DNA of 64,000 nucleotides from Teichococcus aestuarii (lineage in GTDB: Bacteria; Pseudomonadota; Alphaproteobacteria; Acetobacterales; Acetobacteraceae). Position 1 is the first letter of the stretch; every line of letters starts with the position of its first letter. Of this stretch, positions 1-64,000 are shown piece after piece. The notes beneath the pieces were generated by a model, which saw nothing but the letters and a program-made list of their open reading frames with translations, had not been told where the DNA came from and did not search any database. Location: positions 124,001 to 188,000 of the forward strand of contig NZ_PDOA01000004.1 of the NCBI RefSeq assembly GCF_003116135.1, in the 5' to 3' direction. Position numbers and translations under genes: made by a program.

Positions 1-691
1 AGTCGTCCACATGCACGAAGTCGCGCAGCTGCTCGCCATCGGCGATGCCCTCGCGGTCCGACTTGAACAGGGTGGCGGGGGCGCCGGTCATGATCTGGCG
101 GAACTTGTGCAGCACCACGCTGGCCATGCGGCCCTTGTGGTGCTCGTTCGGCCCATAGACGTTGAAGAACTTCAGCCCGGCCCATTGCGGCGGCGCGGCG
201 CGGCCGCGCGCCAGCAGGTCGGCCACGCGCCGGTCCGTCGCGTGCTTCGACCAGCCATAGAGGTTGAGCGGCCGCAGCGCGGCCAGCGCCGCGGGGGAGG
301 CGTCGTCGTCGAAGCCCAGCGCGCCGTCGCCATAGGTGGCGGCGGAGGAGGCATAGACCAGCCGCACCCCGTGCTCGGCGCACCAGGCGAACAGGCGCAG
401 CGTGAGGGAGAGGTTGTTCTCCGCCACCAGGTCGCCGTCGCGCACCGTGGTGTCGCTGATGGCGCCGAGATGGAAGATCATCTCGGGGCGCGGCGCGTCC
501 TCCAGCCAGTCCCACAGCTTCTCGGGCGGCAGGATGCCGGCGATCGGGTGGTGCGCCAGGTTGCGCCACTTCTCCCGGCCCGGCTCGCCGCTGCGCAGCC
601 GGTCGCAGACCAGCACCTCCGCCCCCCGTTCGCAAAGTGCCGCGACGAGGTTGGAGCCGATGAAACCGGCACCGCCAGTGACCAGATACAT
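1..691 (-). CDS. hldD: ADP-L-glycero-D-manno-heptose 6-epimerase, partial (C-terminus beyond left edge)
   Basis: NAD(P)-dependent extended SDR epimerase that makes ADP-L-glycero-D-manno-heptose for the lipopolysaccharide inner core (known role of the family). The protein begins MYLVTGGAGFIGSN, with the Rossmann glycine motif at residues 5-12. It continues with SSAATYG (115-121) and the catalytic YGWSK (145-149), all typical of HldD/RfaD. About 230 residues are visible of a usual 310-330; the 3' end lies off the window. It is divergent from ubiK with a 165-bp intergenic gap. Assignment to HldD rather than another sugar epimerase rests on the overall match of residues 60-150 and is good but not absolute. 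Confidence 0.87.
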   Translation of the reverse strand, partial: MYLVTGGAGFIGSNLVAALCERGAEVLVCDRLRSGEPGREKWRNLAHHPIAGILPPEKLWDWLEDAPRPEMIFHLGAISDTTVRDGDLVAENNLSLTLRLFAWCAEHGVRLVYASSAATYGDGALGFDDDASPAALAALRPLNLYGWSKHATDRRVADLLARGRAAPPQWAGLKFFNVYGPNEHHKGRMASVVLHKFRQIMTGAPATLFKSDREGIADGEQLRDFVHVDD

Positions 692-859
692 GCGCGAGCC
701 TTCCGCGACGATGGACCAGCGGGGGGAATGGTCGCCCGCCGGGCGGGCCGGGTATAGGCGGCGTGCGCCGGCCCCGGCAACCGCCCCGGTCGATCCAAAA
801 GGCGCGAGCCGCCGGCACGGGCCAGGAGCCCGCAGGCGCCGTAACAAGGAGAGTGGATG

Positions 860-1360
860 ATGGAATCGGGTTCTGAGAGCGGCGCCGGCAATGGCCCTGG
901 CCGCCGCGGCCGCCTTTTCGACGATCTCGCCGGCCTGGCCGGCGGTGCCTTCTCCATGGTCTCGGGGCTGCGCGCCGAGGTGGAGGCGATGGCCCGCTCT
1001 CAGGTGGAGATGATGGTGCAGCGGCTCGAGCTGGTGAAGCGCGAGGACCTGGACGCCGCGCTGGAGGTGGCCCGCCGCGCCCGCGAGGAGAGCACCGCCC
1101 TGGCCGCCCGCGTGGCCGCGCTGGAGGCGAAGCTCGGCATGGCCACCGCGCCCGCCGCCGCCTCGCCCGCCGGCCCGCCCCCCGCCACGCCCGCCCCGGA
1201 GCCCACCCAGCCTGCCGAGCCGCCCGCCCATGCCGGTGGCCCCCGCCTGGCGGACGAGGCGGGCGACAAGGGCGGCGAGGGCGAGCCGCCGGCCGGCATC
1301 GAGCCGGGCCGCGCCGCCGGCTCCGGCACGGAGGGGTCCCACCCCGCCAAGCCGCTCTGA
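860..1360 (+). CDS. ubiK: UbiK/BMFP family accessory factor
   Basis: Small membrane-associated coiled-coil protein; family members assist late, aerobic ubiquinone biosynthesis. Residues about 19-33 (FDDLAGLAGGAFSM) form the conserved amphipathic segment. The predicted coiled coil follows (about 37-92, with RLELVKREDLDAALEVA and ending ALEAKL). The usual family length is about 85-100 residues; here a Pro/Ala/Gly-rich low-complexity tail of some 75 residues is added. ATG at 860 is preferred over the adjacent ATG at 857 because AAGGAG (846-851) then sits 8 nt away. A strong bidirectional terminator hairpin follows. Confidence 0.85.
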   Translation: MESGSESGAGNGPGRRGRLFDDLAGLAGGAFSMVSGLRAEVEAMARSQVEMMVQRLELVKREDLDAALEVARRAREESTALAARVAALEAKLGMATAPAAASPAGPPPATPAPEPTQPAEPPAHAGGPRLADEAGDKGGEGEPPAGIEPGRAAGSGTEGSHPAKPL

Positions 1361-1408
1361 TCCCGGCGGGCCGCCCCGGCCCGGCGGGAAAGGGGCGCCC
1401 AGACAAGA

Positions 1409-1438
1409 GGGGCCGGGGGAATTCCTTCCCCCGGCCCC
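1409..1438. terminator. Bidirectional terminator hairpin (ubiK / secreted protein)
   Basis: A perfect 13-bp stem (GGGGCCGGGGGAA at 1409-1421 with its complement at 1426-1438) closes a TTCC loop between two convergent genes. There is no long T-run, but both gene ends are within 70 bp. Confidence 0.75.
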
Positions 1439-1472
1439 TTGTCATGCCGGCCCTTCCCGGGGCGTCGCCCCG

Positions 1473-1802
1473 TCAGAAGCCGAAATAGATGCCGGCGCGC
1501 GGCGGCGGCCGGTAGTAGCGCGGCGGCGGCGGCGGATAGTAGTAGCGCACCGGGGGCGGATGGTAGTAGCGGGGCGGCGGCGCGTAGTGGCGCGCGCGCG
1601 GCGGCGGCCCGTAGTAGCGGGGGCCATGGCCGTAGCCCCGGCCATGGCCGCGATGGTGGCCCCAGCCACGATGGTCGTGCACCAGCACCACCTCATCCGC
1701 CTGGGCGGGAGCGGGCGCGGCGGTGAGGCCGAGCATCAGGCCGGCAGCCGCGAACCCGGCCAGAACCAGTTGACGCGCAGCCGGTAGACGCAAGCCTGGC
1801 AT
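1473..1802 (-). CDS. Secreted His/Tyr/Pro/Arg-rich small protein
   Basis: Function unknown. The N-terminus is a signal peptide (MPGLRLPAARQLVLAGFAA, hydrophobic core to about residue 25, AxA-type site near APAQA). The mature part has low complexity: GHHRGHGRGYGHG, then repeated PPPRYY/PPPVRYY blocks, ending GIYFGF. Such sequences occur in exported alphaproteobacterial proteins of unknown role; the His and Tyr clusters could bind metal or heme (inference only). ATG 1802 is chosen because AGGAAGGA lies 7 nt upstream; an in-frame ATG at 1823 lacks this spacing. A 23-bp direct repeat lies upstream. Confidence 0.7.
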   Translation of the reverse strand: MPGLRLPAARQLVLAGFAAAGLMLGLTAAPAPAQADEVVLVHDHRGWGHHRGHGRGYGHGPRYYGPPPRARHYAPPPRYYHPPPVRYYYPPPPPRYYRPPPRAGIYFGF

Positions 1803-1902
1803 GGTTCGGTCCTTCCTCGACATGATGCGAGTGTCACGCGGGCCTGGGGCAGAACCGTGGCGGAGGGCGGGCGGCGGTGTGGCCGCCCGTAACCTTCCTG
1901 TG

Positions 1903-1960
1903 TGGTGCGCCGCACCGTGCCCGTATGGTGCGCCGCACCGTGCCCGCGTGGTGCGCACGC
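1903..1960. repeat. 23-bp direct repeat, 2.5 copies, with internal dyad
   Basis: Two complete 23-bp units start at 1903 and 1926 and a partial third at 1949. Each contains GGTGCGCCGCACC, an inverted repeat. They lie between the end of purB and the start of the leftward secreted-protein gene, so they could be operator sites for the latter (inference). Confidence 0.7.
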
Positions 1961-1985
1961 ACTCTGCCGGGCGCGGCCCCCCGCC

Positions 1986-3323
1986 TCAGCCCGCGGCGAA
2001 GACGCGGGCGAAGATGGTCTCCACGTGGCGGAAGTCGCGCTGCGGGTCGATCGCCTGGTCCAGCGCCGCCGCGTCCAGCTTGCCGGCCACCTCGGCATCG
2101 GCCAGCAGGTTGTCGCGGAAGCTGCGGGAATCGGGGGTGCCGAGCGCCGTCCAGGTGGCCATGGCGGCGCGCTGCACGGCGCGGTAGGCGCCCTCGCGCG
2201 AGAGGCCGGCCTGGGTCAGCGCCAGCAGCACCTTCTGGCTGTGCACCACGCCGCCCAGGCTCTCCAGATTGGCCGTCATCCGCTCCGGATAGACGGTCAG
2301 CTTGTCGATCATGCCGGTGAGGCGGGCGAGGGCGAAGTCCAGCGTGATGGTGGCGTCCGGCCCGATCACCCGCTCCACCGAGGAGTGGCTGATGTCGCGC
2401 TCATGCCACAGCGCCACGTTCTCCAGCGCCGGCAGGGCGTAGCCGCGCACGATGCGGGCGAGGCCGGTGAGGTTCTCCGACAGCACCGGGTTGCGCTTGT
2501 GCGGCATGGCGGAGGACCCCTTCTGGCCGGGGTGGAAGTATTCCTCCGCCTCGCGCACCTCGGAGCGCTGCAGGTGGCGCACCTCGGTGGCCAGCCGCTC
2601 GATGCCCGAGGCGATGACGGCCAGCACGCAGAAGAAGGCGGCGTGCCGGTCGCGCGGGATCACCTGGGTGGAGACCGGCTCCACCGTCAGCCCCAGCTTC
2701 TCCGCCACGAACGCCTCCACCCGCGGGTCCACCGCGGCGAAGGTGCCGACGGCGCCGGAAATGGCGCAGGTGGCGATCTCGTCACGCGCCGCCACCAGCC
2801 GGGCCCGGTTTCGGATGAATTCGGCGTAATGTCCCGCAAGCTTGAGACCGAAGGTGGTGGGCTCGGCATGGATGCCGTGGCTGCGGCCGACGGTGGGGGT
2901 GTATTTGTGCTCCTCGGCCCGGCGCTTCAGCGCCGCCAGCAGCCGGTCCAGCTCGGCGATCAGCAGGTCGGCGGCGCGCGCCAGCTGCACCGAGAGGCAG
3001 GTGTCCAGCACGTCGGAGCTGGTCAGGCCCTGGTGCATGAAGCGCGCATCCTCGCCGATGCCCTCGGCCATCCAGGTGAGGAAGGCGATGACGTCGTGCC
3101 GCGTCTCGCGCTCGATCTCGTCGATGCGGGCGATGTCGGCGGCGGAGATGGCGGCGGCGCGCGGCGCGCCCTTCTCGCGGATGGTGCGGGCGGCCTCGGC
3201 CGGGATGGTGCCGAGCTGGCCCATCGCCTCGGCCGCCAGCGCCTCGATCTCGAACCAGATGCGGTAGCGGGCCTCGGGGGACCAGATGGCGGTCATCTCG
3301 GGGCGGCTGTAGCGCGGAACCAT
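1986..3323 (-). CDS. purB: Adenylosuccinate lyase
   Basis: Catalyses two steps of purine synthesis: release of fumarate from SAICAR and from adenylosuccinate. The 445-residue length is normal for the family. The N-terminus MVPRYSRPEMTAIW is typical. Conserved pieces are TSSDVLDT (substrate binding), VGRSHG.HAEPTT with the catalytic His region, and the fumarase/aspartase superfamily signature GSSAMPHKRNP in the flexible catalytic loop. It stands alone on the minus strand, divergent from terC; purM and purN lie 27 kb away. Confidence 0.96.
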   Translation of the reverse strand: MVPRYSRPEMTAIWSPEARYRIWFEIEALAAEAMGQLGTIPAEAARTIREKGAPRAAAISAADIARIDEIERETRHDVIAFLTWMAEGIGEDARFMHQGLTSSDVLDTCLSVQLARAADLLIAELDRLLAALKRRAEEHKYTPTVGRSHGIHAEPTTFGLKLAGHYAEFIRNRARLVAARDEIATCAISGAVGTFAAVDPRVEAFVAEKLGLTVEPVSTQVIPRDRHAAFFCVLAVIASGIERLATEVRHLQRSEVREAEEYFHPGQKGSSAMPHKRNPVLSENLTGLARIVRGYALPALENVALWHERDISHSSVERVIGPDATITLDFALARLTGMIDKLTVYPERMTANLESLGGVVHSQKVLLALTQAGLSREGAYRAVQRAAMATWTALGTPDSRSFRDNLLADAEVAGKLDAAALDQAIDPQRDFRHVETIFARVFAAG

Positions 3324-3532
3324 GCGCGGTCCTCCTGCAGGGGCGCCAGCGGGGCGCCGGCGAGAGCGAAGGCCGGCACACGGACGGCCCGGGAGGGGCG
3401 GGGAATGGCCGCAGCACGCGGCGGCGTCAACCGGACGAACATGTCAAAAATGTCACCTTTCCGACACGAGAGTTGTGTAACGGCAGGTGTCGCTTTATGC
3501 GCCGCCTCTCCATCGGGAACGGGAACGGGTTC

Positions 3533-4348
3533 ATGGATTTGGCAGGCTTGATGCCTGAACTGATTGCCCTCGGGCAGGTTCTCTTCATCGACCTCGTGCT
3601 GGCGGGCGACAACGCCATCGTCGTCGGCATGGCGGCGGCGGGTCTTCCCTCGGAGCAGCGGCGCAAGGCGATCTTCTGGGGCATCGTCGCCGCCACCGTC
3701 ATGCGTATCGGCTTCGCGGCCATCACCACCCAGCTGCTGGCCATCGTCGGCATCACCCTGGCGGGTGGCGTGCTGCTGCTGTGGGTCTGCTGGAAGATGT
3801 TCCGCGAGCTGCGCGAGGGCGCGGGGCATGGCGGCCAGGACGAGGGGGTGGACGCGATCGAGTCCGCCGATGCCGCCAATCCGGGCGCGCCGCGCAAGAC
3901 TCTGCGCCAGGCCATCGTGCAGATCCTGGTGGCCGACATCTCCATGTCGCTCGACAACGTGCTGGCGGTGGCCGGCGCGGCGAAGGAGCATCTGTGGGTG
4001 CTGGTGGTCGGCCTCGCCATCTCGGTGGTGCTGATGGGCGTCGCCGCCACGCTGATCGCGCGGCTGCTGGACCGCCACCGCTGGATCGCCTGGCTGGGCC
4101 TGCTGGTCATCCTCTACGTCGCCATCACCATGATCCTGGGCGGCACGGCGGAAGTGACCGAGGCGGTGCCGGAGGCCTACATGTACCTGGCCCTGCCGCT
4201 CGGCTACCTGGCCCTGCCGGGGGTCTTCCCCACCTGGCTCTGGGTCGGCGCCACGCTGCTGCAGGTGGTGGTGGTGACGGTGCTGGTCGCCGCCATCGGC
4301 ACCAGCATCCGCCAGGCGCTGGAGCGGCAGCGCCACCGCGCGCACTGA
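3533..4348 (+). CDS. TerC family integral membrane protein (YjbE-like), copy 1
   Basis: Multi-pass inner-membrane protein of the TerC superfamily, whose YjbE/Alx-type members are linked to manganese export and metal homeostasis (family knowledge). It shows the two signature acidic motifs LVLAGDNAIVV (about residues 20-30) and MSLDNVLAVAGA, each inside a predicted helix, with seven or so membrane spans. ATG 3533 fits the family start; in-frame GTG 3473 and ATG 3497 would add a polar extension. A paralogue follows 236 bp downstream. I searched the leader for a yybP-ykoY Mn riboswitch and could not recognise one. Confidence 0.85.
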   Translation: MDLAGLMPELIALGQVLFIDLVLAGDNAIVVGMAAAGLPSEQRRKAIFWGIVAATVMRIGFAAITTQLLAIVGITLAGGVLLLWVCWKMFRELREGAGHGGQDEGVDAIESADAANPGAPRKTLRQAIVQILVADISMSLDNVLAVAGAAKEHLWVLVVGLAISVVLMGVAATLIARLLDRHRWIAWLGLLVILYVAITMILGGTAEVTEAVPEAYMYLALPLGYLALPGVFPTWLWVGATLLQVVVVTVLVAAIGTSIRQALERQRHRAH

Positions 4349-4370
4349 GCGCGGCTTCCGCGCAGCGGCC

Positions 4371-4420
4371 GGGCGCCCCGCAGGGGGCGCCCGCTTTCCG
4401 GCGCCGGTCCTCCGGCGCCG
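4371..4420 (+). terminator. Double GC hairpin after first terC
   Basis: GGGCGCCCC (4371-4379) pairs with GGGGCGCCC (4384-4392). A second dyad made from two CGGCGCCG palindromes (4399-4406 and 4413-4420) follows, then TTCTGCTTTCC. It lies just after the first TerC-family stop codon, with weak T content. Confidence 0.55.
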
Positions 4421-4584
4421 TTCTGCTTTCCAGCCTGTCCGGGGTGTCATGACCTGCCGGACAGATACCGGCCCGGCGGATTTCCGGCCGCGCCGGCCCG
4501 GCCTAGCGTCGCGCCCCTCGTTCCCTGCGGGTGTGCCCGAGCCTCCAGTCTCCGCCGCCCGCTCCTCGCGGAGACGCACTACGG

Positions 4585-5214
4585 ATGGAATCGCTGACCG
4601 GCTCCCTCGGCAGTCTGGCCGAGATCATGTGGCTCAACATCATTCTCTCGGGCGACAACGCCGTGGTCATCGGCATGGCGGCCGCCGGCCTGCCGCCGCG
4701 GCAGCGCGCGCGCGCCGTGCTGTTCGGCATCGCCGCGGCGGCGGTGCTGCGCATCGTCTTCTCGGTCTTCGCCAGCATGCTGCTGGCGCTGTGGTGGATC
4801 GACCTGGTGGGCGGGCTGGCGCTGCTCTACATCGCCTGGAGCTTCTTCCGCGAGCTGCGCCACGAGAAGCAGGCCGAGGACGAGACCGGCCACGCCGTGC
4901 ACGACAAGAGCCTGGCGCAGGCGCTGTGGCAGATCATCGTGGCCGATGTCTCGATGAGCCTCGACAACGTGCTGGCGGTGGCCGCCGTGGCGCGCGCCAA
5001 CCTGACCCTGCTGATGGTGGGCCTCGGCATCTCCATCGTCATGATGGGCCTGCTGGGCGGGCTGCTGGCCAAGCTGCTGGATCGGTTCAAGATCATCGCC
5101 TATGTCGGCGTGGCGCTGATCGCCTATATCGGCGTGGAACTGCTCTGGGAGGGCCTGATCATGGCGAATGCGACGCTCAACCTCGGTCTCGGCCTGCCCG
5201 GGGCGGGCCATTGA
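4585..5214 (+). CDS. TerC family integral membrane protein, copy 2
   Basis: Paralogue of the preceding gene: 209 residues with the same pair of motifs, LSGDNAVVIGMAAAGLP and MSLDNVLAVAAVA, and about seven membrane spans. It lacks the long loop found between the halves of copy 1. ATG 4585 (MESLTGSLG) is chosen; an upstream in-frame ATG at 4531 would add a Pro-rich stretch unlike the family. Its stop overlaps the ATG of the lipoprotein gene (TGATG), so the two are probably translated together. The substrate is inferred to be a divalent metal, probably Mn, and is unproven. Confidence 0.85.
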   Translation: MESLTGSLGSLAEIMWLNIILSGDNAVVIGMAAAGLPPRQRARAVLFGIAAAAVLRIVFSVFASMLLALWWIDLVGGLALLYIAWSFFRELRHEKQAEDETGHAVHDKSLAQALWQIIVADVSMSLDNVLAVAAVARANLTLLMVGLGISIVMMGLLGGLLAKLLDRFKIIAYVGVALIAYIGVELLWEGLIMANATLNLGLGLPGAGH

Positions 5215-5837
5215 TGCGCGCCGGCCTCGGCCTGGCGCTGGCTGCCCTGCTGGCCGGCTGCGCGGCGCAGCCGGAGGGCGCGGGCGGCCCCGTGGTGGCG
5301 CGGCCGGGCCTGGACGCGGTGCTGGCCCGGCTGCCCGACGAGGCGGCCGGCTTCACCCGCGGCATGACCGCCGACATGGAGGCGACCCAGCCCGGCCAGG
5401 GCCGCGCGGTGGACTATGCCACCCCCGCCCGGGCCGGCGTCGCGGCGCGCGCCGCCATCGCCTCGGTCATCGTCTATGACAAGGGCCTGCCGCCGCTGCC
5501 GCCGGAGACCCCGCCGGCCGTGGTGGAGGCCCAGCTGAGCGAGGGCGTGGCCGAGGCGCTGATGCCCGCCCCCGGCCGCCAGATGGCCGAGGCCGGCCGC
5601 CGCGCCCTGGAGGTGCCGGGCGGCGCGCCGCTGCAATGCGCGGTGCTGGACGGCACCTATGGCCGCACGGCGATGTGGCAGCAGCTCTGCGTCGGCGTCG
5701 CGGCGGGGCGGTTCCTGAAGGTGTTCATCGCCGTGCCGGTACGCCAGCGCGACCTGCTGGCGATGGATGCGGACGGCTTCACCCGCGCCATCGCGCAGGC
5801 CGCCCGCAACACCGGCGCGGTGCTTCCCACGCGCTGA
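5214..5837 (+). CDS. Putative lipoprotein of unknown function
   Basis: The first 16 residues, MRAGLGLALAALLAGC, are a lipoprotein signal peptide with lipobox LLAG before Cys16. The remaining 190 residues have no motif I recognise. Two further cysteines (LQCAVLDG and QQLCVGVA) flank the core and could form a disulfide. The start codon overlaps the terC stop, suggesting a role connected to that membrane protein. The gene ends 37 bp before a 22-bp hairpin. Confidence 0.72.
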   Translation: MRAGLGLALAALLAGCAAQPEGAGGPVVARPGLDAVLARLPDEAAGFTRGMTADMEATQPGQGRAVDYATPARAGVAARAAIASVIVYDKGLPPLPPETPPAVVEAQLSEGVAEALMPAPGRQMAEAGRRALEVPGGAPLQCAVLDGTYGRTAMWQQLCVGVAAGRFLKVFIAVPVRQRDLLAMDADGFTRAIAQAARNTGAVLPTR

Positions 5838-5874
5838 CCGGCCGGGTGGAAGAGGGCCGGGCGGAGGAAGGGCC

Positions 5875-5922
5875 GGACGGAGGAAGGGCCGGGGCGTTCC
5901 CGCCCCGGCCCTTCCTCCGTCC
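5875..5922. terminator. 22-bp perfect hairpin between convergent genes
   Basis: The left arm 5875-5896 is perfectly complementary to 5901-5922 with a TTCC loop. The right arm reaches into the stop codon of the leftward gene. The block GGAGGAAGGGCCGG is duplicated just to the left, so the arm appears to have grown from a direct repeat. Confidence 0.75.
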
Positions 5923-6338
5923 TACCGTTGCCGCGGCCAGTCCAGCTTCGGCTCGGCGCGCGCCGGGCCACGGCCGCGCCCGTCGGGGTAGGCGGCCGGC
6001 GGCGGCACCGGCGGCACGATGCGCGGCGCGGCGTCGCGCTGCGCCGGCGTGCGGGCGGCCAGCCCCGGCGGCTCCGCCCAGTCGTCGCTGGCGGCGGCGG
6101 CGGCGCGGCGCGCCAGGGCAGGGTCCTGCAGCCGCAGCGCCAGCTCGCGGATCTCGTGCTGGATCTCGTCGAGCTGCACCTCCAGCGCCTCCAGCCGCGG
6201 CTTCACGCCGAACACGCTGAAGGGCATCAGCAGGAAGGCGGCGGCGCAGAGCAGGCCCAGCGCCAGCAGCAGCAGCCCCGTCCATTCTGGGAAGCCGGGC
6301 AGGGACAGCGCCGTGATCAGGGTGCGCATCTCCTCCAT
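5922..6338 (-). CDS. Single-span membrane protein of unknown function
   Basis: 138 residues with one hydrophobic segment (about 21-44, TGLLLLALGLLCAAAFLLMP). It is followed by a short coiled-coil-like stretch (LEALEVQLDEIQHEIRELAL) and a disordered Pro/Arg/Ala-rich tail. The start lies 4 bp after the moaA stop, so it is probably cotranscribed with moaA. ATG 6338 is used; ATG 6329 (MRTLIT) is an alternative. No function can be assigned. Confidence 0.65.
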   Translation of the reverse strand: MEEMRTLITALSLPGFPEWTGLLLLALGLLCAAAFLLMPFSVFGVKPRLEALEVQLDEIQHEIRELALRLQDPALARRAAAAASDDWAEPPGLAARTPAQRDAAPRIVPPVPPPAAYPDGRGRGPARAEPKLDWPRQR

Positions 6339-6342
6339 GGGG

Positions 6343-7335
6343 TCAGCCGCCCGTCACGCTCATGTGGCGCCCGACCGCCGGGCGGTTCTGCCGGCGGTCG
6401 ATGACGAAGTCATGCCCCTTCGGCTTGCGGGCGATGGCGGCCTCGATGGCCTCGCGCAGCCCGGCCTCGTCCACCGCCGGGTCGCGCAGCACGGCGCGCA
6501 AATCGGCCGCGTCCTCCTGGCCCAGGCACATGTAGAGCGTGCCGGTGCAGGTGAGCCGCACGCGGTTGCAGCTCTCGCAGAAATTGTGCGTCATCGGCGT
6601 GATGAAGCCGAGGCGCTGGCCGGTCTCGCGGATCGTCATGTAGCGGGCGGGGCCGCCGGTGGCGTAGTCGGTCTCCTCCAGCGTCCAGGTCTCGCGCAGG
6701 CGGCGGCGGACCACGGAGAGGGGCAGGTACTGGTCCGTCCGGTCCTCGTTGATCTCGCCGAGCGGCATGGTCTCGATCAGGGTGAGGTCGAAGCCGTGCT
6801 CGCCGCACCAGGCGATCATGCGGTCGAACTCGTCCTCGTTGACGCCCTTCATGGCGACCGCGTTGATCTTGACGGCGAGGCCCGCGGCCTTGGCGGCGAA
6901 GATGCCGTCCAGCGTCTTCTCGATCTCGCCCCAGCGGGTCAGCGCCTTGAAGCGGCCCGGGTCGAGCGAGTCGAGCGAGACGTTGATGCGCCGGACGCCG
7001 GCGGCATACAGACCCTCGGCGTGCTTGGTGAGCTGGGTGCCGTTGGTGGTGAGGGTCAGCTCCTTCAAACCCCGCGGCCCGATGCGCTCGCCGAGGGAGC
7101 GCACCAGCCGCATCACGTCGCGCCGCACCAGCGGCTCGCCGCCGGTCAGGCGGATGCGCTCGACGCCGAGGCCGATGAAGGCGCCGCACAAGCGGTCCAG
7201 CTCCTCCAGCGAGAGGATCTGGGCCTTGGGGAGGAAGGTCATGTCCTCCGCCATGCAGTAGACGCAGCGCAGGTCGCACCGGTCGGTGACGGAAACGCGC
7301 AGGTAGCTGATCCGCCGTCCGAACGGATCGATCAT
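6343..7335 (-). CDS. moaA: GTP 3',8-cyclase (molybdenum cofactor biosynthesis)
   Basis: Radical SAM enzyme for the first step of molybdopterin synthesis. Cys20, Cys24 and Cys27 (CDLRCVYC) bind the N-terminal 4Fe-4S cluster; FCESCNRVR followed by LYMC is the C-terminal cluster that binds GTP. The protein ends SVTGG, the conserved double-glycine tail needed for activity in the family. ATG 7335 (MIDPFGR) is chosen because AAGGGAG lies 8 nt upstream; an upstream start would add a non-conserved extension. No other moa genes are in the window. Confidence 0.95.
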
Positions 7336-7423
7336 GCGGGCAACTCCCTTGCTCGGCGGTGAACGGTGCAACGTCCATTTGGGCCGGCGCCCCCCACCGG
7401 TGCAAGCCCCTGCCGTGGCTGCT

Positions 7424-8179
7424 TCAGCCGAGCAGGGCGAATCCGCCGGCCCCCATCAGCGCCAGCAGCGCCAGCCGCCGGTACCAGGCCACCGGCAGGA
7501 CATGGAACATCCGGGCGCCGACCGGCACGGCCAGCAGCAGCACCGGCAGCATCAGCCCCGTCATGATCAGCACGGGCAGGCCGACCAGCCCGCCCCAGAG
7601 CGGCGGGATGACGGCGACGATGCCGATCAGGCCGAAATAGAGGATGAGGTTGGCGCGGTGCTGGGCCACCGCCTCGGGCCCCGAGAGCAGGTAGAGGATG
7701 ACCGGCGGGCCGGACATGCCGGTGGCGCCCTTCATCAGCCCCGAGACGGTGCCGATGGCGAGGTTCAGCCCCAGCGGCCGCCGCCCGTGGTAGCGCCAGG
7801 GGGACATCAGCAGCAGGCCGAACACCAGCACCAGCAGCCCGATGGCGCGGCGCAGCGTGGCGCCATCGGCCACGAACAGGATGTAGGCGCCGAAGGGCGT
7901 GGCCAGGACGGCGGCGCCGCCGAGCGAGAAGATGACGCGCCGGTTGGCCAGGGCGATGGCCTTGGGCAGCAGGTAGGCGGAGACGAACAGCTCCATCAGC
8001 AGCATCACCGGCACGCCGACCTTCGGCCCCCACAGGGTGGAATAGACCGGCGCCAGCAAGATGGCGGTGCCGAAGCCGGAATAGCCGCGCATCAGCCCGG
8101 CGATGAGGGTGGCCAGCACCGCCACCCCCACCTCCCACGCGCCGAGCAGGCCGGCCGCCTGCTGCCAGGCGCCGCTCAC
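7424..8179 (-). CDS. TauE/SafE family permease
   Basis: 251 residues with about seven to eight membrane spans. The family-like motif [15 protein letters not shown] opens the first repeat and [16 protein letters not shown] opens the second, giving the internal duplication expected for TauE/SafE exporters. Family members export sulfite, sulfoacetate or other organic anions; the substrate here is unknown. Translation starts at GTG 8179, overlapping the stop of the DUF3553 gene (GTGA). Confidence 0.85.
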
Positions 8180-8352
8180 GGTGCCTCGTCCACGGGCTCC
8201 AGCGCCACCTGCGCGGCGTTGATCAGCAGCTTCCCGGCATGCTCGAAATTCACCGTCACGCGGTCGCCGACGACGGACTGGACCTGGCCGATGCCCCAGT
8301 CGGGGCGGTCGGGGTGGCGGACATGCATGCCCGGCTCGAGCGGATTGAACAT
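8176..8352 (-). CDS. DUF3553 small protein
   Basis: 58-residue protein beginning MFNPLEPGMHVRHPDRPDWG and containing GQVQSVVGDRVTVNFEHAGK, a small beta-barrel (SH3/KOW-like) pattern typical of DUF3553. Its function is unknown; such domains are also found at the C-termini of UvrD-like helicases. It overlaps the TauE/SafE start by 4 bp. The upstream in-frame ATG at 8400 is rejected because it would overlap the promoter side of chpT. Confidence 0.7.
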   Translation of the reverse strand: MFNPLEPGMHVRHPDRPDWGIGQVQSVVGDRVTVNFEHAGKLLINAAQVALEPVDEAP

Positions 8353-8426
8353 GACGCCAGGGTGGCCGCCGGAAGGCTTACGGGCTAGGCTGCCATGCAA
8401 TCACGGATTCGTGAACGGGCCGGAGA

Positions 8427-9023
8427 ATGGCGATGGAAGGCGGAACGAGCCTGGCGCAGGATCTCTGCGCCCGGCTGTGCCACGACATGGTGGGGCCGCT
8501 CGGCACCGTCGGCGCGGCGCTGGACCTCCTGGGCGAGGAGCCGGAGGCGCCGGCCCTGGCGCAGGATGCGGCGGCGGAGCTGCGGCGGCGGCTGAAGTTC
8601 TGGCGCGCCGCCTGCGGCGCCGGCACCGGGCCGCTGGCGGTGTCCGGGCTGACGGCGCTGCTGGAGGGCATGCTGGCGGGCGGGCGGGCGCGGCTGGTGG
8701 CGGAGGCGATGCCGGCCGAGCGCGTGCTGGCCGCCCCGGTGGCGCCGCTGCTGCTGCTCGGCGCGCTGCTGGTGGGCGAGGCGCTGCCGCGCGGCGGCAC
8801 GGTGACGCTGGCCCCGCAGGGCGAGGGCTTCGTGCTGCGGCCGGAGGGTGCCATGCGCGCCTGGCCCGCGGCGCTGCCGGCCCTGCTGCGTGGCGAGGCG
8901 GTGGAGGGGGCCCGCGCCGCCCCCGCGCTGCTGCTGCTGCGCCTGGCCGCTGCCGCCGGCTGGCGGGTGGCGCTGGCGCCCGAGTCGGAGCCGGACGCCC
9001 TGCGAATCGCCCCCGGAGGCTGA
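8427..9023 (+). CDS. chpT: ChpT-like histidine phosphotransferase
   Basis: The N-terminus has LCARLCHDMVGPLGTVG, with His19 followed by Asp: the phosphoacceptor helix of ChpT/HPTransfase proteins, which carry phosphate from the CckA hybrid kinase to CtrA and CpdR (family knowledge). The rest is a degenerate Bergerat-like C-terminal domain (about residues 65-195) without ATP-binding motifs, as in ChpT. The length (198) is close to the family norm. It lies 70 bp before cheA on the same strand and 6 kb from ctrA, its expected partner. The start could also be ATG 8433. Confidence 0.82.
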   Translation: MAMEGGTSLAQDLCARLCHDMVGPLGTVGAALDLLGEEPEAPALAQDAAAELRRRLKFWRAACGAGTGPLAVSGLTALLEGMLAGGRARLVAEAMPAERVLAAPVAPLLLLGALLVGEALPRGGTVTLAPQGEGFVLRPEGAMRAWPAALPALLRGEAVEGARAAPALLLLRLAAAAGWRVALAPESEPDALRIAPGG

Positions 9024-9095
9024 AGGCACCACATTTACCTTTCCTTCGCCATCCGGCCCCCAGGCTGAGCCGAACCCAGCCTGTCGGGGACCGTG

Positions 9096-11732
9096 ATGGA
9101 CGATCTTCTCGCCGACTTTCTGACTGAAACGAATGAAGGGCTGGCCGCGCTCGATGTCGCGCTGCTGAAGCTCGAGAAGGCCCCGGACGACCGGCAGACG
9201 CTGTCGGAGATCTTCCGCAACGTCCACACGATCAAGGGCACCTGCGGCTTTCTCGGCCTCTCGCGGCTGGAGAAGGTGGCGCATGCCGCCGAGAACGTGC
9301 TGGGCAAGTACCGCGAAGGCTCGCTCAAGGTGACGCCGGCCGGCATCACCCTGATCCTCTCGGCGCTGGACTGCCTCAAGGGCATCGTCTCCGGCCTGGA
9401 GAACACCGGCAGCGAGCCGGTGGGCGATGACACCGCGCTGATTGCCTCGCTCGACGCCGCCTGGCGTGGCGAGATGCCGGCGGCGGCCGAGCCGGAGATG
9501 CCCAGCTTCGGCGACGAGAAGCCAGCCGAGGCCCCGCCCGCCCCCGAGGCGGTGGCCGAGCCGGTTGCCGCGCCGCCGCCAGCGGTGGTCGCTCCGCCGC
9601 CCGCGCCGCCCAGCATCAGCCGGGGCGGCGAGCATGACGGGGAGGGCGGCGGTGGCGGCGGCGGCGGCGGCGGTGGCCCGATCACGCCGGCGCAGACCAT
9701 CCGCGTCTCGGTCGACGTGCTGGAAGACCTGATGACGCTGGTCAGCGAGCTGGTGCTGACCCGCAACCAGCTCCTCCAGCTCGTCCGCGCCCGCAGCGAC
9801 GCGGCGCTCACCGTGCCGCTGCAGCGCCTCTCCCACATCACCTCCGAATTGCAGGAGGGGGTGATGAAGACCCGCATGCAGCCGATCGGCAATGCCTGGC
9901 AGAAGCTGCCGCGCATCGTCCGCGACCTGGCCAACGAGCTGGGCAAGAAGATCGAGCTGGTGATGAAGGGCGCCGAGACGGAGCTCGACCGCCAGGTGCT
10001 CGAGCTGATCAAGGACCCGCTGACGCACATGGTGCGCAACAGCGGCGACCATGGCCTCGAGAACCCCGAGCAGCGCCGCGCCGCCGGCAAGCCGGAGGTG
10101 GGGCGCATCCTGCTCAACGCCTATCACGAGGGCGGCCACATCATCATCGAGATCGGCGATGACGGGCGCGGCCTGGCGGTGGACAAGATCAAGGCCAAGG
10201 TGGTGGGCCAGGGCCTGGCCACCGAGGCCGAGGTCGCCAGCATGAGCGAGCGGGAGATCCAGCACTTCATCTTCCGCGCCGGCTTCTCCACCGCCGCCGC
10301 CATCACCTCCGTCTCCGGCCGCGGCGTCGGCATGGATGTGGTGAAGACCAATGTCGAGAAGATCGGCGGCACGATCGACCTGCGCTCGACCGAGGGCAAG
10401 GGCACGACCTTCTTCATCAAGATCCCGCTGACGCTGGCGATCGTCTCGGCGCTGATCGTCGAGGCGGGGGGCGAGCGCTTCGCCATCCCGCAGATCGGCG
10501 TGGTGGAGCTGGTGCGCGCGGGCGGCAGCGCCGAGGGCGCGCAGATCGAGCGCATCCACGACACGCCGGTGATGCGGCTGCGCGACCGGCTGCTGCCGCT
10601 GGTCTCGCTCTCCCGCCTGCTGCAGCTGGAACACGCGGCGGATGAGGGGCGGCGGGATGCGGGCTTCGTCGTCGTCACCCAGGTCGGCGCCAACGTGTTC
10701 GGCATCATCGTCGACAAGGTGTTCGACACCGAGGAGATCGTGGTCAAGCCGGTGGCGCCGATCCTGCGCCACGTCACGATGTTCAGCGGCAACACCATCC
10801 TGGGCGATGGCAGCGTCATCATGATCCTCGACCCGAACGGCATCGCCCGCGCCACCGGCGTCGGCGCCGACGGGCCGAGCGAGGATGCCTCGCGCGGGCC
10901 GGAGGGGATGCGCGGCCACCGCTCCAGCGAGCGGACGGCGCTGCTGCTGTTCCGCGCGGGGGACGACACGCCGAAGGCGGTGCCGCTCGGCCTCGTGGCG
11001 CGGCTGGAGGACCTGCCGGGCGAGAGCATCGAGCATTCGGGCGGCAAGACGCTGGTGCAGTACCGCGGCAAGCTGATGCCGCTGGTGGCCATGTCCGGCG
11101 GCTGGATGCCGCCCGAGCCGGGCAAGCGCCAGGCGGTGCTGGTGTTCAACGACCGCGACCGCGCCATGGGCCTGATGGTCGACACCATCCTCGACGTGGT
11201 GGAGGAGCATCTGCTGATCGAGGGCGCCAGCGAGCAGCCGGGCTTCCTCGGCAGCGCCGTGATCTGCGGCAAGGTGACGGATGTGATCGACTGCGCCTGG
11301 TGGCTGCACCAGGCGGGGGACGACTGGTTCCGCGGCACCGCGCCGGCCGCCGCGCGCAAGCGTGTGCTGCTGGTGGAGGACAGCGCCTTCTTCCGCCACC
11401 TGCTGGTGCCCGGCCTGACCGCCGCCGGCTACGACGTGACGGCGGTGGACACCGGCCTGCAGGCGCTGCAGCTGCGCGAGCAGGGGGCGCCCTTCGACAT
11501 CATCGTCTCCGACATCGAGATGCCGGACCTGGACGGCATCGGCCTGGCGCGGGCGGTGCGGGAATCCGGCACATGGCAGTCCCTGCCGATGATCGCGCTC
11601 AGCGGGCGGGTCGAGGCCGAGCAGGTGCGGCGCGCGCGCGAGGCGGGCTTCAACGAATATGTGGGCAAATCGGAGCGTGAGGCGCTTTTGGCCGCATTGA
11701 GCGAATGCCTCGCCACGCCGGTCATCAGCTGA
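9096..11732 (+). CDS. cheA: Hybrid chemotaxis histidine kinase CheA with C-terminal receiver
   Basis: Cytoplasmic kinase that passes receptor signals to CheY and CheB. Order: HPt domain (1-105) with phosphoacceptor His44 in NVHTIKGTCGF; Pro/Ala/Gly-rich linker (about 140-205) with an 11-Gly run and no visible P2 domain; dimerisation domain (205-265); HATPase (about 310-445: HMVRNSGDHGLE, DDGRGL, GRGVGMDVV); CheW domain (450-590); a second degenerate CheW-like domain (610-745); receiver (750-870: LLVEDSAFF, SDIEMPDLDG, VGKSE). Start ATG 9096 has GGGGA 5 nt upstream; GTG 9093 is too close. The rest of the che operon follows, starting 13 bp downstream. Confidence 0.93.
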   Translation: MDDLLADFLTETNEGLAALDVALLKLEKAPDDRQTLSEIFRNVHTIKGTCGFLGLSRLEKVAHAAENVLGKYREGSLKVTPAGITLILSALDCLKGIVSGLENTGSEPVGDDTALIASLDAAWRGEMPAAAEPEMPSFGDEKPAEAPPAPEAVAEPVAAPPPAVVAPPPAPPSISRGGEHDGEGGGGGGGGGGGPITPAQTIRVSVDVLEDLMTLVSELVLTRNQLLQLVRARSDAALTVPLQRLSHITSELQEGVMKTRMQPIGNAWQKLPRIVRDLANELGKKIELVMKGAETELDRQVLELIKDPLTHMVRNSGDHGLENPEQRRAAGKPEVGRILLNAYHEGGHIIIEIGDDGRGLAVDKIKAKVVGQGLATEAEVASMSEREIQHFIFRAGFSTAAAITSVSGRGVGMDVVKTNVEKIGGTIDLRSTEGKGTTFFIKIPLTLAIVSALIVEAGGERFAIPQIGVVELVRAGGSAEGAQIERIHDTPVMRLRDRLLPLVSLSRLLQLEHAADEGRRDAGFVVVTQVGANVFGIIVDKVFDTEEIVVKPVAPILRHVTMFSGNTILGDGSVIMILDPNGIARATGVGADGPSEDASRGPEGMRGHRSSERTALLLFRAGDDTPKAVPLGLVARLEDLPGESIEHSGGKTLVQYRGKLMPLVAMSGGWMPPEPGKRQAVLVFNDRDRAMGLMVDTILDVVEEHLLIEGASEQPGFLGSAVICGKVTDVIDCAWWLHQAGDDWFRGTAPAAARKRVLLVEDSAFFRHLLVPGLTAAGYDVTAVDTGLQALQLREQGAPFDIIVSDIEMPDLDGIGLARAVRESGTWQSLPMIALSGRVEAEQVRRAREAGFNEYVGKSEREALLAALSECLATPVIS
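9644..9677 (+). repeat. GGC trinucleotide run inside cheA linker
   Basis: A near-perfect run of GGC/GGT codons encodes 11 consecutive glycines between the HPt and dimerisation domains. Expansion or contraction by whole codons would keep the frame. Confidence 0.85.
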
Positions 11733-11745
11733 GGAGCGGAAGGTC

Positions 11746-12228
11746 ATGCAGACGCAAATGCCCCCGAGCACGCAACGCGCCGTTGCCGCGGTGACAGAGA
11801 GCGCCGCCGCGATGTTCCTGACCCTGACGGTGGCGGGGCAGCTCTGCGGAGTGCCGGTGCTGGCGGTGCGGGACATCCTGGCGGCTCAGGCCATCACGCG
11901 GGTGCCGCTGGCGCCGCGCGAGGTGGCCGGCAGCCTGAACCTGCGCGGCCGCATCGTGACCGCGATCGACCTGCGCCGGCGGCTGGGCCTGCCGCCGCGC
12001 GAGGCGGGGGCGCCGCCGCCGATGAGCGTGGTGGTGGAGCAGAGCGGCGAGCTCTACAGCCTGCTCTCGGATTCGGTGGGCGAGGTTCTGGCGCTGCCCG
12101 AGGAGGGGTTCGCTGCCAATCCGCCGACGCTCGACCCGCTCTGGCGGGATGTGTCGCGCGGGGTCCACAAGGAGGATGAGCGCCTGCTCATCGTGCTCGA
12201 TGTGGACCGCATCCTGGCGATCGGCTGA
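11746..12228 (+). CDS. cheW: Chemotaxis coupling protein
   Basis: 160-residue CheW scaffold that couples chemoreceptors to CheA. After a non-conserved N-terminus (about 20 residues), the CheW fold is visible: FLTLTVAGQLCGVPVLAVRDIL, then SLNLRGRIVTAIDLRRRLGL (the conserved N-L-R-G and D-L positions), and the C-terminal ERLLIVLDVDRIL. It lies 13 bp after cheA and 14 bp before cheY. GGAAGG precedes the start. Confidence 0.93.
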   Translation: MQTQMPPSTQRAVAAVTESAAAMFLTLTVAGQLCGVPVLAVRDILAAQAITRVPLAPREVAGSLNLRGRIVTAIDLRRRLGLPPREAGAPPPMSVVVEQSGELYSLLSDSVGEVLALPEEGFAANPPTLDPLWRDVSRGVHKEDERLLIVLDVDRILAIG

Positions 12229-12242
12229 AAGGGAGACGATCA

Positions 12243-12635
12243 ATGAACGAGGCCGTGAACTGCCTGGTGGTGGATGACAGCCGCGTGGTCCGCAAGGCCG
12301 CACGCCGCATCCTGGAGCGCCATGGCTTCCAGGTGCGCGAGGCGGAGGACGGGCAGAAGGCGCTCGAGGCCTGCCGCGAGAGCCTGCCCCGGCTGGTGAT
12401 GCTGGACTGGAACATGCCGGTGATGAACGGGCTGGAATTCCTCAAGGCCGCCCGCGCCGAGTTCGGCCCGGACGAGCCGGTGATCATGCTCTGCACCACC
12501 GAGAGCGAGTTCGACCGCATCGTCACCGCGCTGAGCGCGGGGGCGCAGGAATACATCATGAAGCCTTTCGACGATGAGATCGTGACGGGCAAGCTGGTGC
12601 AGCTGGGCTTCCTGCCGGAGGACGCCGAGCTGTGA
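12243..12635 (+). CDS. cheY: CheY-type single-domain response regulator
   Basis: 130-residue receiver with no output domain, expected to bind the flagellar switch or act as a phosphate sink. VVDDSRVVRK gives the acidic pocket. Asp55 in LVMLDWNMPVMNG is the phosphorylation site, CTT is the switch Thr region, and Lys107 is in YIMKPFDD. GGGAGACGATCA precedes the ATG. The stop overlaps the GTG start of cheB (GTGA), implying coupled translation. Confidence 0.93.
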   Translation: MNEAVNCLVVDDSRVVRKAARRILERHGFQVREAEDGQKALEACRESLPRLVMLDWNMPVMNGLEFLKAARAEFGPDEPVIMLCTTESEFDRIVTALSAGAQEYIMKPFDDEIVTGKLVQLGFLPEDAEL

Positions 12636-14002
12636 GAAGCCTGCCGCCCAGCGGGGCGGCGGGCAACCGGAGGGTCCGGGTGATGCTGTGCGACGACAGC
12701 ACGACCGTGCGCTCGGCCTATGCCCGCCTCCTTGAGGCCGACCCGGACCTGCAGCTCGTCGGCAGTGTCGGCAACGGGCAGCAGGCGATCGATGCCCTGA
12801 TGGGCCTGCCGCGCGAGGCACGCCCGCATGTCATGCTGCTGGATCTGGAGATGCCGGTGATGGACGGCATGACGGCGCTGCCCCTGCTGCTGAAGACGCA
12901 CCCCAACCTGGCGGTGATCGTCTCCAGCGCACAGAACGAGAGCGGCGCCGCGGCGGCCATGGCGGCGATGCGCGCCGGCGCGGCCGACTACGTGCCGAAG
13001 CCGAGCGCCGCCAATGGCGGCATGAACGATGCCAACTTCCGGGCCGACCTGGTGGCCAAGGTGAAGGGGTGGGCCCGCATGCGCGGGTTTGTCCCCGGGC
13101 CGGCTCAGCCGGCGCCGGGCGCCGCCGCCGCGCCGCCGCTGGTGACACCACCGCCGGCCGCGCCGTCCGCGGCCCAGCCCACGGTGCCCCTGCCGGCGCC
13201 TTCCGTGTCGGCGCCTTTCGTGTCGGCGCCCTCCATGTCGGCGCCATCCATGCCGGCGGCCTCGGCGCCGCTGCCCGTGCCGCCCGCGCGGGCGGCCGCG
13301 CCGCAGCCTAGCCAGCCCCTGCCTGCGGCGCCGGCCCCGCCCGGCGCTTCGCTTCTCTCCGGCCCGGTGGTTCTGCGGCCGATGCCTGCGGTGGTGCCGA
13401 AGCCGCGGCTGCTGGCCATCGGCTCCTCCACCGGCGGGCCGCAGGCCCTGGCGGCCTTCGTGCGGCGGCTCAGCACGCCCCTGCCGGTGCCGGTGGTGGT
13501 GGTGCAGCACATGCCGGCGGGGTTCACCGCCATGCTGGCCGACCATCTCGGCCGGCTGGGCGGCCCGCCGGCGGCGGAGGCGAAGGATGGCGAGGCGCTG
13601 CGCCCCGGCCGCCTCTATGTGGCGCCCGGCGACCGCCACCTGGTGCTGGAGGGGGGCGGCGGCGGCTTGGTGGCGCGGTTGAACACGGACCCGCCGGAGA
13701 ATTTCTGCCGCCCCGCCGTGGACCCGATGCTGCGCAGCGCCGTCGCGGCCTGCGAGGGGCGGGTGCTGGCGGTGATACTCACCGGCATGGGCCAGGACGG
13801 CATGCTGGGCTGCAAGGCGGTGGCGGCCGCCGGAGGGCTGGTCCTGGCGCAGGACGAGGCCTCCAGCGTGGTCTGGGGCATGCCCGGCGCGGTGGCGAAG
13901 GCCGGGCTGGCGCAGTTCCTCGCCCCGCCCGAGCAACTGGCCGACAAGGCCTTGGCGCATATTGGAAAGGCGGGCCACGGCCCGGCCGGAGGAATGGCAT
14001 GA
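12632..14002 (+). CDS. cheB: Chemotaxis protein-glutamate methylesterase
   Basis: Demethylates and deamidates chemoreceptors, countering CheR. Receiver domain (15-135): MLCDDSTTVR, phosphoacceptor Asp71 in LLDLEMPVMDG, and YVPKP. Linker (about 150-245) of about 95 residues, unusually long and rich in Pro/Ala with four imperfect SAP repeats. Methylesterase domain (255-450) with triad Ser266 (GSSTGGPQ), His293 (QHMPAGF) and Asp389 (GMGQDG). GTG start at 12632 overlaps the cheY stop; the cheR ATG overlaps this stop (ATGA). Confidence 0.95.
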   Translation: MRSLPPSGAAGNRRVRVMLCDDSTTVRSAYARLLEADPDLQLVGSVGNGQQAIDALMGLPREARPHVMLLDLEMPVMDGMTALPLLLKTHPNLAVIVSSAQNESGAAAAMAAMRAGAADYVPKPSAANGGMNDANFRADLVAKVKGWARMRGFVPGPAQPAPGAAAAPPLVTPPPAAPSAAQPTVPLPAPSVSAPFVSAPSMSAPSMPAASAPLPVPPARAAAPQPSQPLPAAPAPPGASLLSGPVVLRPMPAVVPKPRLLAIGSSTGGPQALAAFVRRLSTPLPVPVVVVQHMPAGFTAMLADHLGRLGGPPAAEAKDGEALRPGRLYVAPGDRHLVLEGGGGGLVARLNTDPPENFCRPAVDPMLRSAVAACEGRVLAVILTGMGQDGMLGCKAVAAAGGLVLAQDEASSVVWGMPGAVAKAGLAQFLAPPEQLADKALAHIGKAGHGPAGGMA

Positions 14003-14814
14003 ACACGGAAAGCTTCGCCGCGATCGCGGGGCTGGTGAAGACACGGTCCGGGATCGTGCTGACACCGGACAAGGCCTATATGCTGGAGACCCGCCTGGCG
14101 CCGATCCTGAAGCAGGAGAACCTCGCCTCCCTGGATGCGCTGGCGATGCGCCTGCGCGATCCGCGGGCGGAGATCCTGGCGCGCGCCGTGACCGAGGCGC
14201 TGACGACGAACGAAAGCAGCTTCTTCCGCGACGGCAAGCCTTTCGACCATCTGCGGCGGCTGCTGCCGAAGCTGCGCGCGGCGCGGCCGGCCACGCACAA
14301 GATCCGCATCTGGTCGGCGGCCTGCTCGACGGGGCAGGAGGCCTATTCGGTGGCCATCATCCTGCGCGATCTGGGGATCCAAAACGCCGAGATCTATGGC
14401 AGCGACCTGTCGCGCGAGGTGGTGGAGCGGGCGCGGGAGGGCAGCTTCACCCAGTTCGAGGTGCAGCGCGGCCTGCCGGTGCAGATGCTGGTGAAGTACT
14501 TCAAGCAGGAGGGCAGCAAGTGGCGCGTCGCGCCCGAGCTGCGCGCCATGACCCGCTTCGAGGAGCGCAACCTGCTGGCGGACCACCGGCCCCTGGGGCG
14601 CTTCGACGTGATCTTCTGCCGCAACGTGCTGATCTATTTCGACCCGCCCACCAAGGGGAAGGTGATGAACGCGCTGGCCGCCCAGCTGGCGCCGGATGGC
14701 GTGCTCTATCTCGGTGGCGCGGAGACGGTGCTGGGCCTGACGGACCGGCTGGTGGCGGTGACTGGCGAGCGGGGTGTCTACGCGCTGGCCGGAGCGGTCA
14801 GTGCCGCGAGCTGA
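13999..14814 (+). CDS. cheR: Chemotaxis protein methyltransferase
   Basis: SAM-dependent enzyme that methylates receptor glutamates. Residues 1-75 are the all-helical N-terminal domain, ending in TNESSFFRD. The methyltransferase core follows: IRIWSAACSTGQEAYSVA (SAM-binding loop), GSDLSREVVERAREG, and FDVIFCRNVLIYFD (active-site strand). 271 residues is normal. No pentapeptide-tethering TPRs are present. It is the last gene of the operon, facing ctrA. Confidence 0.95.
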   Translation: MNTESFAAIAGLVKTRSGIVLTPDKAYMLETRLAPILKQENLASLDALAMRLRDPRAEILARAVTEALTTNESSFFRDGKPFDHLRRLLPKLRAARPATHKIRIWSAACSTGQEAYSVAIILRDLGIQNAEIYGSDLSREVVERAREGSFTQFEVQRGLPVQMLVKYFKQEGSKWRVAPELRAMTRFEERNLLADHRPLGRFDVIFCRNVLIYFDPPTKGKVMNALAAQLAPDGVLYLGGAETVLGLTDRLVAVTGERGVYALAGAVSAAS

Positions 14815-14820
14815 CAGGTC

Positions 14821-14845
14821 GGGCCGGGGGCTGTGCCCCCGGCCC
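14821..14845. terminator. Bidirectional hairpin between cheR and ctrA
   Basis: An 11-bp perfect stem (GGGCCGGGGGC) with a TGT loop lies between two convergent genes, 6 bp after the cheR stop and 14 bp before the ctrA stop. Confidence 0.7.
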
Positions 14846-14859
14846 CCTGGGGCCATGCC

Positions 14860-15624
14860 TCAAGCCGGCACCGCGGAGCGCGGCTGGGCGGTGGCCTGGG
14901 CCGCGGCGGCTGGCTGCGGCAGCTCCGGCATCGGGAAGCGGGCGCCCATGCCGAGCGGGTCGCGCAGCACATAGCCACGGCCCCAGACGGTGCCGATCAG
15001 CTCGCCCGCGCCGGCCTGCGCCAGCTTCTTGCGCAGCTTGCAGATGAAGACGTCGATGATCTTGGCTTCCGGCTCGTCGATGCCGCCATAGAGATGGTTC
15101 AGGAACACCTCCTTGGTGAGCACCAGGCCCTTGCGCAGGGTCAGCAGCTCCAGAATGGCGTATTCCTTGCCCGTCAGGTGCACCTCGCGGTCGTTCACGC
15201 GCACCTCGCGGGAGCCGAGGTTCAGCGTCAGCGGCCCGATGGAGAGGGTGGGCTGGCTGAAGCCCTTGGCGCGGCGGATGATGGCCTGGATGCGCGCCAT
15301 CAGCTCCTGCTGGTCGAAGGGCTTGGTGATGAAGTCGTCGGCGCCCATGCCGAAGGCCTTCACCTTGGCCTGGGGGCGGGACAGGCCGGAGAGGATCAGC
15401 ACCGGTGTCTCCACCCGGTTGCCGCGCAGCCGGCGGACCACCTCGTAGCCCTCCATGTCCGGCAGCATGATGTCCAGGATCACGATGTCATAGTCGTAGA
15501 GGGAGGCCAGTTCGAGCGCTTCCTCGCCGGTGCCGGCGATGTCCGCGATCATGGAGGAGGCCTTCAGCATCATGGCGATGCCGCGGGCGGTGGTCAGATC
15601 GTCCTCAACCAAAAGCACACGCAT
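14860..15624 (-). CDS. ctrA: Cell-cycle / motility master response regulator CtrA
   Basis: OmpR-type transcription factor that in Alphaproteobacteria controls motility, division and replication genes. The receiver (1-120) starts MRVLLVEDD and has phosphoacceptor Asp51 ([12 protein letters not shown]), LILSGLS and ITKPFD. The DNA-binding winged helix (about 130-228) contains [36 protein letters not shown] and GRGYVL, nearly identical to canonical CtrA. A Pro/Ala-rich tail of about 25 residues follows. ATG 15624 has GGAG 9 nt upstream; GTG 15639 is an alternative. The upstream region holds TTAA elements and one GANTC site. Confidence 0.95.
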
Positions 15625-15639
15625 CGTTTGGTTCTCCAC

Positions 15640-15866
15640 AATCTATGCGTGCATTCTTACCATTTCCGTCAGGCTGAGGAAGAGGTTTTTCATCTTTGAG
15701 ACGTATCAAGAACAAGAATGAACTAAAAAAATAGAGAATCCGGCGACGCGGCTTGCGCCTCCGGCATGGAATTTTTCGTTAAGATGTTGACTTAAATCGG
15801 GTTAAGCGAAGAGGCAGGCCTGCTGCCCCTCCATCCGGCCAATCTCAACCCTTGCGTGGGTTCGGC
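15640..15866 (-). promoter_or_regulatory. AT-rich ctrA upstream region with TTAA cluster and GANTC site
   Basis: This 227-bp non-coding stretch is far more AT-rich than its surroundings. Three TTAA tetramers (15779-15782, 15792-15795, 15802-15805) form a cluster; read on the minus strand, the last gives TTAACC, a CtrA half-site. A GAATC sequence (15736-15740) matches the CcrM methylation motif GANTC. Spacings between TTAA elements are 9 and 6 bp, not the 7 of the classical CtrA box, so binding is an inference. Confidence 0.5.
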
Positions 15867-15977
15867 CTAGCCCTGTCCCAGCGCCCACCGGATCAGCAGC
15901 GCCACGGTGCTGAGCGCCGCGACGCCTGCAACCCAGAGTAGCACGAACCAGCCGAGGCGGCGCAGCAGGGGGGGCAT
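15867..15977 (-). CDS. DUF2474-type small membrane protein of the quinol oxidase operon
   Basis: 36 residues: MPPLLRRLGWFVLLWVAGVA and a hydrophobic remainder ending IRWALGQG. It is one transmembrane helix preceded by arginines, matching the DUF2474/CydX-like proteins that sit after cioB and are thought to stabilise bd-type oxidases. The ATG overlaps the cioB stop by one base (TGATG). It is too short for most gene finders but strongly supported by position and sequence. Confidence 0.82.
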   Translation of the reverse strand: MPPLLRRLGWFVLLWVAGVAALSTVALLIRWALGQG

Positions 15978-17041
15978 CAGTGGTAGCCCGCCCCCACGCG
16001 CACCTTGCCGCGGAACAGCCAGTACACATAGGCGGTGTAGGCCAGGATGATGGGGATCAGCACCGAGGCGCCCACCAGCAGGAACATCTGCGAGGCCGGC
16101 GAGGCCGCCGCGTCCCAGATGCTGACCGAGGGCGGCACGATGTTCGGCCAGAGGCTGATGCCGAGCCCGGTGTAGGAGAGGAAGAACCAGCCCAGCACGT
16201 AGAGGAAGGGGGCGCCGTCCCGCCAGCGGAAGCCGCGCCCCGTGGGGTCGTGCGGGGCCTCGGCCTCGCGCGCCTCGGTGGCGGGGATGGCGCGGAAGAA
16301 GCGCCAGGCGAACACCGCCACCAGGATCGGCACGGGGGCGGCGTAGAGCATCCAGGGCAGGGTCAGCCAGCGCTCGCGGAAATAGGGCTGCAGGAAGGGC
16401 ATGATCAGGCTGATGAGGAGGATGCAGCCCAGGGTGCCGATGCCGAGCCGCCGCGCATGGTGGCGCGCCTTGCTGGCGATATCCCCTTCCGTGCGCCAGA
16501 TCAGCCAGCAGGCGCCGAGCAGCCCGTAGCCCACCAGCAGGGCGAAGCCGGTGAGCAGCGAGAAGGGGGTCAGCCAGTCCCACCAGCCGCCGGCATAGGC
16601 GCGGTCCCGCACCTCGATGCCCTGCACCAGCGCGCCGAGGGCGATGCCCTGGCAGAAGCCGGCCACGTAGCTGCCCCAGCAGAAGGCGCGGTCCCACCAG
16701 AGCTGGGCGCGGGCATTGTGCGCCTTGAACCGCATCTCGAAGGAGACGCCGCGGAAGATCAGCGCCAGCAGCATCAGGATCAGCGGCATGTAGAGGGCGG
16801 GGAAGATGGTGGCATAGGCCAGCGGGAACACGGCGTAGAGCCCGGCGCCCCCCAGCACCAGCCAGGTCTCGTTGCCGTCCCACATCGGCGCCACCGAGTT
16901 CACCATCACGTCGCGCTCGTCCTTTTCCGTGAACCAGGGGAAGAGGATGCCGAGGCCGAGGTCGAAGCCGTCCATCACCACGTAGAGGAACACGGCGGTG
17001 GCGATCAGGACGGCCCAGATCAGGGGCAGGTGCTGTTCCAT
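15977..17041 (-). CDS. cioB: Cytochrome bd-type quinol oxidase subunit II (CioB/CydB)
   Basis: 354-residue inner-membrane subunit of a bd-family terminal oxidase, with about eight to nine spans. Typical pieces: LYVVMDGFDLGLGILFPW near the N-terminus, APMWDGNETWLVLGGAGLYAVFP, FRGVSFEMR and WWDRAFCWGSYVAGFCQG. ATG 17041 is preceded by GAGGAGG 8 nt upstream. It lies 13 bp after subunit I. The short Q-loop of subunit I and the DUF2474 partner suggest the cyanide-insensitive (CIO) branch, which is an inference. Confidence 0.92.
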   Translation of the reverse strand: MEQHLPLIWAVLIATAVFLYVVMDGFDLGLGILFPWFTEKDERDVMVNSVAPMWDGNETWLVLGGAGLYAVFPLAYATIFPALYMPLILMLLALIFRGVSFEMRFKAHNARAQLWWDRAFCWGSYVAGFCQGIALGALVQGIEVRDRAYAGGWWDWLTPFSLLTGFALLVGYGLLGACWLIWRTEGDIASKARHHARRLGIGTLGCILLISLIMPFLQPYFRERWLTLPWMLYAAPVPILVAVFAWRFFRAIPATEAREAEAPHDPTGRGFRWRDGAPFLYVLGWFFLSYTGLGISLWPNIVPPSVSIWDAAASPASQMFLLVGASVLIPIILAYTAYVYWLFRGKVRVGAGYH

Positions 17042-17054
17042 CGGGCGTCCCTCC

Positions 17055-18500
17055 TCAATGCCGCTTCGGCGAGTCGCCGAGGGCGCTGCCATGCGGGCCG
17101 GCGTGGTGCATGGCCGGCCCCGGGGTGATGCCGCTGGTGCGGATCGGCTGTGTCTCCTCCGGGCCTTCCTCGGCCACGTGCGGCGGCTGGCCGAACAGCC
17201 GGAACAGGAACCAGACGCCCGCCCCGAAGACGATGAAATACACCACGATGAAGGCCAGGAGCGACGCGCCCACCGCCGGCGCCGCCAGCGGCGAGACGCT
17301 GTCGGCGGTGCGCAGCAGGCCATAGACGGTGTAGGGCTGCCGCCCCGCCTCGGTGGTGATCCAGCCCGCCGTCACCGCCACCAGCCCCGCCGGGCCCATG
17401 ACGAGGGCCGCGCGGAGGAACCAGCGCGTGTCGTAGAGGCGGCCGCGCCAGCGCAGGCCGAGGGAGAGCAGGCCGAGCGTCGCCATGGCGGTGCCCAGCC
17501 CCACCATCACGCGGAAGGCCCAGAACACCAGGGGCACGTTGGTCGGCCGCTCCTCCGGCGGCACGTCCTTCAGCCCGGGCGTCTCGCCATCCCATTCATG
17601 CGTCAGGATCAGCCCGGAGAGGCGCGGGATCTCCAGCAGCACATGCGTCTCCTCCGCCGCCATGTCCGGCTGGCCGAGCAGGATCAGCGGCGCGCCGCGC
17701 TGCCGCTCCCAGTGGCCCTCCATGGCGGCCACCTTCTGCGGCTGGTGTTCCAGCGTGTTCAGCCCGTGGAAGTCGCCCAGCACGATCTGCATCGGCGCCA
17801 CGATGGCCGCCATCCACATCGCCATGGAGAACATGGTGCGGGTGCGCTCGTTGCGGCTGTCGCGCAGCAGGTGGAAGGCGGCGACGCCGCCGACGATGAA
17901 GGCCGTGGTCAGGTAGGCGCCGGTGACGGTGTGGGCGAAGCGGAAGGGGAAGGAGGGGTTGAAGACGATCGCCCACCAATCCTCCGGCATGAAGCGGCCA
18001 TCGGGCAGGATGCTGTGGCCGGCCGGCGTGTGCATCCAGCTGTTGGCCGAGAGGATCCAGAAGGCCGAGATCAGCGTGCCGATGGCGACGAGGCAGGTGG
18101 CGGCGAAGTGCAGCTTCTTGCCCACCCGCTCCAGCCCGAACAGCATGATGCCGAGGAAGCCCGCCTCCAGGAAGAAGGCGGTCAGCACCTCGTAGCCCAT
18201 CACCGGCCCCAGCACGTTGCCGGTGCGGTCGGCGAAGACCGACCAGTTGGTGCCGATCTGGTAGGACATCACCACGCCCGACACCACGCCCATGGCGAAG
18301 GCGATGGCGAAGACCTTCAGCCAGTAGCGGAACACGTCCAGGTAGACGGCGCGCCCCGTGGAGAGCCACAGCGCCTCCAGCACCGCCAGGAAGCTGGCCA
18401 GGCCGATGGTGAAGGCCGGGAACAGGAAATGGAAGGTGATGGTGAAGGCGAACTGGAAGCGCGCCAGGTCCAGCGCGCTGGGCAGCCAATCCAACGCCAT
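17055..18500 (-). CDS. cioA: Cytochrome bd-type quinol oxidase subunit I (CioA/CydA)
   Basis: 481-residue subunit carrying the quinol site and hemes. It begins MALDWLPSALDLARFQFAFT with the conserved early His in TFHFLFP. Further heme and proton-path motifs are NSWMHTPAGH, RFAHTVTGAY, GWITTEAGRQPYTVYG and the Met region following it. The periplasmic Q-loop between about 245 and 320 is short, as in CIO/bd-II-like enzymes. ATG 18500 has GGAG 8 nt upstream. It is divergent from an SDR gene; I could not recognise an FNR-type box in the 150-bp gap. Confidence 0.93.
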   Translation of the reverse strand: MALDWLPSALDLARFQFAFTITFHFLFPAFTIGLASFLAVLEALWLSTGRAVYLDVFRYWLKVFAIAFAMGVVSGVVMSYQIGTNWSVFADRTGNVLGPVMGYEVLTAFFLEAGFLGIMLFGLERVGKKLHFAATCLVAIGTLISAFWILSANSWMHTPAGHSILPDGRFMPEDWWAIVFNPSFPFRFAHTVTGAYLTTAFIVGGVAAFHLLRDSRNERTRTMFSMAMWMAAIVAPMQIVLGDFHGLNTLEHQPQKVAAMEGHWERQRGAPLILLGQPDMAAEETHVLLEIPRLSGLILTHEWDGETPGLKDVPPEERPTNVPLVFWAFRVMVGLGTAMATLGLLSLGLRWRGRLYDTRWFLRAALVMGPAGLVAVTAGWITTEAGRQPYTVYGLLRTADSVSPLAAPAVGASLLAFIVVYFIVFGAGVWFLFRLFGQPPHVAEEGPEETQPIRTSGITPGPAMHHAGPHGSALGDSPKRH

Positions 18501-18650
18501 GCGGGGTTCTCCGTGCTGTTGCGGGCCTTCGCCTGGCCACGGTCCTGGTCGCGACGCAGTTTGCCCCTGCGGAGGGCCGGGAGCTAGGTAACGTCGATCA
18601 CAGCCTCGCGTTCCCACATGCGCGGGGCGGAACGAAGGAGACGCGCCACC

Positions 18651-19433
18651 ATGCACGCCACCCCCCTGATGAGCCTGCCCCGCACGCCCTCCCTGCGGCT
18701 GGACGGGCGCCGCGCCCTGGTCACCGGCGCCGGGCGCGGCATCGGCCTGGCCGCCGCCGCCGCCCTGGCCGAGGCCGGGGCGCATGTGGCGCTGGTGGCG
18801 CGCAGCGGCGACGAGATCGGCGCCGCGGCCGAGGCCATCCGCGCCGCCGGCGGCAGCGCCGAGGCGCTGGCGCTCGACGTCGCCCGTCCCGAGGCCCTGC
18901 AGGCCGTGCTGGCCGAGCGGGACGCCTTTGACATCCTGGTGAACAACGCCGGCACCAACCGCCCCGCCCCCTTCCTGGAGGTGACGCCGGAGGATTTCGA
19001 CGCGGTGATGGCGCTGAACCTGCGCGCCGCCTTCTTCGTCGCCCAGGCGGTGGCGAAGCGTCTGGTGGCGGCCGGCAAGCCCGGCTCCATCATCCAGCTC
19101 TCCTCGCAGATGGGCCATGTCGGCGGGCCGCGCCGCAGCGTCTACTGCGCCAGCAAGCACGCCATGGAGGGCATGACCAAGGCCATGGCCATCGAGCTCG
19201 GCCCGCACCGCATCCGCGTCAACACCCTCTGCCCCACCTTCATCGAGACGCCGCTGACCCGGCCCTTCTTCGAGGAGGCCAGCTTCCGCGACTGGGTGCT
19301 CTCCAAGATCAAGCTCGGCCGCGTCGGCCAGGTGGAGGATCTGATGGGCGCCGTGCTGTTCCTCGCCTCCGACGCCTCCGCCATGATGACCGGCAGCGCC
19401 CTGATGGTCGATGGCGGCTGGACCGCCGAATGA
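18651..19433 (+). CDS. SDR family oxidoreductase
   Basis: 260-residue classical short-chain dehydrogenase. TGAGRGIG is the cofactor loop, LDVARPEAL the acidic residue region, and NNAG the structural motif. SSQMGH gives the catalytic Ser, YCASK the Tyr/Lys pair, and VDGGWTAE is the typical C-terminus. AAGGAG lies 10 nt before the ATG. It is followed by two palindromic operators and an HpsN/HisD-like dehydrogenase, so it probably oxidises the same type of polyol or sulfonated diol; the substrate is not evident from sequence. Confidence 0.85.
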   Translation: MHATPLMSLPRTPSLRLDGRRALVTGAGRGIGLAAAAALAEAGAHVALVARSGDEIGAAAEAIRAAGGSAEALALDVARPEALQAVLAERDAFDILVNNAGTNRPAPFLEVTPEDFDAVMALNLRAAFFVAQAVAKRLVAAGKPGSIIQLSSQMGHVGGPRRSVYCASKHAMEGMTKAMAIELGPHRIRVNTLCPTFIETPLTRPFFEEASFRDWVLSKIKLGRVGQVEDLMGAVLFLASDASAMMTGSALMVDGGWTAE

Positions 19434-19516
19434 TCCTGTTCGCTGCCGGTCAGGGTGGGGAAGGGAGGGCGGCACTCCGGCCGGCGGAGAGGTTGAGGGC
19501 GGGCTGACGGAGGGTG

Positions 19517-19556
19517 TTGCATCCGGATGCATGGCGGCGCTTGCATCCGGATGCAA
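19517..19556. promoter_or_regulatory. Two 16-bp palindromic operators (LacI type)
   Basis: TTGCATCCGGATGCAT (19517-19532, one mismatch at the ends) and the perfect palindrome TTGCATCCGGATGCAA (19541-19556) lie 24 bp apart centre to centre, 39 bp before the next start codon. The CpG centre is typical of LacI-family sites, and a LacI regulator is encoded immediately downstream of the next gene. Confidence 0.8.
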
Positions 19557-19594
19557 ACGTCGCCACTCTTCCGGGCAGCCGAAGGAGGACCGCC

Positions 19595-20881
19595 ATGATC
19601 CGCTACCTGAAGAAGGGCGCCGAAGCCGCCGAGACCGCCGAGTACGACCGCAAGGTTCGGCAGACCGTCGAGGGCATCCTCGCCGATGTCGAGGCCCGCG
19701 GCGACGCGGCGGTGCGCGAGCTCTCGGAGAAATTCGACAAGTGGTCGCCGGAGAGCTTCCGCCTCTCCCAGGAGCAGATCCAGGCGCTGATCGACAGCCT
19801 GCCGGCGCAGGTGATCGAGGACATCAAGTTCGCCCAGGCGCAGATCCGCCGCTTCGCCGAGGTGCAGCGCGCCTCGATGCAGGATGTCGAGGTCGAGACC
19901 CTGCCGGGCGTGACGCTGGGCCACAAGCACATCCCCGTCGAGAGCGTCGGCTGCTACATCCCCGGCGGCCGCTACCCGATGGTGGCTTCCGCCCACATGT
20001 CGGTGCTGACGGCCAAGGTGGCCGGCGTGCCGCGCGTCATCGCCTGCACGCCGCCGCTGAACGGCCAGCCGCCGGCCGCCACCGTCGCCGCCATGGCGAT
20101 GGCCGGCGCCGACGAGATCTACCTGCTGGGCGGCATCCAGGCCGTCGCGGCGATGGGGATCGGCACCGAGACGATCAAGCCGGTGGACATGCTGGTCGGG
20201 CCCGGCAACGCCTTCGTCGCCGAGGCCAAGCGCCAGCTTTATGGCCGCGTCGGCATCGACCTCTTCGCCGGCCCCACCGAGACGCTGATCATCGCCGACG
20301 ACACCGCCGATGTGGAGATCTGCGCCACCGACCTGCTGGGCCAGGCCGAGCACGGCCCGACCTCGCCCGCCGTGCTGCTCACCACCTCCCGGAAGATCGC
20401 CGAGGGCATCGAGGCCGAGGTGCAGCGCCAGCTCGCCGTGCTGCCCACCGCCGACATCGCCTCCGTGGCGTGGCGCGACCATGGCCAGGTCATCCTCTGC
20501 GACACGGATGAGGAGATGCTGCAGGTGGCGGATGACATCGCCTCCGAGCATGTGCAGGTGATGACCGCCAACCCGCGCTGGTTCCGCGACCACATGCGCA
20601 ACTACGGCGCCCTGTTCCTGGGCAAGGAGACCAATGTCGCCTATGGGGACAAGGTGATCGGCACCAACCACACCCTGCCCACCAAGAAGGCCGCGCGCTA
20701 CACGGGCGGCCTCTGGGTCGGCAAGTTCATCAAGACCTGCACCTGGCAGGAGGTGAAGCCGGAGGCTTCCGCCATGGTCGGCGAATACTGCTCGCGGCTC
20801 TGCGCCATCGAGAACTTCGCTGGCCACAAGGAGCAGGCGGATCTCCGCGTGCGGCGCTATGGCGGCAAGAACGCCGCCTGA
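19595..20881 (+). CDS. HisD-superfamily dehydrogenase, probable sulfopropanediol 3-dehydrogenase (HpsN-like)
   Basis: 428 residues of the histidinol dehydrogenase fold. Zn and catalytic positions are kept: [12 protein letters not shown] (Gln/His), ASEHVQVM (Glu-His), [10 protein letters not shown] (Asp) and FAGHKEQAD (last His). The stretch [20 protein letters not shown] is unlike true HisD (which has LPTxxxARFSSPLSV) and resembles HpsN, which oxidises 2,3-dihydroxypropane-1-sulfonate to sulfolactate. No his genes are nearby, and an SDR and a LacI regulator flank it. ATG 19595 has AAGGAGG 6 nt upstream. The exact substrate is an inference. Confidence 0.75.
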
Positions 20882-20888
20882 CGATCCG

Positions 20889-20908
20889 GGCGGGGAGGCT
20901 TCCCCGCC
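20889..20908 (+). terminator. Small hairpin between dehydrogenase and lacI
   Basis: An 8-bp stem GGCGGGGA with GGCT loop lies 7 bp after the stop codon. There is no T-run, so it could attenuate rather than end transcription. Confidence 0.4.
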
Positions 20909-20933
20909 ACGCCCCGCCGCGCCCTCCCTGGGG

Positions 20934-21920
20934 ATGGGCGCGGTGACGGCGCGGGAGCTCGCGCGGCAGCTTGGCGTGTCGCAATCCATGGTCTCGCGCG
21001 CCTTCAGCCCCGGCGCCTCCATCGCGCCGGAGATGCGCGCCCGCGTCCTGGCGGCGGCCGAGGCGCTGGGCTACCGGCCCAACATCATCGCCGCCTCGCT
21101 CTCCCGCCGGCGCAGCAGCATCGTCGGCCTCGTCATGGGCGAGCTGGCCAACCCCTTCTACCCGGTGGTGCTGGAGCAGCTCTCCCAGGCGCTGCAGGCG
21201 GCGGGCTTCCAGACGCTGCTGTTCACCGTGCCGCCGGGGCAGGAGGCCGATGCCGCCCTGCCCATGCTGCGGCAGTACCATGTGGACGCGGTGGTGGTGA
21301 CCTCGGCCAGCCTCTCCTCGGCCGGCGCCGCGCACTGGCTGGGCGATGGCCGCGCCGCCGTGCTGTTCAACCGCGCCGCCGCCGGCGACACGCCGCTCGA
21401 CAGCATCGCCTGCGACAATGTGGCGGGCGGACGCATGGCGGCCGAGGCGCTGCTGCGGCGCGGCCGGCGCCGCCCCGCCTTCGTCGCCGGCCGCGCCGAC
21501 ACCTCCACCAGCCGCGAGCGCGAGGAAGGCTTCTTCGCCGCCTTCGCCGAGCGCGGCCTGCCGCCGCCGCTGCGCGTGGAAGCCGGCGGCTACAGCTATG
21601 GCGCCGGCCACCGCGCCGCGCTGGGGCTGGGCGAGGCGGACGGGCTGTTCTTCGCCAACGACATCCTGGCCCTGGGCGGGCTGGACGCGCTGCGCCATGT
21701 GCTCGGCCGGCGCGTGCCGCGCGATGTCTCCGTCATCGGCTTCGACGACATCCCGATGGCCGCCTGGCCGGCCTACGACCTCGCCACGCTGCGCCAGCCC
21801 GTGGCGGAGATGGTGGCGGCGACGGTGACGCTGCTGCGCGCCCGCCTCTCCGGCGCCGAGGGCGGCGCCGCCTACAGCGAGCGGCTGCCGGCCGTGCTGG
21901 TCGAGCGCGGCTCGCTCTGA
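20934..21920 (+). CDS. LacI family transcriptional regulator (copy 1)
   Basis: The N-terminal helix-turn-helix ([20 protein letters not shown]) and hinge ([11 protein letters not shown]) precede a periplasmic-binding-protein-like effector domain ([18 protein letters not shown] to the end, including [22 protein letters not shown]). It probably controls the preceding dehydrogenase through the two palindromes at 19517-19556. The start is uncertain: ATG 20934 is used, GTG 20943 is close to the HTH, and ATG 20859 inside the upstream gene would add 25 Pro-rich residues. It is paralogous to the regulator at 26755-27864. Confidence 0.88.
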
Positions 21921-22035
21921 GCCGGGCCGCCGCGCGAGAGGCGCAGCCCGCTCCATAAAGAAGCAAGCTTTTTGGCGCAGAGCAGGCCCCGGCCCTGCGC
22001 AGCTTGCAGGGCGGCACGAGTTCGGGGGCCGATGC

Positions 22036-24132
22036 ATGCTGAACCGCCTTACCCTCCGCCCCATCCTCTACGGGGCCATCCTCCTGCTGGCGGCGCTGGC
22101 GCTGCTGCAGGCCGCCTCCGGCGCCTTCCAGGCCCTGCAGCAGCGGCAGACCGCGGATGCCGCGCTGGAGGCCAACGCCACCGCCGACCTGCTGCTGAGC
22201 GCGGCGGGCGCCTGGGCGGCGGAGCGGGGCGGCACGGCGATGGCGCTGGGGGCCGAGGCGCCGGCCAGCGCCGAGCGGCGGGCGGCGCTGGAAGCGCAGC
22301 GCAGCGCCGCCGACGGCGCCATGGCGCAGGCCGCCACCCGGCTGCGGGCGGGTGGCCGGGCCGCGGAGCAGGGCATGGCCCGCGCGCTCGCCGCCGCCAC
22401 CGCCGCGCAGGCGGAGGTGGCGGCGCTGCGGCGGCGGGCCGATGCTGCGCTGTCCCAGCCGCGCGCGGCGCGCGACGCGGCGCTGCCGGCGCAGTGGTGG
22501 GAGGGCATGCGGGCGCTGATCGAGACCTCGCAATCGCTGCGGCTGGCGCAGCACGCCTCGGGCGGCACCACGGAGGCCCGGCTGGCGGAGCTGCAGAGCC
22601 TGAAGCACTTCATCTGGCTCGCCACCGAGTTCCTGGGGCGCGAGCGCGGCATCGTCGCCGGCCTGCTGGCCCGCGGCGCCCCCATCTCCCTGGCGCAGCT
22701 GGAGCTGCTGGCCACCCATCGCGGCCAGGTGGAGACCGCCTGGGCGATGATCGAGGCCGAGCTGGAGAGCGGCGGGCCGCGGACCGTGCAGGCCGCCGCC
22801 GCCGTGCGGGAGCGCCTGTTCGGCGCCTTCGGCCAGCTTCGCCGGGCGGTCTATGCCGCCGGCACCGGCGGCCAGCCCTACCCCGTCTCCGGGGAGCAGT
22901 GGTGGCAGGAGGCCACCGGGCTGATCGAGCAGCTGCGGGGGCTCAGCATGGCGGCCGGCGCGGAGGCGGAGGCCCTGGCCCGGGAGGCTTCCGGCGCGGC
23001 GCTGGCCGGCTTCATCCTCTATGCCTGCGGGCTGGGGCTGGCGGCGGGGATCGGCCTCGGGGCTTGGCTGATGGTCTCCCGCCGCGTGCTGCGCCCCCTG
23101 CTGGCGATCACCGTGGCGATGCGGCGGCTGGCGGAGCGGGATTTCGGCATCGCCATCCCGGGGCAGGGGCGGCGGGACGAGATCGGCGCCATGGCGGCCG
23201 CCGTCCAGGTGTTCCGCCACAGCATGATCGAGGGCGAGCGCCTGGCCGCCGCCCAGCGCGCCGAGCAGGAGGAGAAGGCCACCCGCGCCGCGCGGGTGGA
23301 GCGGCTGGCCCAGGGCTTCGAGCGCGATGCCGGGCAGCTCGTGGAGATGCTGGCCGCCGCCGCCACGCAGCTGCAGGCCACCGCCCAGGCCATGCGCCAG
23401 GGCGCCGCGCAGGCGGATGAGGGGGCGGGTGCCGCGGCCGCCTCGGCGGCGGAGGCCAGCGGCAACGTGCAGACGGTGGCGGCGGCGGCGGAGGAGCTTG
23501 CCACCTCGGTGGCCGAGATCGCCCGCCAGGTGGAGCGCTCCACCACCGTCTCGGCCCGCGCCGCGGAGGATGCGCAGCGCACGGATGCGACGGTGCGCGC
23601 CCTCTCCGCCGCCGCCCAGCGCATCGGCGACGTGGTGGGGCTGATCAGCAGCATCGCCGGGCAGACCAACCTTCTGGCGCTCAATGCCACGATCGAGGCG
23701 GCCCGCGCCGGGGAGGCGGGCAAGGGCTTCGCCGTGGTCGCCTCCGAGGTGAAGAACCTGGCCAGCCAGACCGCCAAGGCCACCGAGGAGATCGCGGCGC
23801 AGATCGGCCAGATCCAGCAGGTGACGCAGGAGGCGGTGCAGGCCATCCAGGGCATCGCCGGAACCATCGGCGAGGTGAACCAGATCGCCGGCGCCATCGC
23901 CGCCGCCGTCGAGGAGCAGGGGGTGGCGACGCGGGAGATCGCCCGCAACGTGGCGCAGGCCGCCAGCGGCACGCAGGATGTCACGCGGCACGTGGTGGAT
24001 GTCTCGCAGCGTGTGGGCGAGACGGGCGGCGCGGCGCAGGATGTGCTGGCCGCCGCCGGGGAGCTGTCCCGCCAGTCCGAGACGCTGGGCCTCCAGGTCG
24101 GCACCTTCCTGCGCGGCATCAAGGCCGCCTGA
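22036..24132 (+). CDS. Methyl-accepting chemotaxis protein
   Basis: 698-residue receptor. TM1 (about 10-30) and TM2 (about 318-345) bracket a roughly 290-residue, all-helical, Ala-rich periplasmic domain whose ligand is unknown; it resembles nitrate/nitrite-sensor-like helical bundles only in general character. HAMP lies at about 345-400. The signalling domain has the hairpin tip [20 protein letters not shown] and the preceding E-rich coiled coil. There is no C-terminal CheR-tethering pentapeptide. It is the only receptor in the window, 7 kb from the che operon. The 115-bp leader contains ATAAAGAAG and GCGCAG, a weak sigma-28-like arrangement. Confidence 0.93.
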
Positions 24133-24134
24133 GG

Positions 24135-24165
24135 CCGCGGGAAGAGGCGCGCGCCCTTCCCGCGG
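24135..24165. terminator. Bidirectional hairpin after the chemoreceptor gene
   Basis: Stem CCGCGGGAAG (24135-24144) pairs with 24156-24165 around an 11-nt loop between two convergent genes. Confidence 0.65.
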
Positions 24166-24172
24166 CGGCCTG

Positions 24173-25558
24173 TCAGAACGCCCCGAACATGGTGCCGAGC
24201 ACGATGACCGTGATCAGTGCCGCCACCGGGATCAGCAGGTTCACCACGAAGATGTCCCCGTAGGAGGATTTGTGGGTGAGGCCGGTGATGGTGAGCAGCG
24301 AGATCACCGCGCCGTTGTGCGGCAGCGAGTCGAAGCCGCCCGAGGAGATGGTGGCGATGCGGTGCAGCAGCTCGGGGCTGATGCCCAGCGCGTTGGCCCG
24401 CTCCAGATAGGTGGCGCCCAGCGTGTCGAGCGCGATGGACAGGCCGCCCGAGGCGGAGCCGGTGATGCCGGCTAGCGCGTTCACCGCGATGGCGAGCGAG
24501 ATGGTGGGGGTGTCCGGCGCGATGCCCACCACGAAGTCCCGCACCAGCACGAAGGCGGCCAGCGAGGCGATGACGGCGCCGTAGCCCACCTCGCTCGCCG
24601 TGTTGAAGATGGGCAGCATGGAGCCCATCGTGCCCTCGTTCAGCGTCTTCTGCGCGTCGCGCAGGTGGCGGCGCTGCAGCACCAGCACGGTGAGGATGGC
24701 GCCCACCAGCGCCACGATCAGCGCCCAGGTGCCGATGACGGCGCTGGGCGAGACGTTGCCATAGACCTGCTGCGCCAGGTAGCCGAGGTCGAGGCGCGGG
24801 AACACCACCAGCGAGAACAGCGCGTTCAGCCCGATCACCACGACGATGGGCAGCATGGCGAGGGCGAAGCCGGGGCGCGCGCCATCCTCGAACTGCGGCA
24901 GGTTCTCCTGGTGGTCGCCATAGCCCTCGCCGGCGGCCTGGGCGCGGCGGGCGCGCAGCTGCAGCCATGCGAGGCCGCCGAACAGCATGATGCAGCCGGC
25001 GATGATGCCGAGGCCGGGGGCGGCGAAGGTGGTGGTGCCGAAGAAGCGCGTCGGGATGGCGTTCTGGATCGCCGGCGTGCCTGGGAAGGCCGTCATGGTG
25101 AAGGTGAAGGAGCCGAGCGCGATGGCCGCCGCGATCAGCCGCTTGGGCACCTGCGCCTCGCGGAACAGCGCCGCCGCGATCGGGTAGATGGCGAAGGCCA
25201 CCACGAAGAGCGAGACGCCGCCATAGGTCAGCACGCCGCAGGCGAGCGTCACGGCGGCGATGGCGTGCCTGGCCCCCAGCTTCCGCACGATGGTGTGCGC
25301 GATGGTGGTGGAGGAGCCGCTGTCGGCCATCAGCTTCCCGAAGATCGCGCCCAGCAGGAAGATGGGGAAGAACAGCACGACGTAGCGGCCGAGGCTGGTC
25401 ATGAAGACCTGGGTGTAGGTGGCCAGCAGCGGCCCGCCCTGCGCCATCAGCACGGCGAAGGCGGCCATGATGGGGGCGAGGTAGAGCACGCTGTAGCCGC
25501 GATAGGCGAAGTACATCAGCCCGGCGAGCGAGAGGATGATGGCAAGGGTGCCGATCAA
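24173..25558 (-). CDS. GntP family permease
   Basis: 461-residue carrier with about 12-14 membrane spans. GntP-family members import gluconate, hydroxy acids or related organic anions. Typical motifs are FFPIFLLGAIFGKLM, SGSSTTIAH, CGVLTYGGVSLFVVAFAIYP, and the C-terminal half with ISSGGFDSLPHNGAVISLL. No ATG fits; TTG 25558 is chosen because AGGAAGGA lies 8 nt upstream, and the sequence (MIGTLAIILSL) starts directly at the first span. It probably supplies the neighbouring hydroxyacid dehydrogenase gene (inference). Confidence 0.85.
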   Translation of the reverse strand: MIGTLAIILSLAGLMYFAYRGYSVLYLAPIMAAFAVLMAQGGPLLATYTQVFMTSLGRYVVLFFPIFLLGAIFGKLMADSGSSTTIAHTIVRKLGARHAIAAVTLACGVLTYGGVSLFVVAFAIYPIAAALFREAQVPKRLIAAAIALGSFTFTMTAFPGTPAIQNAIPTRFFGTTTFAAPGLGIIAGCIMLFGGLAWLQLRARRAQAAGEGYGDHQENLPQFEDGARPGFALAMLPIVVVIGLNALFSLVVFPRLDLGYLAQQVYGNVSPSAVIGTWALIVALVGAILTVLVLQRRHLRDAQKTLNEGTMGSMLPIFNTASEVGYGAVIASLAAFVLVRDFVVGIAPDTPTISLAIAVNALAGITGSASGGLSIALDTLGATYLERANALGISPELLHRIATISSGGFDSLPHNGAVISLLTITGLTHKSSYGDIFVVNLLIPVAALITVIVLGTMFGAF

Positions 25559-25697
25559 GGGGTGGTTCCTTCCTGGACGAGAGGCTGCCCGGCCCGGGCC
25601 GGGGGAGGGGCGGCACGGCCGGCACGAGGTGGCCGGCCGCGCGGAGGGTTCTTCGAATTGCGCCCGTGGGCGCCGCGCACCGGCCATGCGCGCCGAT

Positions 25698-25855
25698 GCG
25701 TCACGCGGGCCACGGCCGCTGCGGCGTCACGCGGGCCGCGCGCGGCAGCATCGCTCAGGCTGCGCGCGCAGATGCGTCGCTCAAGCTGTGCGTGCAGATG
25801 CGTCGCTCCGGCCGCGCGCGCAGATGCGTCACTCCGGCTGCGCGCGCAGGTGCGC
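25698..25855. repeat. 26-bp imperfect tandem repeat array
   Basis: Six to seven units start near 25698, 25724, 25748, 25774, 25800, 25826 and 25852. The core is GCGTCGCTC or GCGTCACGC followed by a GC-rich arm such as CTGCGCGCGCAGAT. The array fills the 270-bp gap between the GntP start and the dehydrogenase stop and runs into the last codons of the latter. Confidence 0.8.
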
Positions 25856-26770
25856 GACGAGCGCCATCAGCCGGCGGTTGCGCCAGTCGGTGCGCGCCTG
25901 CAGCCGGTCGGCCGGCAGGGCCTGGCGCAGCTCCGCCTCGGCGGCCTTGATCGCCCCGGCCGACCAGGGCTGCGGGTCGCGGCGGGAGAGGGCGATGCTG
26001 TGGTAGAGCGGCGCGAGGCGCGCCGAGTAGTCGGCGATGCCGCCCGGCGCGTTCAGGTCGATGGTCTCGAACGGCCCCATGAAGGCCCAGCGCAGGCCGA
26101 GCCCCTGGCTCACCGTGCGGTCGATGTCGGCGGCCGAGGCGAGGCCCGCCTCGTAGAGCGCCCAGGCCTCGTTCAGCAGCGCGCCCTGCAGGCGGTTGAG
26201 GATGAAGCCTTCCACCTCGCCCTTCACCTCGATCGGCGCCTGGCCCCAGCCTTCCATGGCGGCGCGCAGCACCGGCAGGATGGCGGGGTCGGTCCAGGGG
26301 GCCGGCACCAGTTCCACCAGCGGGATCAGGTGCGGCGGGTTCACCGGGTGGGCGACGAGGAAGCGCTCCCGCTTCGGCAGCCCCGCCGTGAAGGCCGAGG
26401 CCGGGATGCCGGAGGAGGAGGAGCCGACGATGGCATCCGCCCGCATCGCCGCGTCGATATCGGCGCAGGCGGCCTGCTTCACCTCGACCCGCTCCAGCAC
26501 GGATTCCTGGATGTAGTCGGCCTCGCCCACCGCGTCGGCCAGCGTGGCGCAGACGGTGATGCGCGCCAGCACCGGCTCCACCGCCTCGACCAGCCCGGCG
26601 CCGTGCATGTCCTCCAGCATGGTGCGCAGCCGCGCCAGGGCGCCGGCGCGGATGGTCTCGCTGGCGTCGAACAGGCGGACGCGGGCGCCGCCGCGGGCGA
26701 AGACCAGCGCCCAGCCGGAGCCGACCAGCCCGGCGCCGACCACGGCGACGGTGTTCAGGACATGCTGCAT
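25829..26770 (-). CDS. 3-hydroxyacyl-CoA dehydrogenase-like NAD-dependent dehydrogenase (L-gulonate/lambda-crystallin type)
   Basis: 313 residues. The Rossmann domain opens with VAVVGAGLVGSGWAL. The motif VAHPVNPPHLIPLVELVPAP, with the catalytic His, is characteristic of the lambda-crystallin/L-gulonate 3-dehydrogenase branch rather than of fatty-acid beta-oxidation enzymes. The C-terminal helical domain has GFILNRLQGALLNEAW. ATG 26770 has GAAGGA 6 nt upstream and overlaps the 3' end of the lacI gene by 16 bp, so both belong to one leftward unit. The substrate is unproven: a hydroxy acid such as gulonate, or carnitine. Confidence 0.82.
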   Translation of the reverse strand: MQHVLNTVAVVGAGLVGSGWALVFARGGARVRLFDASETIRAGALARLRTMLEDMHGAGLVEAVEPVLARITVCATLADAVGEADYIQESVLERVEVKQAACADIDAAMRADAIVGSSSSGIPASAFTAGLPKRERFLVAHPVNPPHLIPLVELVPAPWTDPAILPVLRAAMEGWGQAPIEVKGEVEGFILNRLQGALLNEAWALYEAGLASAADIDRTVSQGLGLRWAFMGPFETIDLNAPGGIADYSARLAPLYHSIALSRRDPQPWSAGAIKAAEAELRQALPADRLQARTDWRNRRLMALVAHLRAQPE

Positions 26771-27864
26771 GAGGTTTCCTTCTCGGGATGGGTGTCGCGG
26801 AGGGCGGCGGGAACCAGGGCGGGGGTGCTGCCGCGCGCCACCAGCGTGCCGGGCAGGCGCAGCAGCGGGCGCGGCAGGGGCTCGCCCCGGCCGAGGCGGC
26901 CGATCCAGTCCAGCGCGGTGTCGAGCATCGCCTCCACCGGCTGGCGCAGCGTCGTCAGGTCGTGCGCCGGCCAGGCGGCCATCGGGATGTCGTCGAAGCC
27001 CGCGATGGCGAGGTCGCGCGGCACGCGCAGGCCGAAGCGCCCGCGCGCCGCCTCCTGAAAGCCGATGGCCAGGATGTCGCTGGCGCAGAACACCGCCTGC
27101 GGCCGGTCCGGGCCGGCGAGCAGGGCCTGCGCCGCGGCCTGCCCGGCGGCGTAGGTGAAGGCGCCGGCCACGCCCTCGCCAGGCCATTCCAGCGGCGGCG
27201 GCACGCCGCGCGCGGCGCAGCGGCCGAGGAAGCCGGCGCGCCGCTCGGCATGGGTGGAGGCATCGGCGCGGCCGCCGACGAAGGCCAGCCGCGTGGCGCC
27301 GCGGTCGATCAGGTGGTCGGCCAGGGCCGCGCCGCCCTGCGCGTTGTCGCAGACGATGGCGGCCGCCTCCGGGTCGGAGGGGTGGCGGTTGAGGAACAGC
27401 AGCGGCGTGCCGGCCTCGCGGCAGGCTCGGCTGGCGGCGCTGCTGAGGGTGGTGGCCAGCACGATGGCGCATTCCGGCTGGTAGGAGAGCAGCAGCCGCA
27501 GCGCCGCCGCCTCCGAAGCCGCCGCCGCGCCCTCCGGCTCGGTCATCACCAGCATCGTGTTGTAGCCGGCGCCCTGCAGCCGGCTGGTGAGCCGCTCCAG
27601 CGCCGCCGGGTAGAAGGGGTTGGCGAGGTCGGACACCACCACGCCGACGATGCGGGTGCGCCGCGTGATCATGCCGCGCGCCAGGGCGTTCGGGTGGTAG
27701 CCCAGCTCCTCGGCGCGGCGCAGCACGAGGGCGCGCGTCTCGGCGGCGATGGCGCCGCCGGGGTGGAAGGCCCGCGCCACGGTGGCGACCGACATGCCCA
27801 GGCCCCGGGCCAGGTCCTTGATGGTGATGCGGTGCGTGCGGCTAGGCGGCATGGCCCGCCCCAT
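26755..27864 (-). CDS. LacI family transcriptional regulator (copy 2)
   Basis: HTH TIKDLARGLGMSVATVARAF, hinge GYHPNALARGM, then the effector-binding domain (TRIVGVVVSDLANPFYP to [21 protein letters not shown]). It is clearly paralogous to the regulator at 20934-21920. Two in-frame ATGs (27864 and 27852) are possible; neither has a good ribosome-binding site. The best SD nearby (GGAGGAAACGC before ATG 27889) instead drives a 15-codon reading frame in another phase that overlaps this start. A perfect palindrome 70 bp upstream is the likely self-operator. Confidence 0.87.
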   Translation of the reverse strand: MGRAMPPSRTHRITIKDLARGLGMSVATVARAFHPGGAIAAETRALVLRRAEELGYHPNALARGMITRRTRIVGVVVSDLANPFYPAALERLTSRLQGAGYNTMLVMTEPEGAAAASEAAALRLLLSYQPECAIVLATTLSSAASRACREAGTPLLFLNRHPSDPEAAAIVCDNAQGGAALADHLIDRGATRLAFVGGRADASTHAERRAGFLGRCAARGVPPPLEWPGEGVAGAFTYAAGQAAAQALLAGPDRPQAVFCASDILAIGFQEAARGRFGLRVPRDLAIAGFDDIPMAAWPAHDLTTLRQPVEAMLDTALDWIGRLGRGEPLPRPLLRLPGTLVARGSTPALVPAALRDTHPEKETSCSMS

Positions 27865-27889
27865 GCGCCGCTGTCGCGCTCTCGCGCAT
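27842..27889 (-). other. Possible 15-codon leader peptide overlapping the lacI start
   Basis: ATG 27889 is preceded by GGAGGAAACGC, the strongest ribosome-binding site in the region, and encodes MRESATAAHGAGHAA followed by TAG. The stop lies just beyond both candidate lacI starts, an arrangement suited to translational coupling. A frameshift in the regulator N-terminus is the alternative explanation. Confidence 0.35.
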
Positions 27890-27934
27890 GCGTTTCCTCC
27901 TGTCTGCGGCCGTGTTCCGGCTCGTCCTGGTTGG

Positions 27935-27950
27935 CCGAGAACGTTCTCGG
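27935..27950. promoter_or_regulatory. 16-bp palindromic LacI-type operator
   Basis: CCGAGAACGTTCTCGG is a perfect palindrome with a central CpG, a classic LacI-family operator form (GAGAACGTTCTC core). It lies 70-85 bp upstream of the leftward lacI and 85 bp upstream of the rightward sensor gene, so it could control both. A second dyad, ACACG-TTTT-CGTGT, is at 27980-27993. Confidence 0.78.
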
Positions 27951-28034
27951 TTCGGCGCGTCGCGTCAACTCGCCGCGCCACACGTTTTCGTGTTCGTCGA
28001 TCGCGGCGCGGGGTGCCGTCTGGCCGGGGGTGGC

Positions 28035-28988
28035 ATGCCGGCGATAGCATCGCCGCAGGGGCGGAGAGACGAGACGGTGCAGGTTCCCGGCATACGGCGC
28101 ACGGTGTCGCGCATCCTGGCCATGGTGTTCTGCCTGGGGCTGCTGGCGGGGCTTGGCGGCTTCTACCTGCTGCTGCAGGACCGCGCGCTGGGGCAGGCGG
28201 CCTCCGAGGCGCGCATCCTGCTGCGCTCGGCGCTGGCCATCCGCGGCTACACGGCCGAGCACATCTTCCCCAAGCTCACGCGGCTGGAGGATGGCGCCTT
28301 CCACGCCGAGACGGTGCCCTCCTTCGCGGCGCAGACCGTCTTCCGCATGGTGGCCAGCGAGTACAGCGCCTACACCTACCGCGAGCCGGCGCTGAACCCG
28401 ACCTCCAGCGCCGACCTCGCCACCCCCTTCGAGGTGGAGCTGATCCAGCGCTTCCGCGCCGATCCGCGGCTGGCGGAGCTGAGCGGCGTCCGCCCCACCG
28501 ACACGGACCGGCTGTTCTACCTGGCCCGCCCCATCCGCATCACCCAGGAAGGCTGCCTGACCTGCCACAGCACGCCGGAGCGGGCGCCGCCGGCCATGCT
28601 GGCGAAATACGGCACCGGCAGCGGCTTCGGCTGGCAGATGAACGAGGTGGTGGGCGCCCAGGTGCTGACCGTGCCGGTGACGCAGGGGCTGAAGGGCTCG
28701 CTGGAGCTGGTCGGGGTGCTCGGGCTCGGCCTCGCGCTGATCTTCGGCCTGGCCTATGTGGCGCTGGTGCTGGCGCTGGACCGCATGGTGATCCGCCCGC
28801 TCGGCGCGCTCAGCCGCGCCGCCGAGGCGGCCAGCCAGAGCGGCGACCCGCGCCTCGGCCTGCCGCGCGCCGGCGCCGGCGAGATCCGCCGGCTGGCGGA
28901 GTCGATCGACCGGCTGCGCATCTCGCTCGGCAAGGCGATGGGCCGGCTCGGCCGCGAGGCGGCGCCGCGCCCGGAGGCCGGCGATTGA
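28035..28988 (+). CDS. DUF3365 (Tll0287-like) heme-c membrane sensor protein with HAMP
   Basis: 317 residues. TM1 (about 26-48) is followed by an extracytoplasmic domain of about 180 residues matching the Tll0287-like/DUF3365 fold: RGYTAEHIFPKL, EYSAYTYREPALNPTS, and a single covalent heme site CLTCH (Cys174-His178). TM2 (about 222-248) leads to a HAMP-like segment (RMVIRPLGALSRAAE) with no output domain. Such proteins are thought to be redox or gas sensors. ATG 28035 is used; GTG 28077 is an alternative. The stop overlaps the TTG start of the channel gene (TTGA), so the two are coupled. Confidence 0.78.
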   Translation: MPAIASPQGRRDETVQVPGIRRTVSRILAMVFCLGLLAGLGGFYLLLQDRALGQAASEARILLRSALAIRGYTAEHIFPKLTRLEDGAFHAETVPSFAAQTVFRMVASEYSAYTYREPALNPTSSADLATPFEVELIQRFRADPRLAELSGVRPTDTDRLFYLARPIRITQEGCLTCHSTPERAPPAMLAKYGTGSGFGWQMNEVVGAQVLTVPVTQGLKGSLELVGVLGLGLALIFGLAYVALVLALDRMVIRPLGALSRAAEAASQSGDPRLGLPRAGAGEIRRLAESIDRLRISLGKAMGRLGREAAPRPEAGD

Positions 28989-30511
28989 ACCCGCGCCCCG
29001 CCGCCGCCACAGCCGGCCTGCCCGGCGGGCTCTGGCCGCTGGCGCTGCTCGCCGCCGGCAGCGCCGGCCTGTGGCTGCTGAGCTGGCTGGCCGAGGACCA
29101 CCTGCTGCTCGGCCACGGCCCGGTGCAGGCGGGGCTGCGCATCGGCGCCACGCTCGGCACCGCGCTGCTGGTGGTGATGGCGGGCGGCCGCGCCGTGCTC
29201 GGCCTCGGCCTGTCCGCCGGGCTGGGCCTCGAGCCCACGGGGCTGCAGCGCGCCATCGCCTACAGCGTGCTCACCTTCGCCGCCTCGGCCGTGGTGCTGG
29301 CCTCCTTCGGCTTCGACATCACGGCGGTGCTCACCACCTCCGCCATCCTCACCGCCGCCGTCGGCCTGGCGCTGCAGCCGACGCTCGGCAGCCTGATCTC
29401 GGGCGTGGCGCTGCACATGGACCGTGTGCTGCATGTGGGCGACACCATCGTGCTGGACGGGCGGAAGGTGGAGATCGTCCGGCTGGACTGGCGCACCGCC
29501 ATCGGCCGGCGGCGGGACGGCACCACCATCGTCATCCCCAATGCGCGCATCTGCAACGACACCATGGTGGTCTATCCGGCGGGGCAGCCGGTGCGGCAGG
29601 ATTCCCTCTTCCCCGCCCCCGCCAACGTGCCGCCGCAGCGCGTCTCGGAGCTGGTGACGGCGCTGATCACCGACTTCCCGCAGATCGACGCCGCGCGCCC
29701 GGTGATGGTGATGCTGGAGGGCTACGACCCCGGCAGCGCCCTGGCGCGCTACCGCGCCCGCTACTGGATCCGCAACACCTGGGACGGGCCGGAGATCGAC
29801 AGCGAGGTGCTGCGCCGGGTCTGGTACGTGTTCCAGCGCCACGGCATCCCCTGGCCGGTCTCGCGCCTCTACGAGCCGGGGCAGCGCCGCGTGGCGGAGC
29901 CGGGCCTCGCCCCCGGCGGCCGGCCGCTGGAGGAGACGCTGGCCGTGCTGCTGCCGCCCGGGCCGGAGCGCGAGGCGCGGGCGCGCCGGCTGGCCGAGGC
30001 CGGTCGGCTGCTGCTCTACGCCCCCGATGAGCGGCTGATCCTGCCCGAGGCCCATGCGGGCGGGCAGTTCCTGGTGCTGGCGGGCCATGTGCGGGCCGAG
30101 GATGAGGGGGCGGGAATGCTGGCCGAGGTCTCGCCGCCGCCGCCGCTGCGGCTGCAGCGCCTGGGCCGCGCCGCCACGCTGCGCCGCATGGCGGACGCGC
30201 TGGCGCGGCAGATCGGCCCCTATGCCGAGCATGCGGTGCGGCAGGCCGCCGCGCGCTCCTCCAGCCTGGCCGATCTGTGCCGCGAGGTGGCGGAGGAGAT
30301 CCCCGACCCCGCGCGCCGCGCCGCCTTCCTGGCCGAGCTGGACGTGGCCGAGGCGCCGGCGCAGGGCCCCGGCCACCGCTTCCGCGCGCGGCGCGACGCC
30401 GCCGGCCGCCTGGTGGCCGACCCGCCCCTGCGCGCGGTGGAGGAGGTGGCGGTGCTGGCCCTGCCCGCCGCCCTGGAGGGGCAGCTCGGCCGCCTGTCCC
30501 GCGCCGGCTGA
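28985..30511 (+). CDS. MscS family channel with C-terminal cyclic-nucleotide-binding-like domain
   Basis: 508 residues. Four predicted membrane spans occupy about 12-140; the pore helix and beta domain follow (AVGLALQPTLGSLISGVALHMDRVLHVGDTIVLDG), then IGRRRDGTTIVIPNARI and the mixed C-terminal cage domain to about 310. Residues about 338-400 (LLLYAPDERLILPEAHAGGQ, FLVLAGHV) resemble a cNMP-binding beta roll, as in bCNG channels; the phosphate-binding cassette is not clear. The last 100 residues are unassigned. TTG 28985 is supported by GGAGG 6 nt upstream and by the TTGA overlap with the heme sensor gene. Confidence 0.8.
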   Translation: MNPRPAAATAGLPGGLWPLALLAAGSAGLWLLSWLAEDHLLLGHGPVQAGLRIGATLGTALLVVMAGGRAVLGLGLSAGLGLEPTGLQRAIAYSVLTFAASAVVLASFGFDITAVLTTSAILTAAVGLALQPTLGSLISGVALHMDRVLHVGDTIVLDGRKVEIVRLDWRTAIGRRRDGTTIVIPNARICNDTMVVYPAGQPVRQDSLFPAPANVPPQRVSELVTALITDFPQIDAARPVMVMLEGYDPGSALARYRARYWIRNTWDGPEIDSEVLRRVWYVFQRHGIPWPVSRLYEPGQRRVAEPGLAPGGRPLEETLAVLLPPGPEREARARRLAEAGRLLLYAPDERLILPEAHAGGQFLVLAGHVRAEDEGAGMLAEVSPPPPLRLQRLGRAATLRRMADALARQIGPYAEHAVRQAAARSSSLADLCREVAEEIPDPARRAAFLAELDVAEAPAQGPGHRFRARRDAAGRLVADPPLRAVEEVAVLALPAALEGQLGRLSRAG

Positions 30512-30521
30512 CCCGGCAGCA

Positions 30522-30547
30522 GAAGGAAGGGGCCTGGGGCTTCCTTC
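30522..30547. terminator. Bidirectional hairpin, channel gene / purN
   Basis: GAAGGAAG (30522-30529) pairs perfectly with CTTCCTTC (30540-30547) around a G-rich 10-nt loop between convergent genes. Confidence 0.65.
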
Positions 30548-30564
30548 CCCCGGCCCTGGCTGGC

Positions 30565-31233
30565 CTAGCCGGGGTTGCTGAGCCGTTCCGCGCTTGGCCC
30601 CGGCGGTGTGTCCAGCCGCGCCAGGTTGCCCTCCAGCGCCACGCGCCCCGCCGCCACCCAGGCCAGCGCCGCCGGGTAGAGCCGGTGCTCCTCGGCCAGC
30701 ACGCGGGCGCCCAGGCTGGCCTCGTCGTCGCCGGGCAGGATGGGCACGGCGGCCTGGGCCAGGATCGGCCCCTCATCGACGCCCGGCGTCACGAGGTGCA
30801 CGGTGCAGCCATGCAGCTTCACGCCCGCCGCGAGCGCCCGGGCATGGGTGTCGAGCCCCGGGAAGGCCGGCAGCAGGGAGGGGTGGATGTTGAGCATCCG
30901 CCCCGCCCAGCGGGTGGTGAAGCCTTCCGTCAGCACGCGCATGAAGCCGGCCAGGGCGATCAGCTCCACGCCATGCCGCGCCAGCTCCGCCTCCATCGCC
31001 GCCTCGAAGCCCGCGCGGTCGCGCCCGAAGGGGCGGGATTCCACCACGGCGGTCGGGATGCCGGCCGCCGCCGCGCGGCCGAGGCCGGCGGCATCCGCCC
31101 GGTTGGAGAGGACGAGCGCGATCTCGGCCGGGTAGCCAGGGTCGGCGGCGGCGGCGAGCAGGGCGGCCATGTTGCTGCCCCGCCCGGAGATCAGGATGGC
31201 GGTGCGCCGCCGGCTCCCAACCCCTCCGCTCAT
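30565..31233 (-). CDS. purN: Phosphoribosylglycinamide formyltransferase
   Basis: Transfers a formyl group from 10-formyl-THF to GAR in purine synthesis. [15 protein letters not shown] binds the phosphate. The catalytic region [20 protein letters not shown] and [15 protein letters not shown] contain the conserved Asn, His and Asp. 222 residues is typical. ATG 31233 overlaps the purM stop (ATGA), so the pair is translated together. Confidence 0.95.
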
Positions 31234-32312
31234 GCGGCGGGCCAGCGCGGCGTGAGGTTCTCCACCCGCACCTCGGGCGCGGCCTCCGCCTCGCCGGCCG
31301 CGATGGTGCCGAGGCGGAACACCGTCTCGCCCTTGTCGGAGAGCAGGTCGGTGGCGGCAGAGACATCCGCCTCGCGCACCACCAGGCACATGCCGATGCC
31401 GCAGTTGAAGACGCGCAGCATCTCCTCCGGCGCCACGTTGCCGGCCTGGGCCAGCCAGGCGAAGACGGGCGGCAGGGTCCAGGCCTGCGCGTCCAGCACC
31501 GCCACGGTGCCGCGCGGCAGCACGCGCGGCAGGTTGCCCGGCAGGCCGCCGCCGGTGATGTGCGCCGCCGCCTTCACCAGCCCGGCGCGGTGCAGCGCCA
31601 GCACGGACTGCACGTAGATGCGCGTCGGCGCCAGCAGCGCCTGGCCCAGCGTCTGCGCGCCGGCCTCCGGCGTGGCGAAGGGGGCGGGGGTGCCGACGCC
31701 CTGGTTGGTGGCGGCCAGGATGCGGCGCACCAGCGAGAAGCCGTTGGAATGCACGCCGGAGGCGGCGAGGCCCAGCACCACGTCGCCCGGCGCCACGTCG
31801 GGCTTCGGCAGCAGCCCGTCGCGCTCGGCGGCGCCCACCGAGAAGCCGGCGAGGTCGTAATCATCCTTGGCGTACATGCCCGGCATCTCGGCCGTCTCGC
31901 CGCCGACAAGGGCGCAGCCGGCCTGCCGGCAGCCCTCGGCGATGCCGGCGACGACGGCGCGGGCCTGCTCCAGCTGCAGCTTGCCAGTGGCGAAGTAGTC
32001 GAGGAAGAACAGCGGCTCGGCGCCCTGCACGACGAGGTCGTTCACGCACATGGCAACCAGGTCGATGCCCACGGCGTCATGCATGTTGCAGTCGATGGCG
32101 AGGCGCAGCTTGGTGCCGACGCCATCGGTGGAGGACACCAGGACGGGGTCGACGTAGCCGGCCGCCTTCAGGTCGAACAGCGCGCCGAAGCCGCCGAGGG
32201 AGCCCATGGTCCCGGGGCGGTCCGTGCTGCGCGCCAGCGGCTTGATGGCATCCACGAGGGCGTCGCCGGTTTCGATGTCAACGCCGGCGTCGCGGTAGGT
32301 CAGACTGGTCAT
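31230..32312 (-). CDS. purM: Phosphoribosylformylglycinamidine cyclo-ligase (AIR synthetase)
   Basis: ATP-dependent ring closure that forms aminoimidazole ribotide. Signature parts: [15 protein letters not shown] at the N-terminus, [20 protein letters not shown] (ATP/phosphate site), [36 protein letters not shown] and [16 protein letters not shown]. 360 residues is close to the usual 345-355. It forms an operon with purN. It is divergent from an exported-protein gene with a 50-bp gap that must contain both promoters. Confidence 0.96.
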
Positions 32313-32362
32313 CAGGGGGCCCGATCGGCTATGCGCAAAGGCCCGGGTAAGGAGAGATCACT

Positions 32363-33397
32363 ATGCCGGGCATCCAAGGGGGCGGAATGCAACATTTTCG
32401 GCGCTTCGCCGCAACCGTTGTCGTCGGGGGCCTGATCGGCGCCGCGGTCGGGTCGGCCGGGTTCGGGGCCGGGCAGGGGGCGCGCGCCCAGGCGCTGCCG
32501 CCGGCCATGGCCGCCACCGCCGCCGAGCCGGCCGCGAACCCCTATGTGCAGCGCGGCGTGCCGGCCGAGGCGACCGCCGAGAACGCCGTCATCGCCCGCA
32601 CCCGCGCGCTCGCCGCAGCGCAGCGCGCCGCCTACGACCGCATGGCCGGGGAGCTCGGCCTGACGCGCGGGCTGAGCGATTCCCAGATCGATTCCCTGGT
32701 CTCCTCCATCATCGTGGAGGAGGAGCGGACCACCCGCACCGGCTACAGCGGCCGGCTGACGGTGAACTTCAACCAGAGCCGCGTGGCCGCCCGCGCGGGC
32801 GGCGGAGGCGGCACGGGCGGCGGAACGGGCGGCGGAACGGGCGGCGGAACGGGCGGCGTACTGGCGGGCGGCCCGCCCTCCGGCCTGCCGGCCACCCTGC
32901 CGCCCGGCGGGGGGATGGGCGGCGACGCCGCCCCGCCGGTGATGCCCGGCGCCCCGGCCGCCGGCTTCATCCTGGCCGAGGCCCGCTTCACCGGCCTGCG
33001 GGAATGGCTGGAGCTGCGCCGCCGCCTGCTCACCAGCCCCGAGATCGCCTCGGTGGACATCCAGGCCATCGCGGTGGATGGCGCCCGGCTGCGCCTCGGC
33101 CTGCGGCAAGCGCCGCAGCAGGCGATGCAGGCGCTGCCCGCCACCGGCCTCGCCCTGGTGCCGCCCGCCGCGCAGGCGGCCAGCCCCTACGCCGCGCAGG
33201 CGGCCAGCCCTTACGGCACGCAGGCGGCCAGCCCCTACGCCGCCGGGGCGGCCAACCCCTTCGCCGCCCCGGTGGCGCCCGGGGCGCTGGCGCCGCCGGT
33301 GCGCGCCGGCGCCGCGCCCGCCCCCGCGGCGGCCCCGCCGGGCGGCGCGGGCGCCCCCTCCGGACCCTGGCAAATCGGCCTTGCCGGCCGGATCTGA
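32363..33397 (+). CDS. Exported repeat-containing protein, DUF2066-like context
   Basis: 344 residues with a signal-like N-terminus (MQHFRRFAATVVVGGLIGAA, cleavage near ARAQA). Residues about 60-125 and 205-245 form the only conserved-looking parts (ARTRALAAAQRAAYDRMAGE, EARFTGLREWLELRRRLLTS), reminiscent of the DUF2066 proteins found in this gene neighbourhood; the assignment is tentative. Between them is a (GGGT)n run, and the C-terminal part has four AQAASPYA repeats and Pro/Ala-rich sequence. AAGGAG lies 8 nt before ATG 32363. Confidence 0.65.
   Translation: MPGIQGGGMQHFRRFAATVVVGGLIGAAVGSAGFGAGQGARAQALPPAMAATAAEPAANPYVQRGVPAEATAENAVIARTRALAAAQRAAYDRMAGELGLTRGLSDSQIDSLVSSIIVEEERTTRTGYSGRLTVNFNQSRVAARAGGGGGTGGGTGGGTGGGTGGVLAGGPPSGLPATLPPGGGMGGDAAPPVMPGAPAAGFILAEARFTGLREWLELRRRLLTSPEIASVDIQAIAVDGARLRLGLRQAPQQAMQALPATGLALVPPAAQAASPYAAQAASPYGTQAASPYAAGAANPFAAPVAPGALAPPVRAGAAPAPAAAPPGGAGAPSGPWQIGLAGRI
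32808..32857 (+). repeat. 12-bp tandem repeat encoding GGGT units
   Basis: GGCGGAACGGGC-type 12-bp units are repeated about four times inside the exported protein gene, keeping the reading frame. Confidence 0.8.
33171..33262 (+). repeat. 24-bp tandem repeat encoding AQAASPYA
   Basis: Three close copies and a fourth diverged copy of a 24-bp unit (core CGCAGGCGGCCAGCCCCTAC) lie near the 3' end of the exported protein gene. Confidence 0.85.
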
Positions 33398-34031
33398 GCC
33401 GCCGCGCCCGCCCGGCCGCCCCCCGGCGCCCGCGCCGGCGGGGACCTTCACCCTGCCGAATCTCATCACCCTGGCGCGGCTCTGCATGGTGCCGGCCACC
33501 ATCTGGCTGATCATCCACGGCCGGCTGGACATCGCCTTCTTCGTCTTCGTGGCCGCCGGGGTGTCGGACGCGCTGGATGGCTGGCTGGCCCGCCGCCAGG
33601 GCAGCCATTCCACGCTCGGCGCCATGCTCGACCCGGTGGCCGACAAGGCGCTGCTGATCTGCACCTATGTGTCGCTCGCCATCATCGGCGTGCTGCCGGA
33701 CTGGCTGGCCCTGCTGGTGGTGTTCCGCGACCTGCTGATCATGGGTGGCGTCGCGCTGTTCACCCTGCTCGGTGCGCCGCCGCCGATCCAGCCGCTGCGC
33801 ATCTCGAAGGCCAACACCGTGGCGCAGATCGCCCTCGCCGCGCTGGCGCTGCTGCTGGCGGGCTTCGGCCTGCGCGGCGCATGGCTGCTCGATGCCACGA
33901 TCGCCCTCGTCGCCTGCACCACCGTGCTGTCCGGCCTGGCCTATGTCGCGCCGCTGCTGCGGCGGGGCGGGGCGGGAGGTGGGGCAGGGGATGGAACAGG
34001 GGATGGAACAGGGGGCGGGACTCCAGGATGA
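33381..34031 (+). CDS. CDP-alcohol phosphatidyltransferase family protein
   Basis: Integral membrane enzyme that joins a CDP-lipid to an alcohol, probably PgsA-like phosphatidylglycerophosphate or related synthesis. The full signature D-x2-DG-x2-AR-x8-G-x3-D-x3-D is seen in SDALDGWLARRQGSHSTLG and AMLDPVADK. About five to six spans are predicted. There is no ATG upstream of the domain; TTG 33381, inside the end of the preceding gene, is the only plausible start and gives 216 residues. Its stop overlaps the next gene (ATGA). Substrate alcohol not determinable. Confidence 0.82.
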   Translation: MPAGSEPPRPPGRPPAPAPAGTFTLPNLITLARLCMVPATIWLIIHGRLDIAFFVFVAAGVSDALDGWLARRQGSHSTLGAMLDPVADKALLICTYVSLAIIGVLPDWLALLVVFRDLLIMGGVALFTLLGAPPPIQPLRISKANTVAQIALAALALLLAGFGLRGAWLLDATIALVACTTVLSGLAYVAPLLRRGGAGGGAGDGTGDGTGGGTPG

Positions 34032-35209
34032 GCAGGACGCCGCCCCAGCCCATGCTGCCCGACCCGCCGCCCCCGCCCGCCCGCCGCGACCCGCGCCCGG
34101 CATTCCCGCCGCCACAGCAGCCCGGGCCGCGCACCGCCACGCGCAACCAGCGGCTGACGCTGGTGCTCGGCCTGCTGGCGGCCGGGCTGTTCCTGCTCTG
34201 GCTGTTCTCGACGATCCTGACGCCCTTCGTGCTGGCCGGCTGCATCGCCTATTTCCTCGACCCCTTCGCCACGCGGCTGAGCCGCCTCGGCCTGTCGCGC
34301 GGCATCGCCGCGCTGCTGCTGGTGACGGCGCTGATGGCCCTGGCGCTGCTGGCGCTGCTGCTGCTCTACCCGCTGGTCATCGCCCAGGTGGGCACGCTGC
34401 TGGCGCGGCTGCCAAGCTATGTCGCCGGCGTCGGCTCGGCGGTGCAGGAGGCGCTGACGGCGCTGGAGCAGCGCTTCGGCCCGGAGGCGTTCGACACGCG
34501 GCTGCGCGACCTGGCGGTGAGCCAGATCGGCGCCATCCTCTCCTTCCTCGGCACCTCGGCCACGCGGCTGATCGGCGGCGGCTACGCGCTGTTCAGCGTC
34601 TTCACCCTGGTGGTGGTGACGCCGGTGGTGGCCTTCTACCTGCTGCGGGACTGGCCGCGCATCATGGGGCGCATCGAGAGCTGGCTGCCGCGCCGCTCCG
34701 CCGCCACGCTGCGCCAGCTGGCCCGCGACACCGACCGGGTGCTCTCCGCCTGGCTGCGCGGGCAGCTGCTCTGCTGCGCGCTGCTGGCGGGCTACTACGC
34801 CGTGGGCCTCTCGGCCGTCGGGCTGGAGCTGGGGCTGATGGTGGGGCTGGCCTCGGGCTTCCTCACCTTCATCCCCTATGTCGGCTCGATGACCGGGCTG
34901 GCCACGGCGCTGCTGCTGGCGATCGGCCAGTTCGGCACCTGGGACGGGGTCGGGCTGGTCGCCGCCATCTTCGTCACCGGGCAGATTGTCGAGGGCTACA
35001 TCATCTATCCCCGCCTGCTGGGAGACCGGGTGGAGCTGCACGCGGTGTGGGTGATCTTCGCCCTTTTCGCCGGCGGCGTGGCCTTCGGCTTCCTCGGCGT
35101 GCTGCTGGCGGTGCCGATGGCGGCCACCCTCGGGGTGCTGGCGCGCTACTGGCTGCGGCGCTATCTGGAAAGCCCGCTCTACCTCGACCCGCCCCGAACC
35201 GGTGTGTGA
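34028..35209 (+). CDS. AI-2E/PerM family membrane transporter
   Basis: 393 residues with a Pro-rich cytoplasmic N-terminus (1-40) and about eight spans. Family-typical parts are TPFVLAGCIAYFLDPFATRL, a mostly periplasmic domain (about 115-185), FTLVVVTPVVAFYLLRDWP, GQLLCCALLAGYYAVGL, LASGFLTFIPYVGS and IVEGYIIYPRLLGDRVELH. Members are linked to autoinducer-2 export or Na+/H+ antiport; the role here is unknown. It sits between the CDP-alcohol transferase gene and hdaA with overlapping or abutting codons, as in many alphaproteobacteria. Confidence 0.9.
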   Translation: MSRTPPQPMLPDPPPPPARRDPRPAFPPPQQPGPRTATRNQRLTLVLGLLAAGLFLLWLFSTILTPFVLAGCIAYFLDPFATRLSRLGLSRGIAALLLVTALMALALLALLLLYPLVIAQVGTLLARLPSYVAGVGSAVQEALTALEQRFGPEAFDTRLRDLAVSQIGAILSFLGTSATRLIGGGYALFSVFTLVVVTPVVAFYLLRDWPRIMGRIESWLPRRSAATLRQLARDTDRVLSAWLRGQLLCCALLAGYYAVGLSAVGLELGLMVGLASGFLTFIPYVGSMTGLATALLLAIGQFGTWDGVGLVAAIFVTGQIVEGYIIYPRLLGDRVELHAVWVIFALFAGGVAFGFLGVLLAVPMAATLGVLARYWLRRYLESPLYLDPPRTGV

Positions 35210-35971
35210 ATGCCCTCCGCCCCGCACAGCCCCGGTCCCACCCCCGAAGCCCCGCCCTTGCGGCAGCTGGCGCTGCCGCTGGACCTGCCGCCCGTCTTCC
35301 AGGGCGAGGTGATGGCCGACCGCTCCAACGCCGAGGCGCGCGCCTGGCTGGGGCGGGCCTCGGCCTGGCCGGCGCAGCGCCTGGCCGTGTTCGGGCCCGC
35401 GGGGGTGGGCAAGTCCCACCTGCTGCGGCAGGAGGCGGTGGCGCGGGGCTGGCGGCTGCTCCAGGGCCCGGCCTTGCGCGGCGTGCCCGAGCCCGCCCCC
35501 ACCGCGCTCGACGACGCCGACTGCGTGGCCGAGGAGGCGGCGCTGTTCCACCTGATCAATGCCTGCGCGGCGCAGCGCCTGCCGCTGCTGCTGGCCGGGC
35601 GGCAGCCGCCCGCGCGCTGGGCGGTGGCGCTGCCCGACCTCGCCAGCCGGCTGCGCGCCACCGCGGCGGTGGGCATCGGCGAGCCGTCCGACACGCTGCT
35701 GGCGGCCCTGCTGGCGCGCCACTTCGCCGAGCGGCAGCTGCGGGTGCCGGAGGCGGTGCAGGAATGGCTGCTGGCCCGCCTGCCGCGCGAGGCCGGGGCC
35801 ATCGCCGCCGCCGCCGCGCGGCTGGACCGCGCGGCGCTGGCGGCCGGCGGCGCCGTGACCCGCGCCCTCGCCCGCGCGGCGCTGGCCGACTGGACCGGTT
35901 TCGAACCGCTCGATGACGTTTCCATGGAACCCATCGAGCCGGCCTCCCTGTCGACGCCGGCCTTGCTGTAG
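35210..35971 (+). CDS. hdaA: DnaA-homologous replication regulator HdaA
   Basis: Stimulates ATP hydrolysis by DnaA after initiation, acting with the DNA sliding clamp. Residues 19-25 (QLALPLD) match the clamp-binding motif. A DnaA-like AAA+ fold follows: Walker A GPAGVGKS (62-69), a weak Walker B region (ALDDADCV), and sensor-type DLASRLRAT. It lacks the DnaA C-terminal DNA-binding domain. The ATG directly follows the stop of the PerM-like gene. With CtrA and ChpT, this adds another cell-cycle regulator to the window. Confidence 0.9.
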   Translation: MPSAPHSPGPTPEAPPLRQLALPLDLPPVFQGEVMADRSNAEARAWLGRASAWPAQRLAVFGPAGVGKSHLLRQEAVARGWRLLQGPALRGVPEPAPTALDDADCVAEEAALFHLINACAAQRLPLLLAGRQPPARWAVALPDLASRLRATAAVGIGEPSDTLLAALLARHFAERQLRVPEAVQEWLLARLPREAGAIAAAAARLDRAALAAGGAVTRALARAALADWTGFEPLDDVSMEPIEPASLSTPALL

Positions 35972-35980
35972 TCTCGCACC

Positions 35981-38209
35981 ATGGACGCCACCGACGCACC
36001 CCCCGCCTCAACCCCCGCCTCCACCCTGGCCGAGCTTCCCCGCCCGGCCATCGCGATGAACGCGCCGGAGCGGTTCATCAACCGCGAGCTGTCCTGGCTG
36101 GACTTCAACCAGCGCGTGCTGGAGGAGGCGGCCAACCCGCACCACCCGCTGCTGGAGCGGCTGCGCTTCGTCGCCATCTCCGCCTCCAACCTGGACGAGT
36201 TCTACTCGGTGCGCGTGGCCGGGCTGGTGGGGCAGGAGCGGGCGGGCATCATCCCCTCCTCGCCGGACGGGCTGACGCCGGGGCAGCAGCTCACCGCCAT
36301 CCACGCCCGCGCCGCGGCGCTGATCGAGGAGCAGCAGGCGGGCTGGCGCAGCCTGCGGCAGCAGGCGCGCGAGGCGGGTGTCTCGGTCTGCGCCGTGGAG
36401 GAGCTGTCGGAGGCCGACCGGGGCTGGCTCGAGACCTGGTTCCTCGAGCGCGTCTTCCCGGTGCTGACGCCGCTGGCGGTCGATCCGGCGCATCCCTTCC
36501 CCTTCATCAGCAACCTGGCGCTGTGCATGGTCTTCAAGCTGGTGCGGGAGGAGGATGGCGGCACCATGCGCGCGCTGCTGCCGCTGCCCAGCCAGGTGGA
36601 GCGCTTCATCCGCCTCCCCGCCGCCGAGGACGCGCCGCAGATCACCCCCGGCACCGGCCCGATCCGCTTCGTGCTGCTGGAGGACGTGGTCACGCTGTTC
36701 CTGCCGCGCCTGTTCCCCGGCTTCATCAACGCCGAGCAGGGGCTGTTCCGCCTGATCCGCGACACCGACGTGGAGTTCGAGGAGGAGGCGGAGGACCTCG
36801 TCCGCTCCTACGAGAGCGCGCTGAAGCGGCGCCGGCGCGGCCGCGCCATCCAGCTCTCGGTCGATGCCCGCATGGCCGCCGACCTGGTGGACTTCGTGGT
36901 GGAGGAGCTGGACGCGCCGCGCGCCGAGATCTTCGTGGTCGATGGCCTGCTGGGGCTGGCGGACCTCAAGCAGCTCATCGTCGACGACCGGCCGGACCTG
37001 CTCTTCACCCCCTACACGCCGCGCTTCCCCGAGCGCATCCTCGATTTCGGCGGCGACTGCTTCGCCGCCATCCGCGCCAAGGACATCGTCGTCCACCACC
37101 CCTATGAGAGCTTCGACGTGGTGGTGCAGTTCCTGCGGCAGGCGGCGCGCGACCCCAACGTGGTGGCCATCAAGCAGACCCTCTACCGCACCAGCCGCGA
37201 CAGCCCGATCGCCCGCGCGCTGATCGAGGCGGCGGAGATGGGCAAGTCCGTCACCGCCATGGTGGAGCTGAAGGCGCGCTTCGACGAGGAGCGCAACATC
37301 GCGCTCGCGCGCGAGCTGGAGGCGGCGGGCGTGCAGGTGGTCTACGGCTTCGTCGACCTCAAGATCCACTGCAAGGTGAGCCTGGTGGTGCGGCGCGAGG
37401 GCGGCACGCTGCGCTCCTACGCGCATTTCGGCACCGGCAACTACCACCCCATCACGGCGCGCATCTACACCGACCTCAGCTTCTTCACCGCCGATTCCTC
37501 GCTGACGCGCGACGCGCAGAAGCTGTTCAACTACATGACCGGCTATGCCCGCCCCGAGGCGATGGAGAAGCTGGCCTTCGCGCCGCTGACCATCCGCCCC
37601 GCCATGCTCGGGCTGATCGAGCAGGAGATCGCCTTCGCGCAGGAGGGCAAGCCCGCGCATATCTGGCTGAAGATGAACTCGCTGGTGGACAACCAGCTGA
37701 TCGACGCGCTCTACCGCGCCAGCCAGGCGGGGGTGAAGGTGGATTGCGTGGTGCGCGGCATCTGCTGCCTGCGCCCAGGCGTGCCGGGCCTGTCCGACCA
37801 CATCCGGGTGAAGTCCATCGTCGGGCGGTTCCTCGAGCATTCGCGCATCTACGTCTTCGGCAACGGGCACCGGCTGCCCTCGCGCCGGGCGCGGGTCTAC
37901 ATCGCCTCGGCCGACTGGATGGCGCGCAACATGGATTGGCGCGTGGAGACCATGGTGCCGGTGGAGAACCCCACCGTGCACGCCCAGATCGTCGACCAGA
38001 TCATGGCGGTGAACCTGAAGGACACCGCCCAGTCCTGGCAGCTGCACGCCGATGGCGGCTGGCGCCGCCTGCCGCCGGGAGCGCAACCCGTCTCGGCCCA
38101 TGAGTATTTCATGACCAACCCCTCGCTCTCCGGCCGGGGCAGCGCCTTGCAGCGCGCCCCCGGGCGCACCGCCACGCGCCGCCGGCAGGACCGCGTCTCC
38201 CAGGACTGA
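35981..38209 (+). CDS. ppk: Polyphosphate kinase 1
   Basis: Makes and degrades polyphosphate using ATP. 742 residues with the four PPK1 domains: N-terminal [19 protein letters not shown], head domain with [12 protein letters not shown], and the C1/C2 phospholipase-D-like catalytic domains. His463 in VDLKIHCKV is the phosphohistidine candidate; [17 protein letters not shown] and [17 protein letters not shown] are further active-site motifs. The N-terminal 30 residues are non-conserved. It is followed 16 bp later by ppx, the usual pair. Confidence 0.96.
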
Positions 38210-38225
38210 CAGAGGACTTCCCCGC

Positions 38226-39743
38226 TTGGACCTTCCCGACCGCCATGCCGGCCTTGATCTCGCCCATCCCCCACGGGCCGGCATCGTCGACCTCGGCTCC
38301 AACTCGGTGCGCCTCGTGGTGTTCGAGGGGCGCGGGCGCAACCCGCTCGCCATTTTCAACGAGAAGGCGGTGCTCGGCCTCGGCCGTGGCCTGCAGACCA
38401 CCGGCAGGCTGAACGAGGAGGCGGTGCCCCAGGCGCTGACGGTGCTGGAGCGCTACCACGCCATCGCCCGCGCCATGGGCGCCGCGCCGCTGGAGGTGCT
38501 CGCCACCGCCGCGGTGCGCGACGCCGAGAACGGCCCCGCCTTCGCCGCCGCGCTGGCGGAGCGGATGCCGGGCGTGCCCATCCGCATCCTGGAGGGGGAG
38601 GAGGAGGCCGCCTTCTCGGCCGATGGCGTGCTGCTCGGCTTCCCGCAGGCGGACGGCATCCTGGGCGATCTCGGCGGCGGCTCGCTGGAACTGGTGGAGC
38701 TGAGCCAGGGCCGCGCCGGCGCCACCGATTCGCTGCCGCTCGGCGCCATCCGCCTGGCCGACCGGGCGGGGGGCGAGGTGGCCCGCGCCCGCGCCATCGC
38801 CGAGGCCGAGCTGGCGCGGCTGCCCTGGCTGGCGCATGGCAAGGACCGCGACCTCTACCTCGTCGGCGGCGCCTGGCGGGCGCTGGCCAAGATCCACATC
38901 GCCCAGACCGCCTATCCGCTCTCCATCGTGCACCACTACGTGCTGCGGCGGGAGGAGGCGCGCGACCTCTGCGCCGTGCTGATGACCGCCACCCGCCGCA
39001 CGCTGGAGCGGCTGCCCGGCGCCCCCTCCAAGCGGCTGCAGGATTTGCCCTTCGCCGCCGTGGCGCTGCGCCGGCTGCTGCGCGCCACCGGCGCCCGCCG
39101 CGTGGTGTTCAGCGCCAACGGGCTGCGCGAGGGCTGGTATGCCCGCCAGCTGCCCCCCGAGGTGCGGCGGGAGGACCCGCTGCTGGCCGCCGGCCGCGAG
39201 ATGGCCGCGCGCTATGGCCGCGACACGGCGCTGCCCGCCGCCCTCTCCACCTGGACGGCGCCGCTCTTCGCGCCCGAGACGCCGGATGCCGCGGCGCTGC
39301 GCCAGGCCGCCTGCTGGCTCTCCGACATCGGCAGCCACGACCACCCGGACTACCGCGCCGAGCAGAGCTTCCTGCGCGTGCTGCGCCAGCCCGGCATCGG
39401 GCTGGACCACCATGAGCGCGCCTTCCTCGCCCTGGTGGTGGCGCTGCGCTACGAGCCGGAACTCGACGCCAGCTGGCTCGGCACCGCCCGCATGCTGCTC
39501 GACTCCGCCACGCTGCGCCGGGCGGAGGTGCTGGGGGCGGCGCTGCGGCTGGCCTACACCCTCTCGGGCGGCACGCCGGGCCTGCTGGCCGGCGCCACCC
39601 TGGCCGTGCAGGACGGCACGCTGACCCTGCGGCTGGTGGAGGGGGGCGGCGTCTTCGCCGGCGATTCCGTGCAGCGCCGGGTGGAGGCGCTGGCCGCCAC
39701 GCTGGGCCTGTCCGCCGCCGTGCAGGTGGCGCCGGCGGGCTGA
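38226..39743 (+). CDS. ppx: Ppx/GppA family exopolyphosphatase
   Basis: Hydrolyses terminal phosphate from polyphosphate and possibly pppGpp. ASKHA-fold motifs: GIVDLGSNSVRLVVFE (phosphate 1), ATAAVRDAENG, ILEGEEEAAFSA and GDLGGGSLELVEL (phosphate 2). A C-terminal HD-like helical region (about 310-440) includes WLSDIGSHDHPDYRAEQS. TTG 38226 is the start, with AGAGGA 9 nt upstream; the first ATG in frame is inside the catalytic domain. It is paired with ppk, so polyphosphate synthesis and breakdown are encoded together. Confidence 0.94.
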   Translation: MDLPDRHAGLDLAHPPRAGIVDLGSNSVRLVVFEGRGRNPLAIFNEKAVLGLGRGLQTTGRLNEEAVPQALTVLERYHAIARAMGAAPLEVLATAAVRDAENGPAFAAALAERMPGVPIRILEGEEEAAFSADGVLLGFPQADGILGDLGGGSLELVELSQGRAGATDSLPLGAIRLADRAGGEVARARAIAEAELARLPWLAHGKDRDLYLVGGAWRALAKIHIAQTAYPLSIVHHYVLRREEARDLCAVLMTATRRTLERLPGAPSKRLQDLPFAAVALRRLLRATGARRVVFSANGLREGWYARQLPPEVRREDPLLAAGREMAARYGRDTALPAALSTWTAPLFAPETPDAAALRQAACWLSDIGSHDHPDYRAEQSFLRVLRQPGIGLDHHERAFLALVVALRYEPELDASWLGTARMLLDSATLRRAEVLGAALRLAYTLSGGTPGLLAGATLAVQDGTLTLRLVEGGGVFAGDSVQRRVEALAATLGLSAAVQVAPAG

Positions 39744-39789
39744 GCGGCCCGCCCCTGGCGCGCCCTCCGGCGCGACGCCCGCCCTCCGG

Positions 39790-40974
39790 TCAGCTCTGGA
39801 TCAGCTTGACCTTGCGGCCCTCGACGCCGAGGGCCAGCCGGCCGCCCTTCAGCGCCAGCGCCGCCTGGCCGAAGATCTGCCGCCGCCAGCCATGCAAAGC
39901 GGGGATCTGCGGCTCGGCCTCGGTGGCCAGCCGTTCCAGCTCGTCGGCGCTGGCGATCAGGCGGGGGGCGACATGGTGCTCCTCCGCCTTGGCGGCCAGC
40001 AGCACCTTCAGCAGCGCGATCAGCGCCGGCGAGGCGGGCGGGCCCTGGCGGGCGTCGCGCGCCGGCTCGGGCAGGGCCGATTCGGGCAGCTCGCGCGCCG
40101 TGGCCAGGGCGGCCAGCAGGCCGGCGCCGGTCTTGCCGTCGGCGAAGCCCTTGCTGATCCCCCGCGCGCGGGACAGCTCGGCCGCCGTGCTGGGGCTGGT
40201 GGCGGCGATCTCCAGCAGCGTCTCGTCCCGCACCAGGCGCTGGCGCGGGATGTTGACGCGCTGCGCCTCGCGCTCCCGCCAGGCGGCGGCGGCGCGCACG
40301 GCGGCGAGGAAGCGGCGGTTGCCGGAGCGCGGCTTGAGGCGCTCCCACGCCGTCTCGGGGTCCTGGCGGTAGGTGGCGGGGTCGGTCAGCTCCGCCATCT
40401 CCTCGGCCACCCAGGAGAGGCGGCCTTCCTCGGTCAGGCGCTCGACGAGGGCGGTGTAGACGCGGCGGAGATGGGTCACGTCGGCCGCGGCGTAGTTGAT
40501 CTGGGCGGCGGAGAGGGGGCGGGCGGCCCAGTCGGAGAAGCGGTGGGCCTTGTCGATCTGCGCGCCGGCGAGCGCCCGCACCAGGCTGTCATAGCTCGCC
40601 TGGTCGCCGAAGCCGGCCACCATGGCGGCCACCTGGGTGTCGAAGAGCGGGCGAGGGGGGGCGCCGAAGCGCAGGATGCAGATTTCCACATCCTGCCGGG
40701 CGGCATGGAACACCTTGGTCACCGCGGGGTCGGCGAACAGCTCGCCCAGCGGGGCGAGGTCGAGCCCCTCCGCCTGGGCATCGATCACCGCCACCTCCTC
40801 GGCGCCGCCGAGCTGCACCACGCACAGCTCGGGCCAATAGGTCCTCTCCCGCATGAACTCGGTATCGACCGTGACGAACGGCTCGCGCCGCAGCCGGTCG
40901 CATAGCGCGGCGAGATCCTCGGTGGTCGTGATCAGGATCGGATCGGCGTCCTGCGCCTGGGTGCGTCGGCTCAT
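39790..40974 (-). CDS. rnd: Ribonuclease D
   Basis: 3'-5' exoribonuclease for tRNA 3' maturation. The DEDDy exonuclease motifs are [17 protein letters not shown] (Asp/Glu), HAARQDVEI (Asp) and YAAADVTHL (Tyr and Asp). A long C-terminal region (about 205-390) contains the HRDC helices ([23 protein letters not shown]). 394 residues is normal for the alphaproteobacterial form. It is convergent with ppx (46-bp gap, no clear hairpin) and divergent from aspS. Confidence 0.94.
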
Positions 40975-41162
40975 CGTTGGAGTGTTCTAGCGAAGCCGGG
41001 GCAAGCCGCAAAGCCTGCCCCCCGGATGAGGCGGGCGAAGAGGCGGGGCGGAGGCGCGGAAACCGGCGCCCGGGTGGGCCGGGGATGCGCTCCGCCCTTG
41101 ACATGGGGGCCTCCGGCGCCCCTTCTGCGGCCCTTTCCGTCCGAGCCTCGGGGTTTTTCACG

Positions 41163-42965
41163 ATGCACGCCTACCGCACCCATACCTGCGGCGCGCTGCG
41201 CGCCAGCGACGCGGGGCAGACCGCCCGCCTCTCCGGCTGGGTGCACCGCAAGCGCGACCATGGCGGCCTGCTCTTCATCGACCTGCGCGACCATTACGGC
41301 CTGACGCAGTGCGTCATCCCCGCCGGCTCCGACGTGTTCGCGGCCGCCGATGCGATCCGCCCCGAGAGCGTCGTCACCGTCACCGGCGAGGTGGTGGCGC
41401 GCGAGGCGGGCACGGTGAACGACAAGCTGCCGACCGGCGCCATCGAGCTGCGCGTGAAGGCGCTCGAGGTGCAGTCCGCGGCCGAGGTGCTGCCGATCCA
41501 GGTGGCGGGCGAGCAGGAATTCCCCGAGGAGCTGCGGCTGCGCTACCGCTTCCTCGACCTGCGGCGGGAGAAGCAGCACCGCAACATCATGCTGCGCGCC
41601 GGCGTCATCGCCAGCATCCGGCGGCGGATGATCGAGCAGGGCTTCACCGAGTTCCAGACGCCGATCCTGACGGCGAGCAGCCCCGAAGGCGCGCGGGACT
41701 TCCTGGTGCCCTCGCGCAACCACCCCGGCACCTTCTACGCGCTGCCGCAGGCGCCGCAGCAGTTCAAGCAGCTGGCGATGGTGGCGGGCTTCGACCGCTA
41801 CTTCCAGATCGCCCCCTGCTTCCGCGACGAGGCCAGCCGCGCCGACCGCTCCCCGGGCGAGTTCTACCAGCTCGACTTCGAGATGAGCTTCGTCACCCAG
41901 GAGGACGTCTTCGCGGCGATCGAGCCGGTGATGGAGGGCGTGTTCAACGAGTTCGGGGGGGGGCGCAAGGTGACGCCCGCGCCCTTCCCGCGCATCGCCT
42001 ACGACACCGCCATGCTCGACTACGGCTCCGACAAGCCGGACCTTCGCAACCCGCTGAAGATCACCGACGTCACGGAGAGTTTCCGTGAGTCCGGCTTCGG
42101 CCTGTTCAGCAAGGTGGTGGCGGCGGGCGGCATCGTCCGCGCCATCCCGGCGCCGGGCGCGGCGGGCAACCCGCGCGGCTTCTTCGACAAGCTGAACGAG
42201 TGGGCCCGCGCCGAGGGCGCCGGCGGCCTCGGCTACATCCAGTTCGCCGAGGAAGGCCCGAAGGGGCCGATCGCCAAGAACCTGGAGGCCGAGCGCGTCG
42301 AGGCGATCCGCGCCGCCTGCGGGCTGAAGGCGGGGGACGCCGTGTTCTTCGCCGCCGGCAAGCGCGACGAGACGCCGAAATTCGCCGGCAAGGTGCGGAC
42401 GAAGCTCGGCGAGGAGCTGGGGCTGATCGAGCAGGGCGAGTTCCGCTTCTGCTGGATCGTCGACTTCCCGATGTACGAGCTGAACGAGGAAACGAAGCAG
42501 ATCGACTTCAGCCACAACCCCTTCTCCATGCCGCAGGGGGGGCTCGAGGCGCTGAACACGATGGACCCGCTGGAGATCAAGGCCTTCCAGTACGACATCG
42601 TCTGCAACGGCATCGAGCTGTCCTCGGGCGCCATCCGCAACCACCGCCCGGACATCATGGTGCGCGCCTTCGAGATCGCCGGCTACACGGCGCAGGATGT
42701 CGAGGCGCGGTTCGGCGGCATGTTGAACGCCTTCCGCTACGGCGCGCCGCCGCATGGCGGCTCCGCCCCCGGCATCGACCGCATGGTGATGCTGCTGGCC
42801 GACGAGCCGAACATCCGCGAGGTCATCCTGTTCCCGCTGAACCAGCAGGGGCAGGACCTGATGATGGGCGCGCCCGCGGCGGTGGAGCCGGCGCGGCTTA
42901 AAGAACTCTCCATCAAGCTCGATCTGCCGCCCGCCAAGGGTGCGGCCGGGCCCAAGGCTTCCTAA
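41163..42965 (+). CDS. aspS: Aspartyl-tRNA synthetase, non-discriminating type
   Basis: Charges tRNA with Asp. The OB-fold anticodon domain (1-110) contains [19 protein letters not shown]. Class II motifs follow: [32 protein letters not shown] (motif 2) and [14 protein letters not shown] (motif 3), with the bacterial GAD insertion between. His in RDHGG, where discriminating enzymes have Leu, marks the form that also makes Asp-tRNA(Asn) for GatCAB (established family knowledge). 600 residues. A TTGACA at 41098-41103 may be a -35 element; no good -10 was found. Confidence 0.95.
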
Positions 42966-42977
42966 CTCTGCCGGACG

Positions 42978-43010
42978 GGCGCGCGGGGCGGGGGTTCCGC
43001 CCCGCGCGCC
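42978..43010 (+). terminator. Hairpin after aspS
   Basis: A 14-bp perfect stem (GGCGCGCGGGGCGG) closes a 5-nt loop, 12 bp after the aspS stop codon and before the eipB leader. There is no T-run. Confidence 0.65.
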
Positions 43011-43051
43011 ACGGGCCACACCCCGGCCCGGACCCCGAGAAGGATTACCCG

Positions 43052-43942
43052 ATGCGCCTGCGCGATTTCCTGGCCGGACCCCGATCCCTCCCCGCCCTGG
43101 CCCTGCTGGCGGCCCTGGGTGCCGCAGGGCCGTCCTGGCCGGGCGCCGCCCAGGCCCCCGCCGCGCCCGCCCGGCCCGAGGCCGCCAGGCCGGAGCCCGG
43201 CAAGGCCGTGCTGGAGATGGCGCCGCACCGCGCCGCCTACCGCCTGACGCTGGACCGCGCCCGCCAGGGCAGCGAGGTGATCCAGGCCGAGGGCGCCATG
43301 CTGTTCGAGGTGATGGATGCCTGCGACGGCTGGACCACCCGCCAGCGCCTGCAGCTCGTGGTGGCCGACCGCGCCGGCCAGACGGTCGAGACCGCCTCCG
43401 ACTACTCCACCTGGGAGAGCAAGGACGGCCGGCGCCTGCGCTTCACCCTGACCCAGACCGCCCAGGGCGCCGTGACCCAGCGCATCAGCGGCGAGGCGGA
43501 ACTGGAGCCGGGCGGCAAGGGCGGCACCGTGACCTACGAGGCGCCCAGCGCCAGCCAGGCGAGCCTGCCGCCCGGCACGCTGCTGCCCATGGCGCACACC
43601 ATCCGCACGCTGGAGATGGCGCGTGCCGGCCAGCGCATGCTGGTGACGCCGCTCTTCGACGGCACCAGCGAGGAAGGCGCGCAGGACAGCACCACGCTGC
43701 TCTCCTCCTGGACGCCCGCCCCCGCCGAGCCGCGCTTCCCGCTGATGGCGGGGCAGGCCAGCGCGCGGATGCGCATCGCCTTCTTCGGCAAGGATGCGGC
43801 GGCCGGCGCCAGCGCCCCGGAATACGAGGTGGGGCTGCGCTACTACGCCAATGGCGTGGCCGACGAGATGAAGATGGATTTCGGCGACTTCGCCGTGGAC
43901 GCCGCCATGCAGAGCCTGGAGCCGCTGCCGGGGCATTGCTGA
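43052..43942 (+). CDS. eipB: EipB (DUF1849) family cell-envelope integrity protein
   Basis: 296-residue periplasmic protein; family members have a beta-spiral fold and support envelope integrity. The signal peptide spans about residues 1-33 (LPALALLAALGAAG, cleavage near GAAQA). Typical sequence: HRAAYRLTLDRARQGSEV, FEVMDACDGWTTRQRL, and YSTWESKDGRRLRF. The Cys in DACDG and the C-terminal Cys in PGHC match the pair that forms the conserved disulfide. AGAAGGAT precedes the ATG. It ends at a strong intrinsic terminator. Confidence 0.88.
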   Translation: MRLRDFLAGPRSLPALALLAALGAAGPSWPGAAQAPAAPARPEAARPEPGKAVLEMAPHRAAYRLTLDRARQGSEVIQAEGAMLFEVMDACDGWTTRQRLQLVVADRAGQTVETASDYSTWESKDGRRLRFTLTQTAQGAVTQRISGEAELEPGGKGGTVTYEAPSASQASLPPGTLLPMAHTIRTLEMARAGQRMLVTPLFDGTSEEGAQDSTTLLSSWTPAPAEPRFPLMAGQASARMRIAFFGKDAAAGASAPEYEVGLRYYANGVADEMKMDFGDFAVDAAMQSLEPLPGHC

Positions 43943-43969
43943 AAATACGGAGCTGAGAAAGCCGGGAAG

Positions 43970-44001
43970 GCCGGGGGAAGGAATTCCCCCGGCTTTTTTT
44001 T
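43970..44001 (+). terminator. Strong intrinsic terminator after eipB
   Basis: A 10-bp stem GCCGGGGGAA / TTCCCCCGGC with GGAA loop is followed by eight T residues (43994-44001). It is the clearest factor-independent terminator in the window and lies 27 bp after the stop codon. Confidence 0.93.
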
Positions 44002-44011
44002 CGCCGCTGCC

Positions 44012-45289
44012 TCAGCGGTACATCAGCGTGGGCAGCCACATCGAGAGCGGCTCCCAGAAGGTCACCAGGCCCAGGCAGAAGAACAGCGGGATCAGGAAGG
44101 GCGCCGTCGCCCGCGTCGTCTGCTCGAAGCTGAGGCCCGAGACGCGGGCCAGGATGAACAGCACCATCCCCACCGGCGGCGTCAGCAGCCCGATCATCAG
44201 GTTCAGCACCATGATGATGCCGAAATGCACCGGGTCCACGCCGATCTGCGTCATCAGCGGCAGCAGCACCGGCACCAGGATGGTGATGGCGGCGATGGTC
44301 TCCAGGAAGCAGCCGATGAACAGCAGGAAGACGTTCACCAGCAGCAGAACCAGCCACTTCTCCCGGGTGATGGAGAGGACGAACTCCGCCACGCCGTCGG
44401 TGATCCGGGTGGTGGTGACCAGCCAGCCGAAGATGCTGGCGCCGGCCACGATCAGCAGCACCACCGCCGTGGTCTCCACCGTCTCCATGCTGACGCGCAG
44501 GAAGGCCTTCCAGCTCAGCGTGCGGTAGACCACCGTGCCGAGGAACAGCGCGTAGAAGGTGGCGGCGATGGCGGCCTCGGTGGGGGTGAAGGCGCCGGTG
44601 GTCATGCCGCCCACCAGCAGCACCGGCGTCATCAGCGGCAGGAAGGCGCGCCGGAAGCTGTGGCCGAGGCGGGGGAGGGAGAAGGCGGCGTCGCGCGGGA
44701 AGTTCTTGCGCCGCGCCTCCACCGCCACCCACACCATCAGCACCAGCGCCATGAACAGGCCGGGGATCAGCCCGGCGGCGAAGAGCTGGCCGATCGAGGC
44801 GTTGGCCATGACGCCGAAGATCACCATCGGCAGGCTGGGCGGGATGATCGGCCCGATGGTGGAGGAGGCGCCGGTGAGGCCGACGGCGAAGGGCAGGGGG
44901 TATTTGTGGTCCTGCATCGCCTTGATCTCGATGTTGCCGATGCCGCCCGCATCGGCCACCGCCGTGCCGGACATGCCGGCGAAGATGACGCTGCCCACCA
45001 CGTTCACCTGGCCGAGCCCGCCGCGCGCCCAGCCCACCAGCGCCACCGCGAAGCCGTAGATGCGCTCGGTGATGCCGGCCGAGTTCATCAGGCTGCCGGC
45101 CATGATGAAGAAGGGGATGGCGAGCAGGGGGAAGCTTTCCACCCCGCTGGCCATGCGGTGCAGCACCACCAGCGGCGGCAGCGCGCCCTCGGCCCAGACA
45201 TAGGCCAGGGAGGCGCCGCCCAGCGCCACCGCCACCGGCACGCCGACCAGCAGCAGCCCGCAGAAGGAGAGGAAGAGGAGCGCCGTCAC
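44012..45289 (-). CDS. dctM: TRAP transporter large permease (DctM)
   Basis: 425 residues, about 12 spans. Typical DctM motifs are SGVESFPLLAIPFFIMAGSLM, FAGMSGTAVADAGGIG, TGASSTIGPIIPPSLPMVIFG, TPTEAAIAATFYALF and MIGLLTPPVGMVLF. It starts with GTG 45289, overlapping the small-permease stop (GTGA). TRAP systems import carboxylates using a periplasmic binding protein (DctP), which is not encoded in the window. The substrate is therefore unknown. Confidence 0.92.
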   Translation of the reverse strand: MTALLFLSFCGLLLVGVPVAVALGGASLAYVWAEGALPPLVVLHRMASGVESFPLLAIPFFIMAGSLMNSAGITERIYGFAVALVGWARGGLGQVNVVGSVIFAGMSGTAVADAGGIGNIEIKAMQDHKYPLPFAVGLTGASSTIGPIIPPSLPMVIFGVMANASIGQLFAAGLIPGLFMALVLMVWVAVEARRKNFPRDAAFSLPRLGHSFRRAFLPLMTPVLLVGGMTTGAFTPTEAAIAATFYALFLGTVVYRTLSWKAFLRVSMETVETTAVVLLIVAGASIFGWLVTTTRITDGVAEFVLSITREKWLVLLLVNVFLLFIGCFLETIAAITILVPVLLPLMTQIGVDPVHFGIIMVLNLMIGLLTPPVGMVLFILARVSGLSFEQTTRATAPFLIPLFFCLGLVTFWEPLSMWLPTLMYR

Positions 45290-45867
45290 AGCTTCACCGC
45301 CGCGAGAGAGGGATCGGGCGCGTGCTCCGGCTCGCCGGCGCGGAAGCGGGCGAGGGCGTGCAGCGCGGTGCGCAGCGTGGTCAGCACCAGCCCGCCCAGG
45401 ATGCCGTAATAGACGTAGGCCAGCGGCACCTCGATGGCGACCATGGGCTGGAACAGCATGGCCTCCGCCACCTGCCAGCACAGCACGCAGCAGAGCGCGA
45501 AGAAGCCGGCCGCCACCAGGGCCACCGCCAGCCGCGCCCAGCGCCGCGCCGCCGCCGGCAGCGCGTCGAGCAGGAACTCCACCGCGATGTGGCTGCCCCG
45601 CCGAGCCGCCAGAGCGCTGCCCCAGAAGGTGAGGACCATCAGCATGTAGCTGGCGATCTCCTCGGTCCAGGCGAGGCTGTCGTTCAGGATGTAGCGGGTG
45701 AAGAACTGCAGGAACACGATGCCGGACATGGCCCAGAACAGGGCGAAGCCGGCCCAGTCCTCCGGCGCCATGGCGAAGCCCGGCTCCGGCTGCGCGGCCT
45801 CCTCGGCCGCCAGCTCGGCGAACAATGCGCCGGCATCCATGCCGGCCGTGGTGGTGTCGCGCACCAT
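45286..45867 (-). CDS. dctQ: TRAP transporter small permease (DctQ)
   Basis: 193 residues with four spans after a roughly 35-residue polar N-terminus. The DctQ pattern is visible: FFTRYILNDSLAWTEEIASY, FWGSALAARRGSHIAVEFLL and VYYGILGGLVLTTLR. It is translationally coupled to dctM and lies 114 bp downstream of an asparaginase-family gene on the same strand. Confidence 0.88.
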   Translation of the reverse strand: MVRDTTTAGMDAGALFAELAAEEAAQPEPGFAMAPEDWAGFALFWAMSGIVFLQFFTRYILNDSLAWTEEIASYMLMVLTFWGSALAARRGSHIAVEFLLDALPAAARRWARLAVALVAAGFFALCCVLCWQVAEAMLFQPMVAIEVPLAYVYYGILGGLVLTTLRTALHALARFRAGEPEHAPDPSLAAVKL

Positions 45868-45981
45868 CCCCTCCCTTTCGTTGCCGCCACGATATCGCGG
45901 CGGCCCGGGCGCGCGGAAGGGGGTTGTCGTATCACCCGAGAAGAAGATGGCGGGCGGCGGGGCGTGCCGCCGCCCGGCGGC

Positions 45982-46992
45982 TCAGTGGGTGTCGAACAGC
46001 TGCATGATCTCGGCCGGGTCCTGCGTCACGGTCAGGGCCAGGGCGAGCAGGATGCGCGCCTTCTGCGGCGTCAGGTTGTCGGCGGCGAGCAGGCCCTGCC
46101 GCGTCATCCGCTCGCCGCGCACCACCCGGCCGCTGCCGACGCGGGTGGATTGCACCACCACGACGCCGGCCTCCACCGCCTCGGCCAGCGCATCCGCCTC
46201 GGCCGGGGTGGGGGCGCCGGGGGCGAAGCCGGCGCTGACGATGCCGCGCGCCCCGGCGGCGACGAAGGCGCGGATCGCCGTGGCGTCGGCATCGGCGTGG
46301 GAATAGACGATGTCCACGCGCGGCAGGGCGTCGATGGCGCGGAGGTCGAAGGCGGTGTCGGGCATCACGCGGCGCAGCGGGCGGCGGTAGAACACCACCC
46401 GGTCGGCATCCGCCTGGCCGAGCACGCCGAAATCCGGGGTGCGGAAGGTCTGCATGCGCCAGGTGGCGGTCTTGCTGACCTCGCGCGCGGCGTGGATCTC
46501 GTCGTTGAGCAGCAGCAGCACGCCCATGCCGCGCGCCTCCGGGCTGGCGGCCACGCGCACCGCGTTCAGCAGGTTCATCGGCATGTCGGAGGAGAGGCCG
46601 GAGGCGGGGCGCTGGGCGCCCACCATCACCACCGGCAGGTCGAGCTTCAGGCCGAGGTTCAGCGCATAGGCGGTCTCCTCCATGGTGGAGGTGCCGTGGC
46701 CGATGACGATGCCGGCGAGGCCGGGGATCTCCGCCACCGCGCGGTGGCATTCCGCGGCGATGGCCTTCCAGTCGCGGAAGCCGATGCGGCTGGAGATGAC
46801 GGCGCTGTAGGGGCGCGGGAGGACCTCCGCCACCCGCGCCAGCTCCGGCACGCGGGCGAGGATGGCGGCGGCGTCCATCACCAGGCCGTGGCGGCCGTAA
46901 TCCTGGATGTCCAGCGCATCCTGGCCGAGCGAGGCCATGGTGCCGCCGGTGCCGATGAAGGCGATACGGGGCAGGGCGGGCGAATCGGGCAT
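45982..46992 (-). CDS. Asparaginase-family protein with altered TDT motif
   Basis: 336 residues with no signal peptide, hence cytoplasmic. FIGTGGTMAS is the first catalytic-Thr motif. The second is GIVIGHGTSTMEETAYAL, where most L-asparaginases have GHGTDT: the active-site Asp is replaced by Ser. The conserved Lys in AAREVSKTATWRMQTF is kept. The C-terminal domain is complete. The activity may be weak or directed to another substrate. ATG 46992 is chosen because CAGGAG lies 9 nt upstream; TTG 47013 is an alternative. dctQM follow on the same strand. Confidence 0.85.
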   Translation of the reverse strand: MPDSPALPRIAFIGTGGTMASLGQDALDIQDYGRHGLVMDAAAILARVPELARVAEVLPRPYSAVISSRIGFRDWKAIAAECHRAVAEIPGLAGIVIGHGTSTMEETAYALNLGLKLDLPVVMVGAQRPASGLSSDMPMNLLNAVRVAASPEARGMGVLLLLNDEIHAAREVSKTATWRMQTFRTPDFGVLGQADADRVVFYRRPLRRVMPDTAFDLRAIDALPRVDIVYSHADADATAIRAFVAAGARGIVSAGFAPGAPTPAEADALAEAVEAGVVVVQSTRVGSGRVVRGERMTRQGLLAADNLTPQKARILLALALTVTQDPAEIMQLFDTH

Positions 46993-47054
46993 CGGCGCGG
47001 GCTCCTGTGGCAAGGCGTCCGCGCCGCTTTAGACCATCCGCCGCCTGCCCGGAA

Positions 47055-47501
47055 TCAGGTGGCGGGCAGGCCGCCGGCGGAATGGCCGGGCGATTTCCAG
47101 GGCAGGCTGTCCAGCCGGGTGACGACCAGCGTGCCGAAGCTGGCCGATTCCGGCACCTGCCGCAGCAGCCGCACCGGCTCGCCATGCTGGAAGACCAGCA
47201 GGGCGACCTCGCCTTCCGGCGCATCCTCCTCCGCCAAGGCGGGGCCGATCTCCAGCACCATGCGGCCCTTCAGCGCATCACGCGGGGTGGTGGCGTGGCG
47301 CAGGCGCCAGGGTCCGGCCTGCACCGCGTCATCCTCGCCGGTGAAGGCGCCGAGGGCCTGCCGCCAGAGGGGCGGCGGCGGCAGGAGGCGCAGCAACCGC
47401 CGCGCATCCTCGGCGGGGAAGACATCGTCCGCCTCGTGGATGATCCGGTCCACGAGGTCGGCGATGAGCATGCGGTCGGTGACGTTGGGGGGAAACGTCA
47501 T
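47055..47501 (-). CDS. Protein of unknown function
   Basis: 148 residues, soluble and mildly acidic, with no recognisable domain. The first part (IADLVDRIIHEADDVFPAED) looks helical; the middle has beta-like segments (GRMVLEIGPALAEED, EVALLVFQHGEPVRLL). ATG 47501 has AGGAG 10 nt upstream; the upstream in-frame ATG at 47537 lacks one. It lies between the MATE transporter and asparaginase-like genes on the same strand. Confidence 0.6.
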   Translation of the reverse strand: MTFPPNVTDRMLIADLVDRIIHEADDVFPAEDARRLLRLLPPPPLWRQALGAFTGEDDAVQAGPWRLRHATTPRDALKGRMVLEIGPALAEEDAPEGEVALLVFQHGEPVRLLRQVPESASFGTLVVTRLDSLPWKSPGHSAGGLPAT

Positions 47502-47553
47502 GGTCTTGCTGCTCCTGGCCTGCTGAGACCGGTGCATTCTGGCAACAGAAAAG

Positions 47554-49005
47554 CTATTTTTCCATGAATTCCAGTCCAGAAGTTGAGAGGATTCTGTTGT
47601 TCTGTCCGTCGCCCGGGTGTGGAAGGCGGGCCGGGTGGCCGGGGCCGGCCAGGCGCGCCCAGCGCAGCGTCATCAGCACGGCGACGATGCCCAGCCCGCT
47701 GGCCAGCCCGATCCAGACGCCGAGCGGCCCGAAGCCGCCCGGAAAGCCGAGGCCGAGGCCGATCGGCAGGCCCAGCCCCCAGTAGCCCAGCGCGGCGATC
47801 AGCATCGGCACGCGCGTGTCCTTCAGCCCGCGCAGCGCGCCGGCGGCCACCGCCTGCACCCCGTCGGCCAGCTGGAACAGCCCGGCCACCATCAGCAGGG
47901 TGGTGGCGAGGCCCCGCGTCTCGGCCAGCTCCGGCGCCAGGAACAGCCCGGCGATGGCGTGCGGCACGCTCAGCAGCAGCGCCGCCGCCAGCAGCATGAA
48001 GCCGGCGCCGAGGCTGATGGCCGCCCAGCCCGCGCGCCGGGCGCCCGCCGCGTCCAGCGCGCCGGCCGCCAGCCCCACCCGCGCGGTGGCCGCCTGGCCG
48101 ATGCCCATGGGCACCATGAAGCTCGCCCCCGCCACCTGCAGCGCCACCGCGTGCGCCGCCACGGCGCCGGGGCCGAACCAGCCCATCACCAGGGCGGTGG
48201 CGCTGAAGATGCCGATCTCCAGCAGCATCGAGCCGGCGATAGGGGTGCCGATGACGATGATCTCGCGCATCCGCCGCCAGTCGGCCCGCCAGAAGCGGCC
48301 GGCCAGGCGGAAGCGCGAGAGCCGCCGGTCCAGCGACACCCACAGCGCCAGCGCCGCGAACATGCTGGCATTGGCCACGGCGCTGGCGATGCCGGCGCCC
48401 AGCACGCCGAGCGGCGGCAGGCCGAAGCCGCCCGCCACCAGCGCGTAGTCCAGCACCACGTTCAGCCCGATGGCGCCCATCGAGACGCAGAGCGCCGGCC
48501 AGGGCCGCTCCAGCGCCGCCAGGAAGCCGCGCAGCAGCAGGAAGCCGTAGAAGGGCAGCATCCCCCACAGCAGGGCGCGGTTGTAGGTCTGTGCCGCCTC
48601 GGCCAGCGCCGGGTCCTGGCCGGTGGCGCGCAGGATGGCCCCCGTGTGCCACAGCCCGAGCCCCAGCACGGCGAAGAGCGGCAGGATCAGCCAGGCGCCC
48701 TGGCGCATGGTGCGGCGCATCTCGCGCATGTGGTGGCGCACCCGGCCACGCTCCTGCGCCAGCATGGCGGCAGTGGCGAAGGCCAGGCCGAAGGGCAGCG
48801 CCATGGCGATGAAATAGAGGTTGCCGCCCAGCGTGGCGGCGGCCAGCGGCAGCTCGCCCAGCCGGCCGAGGAACAGCGTGTCGGTCAGCACCAGCGCGAT
48901 CTGGGACAGGTTGGTCAGGGCCAGCGGCCAGGCGAGCGCCAGCATGGCGCCCAGCTCCCGCGCCCATCCCGCGCGCGGCAGCGACCCTTTCGGATTCTCT
49001 CGCAT
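47554..49005 (-). CDS. MATE family multidrug/cation efflux transporter (NorM-like)
   Basis: 483 residues with 12 predicted spans in two related halves. Family motifs: ALTNLSQIALVLTDTLFLGRLG, ATLGGNLYFIAMALPFGLAFATAAMLAQ in the first half and VALQVAGASFMVPMGIGQAATARVG in the second, then DGVQAVAAGALRGLKDTRVPM. NorM-like proteins export drugs by Na+ or H+ antiport. ATG 49005 (MRENPKG) is the first start before span 1. The 187-bp gap to the next rightward gene holds nothing recognisable. Confidence 0.9.
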   Translation of the reverse strand: MRENPKGSLPRAGWARELGAMLALAWPLALTNLSQIALVLTDTLFLGRLGELPLAAATLGGNLYFIAMALPFGLAFATAAMLAQERGRVRHHMREMRRTMRQGAWLILPLFAVLGLGLWHTGAILRATGQDPALAEAAQTYNRALLWGMLPFYGFLLLRGFLAALERPWPALCVSMGAIGLNVVLDYALVAGGFGLPPLGVLGAGIASAVANASMFAALALWVSLDRRLSRFRLAGRFWRADWRRMREIIVIGTPIAGSMLLEIGIFSATALVMGWFGPGAVAAHAVALQVAGASFMVPMGIGQAATARVGLAAGALDAAGARRAGWAAISLGAGFMLLAAALLLSVPHAIAGLFLAPELAETRGLATTLLMVAGLFQLADGVQAVAAGALRGLKDTRVPMLIAALGYWGLGLPIGLGLGFPGGFGPLGVWIGLASGLGIVAVLMTLRWARLAGPGHPARLPHPGDGQNNRILSTSGLEFMEK

Positions 49006-49192
49006 GATGCCGCGCCCTTTAGCGCAGGATGCGCGCCCTGGCTCGCGACGATCCCGTGTTGGCGGCGCCCGCCGCCCGCAGCCCGCCCCGAAGACCGCCC
49101 TGAAGCCCCCCTGAAGCTCGGGGCCTCCTGGCGCGTTAGCCCCCCGACAGGCGCCCGCCCCCGGGCAGGCGCGAACGAGGAAAGGCGCTCCC

Positions 49193-49498
49193 ATGACCGA
49201 CAGCCCGCTGCTGACCGAGGCGTTCATCCGCCAGGCCGGGGAGACGCTCACCACCGAGGGCTTCCTCACCGACCGGCACGACTTCGTGCCACCCGGCGAA
49301 TCCGTGGCCGGGCGCTGCGGCGCGGTCCAGGCGGCGCTGGAGAAGGCCGGCCATGCCGTGACGCTGGACGAGGTGCCGATCAAGCACATGTCCCAGGGCA
49401 CGCTGGTCTGCCTCTACAACACGGGGATCTTCCCGCGGAAGGCGGAGGCCTACCAAGCCATCCACACCTGGCTGGACATGCGCTTCGAGCAGTCCTGA
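49193..49498 (+). CDS. Protein of unknown function (101 aa)
   Basis: Small soluble protein starting MTDSPLLTEAFIRQAGETLT, with GAVQAALEKAGHAVTLDEVP and VCLYNTGIFPRKAEAYQAIH. No known motif. GAGGAAAGG lies 7 nt before the ATG, and codon use is like the surrounding genes, so it is likely real. It stands alone between divergent MATE and downstream MFS genes. Confidence 0.6.
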   Translation: MTDSPLLTEAFIRQAGETLTTEGFLTDRHDFVPPGESVAGRCGAVQAALEKAGHAVTLDEVPIKHMSQGTLVCLYNTGIFPRKAEAYQAIHTWLDMRFEQS

Positions 49499-49627
49499 CG
49501 CGCGGGGCGGCGCGGAGGGGGCTTTCGCGGGCGGGGACAGCCATGCGCCGCGGTAGCAGGACAGGCGGGCGGAGGCGGGCCAGGATGCGGCTTCTCCCGC
49601 CTGCCGCCTCCGGAGCCTGATTCCCGC

Positions 49628-50839
49628 ATGTCCCTCCCCGCCGCCGGCGCGCCCGCCTGGCTGACCTCGCTGCTGGCCCTCGCCTGCGGGCTGATCGTCG
49701 CCAACATCTACTACGCCCAGCCGCTGATCGGGCCGATCGCCGCCGAGCTCGGCCTCAGCCCCGGCGCGGCGGGGCTGATCGTGACGATGACGCAGATCGG
49801 CTACGGCGCCGGGCTGCTGCTGGTGGTGCCGGTGGCGGACCTGCTGGAGAACCGGCGCCTCGCCCTCGCGGTGATGGGTCTGGGGGCGCTGGGACTGGCG
49901 GGGGCGGCGCTGGCCGGGCAGCCTGCGGCGTTCCTGGCCGCCTCCCTGGTCATCGGCCTCGGCTCGGTGTCGGTGCAGATCCTGGTGCCCTATGCCGCGC
50001 ATCTGGCGCCCGAGCGCAAGCGCGGCCAGGTGGTGGGCAACGTGATGAGCGGGCTGCTGCTCGGCATCATGCTGGCGCGCCCGGTGGCCAGCCTGGTGGC
50101 GGACTGGCTGTCCTGGCGCGCCGTCTTCGCCCTCTCGGCGGGGCTGATGCTGGCGCTCGGCCTGGTGCTGCGGCTGGCCATGCCGCCGCGCCACCCCCGG
50201 GAGCCGGGCGCGGCGCCGGGGCTGCGCTACGGCACGCTGCTGCGCTCGATGGGCCGGCTGGCGCTCGGCAGCCCGACGCTGCGCCGCCGCGCCCTCTACC
50301 AGGCCTCGCTGTTCTCCGCCTTCAGCCTGTTCTGGACGGTGGTGCCGCTGCTGCTGGCGGGGCCGGAATACCGCTTCTCGCAATCGGGCATCGCGCTGTT
50401 CGCGCTGGCCGGCGTGGCGGGGGCGGTGGCGGCGCCGATCGCGGGGCGGGTGGCGGACCGAGGCTGGGTGCGCCCGGCCACGGGGCTGGCCATGCTGGCG
50501 GTCGCGCTCTCCTTCCCGCTGACGCACCTGGCCGCGCCGGGCGGGAGCACGGGCCTCGGCCTGCTGCTGGCGGCGGCGGTGCTGCTGGATTTCGGCGTCT
50601 CGGCCAATGTGGTGCTGGGGCAGCGCGTCATCTTCGCCCTCGGCGCGGAATACCGGGCGCGGCTGAACGGGCTCTACATGGCCACCTTCTTCCTGGGCGG
50701 CGCCCTCGGCTCGGCGCTGGGCGGCTGGAGCTACGCCGCGGGCGGCTGGCCGCTCGCCAGCGGCATCGGCCTCGCCCTGCCGTCGCTCGGGCTGCTCTAC
50801 TACGCCAGCGAGCGGCGCGGCACCCCGGCCGCCGGCTGA
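49628..50839 (+). CDS. Major facilitator superfamily transporter
   Basis: 403 residues, 12 spans. N-terminal IVANIYYAQPLIGPIAAELGLSP and TQIGYGAGLLLVVPVADLLENRR (the MFS motif A position between spans 2 and 3) match the YnfM/AraJ-like efflux group. The second half repeats the pattern with RVADRGWVRPATG. The substrate is unknown; it is an exporter of small molecules by family analogy. No regulator is adjacent. Confidence 0.88.
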   Translation: MSLPAAGAPAWLTSLLALACGLIVANIYYAQPLIGPIAAELGLSPGAAGLIVTMTQIGYGAGLLLVVPVADLLENRRLALAVMGLGALGLAGAALAGQPAAFLAASLVIGLGSVSVQILVPYAAHLAPERKRGQVVGNVMSGLLLGIMLARPVASLVADWLSWRAVFALSAGLMLALGLVLRLAMPPRHPREPGAAPGLRYGTLLRSMGRLALGSPTLRRRALYQASLFSAFSLFWTVVPLLLAGPEYRFSQSGIALFALAGVAGAVAAPIAGRVADRGWVRPATGLAMLAVALSFPLTHLAAPGGSTGLGLLLAAAVLLDFGVSANVVLGQRVIFALGAEYRARLNGLYMATFFLGGALGSALGGWSYAAGGWPLASGIGLALPSLGLLYYASERRGTPAAG

Positions 50840-50925
50840 GGGGGCATTCCCGAAGCCGCGCGATCTGCTCTAGGCTGCGGCGAATCCAGGACCCGCGAAC
50901 CGGCGGGCCGCTTCGGGAGAACGCC

Positions 50926-51987
50926 ATGCAACGCCGCGCGCTGCTCGCCGCCCCGCTCCTCGCGCCGCCGCTGCTCGGCCTCGCCGCCGCGCCCGCCGCG
51001 GCGCAGCCCGCGGGCGTGGCGATGGACGAGATGCTGATTCCCGGCGGCGATCCGGGCATCCAGCTCTATCTCCGCAACAAGCGGCCGGAGGCGGCCACGC
51101 CGGCGCGGCCCGACCGCACCATCCTCTGCGTGCACGGCGCCACCTACCCGGCCAGCACCACCTTCGACCTGGCGGTGGGGGGCGTGTCCTGGATGGACTA
51201 CATGGCCGGGCGCGGCTTCGACGTCTGGTGCCTCGACCTGCGCAACTACGGCCGCTCGACGCGCGAGGCGGCGATGGGCCAGCCGCCCGAGGCCAACCCG
51301 CCGCTGACCCGCGGCGCGGTGGCGCAGAAGGACATCGCCGCCGCCGCCGCCCATATCCGCGAGCTGCGCGGCCTGCCGAAGATCGTGCATCTGGGCTGGT
51401 CCTGGGGCAGCAGCCTGCAGGCGCGCTTCGCCGCCGACAACCCGGCGCTGGTGGAGCGGCTGGTGCTCTACGCGCCGCAATGGCTGCGCGAGGGGCCATC
51501 CCCCGCCGCCGCCGGCGCGGCGGGGGAGGGGCCGCTCGGCGCCTACCGCAGCGTGACCCGCGCCCAGGCACGCGCCCGCTGGATGAACGGCGTGCCGGAG
51601 GCGCAGCGCGGCCGCCTCTTCCCCGCCGGCTGGTACGAGCACTGGGCCGATTCGACCTTCGCGACCGACCCGGAGGGGATGCGGCAGGTGCCCTCCGTGC
51701 TGCGCGCCCCCAATGGCGTGCTGCAGGATTCGCGGGAGTTCTGGCAGGCCGGCAAGCCCTATTACGACCCGGCGGCGATCACCGCGCCGACCCTGGTGGT
51801 GCTGGCGGAGTGGGACCAGGACACGCCGCCCTCCATGGCCATGGCGTTGTTTCCGCTGCTGACCGCCAGCCCCGGCAAGCGGCTGGTGCTGCTCGGCGGC
51901 GGCACCCATGGCATCATGCTGGAGCGGCAGCGCGGCGCCCTGTTCCAGGCCGTGCAGGTGTTCCTGGAGGAGGCGATCGGCGGCTGA
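50926..51987 (+). CDS. Exported alpha/beta hydrolase
   Basis: 353 residues with a signal peptide (MQRRALLAAPLLAPPLLGLA, cleavage near AAAQP; two arginines suggest Tat or Sec export). CVHGATYPASTTFDL is the oxyanion region. The nucleophile elbow is LGWSWGSSLQARF, the acid is in VVLAEWDQDTPP, and the catalytic His is in GGGTHGIMLERQ. Substrate unknown; esterase or peptidase activity is possible. The downstream gap holds the cspA promoter region. Confidence 0.85.
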   Translation: MQRRALLAAPLLAPPLLGLAAAPAAAQPAGVAMDEMLIPGGDPGIQLYLRNKRPEAATPARPDRTILCVHGATYPASTTFDLAVGGVSWMDYMAGRGFDVWCLDLRNYGRSTREAAMGQPPEANPPLTRGAVAQKDIAAAAAHIRELRGLPKIVHLGWSWGSSLQARFAADNPALVERLVLYAPQWLREGPSPAAAGAAGEGPLGAYRSVTRAQARARWMNGVPEAQRGRLFPAGWYEHWADSTFATDPEGMRQVPSVLRAPNGVLQDSREFWQAGKPYYDPAAITAPTLVVLAEWDQDTPPSMAMALFPLLTASPGKRLVLLGGGTHGIMLERQRGALFQAVQVFLEEAIGG

Positions 51988-52022
51988 CCCCGAGTTGATT
52001 TCGATTGCGGGCGCGATGCCGG

Positions 52023-52051
52023 TTGTGGAAGCCAACCCATGCCCCTACATA
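52023..52051 (+). promoter_or_regulatory. Candidate sigma-70 promoter of cspA with a long leader
   Basis: TTGTGG (52023-52028), a 17-bp spacer and TACATA (52046-52051) predict transcription from about 52058, leaving a leader of about 150 nt before the ATG. Long structured leaders are usual for cold-shock genes. This stretch is less GC-rich than its surroundings. Confidence 0.55.
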
Positions 52052-52206
52052 GGACGTGTCGACTGTTTGTTTTGGTTCGGCTTGCTGTCCCAGCTCGCCC
52101 ATCCCGCGCTCGCGCGGGGACGTAGCGTGCCTGGTGCCCGTTCCCATTCGAAGTTGATCCGCCGTGCATGTCGCGCGGCGGCAACGCATTCTGACGGAGC
52201 ACCGCG

Positions 52207-52413
52207 ATGCCCATCGGTACCGTGAAGTGGTTCAACCCGACCAAGGGTTTTGGTTTCATTCAGCCGGAGGACGGCTCGAAGGACGTGTTCGTGCACATTT
52301 CCGATGTGCAGCGTGCCGGCCTGCAGGGCCTGCAGGAAGGCGAGCGCGTGGAGTTCGAGCTGCAGCGCGGCCGCGAGGGCAAGGTCTCTGCCGGCAACCT
52401 GAAGCAGGTCTGA
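52207..52413 (+). CDS. cspA: Cold-shock domain protein
   Basis: 68-residue single-stranded nucleic-acid-binding OB-fold protein acting as an RNA chaperone. It contains both RNP motifs, KGFGFIQ and VFVHIS, after [12 protein letters not shown], and ends [11 protein letters not shown]. Length and sequence are typical for alphaproteobacterial CspA-like proteins. A long leader precedes it and a hairpin follows. Confidence 0.95.
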
Positions 52414-52460
52414 GGCAGGCCGGCCCTGCCGCCGCCACGCGGCGGGGCTCCCCACGAATC

Positions 52461-52503
52461 GCGAGCCGGGTGCGCCGATGGCGACGCCCGGCTCGCCTCG
52501 TTT
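52461..52503 (+). terminator. Hairpin after cspA
   Basis: GCGAGCCGGG (52461-52470) pairs with CCCGGCTCGC (52487-52496); the intervening 16 nt can extend the stem partly. CTCGTTTC follows. Lies 48 bp after the cspA stop. Confidence 0.55.
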
Positions 52504-52561
52504 CGGGGGGCTGTGCAAGCCTCCCCTTATCCCTGTCCCAGCGAGTGAGGGCGCCCCTTCC

Positions 52562-52762
52562 ATGGCACGCATCCCCAATTACGGCCAGCAACGGGCCGAG
52601 CGGAACCGCGCCAAGCAGGCCAAGGCCGAGGCCAAGGCGCAGCAGCGCGAGGAGGAGAAGGCCCGCCGCAAGGCTGCCATCGCCGCCGGCCTGGACCCCG
52701 ACCTCGGCGAGCCGGTGACGCTCCCGCCCGAGGACGAGGACGAGGACGGCAAGGCCGGCTGA
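52562..52762 (+). CDS. Small charged coiled-coil-like protein
   Basis: 66 residues, beginning MARIPNYGQQRAERNRAKQ, then an Ala/Lys/Glu/Arg-rich helix (KAEAKAQQREEEKARRKAAI) and an acidic tail (LPPEDEDEDGK). Function unknown. ATG 52562 is chosen; an in-frame ATG at 52478 lies in the preceding hairpin. No good SD is visible. Low complexity tempers confidence. Confidence 0.6.
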   Translation: MARIPNYGQQRAERNRAKQAKAEAKAQQREEEKARRKAAIAAGLDPDLGEPVTLPPEDEDEDGKAG

Positions 52763-52874
52763 TCCGGGCACGGCCGCGGCGGCTTTTTCCGGCCGCCGGC
52801 GGGCCGCCGCATTGACAGTGCCGTGCCCGGCGGCGGACCCTGCGCTCCAGTGGGAGAAGCGGGGACCGCCTCTG

Positions 52875-54656
52875 ATGGATCAGACCAAGAAGAGCTTCAA
52901 GCTGCGCAGCCAGCGCTGGTTCGACGACCCGGAAGACCCGGGCATGACGGCGCTCTACATCGAACGCTTCCTGAATTTCGGCCTGACGCGCGGCGAGCTG
53001 CAGTCGGGCAAGCCGATCATCGGCATCGCCCAGACCGGCAGCGACATCGCCCCCTGCAACCGGCACCACCTGGCGCTGGCGGAGCGGGTGAAGGCGGGCA
53101 TCCGCGACGCCGGCGGCATCCCCCTCGAATTCCCGATCCACCCGATCCAGGAGACCGGCAAGCGCCCCACCGCGGCGCTGGACCGCAACCTGGCCTATCT
53201 CTCGCTTGTGGAGATCCTGCACGGCTACCCGCTGGACGGGGTGGTGCTGACCACGGGCTGCGACAAGACCACCCCCGCCTGCCTGATGGGCGCCGCCACG
53301 GTGAACATCCCCGCCATCGTGCTCTCCGGCGGGCCGATGCTGGACGGGCACTGGAAGGGCCGGCTCTCCGGCTCCGGCACCATCGTCTGGGAGGCGCGCA
53401 AGCTGCTCGCCGCCGGCGAGATCAACTATGACGGCTTCATGCAGATGGTGGCGAGCAGCGCCACCTCGGTCGGCCACTGCAACACCATGGGCACGGCGCT
53501 CTCCATGAACAGCCTGGCGGAAGCCCTGGGCATGTCGCTGCCCGGCTGCGCCTCGATCCCCGCCGCCTACCGCGAGCGCGGCCAGATGGCGCACGCCACC
53601 GGCATGCGCATCGTCGACATGGTGCGCGAGAACCTGCGGCCCAGCGACATCATGACGCGCGAGGCCTTCGAGAACACCATCGTGCTGGCCAGCGCCATCG
53701 GCGCCTCCTCCAACTGCCCGCCGCACCTCGTGGCCATCGCCCGCCACATGGGGGTGGAGCTGACGACGGAGGACTGGCAGACCGTCGGCGCCGACGTGCC
53801 CCTGCTGGTCGATTGCCAGCCCGCCGGGCGGTTCCTCGGCGAGATGTTCTACCGGGGCGGCGGCGTGCAGTCGGTGATGAAGGAGCTGGCCGATGCCGGC
53901 AAGCTCCACCTCGGCGTCAGGACGGTGACCGGCCAGACGCTGGAGGAAGACCTCAGGCGCGCGCCGCTGCCGGACCGCGAGGTGATCCGCCCCTATGCGC
54001 AGCCGCTGAAGGAGCAGGCCGGGTTCGTCGTGCTGTCGGGCAATCTGTTCGAGAGCGCGGTGATGAAGGTCAGCGTCATCGACGCCGAGTTCCGCAAGCG
54101 CTTCCTCTCCGACCCGGAGGATGTGTTCGAGGGCAAGGTGATCGTCTTCGAGGGGCCGGAGGACTACCACGACCGCATTGAGGACCCCGATCTCGGCGTC
54201 GACGAGCACACCGTGCTGGTCATCCGCAATTGCGGCCCGGTGGGCTACCCGGGCAGTGCCGAGGTGGTGAACATGCAGCCCCCCGGCGCCATGATCAAGG
54301 CGGGGCTGCACAGCCTGCCCACCATGGGCGACGGGCGGCAGAGCGGCACTTCCGCCAGCCCCTCCATCCTCAACGTCTCGCCCGAGGCGGCGGTGGGCGG
54401 CGGCCTTGCGCTGATGAATTCGGGCGACCGCATCCGCATCAACCTGAAAACCCGCAAGGTGGACCTGCTGATCTCCGAGGAGGAGATGGCCGCCCGCCGC
54501 GCCGCCTGGACGCCGCCGAAGCTGCAGCACAAGACCCCATGGGAGGAGATCTACCGCTCCATGGTCGGCCAGCTCGGCACCGGCGGCTGCCTGGAGCCGG
54601 CGACGCTCTACCTCAACATCCTCGAGACGCGCGGCGAGAGCCGCCACAACCACTGA
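52875..54656 (+). CDS. IlvD/Edd family sugar-acid dehydratase
   Basis: 593 residues. Fe-S cluster cysteines of the family are in SDIAPCNRHH, TTGCDKTTPACLMG and GHCNTMGTALSMN. PTMGDGRQSGTSASPSILNVSPE is the conserved C-terminal substrate region. This branch (starting KKSFKLRSQRWFDDP) contains arabinonate/xylonate/fuconate-type dehydratases rather than dihydroxy-acid dehydratase. ATG 52875 is used. The next two genes (SDR, FAH-family hydrolase) overlap or follow closely, supporting sugar-acid catabolism. The specific sugar is not determinable. Confidence 0.88.
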   Translation: MDQTKKSFKLRSQRWFDDPEDPGMTALYIERFLNFGLTRGELQSGKPIIGIAQTGSDIAPCNRHHLALAERVKAGIRDAGGIPLEFPIHPIQETGKRPTAALDRNLAYLSLVEILHGYPLDGVVLTTGCDKTTPACLMGAATVNIPAIVLSGGPMLDGHWKGRLSGSGTIVWEARKLLAAGEINYDGFMQMVASSATSVGHCNTMGTALSMNSLAEALGMSLPGCASIPAAYRERGQMAHATGMRIVDMVRENLRPSDIMTREAFENTIVLASAIGASSNCPPHLVAIARHMGVELTTEDWQTVGADVPLLVDCQPAGRFLGEMFYRGGGVQSVMKELADAGKLHLGVRTVTGQTLEEDLRRAPLPDREVIRPYAQPLKEQAGFVVLSGNLFESAVMKVSVIDAEFRKRFLSDPEDVFEGKVIVFEGPEDYHDRIEDPDLGVDEHTVLVIRNCGPVGYPGSAEVVNMQPPGAMIKAGLHSLPTMGDGRQSGTSASPSILNVSPEAAVGGGLALMNSGDRIRINLKTRKVDLLISEEEMAARRAAWTPPKLQHKTPWEEIYRSMVGQLGTGGCLEPATLYLNILETRGESRHNH

Positions 54657-55423
54657 TGGCCAGCCCTTCTTCCATGGCCGGCCGTCTCGCGGGGCTGCAC
54701 TGCTTCGTCACCGCGGCGGGGCAGGGCATCGGGCGCGCCACGGCGCTGGCCTATGCCGCCGAGGGCGCCACGGTGGTGGCCACCGATCGCGACGCGGCGA
54801 AGCTCGCCGACCTCGCGCGCCCGGGGATCACCGTGCAGGCGCTCGACGTGCTGGACGACGCGGCGGTGAAATCCACCATCGCCGCGCACGGGCCGTTCGA
54901 CGTGGTGTTCAACTGCGCCGGCTTCGTCCACCAGAACGACGTGCTGAGCTGCACCGATGCCGAGTGGGACTTCGCCTTCGCGCTGAACGTGCGGTCTCAA
55001 TGGAAGGTGATCCAGGCGGCGCTGCCGGGCATGCTGGGCCAGGGGGGCGGCGCCATCGTCAACATGGCCTCGGCCGCCGGCTCGGTGAAGGGCGTCGCCA
55101 ACCGCTTCGTCTATGGCGCCACCAAGGCCGCCGTGGTCGGCATGACCAAGAGCGTGGCGGCGGACTACGTGGCCAAGGGCATACGCTGCAACTGCGTCTG
55201 CCCCGGCACGGTCGACACCCCCTCGCTCGGCGAGCGGATCGCGGCCAACGCGCAGGCGGCGGGCGGGCTGGAGGCGGCGCGCGCCGCCTTCGTCGGCCGC
55301 CAGGCGATGGGGCGGCTGTCCACGCCGGAGGAGATCGCCGCCCTGGTGGTCTATCTCTCCGCGCCGGAATCGGCTTTCGTCACCGCGCAGGCCATCGTCA
55401 TCGATGGCGGCTGGACCAACTGA
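54656..55423 (+). CDS. SDR dehydrogenase, probable 2-keto-3-deoxy-sugar-acid dehydrogenase
   Basis: 255-residue SDR with VTAAGQGIGRATAL (cofactor), NCAGFVHQ, NMASAAGSVKG (Ser), YGATKAAVVGMTKSVAADY (Tyr/Lys) and IVIDGGWTN. The form resembles 2-keto-3-deoxy-L-fuconate/rhamnonate dehydrogenases and DHRS6. The ATG overlaps the dehydratase stop (TGATG). In the inferred route it oxidises the dehydratase product to a diketo acid for the following hydrolase. ATG 54674 is an alternative start. Confidence 0.82.
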   Translation: MASPSSMAGRLAGLHCFVTAAGQGIGRATALAYAAEGATVVATDRDAAKLADLARPGITVQALDVLDDAAVKSTIAAHGPFDVVFNCAGFVHQNDVLSCTDAEWDFAFALNVRSQWKVIQAALPGMLGQGGGAIVNMASAAGSVKGVANRFVYGATKAAVVGMTKSVAADYVAKGIRCNCVCPGTVDTPSLGERIAANAQAAGGLEAARAAFVGRQAMGRLSTPEEIAALVVYLSAPESAFVTAQAIVIDGGWTN

Positions 55424-55443
55424 GCTTAGGGAAACGCTGAACG

Positions 55444-56286
55444 ATGAAGCTGCTGCGCTACGGCCCGCCGGGCCAGGAAAAGCCGGGCCTGCTGGACGCC
55501 GATGGCCAGATCCGCGATCTCTCCGGCGTGGTGCCGGACCTGGCGGGCGAGGTTCTCTCCGACGAGGGGCTGGCGCGCCTCGCCGCGCTCGACCCCACCA
55601 CCCTGCCGATGGTGGGCGGCGATCCGCGCCTTGGCCCGCCGGTGGCGGGAATGAAGAACTTCGTCTGCATCGGCCTCAACTATGCCGACCACGCGGCGGA
55701 GACGGGCGCGGCCATCCCGAAGGAGCCGATCGTCTTCCTCAAGTCGCTCGGCGCGCTGCAGGGGCCGAACGATGACGTGGAGATCGCGCCGGACAGCGTG
55801 AAGACCGACTGGGAGGTGGAGCTGGCCGTCATCATCGGCACCCGCGCCAAGCGCGTCTCCGAGGCCGACGCGATGGCGCATGTGGCGGGCTATGCCGTGT
55901 GCAACGACGTCTCGGAGCGCGAGTGGCAGGCCGAGCGCGGCGGCACCTGGGACAAGGGCAAGGGCCACGACACCTTCGGCCCCCTCGGCCCCTGGCTGGT
56001 GACCAGGGACGAGGTGCCGGACCCGCAGAACCTCTCCATGTTCTGCGAGGTGGATGGGCACCGCTACCAGGACGGCTCGACGCGCACGATGATCTTCGGC
56101 GTGGAGAAGCTGGTCTCCTATGTCTCCCACTTCATCACCCTGCATCCGGGCGATGTGATCTCGACCGGCACGCCGCCGGGCGTGGGGCTGGGGCAGAAGC
56201 CGCCGGTGTACCTGAAGGTGGGGCAGACCATCCGCCTCGGCATCCAGGGGCTGGGCGAGCAGACGCAGAAGACGGTGCAGGGTTGA
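55444..56286 (+). CDS. Fumarylacetoacetate hydrolase family protein (diketo-acid hydrolase)
   Basis: 280 residues of the FAH fold. FVCIGLNYADHAAETG begins the catalytic domain; the metal ligands are in VELAVIIG (Glu) and CNDVSEREWQ (Asp), with KGHDTFGPLGPWLVT and STGTPPGVGLGQKPP following. Operon position suggests hydrolysis of 2,4-diketo-3-deoxy acids to pyruvate and a hydroxy acid such as lactate or glycolate. AGGGAAACGCTGAACG precedes the ATG. Confidence 0.87.
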   Translation: MKLLRYGPPGQEKPGLLDADGQIRDLSGVVPDLAGEVLSDEGLARLAALDPTTLPMVGGDPRLGPPVAGMKNFVCIGLNYADHAAETGAAIPKEPIVFLKSLGALQGPNDDVEIAPDSVKTDWEVELAVIIGTRAKRVSEADAMAHVAGYAVCNDVSEREWQAERGGTWDKGKGHDTFGPLGPWLVTRDEVPDPQNLSMFCEVDGHRYQDGSTRTMIFGVEKLVSYVSHFITLHPGDVISTGTPPGVGLGQKPPVYLKVGQTIRLGIQGLGEQTQKTVQG

Positions 56287-56293
56287 AGCAGGC

Positions 56294-56326
56294 GCCGGGA
56301 GAAGGCGCCATCGAGCCTCTCCCGGC
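56294..56326 (+). terminator. Hairpin after the sugar-acid operon
   Basis: GCCGGGAGA (56294-56302) pairs with TCTCCCGGC (56318-56326) around a 15-nt loop, 8 bp after the stop. It separates the operon from the atypical radical SAM gene. Confidence 0.6.
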
Positions 56327-56405
56327 ATCACGATGAGTACCAAGGCTGCGGGAATATTGTCAGTCCGGCGCCGGAATGGCACCATTTCCAAAATGAATTT
56401 GGATA

Positions 56406-57695
56406 ATGGTGTTGTTCAGCCTGACGAAATACCGGATTCGCCAAGGCGACGAAGCGCGCGACAGGCGTGACTGGCCAGCGGCGCGGGATGCCTATGCAGC
56501 GGCCCTCCGGCGCCAGCCTTTCCTGACAGCAATCCGGGTGCAGTATGGCCACGTCCTGAAGGAATCGGGTGATGTGCAGGCCGCATTGGCGGCGTACCGG
56601 CAGGCGGAGGCCTCGCGGCCCGATGATGCCGATATCCACTTGCAGATCGCCCATGCCCTTAAGTTGCTGGGCCAGCCGGCCGAAGCCCTCCAGCACTACA
56701 GGAAGGCCTGTGAACTCGATCCCGCCTGCGCCGATGCCAAGCGGGAGGTGGCCCAACTCAGGCAGGTTCTGCGGCCGGCCATCCCGGGCCTGCCAACCCA
56801 TCTGCGCTACGTGAATATTGGCACCACCAGCATCTGCAATGCCTCCTGCCTGCATTGCCCGACCGGGAAGGCAGAGACCGGCCATGTGCCGCGCCAGCAC
56901 ATGCCGATGCCGCTCTATCACGCCATCATGGATGGCATCGCCCAGCTTGGCATCCCGATCGCCCGCCAGATCAGTTTCGGCCTTTTTGGCGATTCTCTGG
57001 TTGATCCTCATATCGTGGCCCGCACCGCCTATGCCCGGAAGCTCTTTCCGGAGGTTGAGATCGTGCTGAATACGAACGGCGCGGCTTTTCATGCGGAGCG
57101 CCACGGTCAACTCCGCGCCTCGGATGCCATCCTTTCCCTGCACTGCGAATCTCTGTCGGAGGAGACCTATAATCTGCTGATGAAGCCCCTGCGCTTCAGC
57201 CGGGTCTTTCCGAAATATGCTCAGATCCTCGCAGCGTTCCCCGGGCGGGTTCATGTCAGCGTTCCCGTCAGCCGCCTGAATCAGCAGGAACTGCCGGCCA
57301 TCCGCCGCTGGTTCCTGGAGAACGGCGCAAGAAGCGTCACCTTCGACCCCCTTAGCAGCCGCTGCGCCGAGGATCGCAGCCTCTTCGAGTCTCTCGCGTT
57401 GAACCCGAAGAGAATCCGCTGCGGGCCGACGGTCGTGGACGATCTGATCATCGATGCCGATGGCAGGGTGATGATCTGCTGCCAGGATTTTCAGCGTATC
57501 GTGCCCATCGGGGAGATGGCAGCCGGCACGCTGCGTGAGGTTCTGGCCGATCCAAGGCGGGAGGATGTCCGTGCCAAACTGGCCGCGCGCCGGCACGACG
57601 AGATCGCCACCTGCAGCCGCTGCTATGGCGACCTGCGCGCCAGCAAGAAGCCGGTTGCGGAAGCAGCCGGGATGATGGCCACGCCCGCGCCGTGA
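56406..57695 (+). CDS. TPR-radical SAM-SPASM fusion protein
   Basis: 429 residues. About 10-125 are three to four TPR-like helical repeats (RDWPAARDAYAAALRRQP, GQPAEALQHYRKACELDP). The radical SAM domain starts at Cys144, Cys148 and Cys151 (CNASCLHC). A SPASM-like C-terminus has Cys339, Cys358, Cys359, Cys403 and Cys406 (CSRCYGD), enough for an auxiliary cluster. SPASM enzymes modify peptides, proteins or sugars; no precursor peptide is evident nearby. The gene is isolated and of visibly lower GC, suggesting transfer. No good SD precedes the ATG. Confidence 0.82.
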   Translation: MVLFSLTKYRIRQGDEARDRRDWPAARDAYAAALRRQPFLTAIRVQYGHVLKESGDVQAALAAYRQAEASRPDDADIHLQIAHALKLLGQPAEALQHYRKACELDPACADAKREVAQLRQVLRPAIPGLPTHLRYVNIGTTSICNASCLHCPTGKAETGHVPRQHMPMPLYHAIMDGIAQLGIPIARQISFGLFGDSLVDPHIVARTAYARKLFPEVEIVLNTNGAAFHAERHGQLRASDAILSLHCESLSEETYNLLMKPLRFSRVFPKYAQILAAFPGRVHVSVPVSRLNQQELPAIRRWFLENGARSVTFDPLSSRCAEDRSLFESLALNPKRIRCGPTVVDDLIIDADGRVMICCQDFQRIVPIGEMAAGTLREVLADPRREDVRAKLAARRHDEIATCSRCYGDLRASKKPVAEAAGMMATPAP

Positions 57696-57714
57696 AGTGG
57701 CGGCCGGTGGCCCT

Positions 57715-58332
57715 TCAGATCCTGTCACTCGACAGGAAGCGAACGCCCCGGCTCCGCAGACGCTCCGTCCCCGCCGCGGTCGCCTCCGGCGTGATGCCGC
57801 GGCAGGCATCCTCCACCAGCACAACCTGGTAGCCGAGTTCCGCCGCAGCCTCCGCGCTGAAATCCGTGCAATAGCCGCGCGCCAGACCGGCGATGAAGAC
57901 GCGCGTGATGCCGCGCGCGCGCAGGTAGCCGTGCAGCCCGGTGGGGGTGCGCCGGTCGTTCTCGCGGAAGGCCGAGTAGCTGTCGATGCCGCGCCGGAAG
58001 CCCTTGCGGATGACCATCTGGAGGCCGCGCGTCTCCAGCGCCGGGTGCAGCGCGGCGCCCGGCGTGCCCTGGACGCAGTGGTCCGGCCAGAGCACCTGCT
58101 CGCCATACTCCAGCGTGACGGTCCCGAAGGGCTGCTTGCCGGGGTGCTGGCTGGCGAAGGAGGCGTGGTCCGCCGGGTGCCAGTCCTGCGTCGCGGCGAT
58201 GTTGGCGAAGCGCGGCATCAGCCCGTTGATGACCGGCAGCACCGCGTCGCCCTCCGGCACGGGGAGCGCGCCGCCGGGCATGAAGTCCGGCTGCACGTCC
58301 ACCACCAGCAGCAGGTCGGTTCCGGTTATCAT
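57715..58332 (-). CDS. pncA: Nicotinamidase
   Basis: 205-residue isochorismatase-fold amidase that converts nicotinamide to nicotinate and ammonia. Catalytic Asp12 ([15 protein letters not shown]), metal ligands in [12 protein letters not shown], catalytic Lys in VIRKGF, and nucleophile Cys in [18 protein letters not shown] 58332 overlaps the ureG stop (ATGA), so it is the last gene of the urease operon. Another amidase substrate is possible, but the motifs favour nicotinamidase. Confidence 0.9.
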
Positions 58333-58958
58333 GCGGCGCGCTTCGCGATGCCGCCGGATTCCAGGATGAAATCGGCGATCTCGGCGACACCCTGCAATGC
58401 CTTGAGGTTGGTGAAGATGAAGGGGCGCTGGCCGCGCATCTTCCTCGAATCCCGGTCCATCACGCCGAGATCGGCGCCGACAAGCGGGGCGAGGTCGATC
58501 TTGTTGATCACCAGCAGGTCGGAGCGGGTGATGCCGGGGCCGCCCTTGCGCGGGATCTTGTCGCCGGCCGAGACGTCGATGACGTAGATGGTGAGGTCGG
58601 CGAGTTCCGGGCTGAAGGTGGCGGCCAGGTTGTCGCCGCCGCTCTCGATCAGCAGGATCTCGAGGCCCGGGAAGCGCGCCTCCATCTCCGCCACGGCGGC
58701 GAGGTTGATCGAGGCGTCCTCGCGGATGGCGGTGTGCGGGCAGCCGCCGGTTTCCACGCCGATGATGCGCTCCGGCGCCAGCGCGTCGTTGCGCGTCAGG
58801 AACTCGGCATCCTCGCGCGTGTAGATGTCGTTGGTGATGACGGCGATGTTGTGCGTGTCGCGCAGGTGCTTGCACAGGCGCTCGGTCAGCGCCGTCTTGC
58901 CGGAGCCGACGGGGCCGCCGATGCCGACGCGGAAGGGGCCGTTGGCGGAAATGCTCAT
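58329..58958 (-). CDS. ureG: Urease accessory GTPase UreG
   Basis: GTP-dependent nickel-insertion chaperone. P-loop [17 protein letters not shown], metal-site [15 protein letters not shown] (Cys-Pro-His), [18 protein letters not shown], and the G4-type NKIDL. 209 residues is standard. ATG 58958 overlaps the ureF stop, and its stop overlaps the pncA start. Confidence 0.96.
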
Positions 58959-59659
58959 GAGCGGAAGAGCCTCGTGTATTGCGTCTCGTGGCGCATGGAG
59001 AAGAGGTCGAGCACGGGGGCGGCGCTGCCCAGCCGCTCCGGATCGGCGGCGAGGGCGGCTTCCGTCGCGGCTTCCAGGACGGGCAGCAGGGCGGCTGTCG
59101 TGATCTGCCCGTCCGTCTGGCCGAGCGGTACCAGCCGCACGCCGGCCGAGACAAGATTGGCCGCGAAGGCGGAGAGGAAGCCGAACAGCGCCATGCGCAG
59201 CGGCAACCCGTGCCACGCCGCGGCGGCACCGAAGGCCACCGGGTGCGCCACGCTGCCGCCCTGGCGGGCGGTGAAGGCGGCGAGCCGCGCATCCGGCCAG
59301 GCGGCGTTGGTCACCTTCAGGAAGGCGGTGCCCTGCGCAATGGTCTCCAGCGCCGTCTCGGCGGTGCCGCGCCAGGCTGCGGCGAGCGATGCCACATCGT
59401 CCAGCGCCGCGTCGTCCTCCGCGCTGGCGGCGCGGTGGGCGGCGGCGAGCAGCGCGCCGTCGATGCGCCCGGCACCCGCTTCCAGCACCGCGCCGATGTA
59501 GTCGGCGAGGCCCTGGCGGTCGCGCACCGCGCCGTCCTCCACCGCCATCTCCAGCCCGTGGCTGTAGGTGTAGGCGCCGACCGGGTAGGCGGGCGAGAGC
59601 CAGGTGAGCAGGCGCTGTAGCGCCTCCCCCTCAGTGATGGTGGTGGTGGCCGTCGCCAT
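58955..59659 (-). CDS. ureF: Urease accessory protein UreF
   Basis: All-helical GTPase-activating partner of UreG in the UreDFG complex. [27 protein letters not shown] is the family signature at the N-terminus; [27 protein letters not shown] lies near the C-terminus. 234 residues. The ATG at 59659 lies 29 bp inside the His-rich 3' end of ureE; the same DNA encodes His codons in one frame and a Thr run in the other. Confidence 0.93.
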
Positions 59660-60152
59660 GGTCGTGGCCGTGCTCGTGGTGGTGATGGCCGGCGTGGCGG
59701 TTGTGCTCGCCATAGGCGCCGCCTTCGGGGTTGAAGGGTGCCTCCACCCTGGCCAGGGTAGCGCCGAGGCCCAGCAGCATCCGCTCGATGACATGGTCCG
59801 CGCGGATCAGGATGCGCTCGGCGCCGATCTCGGCGGGGAGGTGGCGGTTGCCGAGATGCCAGGCCAGGCGCATCAGGTGCAGCCCGTCCCGCGCGCGGAT
59901 CTCTATCAGTGGCTCCGGCGCGGCGCGCACGAGGATGACGCCGCCGCCTTCCAGCAGCAGCCCGTCGCCATCGCGCAGCACGGTGGCCTCGGGCAGGTCG
60001 AGCAGGAAGCTGGTGCCGCGCTCACCGGTGTAGCGCTTGCGGCGGCGGTGGCGGTCGTCGAAATCCACTGTCACGGCGTCGCGCGCCGTGCGTGCCTGCC
60101 ATTGCCCGGCGGGAAGGATCTGCGTGGCGCGGGGAAGGGTGGCTTCATTCAT
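59631..60152 (-). CDS. ureE: Urease nickel metallochaperone UreE
   Basis: Binds and delivers nickel. The N-terminal peptide-binding domain (1-75) includes RGTSFLLDLPEATVLRDGD; the metal-binding domain has LMRLAWHLGNRHLPAEI and RADHVIERMLLGLGA. The C-terminal tail (about 148-173) is His-rich ([21 protein letters not shown] region), giving extra nickel storage. It is separated from ureC by a hairpin-containing 77-bp gap. Confidence 0.94.
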   Translation of the reverse strand: MNEATLPRATQILPAGQWQARTARDAVTVDFDDRHRRRKRYTGERGTSFLLDLPEATVLRDGDGLLLEGGGVILVRAAPEPLIEIRARDGLHLMRLAWHLGNRHLPAEIGAERILIRADHVIERMLLGLGATLARVEAPFNPEGGAYGEHNRHAGHHHHEHGHDHGDGHHHHH

Positions 60153-60189
60153 CGCGTTCGTCGTCTCCGCCAGGACCGGCAGCTTGCAG

Positions 60190-60228
60190 AAAAAAGAAGG
60201 GGGCCTGGGGGAATTCATTCCCCCAGCC
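60190..60228 (-). terminator. Intra-operon terminator or attenuator between ureC and ureE
   Basis: On the minus strand, CTGGGGGAA pairs with TTCCCCCAG (60205-60226) around a 4-nt loop, followed by a T-rich stretch ending TTTTTT (60190-60195). It lies just after the ureC stop and before ureE, so it could lower accessory gene expression relative to the structural genes. Confidence 0.7.
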
Positions 60229-60229
60229 T

Positions 60230-61942
<1,713 letters not shown>

Positions 61943-61944
61943 GC

Positions 61945-62250
61945 TCAGAGCGCCCCCTCGACAAGGCCGCGGAAGCCGTGCGCCACGCGCCCGCCGGCAT
62001 AGGGGATCAGCCGCACCACGCGGCTCTGCCCCGGCTCGAAGCGGATGGCGGTGCCGGCGGGGATGTCGAGCCGCAGGCCACGCGCGGCAGCGCGGTCGAA
62101 GTCGAGCGCCGGGTTGGTCTCGAAGAAATGGTAGTGGCTGCCGACCTGCACGGGGCGGTCGCCGGTGTTGGCGACCGTCATCTCCACCGCCTCGCGGCCG
62201 GCGTTCAGCACGATCTCGCCGGGGGCGGGGATGATCTCTCCGGGAATCAT
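61945..62250 (-). CDS. ureB: Urease beta subunit
   Basis: 101 residues. [20 protein letters not shown] and [20 protein letters not shown] are diagnostic; [19 protein letters not shown] is near the C-terminus. It is a separate polypeptide, as in most bacteria, between ureA and ureC with short spacers. Confidence 0.97.
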
Positions 62251-62261
62251 GGCGCCGCTCC

Positions 62262-62564
62262 TCAGCGGATGGGGTTGTGGACGGTGACGAGCTTGGTGCC
62301 GTCGGGGAAGGTGGCCTCCACCTGGATGTCGTGAATCATCTCGGGGATGCCCTCCATCACCTGCGCGCGGGTCAGGACGGTGGCGCCGTCGCGCATCAGC
62401 TCGGCGACCGTGCGGCCATCCCGCGCGCCCTCCACCACATGGTCGGTGATGAGCGCGATGGCCTCCGGGTGGTTCAGCTTGACGCCGCGCGCCAGGCGCT
62501 TGCGGGCCACCTCCGCCGCCATGGCGATCAGCAGCTTGTCCTTTTCGCGGGGGGTCAGGTGCAT
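62262..62564 (-). CDS. ureA: Urease gamma subunit
   Basis: 100 residues: [40 protein letters not shown] and [20 protein letters not shown], all diagnostic of UreA. It lies 45 bp downstream of ureD and 11 bp upstream of ureB. Confidence 0.97.
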
Positions 62565-62609
62565 GGGGCCATCCCTGGAATGCTGGGGCGCATTGTCGCG
62601 CGGGGTTGC

Positions 62610-63464
<855 letters not shown>

Positions 63465-63495
63465 CGGCCGGGACGCCAGCAAGAGCCGTGCCGCG

Positions 63496-64000
63496 TCATC
63501 CGCCCAGCACCCGCACCGCCAGCGCCGCGGCCGAGGCACGGTTCTCGACGCCGAGCTTGGTGAACACCGTCTCCAGATGCTTGTTCACCGTGCGCGGGCT
63601 CATCACCAGGATCTCGGCGATGTCGCGGTTGCTCTTGCCGCGGCCGAGCCAGAGCAGCACCTCCGCCTCCCGCGCGGTGAGGCCGAGCCGCTCGCGCAGC
63701 AGCGTCTCCTCCGCGCGCGGGTCGGAGGCGGTGATGCGCAGCAGCAGCTCGTCGGGCGCGATCTGGCCGACATGGTGGAACTCGGCGCGCCGCCCGTCGG
63801 GCAGCGGCACGGGGGGCAGGCGGGGCGCCTCGCCGGGCGCGAGCGGCGCCCAGCCGGGCAGGCGCAGCCCGGCCGGCGCGTCCGCCTCCCCCGTGGCCCC
63901 GGCGGCGCGCAGCAGCCCCGCCGCCTGCGGCGTGGCCCAGAGCAGGATGCCCTCGCGGTCCACCGCCAGCAGGAAGCGCCCTGCGACATCGAGCGCCGCA
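63496..64000 (-). CDS. LuxR-type HTH regulator, partial (N-terminus beyond right edge)
   Basis: 168 residues are visible; the reading frame continues past the window edge. A PAS-like segment (AVDREGILLWATPQAAGLL) comes first. The C-terminal GerE/LuxR HTH follows: LTAREAEVLLWLGRGKSNRDIAEILVMSPRTVNKHLETVFTKLGV in consecutive parts. Co-directional with ureD, 31 bp away, so it may regulate and be cotranscribed with urease (inference). No receiver domain is visible in the portion present. Confidence 0.83.
   Translation of the reverse strand, partial: AALDVAGRFLLAVDREGILLWATPQAAGLLRAAGATGEADAPAGLRLPGWAPLAPGEAPRLPPVPLPDGRRAEFHHVGQIAPDELLLRITASDPRAEETLLRERLGLTAREAEVLLWLGRGKSNRDIAEILVMSPRTVNKHLETVFTKLGVENRASAAALAVRVLGG

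Follow-up and report, generated by a model that had tools for sequence, protein, structure and literature searches.

Is the membrane channel encoded behind a predicted heme-c sensor the output module that the sensor itself lacks? The question is raised by two genes of Teichococcus aestuarii which are located in a 64,000-nucleotide stretch of contig NZ_PDOA01000004.1, referred to here as the window. An earlier reading of this stretch, made from the sequence alone, had proposed that redox or gas sensing outside the membrane by the first protein gates a MscS-type channel formed by the second. Papers linking DUF3365 with mechanosensitive channels were not found in the literature searched.

The two-gene unit and its predicted heme-c sensor

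The pair is positioned at 28077-30511 on the forward strand. A LacI-type gene upstream of the sensor gene is divergent and a purN-like gene downstream of the channel gene is convergent, and thus the sensor and channel genes form an isolated two-gene unit. The sensor gene (28077..28988, +) specifies a 303-residue protein for which PF11845 and HAMP matches and transmembrane prediction give the order TM1, periplasmic Tll0287/sCache_heme domain, TM2 and HAMP. Its likely start is the GTG codon at 28077, with the ATG codon at 28035 as a possible alternative; the alignment of relatives, which bears on this choice, contains no conserved residues N-terminal to the VQVPG segment. The channel gene (28985..30511, +) encodes 508 residues with membrane helices, a MscS pore and beta domain, and a CNB-like roll that is split by a STAC-like insert. 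It begins with TTG at 28985, and this codon shares the tetranucleotide TTGA (28985..28988, +) with the TGA stop codon of the sensor gene. A Shine-Dalgarno-like GGAGG sequence (28973..28977, +) is situated 7 nt 5' of the TTG start. The sequence-only reading was correct in noting the TTGA overlap that couples the two genes, but described the products as translationally fused. As the open reading frames are separate and overlap by 4 nt, a protein fusion is ruled out: there are two proteins, and the gene overlap, which is seen also in relatives, represents translational coupling. The GC3 value is 0.97 for both genes, and dN/dS values of 0.20-0.35 determined against the nearest relative indicate purifying selection on each. 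A scan of the locus for sigma-70 promoters and terminators found none. The window also includes a gene for an MCP chemoreceptor with a NIT nitrate/nitrite-sensing domain (22036-24132), which precedes the sensor gene by ~4 kb.

The sensor matches the Tll0287-like family PF11845 over residues 36-200 (28182..28676, +) with an E value of 4e-35 and a score of 121.9 bits compared to a curated cutoff of 24.1. This DUF3365 or sCache_heme domain is flanked by transmembrane segments at residues 13-31 and 214-232, and contains a putative c-type heme attachment site, CLTCH (28554..28568, +), which is the single heme site of the protein. The two cysteines and the histidine of this site are invariant in 13/13 sensors that are linked to a channel of the type described here. 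In the 303-residue form, C160 and C163 of the motif are the only cysteines in the periplasmic domain, and an axial Cys therefore is absent. The HAMP match at residues 236-284 (28782..28928, +) is weak in the window sensor (20 bits, under the Pfam cutoff of 25), but HAMP was matched in 12 of the 13 linked sensors with a best E value of 8e-9. The protein terminates ~20 residues beyond HAMP in a region that includes an LRxSLxxAM/L segment common to kinase-paired sensors. An output domain is lacking and HAMP is the sole cytosolic part, so that the initial description of a DUF3365/Tll0287-like membrane protein with one CLTCH site, a HAMP-like end and no output module is upheld. The host genome encodes CcmF, which functions in heme c attachment.

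The DUF3365/Tll0287 family comprises heme c Cache (sCache_heme) sensors (PMC12889525, a 2026 preprint). A HAMP-bearing member from P. azotoformans that is devoid of an axial Cys forms an NO complex with a slow off-rate, and a stand-alone member with Cys ligation appears redox-active instead (PMC12889525). The window sensor is similar to the former in its PF11845 domain with CXXCH, in its TM-sensor-TM-HAMP layout and in the absence of an axial Cys, but differs in possessing a channel partner: text searches of PMC12889525 for a mechanosensitive channel, a Ser/Thr kinase or an operon partner found none. By analogy, NO is probably the ligand of the sensor, with redox state as the alternative. A redox relay, in which the heme protein acts outside the membrane as a sensor or carrier of electrons and the channel answers this redox signal instead of NO, would agree with the redox-like behavior of stand-alone family members. 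As these members are Cys-ligated, the Cys-free HAMP-bearing protein acts as an NO sensor, and the window sensor also is Cys-free, such a relay is improbable.

The MscS-type channel and its split tail

The channel matches the MscS family PF00924 at residues 134-194 (E 6e-8, 33 bits compared to a cutoff of 20.2), and aligns with E. coli MscS structures over residues 28-295 in phmmer searches (E 1.5e-13). Structure comparison of the AlphaFold model with MscS structures gave Z values of about 13-13.6 with alignment extending to residue 292. Confidence in the models is moderate, with mean pLDDT values of 70.7 for the whole channel and 75.6 for the tail alone. Membrane helices are predicted at residues 17-38, 46-79, 86-108 and 112-145, with low confidence in parts; they occupy 29033..29419 (+) and include a pore helix (AVGLALQPTLGSLISG) that resembles TM3 of MscS in the phmmer alignment. 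The MscS beta and alpha/beta cytoplasmic cage follows at 29384..29860 (+), as judged from PF00924 and MscS structures. Whereas the pore helix and cytoplasmic cage align with those of E. coli MscS, the window channel possesses an additional N-terminal helix, a proline (P132) at the G113 position, a tail of ~210 residues and a partner sensor. Within the pore helix (29354-29380, residues 124-132), A124 and P132 correspond in the phmmer alignment to L105 and G113, respectively, of E. coli MscS, and the seal residue L109 is retained as L128. The pore may be gated differently from that of MscS.

AlphaFold models of both the whole channel and the isolated tail show beta strands followed by four helices and then by further strands. 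CNB domains head the match list of a fold search with the tail. Residues 305-506 of the model match these domains with Z values of 8-9.5 and 104-113 paired residues, including PKG I CNB-B (Z 9.3-9.5) and a CRP/FNR protein, of which 104 residues superimpose with an rmsd of 3.2 (Z 9.5). As the strands on both sides of the helices align with CNB domains, the tail is a CNB roll that is split by a helical insert, with the first half of the roll at 29897..30097 (+) and the second at 30365..30487 (+). In the models the insert immediately precedes the point of the roll at which the phosphate-binding cassette would lie. The cassette itself (G-E...R-A) is absent, and Pfam gave no PF00027 match in the channel. 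Thus, the cNMP-binding-like roll of the sequence-only reading stands as a fold (CNB Z 9.5), but not as an intact roll, since it is interrupted by the insert and is without the cassette.

Channels of similar general architecture are known as bCNG channels (Caldwell 2010, as cited in PMC4560390). The MscS pore and C-terminal CNB fold are common to the window channel and to bCNG or MscS-CNB channels, including relatives L009, L010 and L111-L113; the window channel differs in the missing cassette, in the roll that is split by a STAC-like insert and in the constant heme-sensor neighbor. The shared fold and architecture would suit a ligand-gated channel of the bCNG type whose roll accommodates cAMP, cGMP or some other small ligand and which the sensor only modulates. 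This explanation is the least probable of those weighed here. The phosphate-binding cassette is absent in 13/13 channels linked to a sensor and present in 4/4 unlinked MscS-CNB outgroups tested, and canonical cNMP binding by the roll is rejected on this basis. Gating by cAMP or cGMP, which had been entertained in the earlier reading, therefore is unlikely. Moreover, the roll halves evolve faster than both the MscS part and the insert, with the latter more constrained than the halves (dN/dS 0.26 and 0.17 vs. 0.42 and 0.34).

A natural Tll0287-HAMP-cNMP_binding fusion was noted on plasmid pA of the cyanobacterium Kovacikia minuta CCNUW1 (L153:3983-5560). The fusion matches PF00027 with 79.6 bits, its cassette is intact, and the gene adjoins apparent phage-tail-like genes. 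Thus, Tll0287-HAMP and cNMP_binding modules have been joined in evolution at least once.

Conservation of the pair and the domain shared with kinases

Genomes were sampled at the levels of family, order, class and phylum. A full-length channel was found in 13 genomes of three families, namely the window and twelve others, of which ten have a channel that is 29-83% identical to that of the window along its entire length and the remaining two one that is ~41% identical within the aligned part. Conserved adjacency of DUF3365 and bCNG/MscS genes had been set in the sequence-only reading as a test of the proposed pairing. A Tll0287-HAMP gene is located directly upstream of the channel gene and on the same strand in 13/13 of these genomes, and the proposal was not refuted. 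The two genes overlap by 4 bases (TTGA, ATGA or GTGA) in eight genomes, are within 16 nt of each other in four, and are separated by 142 nt in one. Pairwise distances between the sensors correlate with those between the channels with a Mantel r of 0.96, a value as high as which was produced by none of 5000 permutations. The other neighbors (LacI, purN and purM) are common only to the closest relative, and thus it is the pair that is conserved and not the region. Outside the class, a sample of 165 genomes from across the phylum yielded no further example of the channel, nor was one found on plasmids.

Sensors of this type also are paired with kinases. Of the 30 top-ranking Tll0287 loci in the family, 29 encode HAMP-ending sensors with an effector immediately downstream, which is a Ser/Thr kinase in 23 cases and a channel in six. 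Kinase and channel therefore exchange one-to-one behind the sensor. In a maximum-likelihood tree of the sensors, channel-paired and kinase-paired proteins are placed on two sides of one branch with support of 100/99. Within one genus, some species have the sensor with a kinase and others have it with a channel. Named plasmid records from Skermanella, Rhodovulum, Caballeronia and Paraburkholderia contain the kinase version, and five kinases in named plasmid records, each with two domain copies, fit the sensor-kinase pattern.

At their C-termini the partner kinases carry a helical domain of ~55 residues, which bears an (I/L/V/M)GPxA motif and typically is present twice. An HMM constructed from 17 kinase C-terminal segments and anchored on the GPxA motif matches channel residues 397-446 with 37.5 bits compared to a maximum of 11.4 in 4000 shuffled tails. 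The matched region is the insert in the CNB-like roll (residues 395-451; 30167..30337, +), for which the models of both the whole channel and the tail predict helices at residues 395-410, 414-424, 428-436 and 442-451, with an IGPYA motif at residues 410-414 between the first and second helices. Blind searches for the domain in 40 relatives and 289 genomes of the class, in which a limited number of candidates was scored per genome, identified ten real proteins (four channels and six kinases), all ten of which are encoded directly behind a Tll0287-HAMP sensor. Within the set of proteins recovered here, the domain thus specifically marks partners of a Tll0287-HAMP sensor, although these searches may have overlooked distant relatives of the domain that occur in a different context. 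A further match to the STAC-like domain (L130, E 4e-5) was discarded as the composition of the open reading frame is antisense-like.

No named domain was found at the insert in Pfam or NCBIfam, whether in the channel or in the kinases. When profiles of 16 kinase and channel segments or of 26 segments were compared with 177,635 PDB sequences, Af1502 (5A1Q) was the best match with marginal E values of 0.068 and 0.13, respectively, over 22-23 residues. The match spans helix 1 and the IGPIA motif, and no shuffled version of the aligned Af1502 segment scores as high as the segment itself. The founding STAC structure is that of Af1502, in which four helices form a bundle and an LGPx(x)A motif joins the first two; its gene is translationally coupled behind that of Af1503, a receptor whose only cytosolic portion is HAMP (PMC4834066). 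The window pair resembles Af1503 and Af1502 in the receptor that ends at HAMP, the partner coupled downstream, the domain with four helices, predicted in the case of the window, and an (L/I)GPx(x)A motif, and the membrane-transport context. In contrast, Af1502 is a stand-alone archaeal protein of 68 residues, whereas the domain is built into the channel in the window and occurs in two copies in the kinase version, and the match is marginal. In the SLC5-STAC histidine kinases CbrA and CrbS, STAC is carried by a membrane transport protein, as is the STAC-like insert in the window; in CbrA STAC packs on the SLC5 transporter domain and is a proposed coupling element (PMC13022988). The transporter in these proteins would signal to a kinase within one chain, whereas in the window the signal would pass to a MscS channel from a heme receptor that is a protein of its own. 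A CbrA-type STAC sequence, sought via PutP on plasmids and in 300 kb of pNGR234b, was not found. The insert is best described as STAC-like in view of the marginal match combined with the motif, the predicted helices and the genomic context. The further 100 residues of the tail that had been considered unknown consist of this helical insert, which also occurs in the kinases, and of the second half of the roll behind it.

Additional arrangements of the sensor were observed. One Tll0287 protein (L038, G156:C125) lacks a HAMP end and has neither a kinase nor a channel downstream, which fits the idea that HAMP and a partner go together. A shorter kinase of a different subfamily (L129; G442:C672, 2583-3740) has one STAC-like domain and is again behind a Tll0287-HAMP sensor. 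On a plasmid of Rippkaea orientalis PCC 8801 (L149:3971-4891), a HAMP-ending Tll0287 sensor is followed only by short hypothetical genes without a recognizable STAC-like gene. On plasmids of Skermanella, Caballeronia and Paraburkholderia (L147, L150, L151 and L152), sensors with STAC-like kinases are located in or beside type VI secretion clusters that include tagF, tssM, tssH and tssB/C, accompanied in two cases by a gene for a PP2C phosphatase. This context suggests a heme sensor heading a PpkA-like kinase pathway.

The exchange of kinase and channel behind like sensors, together with the domain common to both, explains the pairing of sensor and channel. Comparisons of the sequences thus provide good support for the original proposal that the channel is the missing output of the sensor: linkage occurs in 13/13 genomes, a kinase takes the same position elsewhere, the domain is shared with these kinases, and distances among the sensors parallel those among the channels. 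Partners in an operon do not have to touch, and the MscS fold and pore are intact, so that the two proteins may instead be co-regulated without contact in response to a common nitrosative, redox or osmotic stress, with the channel serving as an ordinary mechanosensitive valve and the sensor acting elsewhere. We regard this explanation as unlikely, if less so than the redox relay, because the stop and start codons overlap in 8/13 genomes, the sensor is without any output, the channel exchanges with a kinase in exactly the same position, and the domain was found only on these two kinds of partner.

Proposed coupling of sensor and channel

The output-less sensor, the 13/13 pairing and a domain that otherwise is found on sensor-paired kinases make the locus look like a gas- or redox-controlled two-protein channel. 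We consider it fairly probable that the pair specifies a receptor-gated channel in two parts, in which the HAMP/AS2 portion of the sensor acts on the STAC-like domain and sets the opening of the pore. The sensor would be a dimeric membrane receptor with covalent heme c on its periplasmic sCache domain, responding to NO or, less likely, to redox state. A change in the state of the heme would alter the Cache domain and cause the HAMP helices to rearrange. As the sensor lacks an output domain, these helices must act on a partner, which would be the co-translated channel of the MscS family. The AS2 end of HAMP would act on the STAC-like insert, and the CNB-like tail then would move as it would upon ligand binding in a bCNG channel, thereby gating the pore and setting its open probability. 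In ordinary relatives of the channel, a cyclic nucleotide or tension alone would take this role, and related sensors would use a receiver domain of this kind, as a rule present twice, to control a Ser/Thr kinase. Beyond the conserved pairing we infer each of these steps, including physical contact, gating and the ligand.

MscS channels are heptamers and HAMP receptors are dimers, a stoichiometry that is awkward for direct coupling. Furthermore, the C-terminus of the channel should hang below the cage and far from the membrane, which makes the reach of HAMP a difficulty for direct contact. A more specific version of the receptor-gated channel is held tentatively, at somewhat less than an even chance: a two-part NO-gated bacterial channel in which an extracytoplasmic heme c receptor gates a MscS-type pore directly through HAMP-STAC contact, without a second messenger, and in which STAC-like domains are general receivers for output-less HAMP receptors.

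Heme Cache receptors, HAMP-only receptors with a STAC partner and bCNG channels are known kinds, and a report of the combination seen here was not found in the literature searched. The system bears on two questions, that of HAMP receptors without outputs and that of the function of STAC domains, and gives each a concrete partner. The receiver domain occurs on kinases or on the channel, and the carriers recognized here all are behind such a receptor. If the sensor gates the channel, this would be, to our knowledge, the first bacterial channel controlled directly by a separate heme receptor; it would also illustrate how a cyclic-nucleotide-gated channel can be rewired to a protein signal through an insert in its ligand roll.
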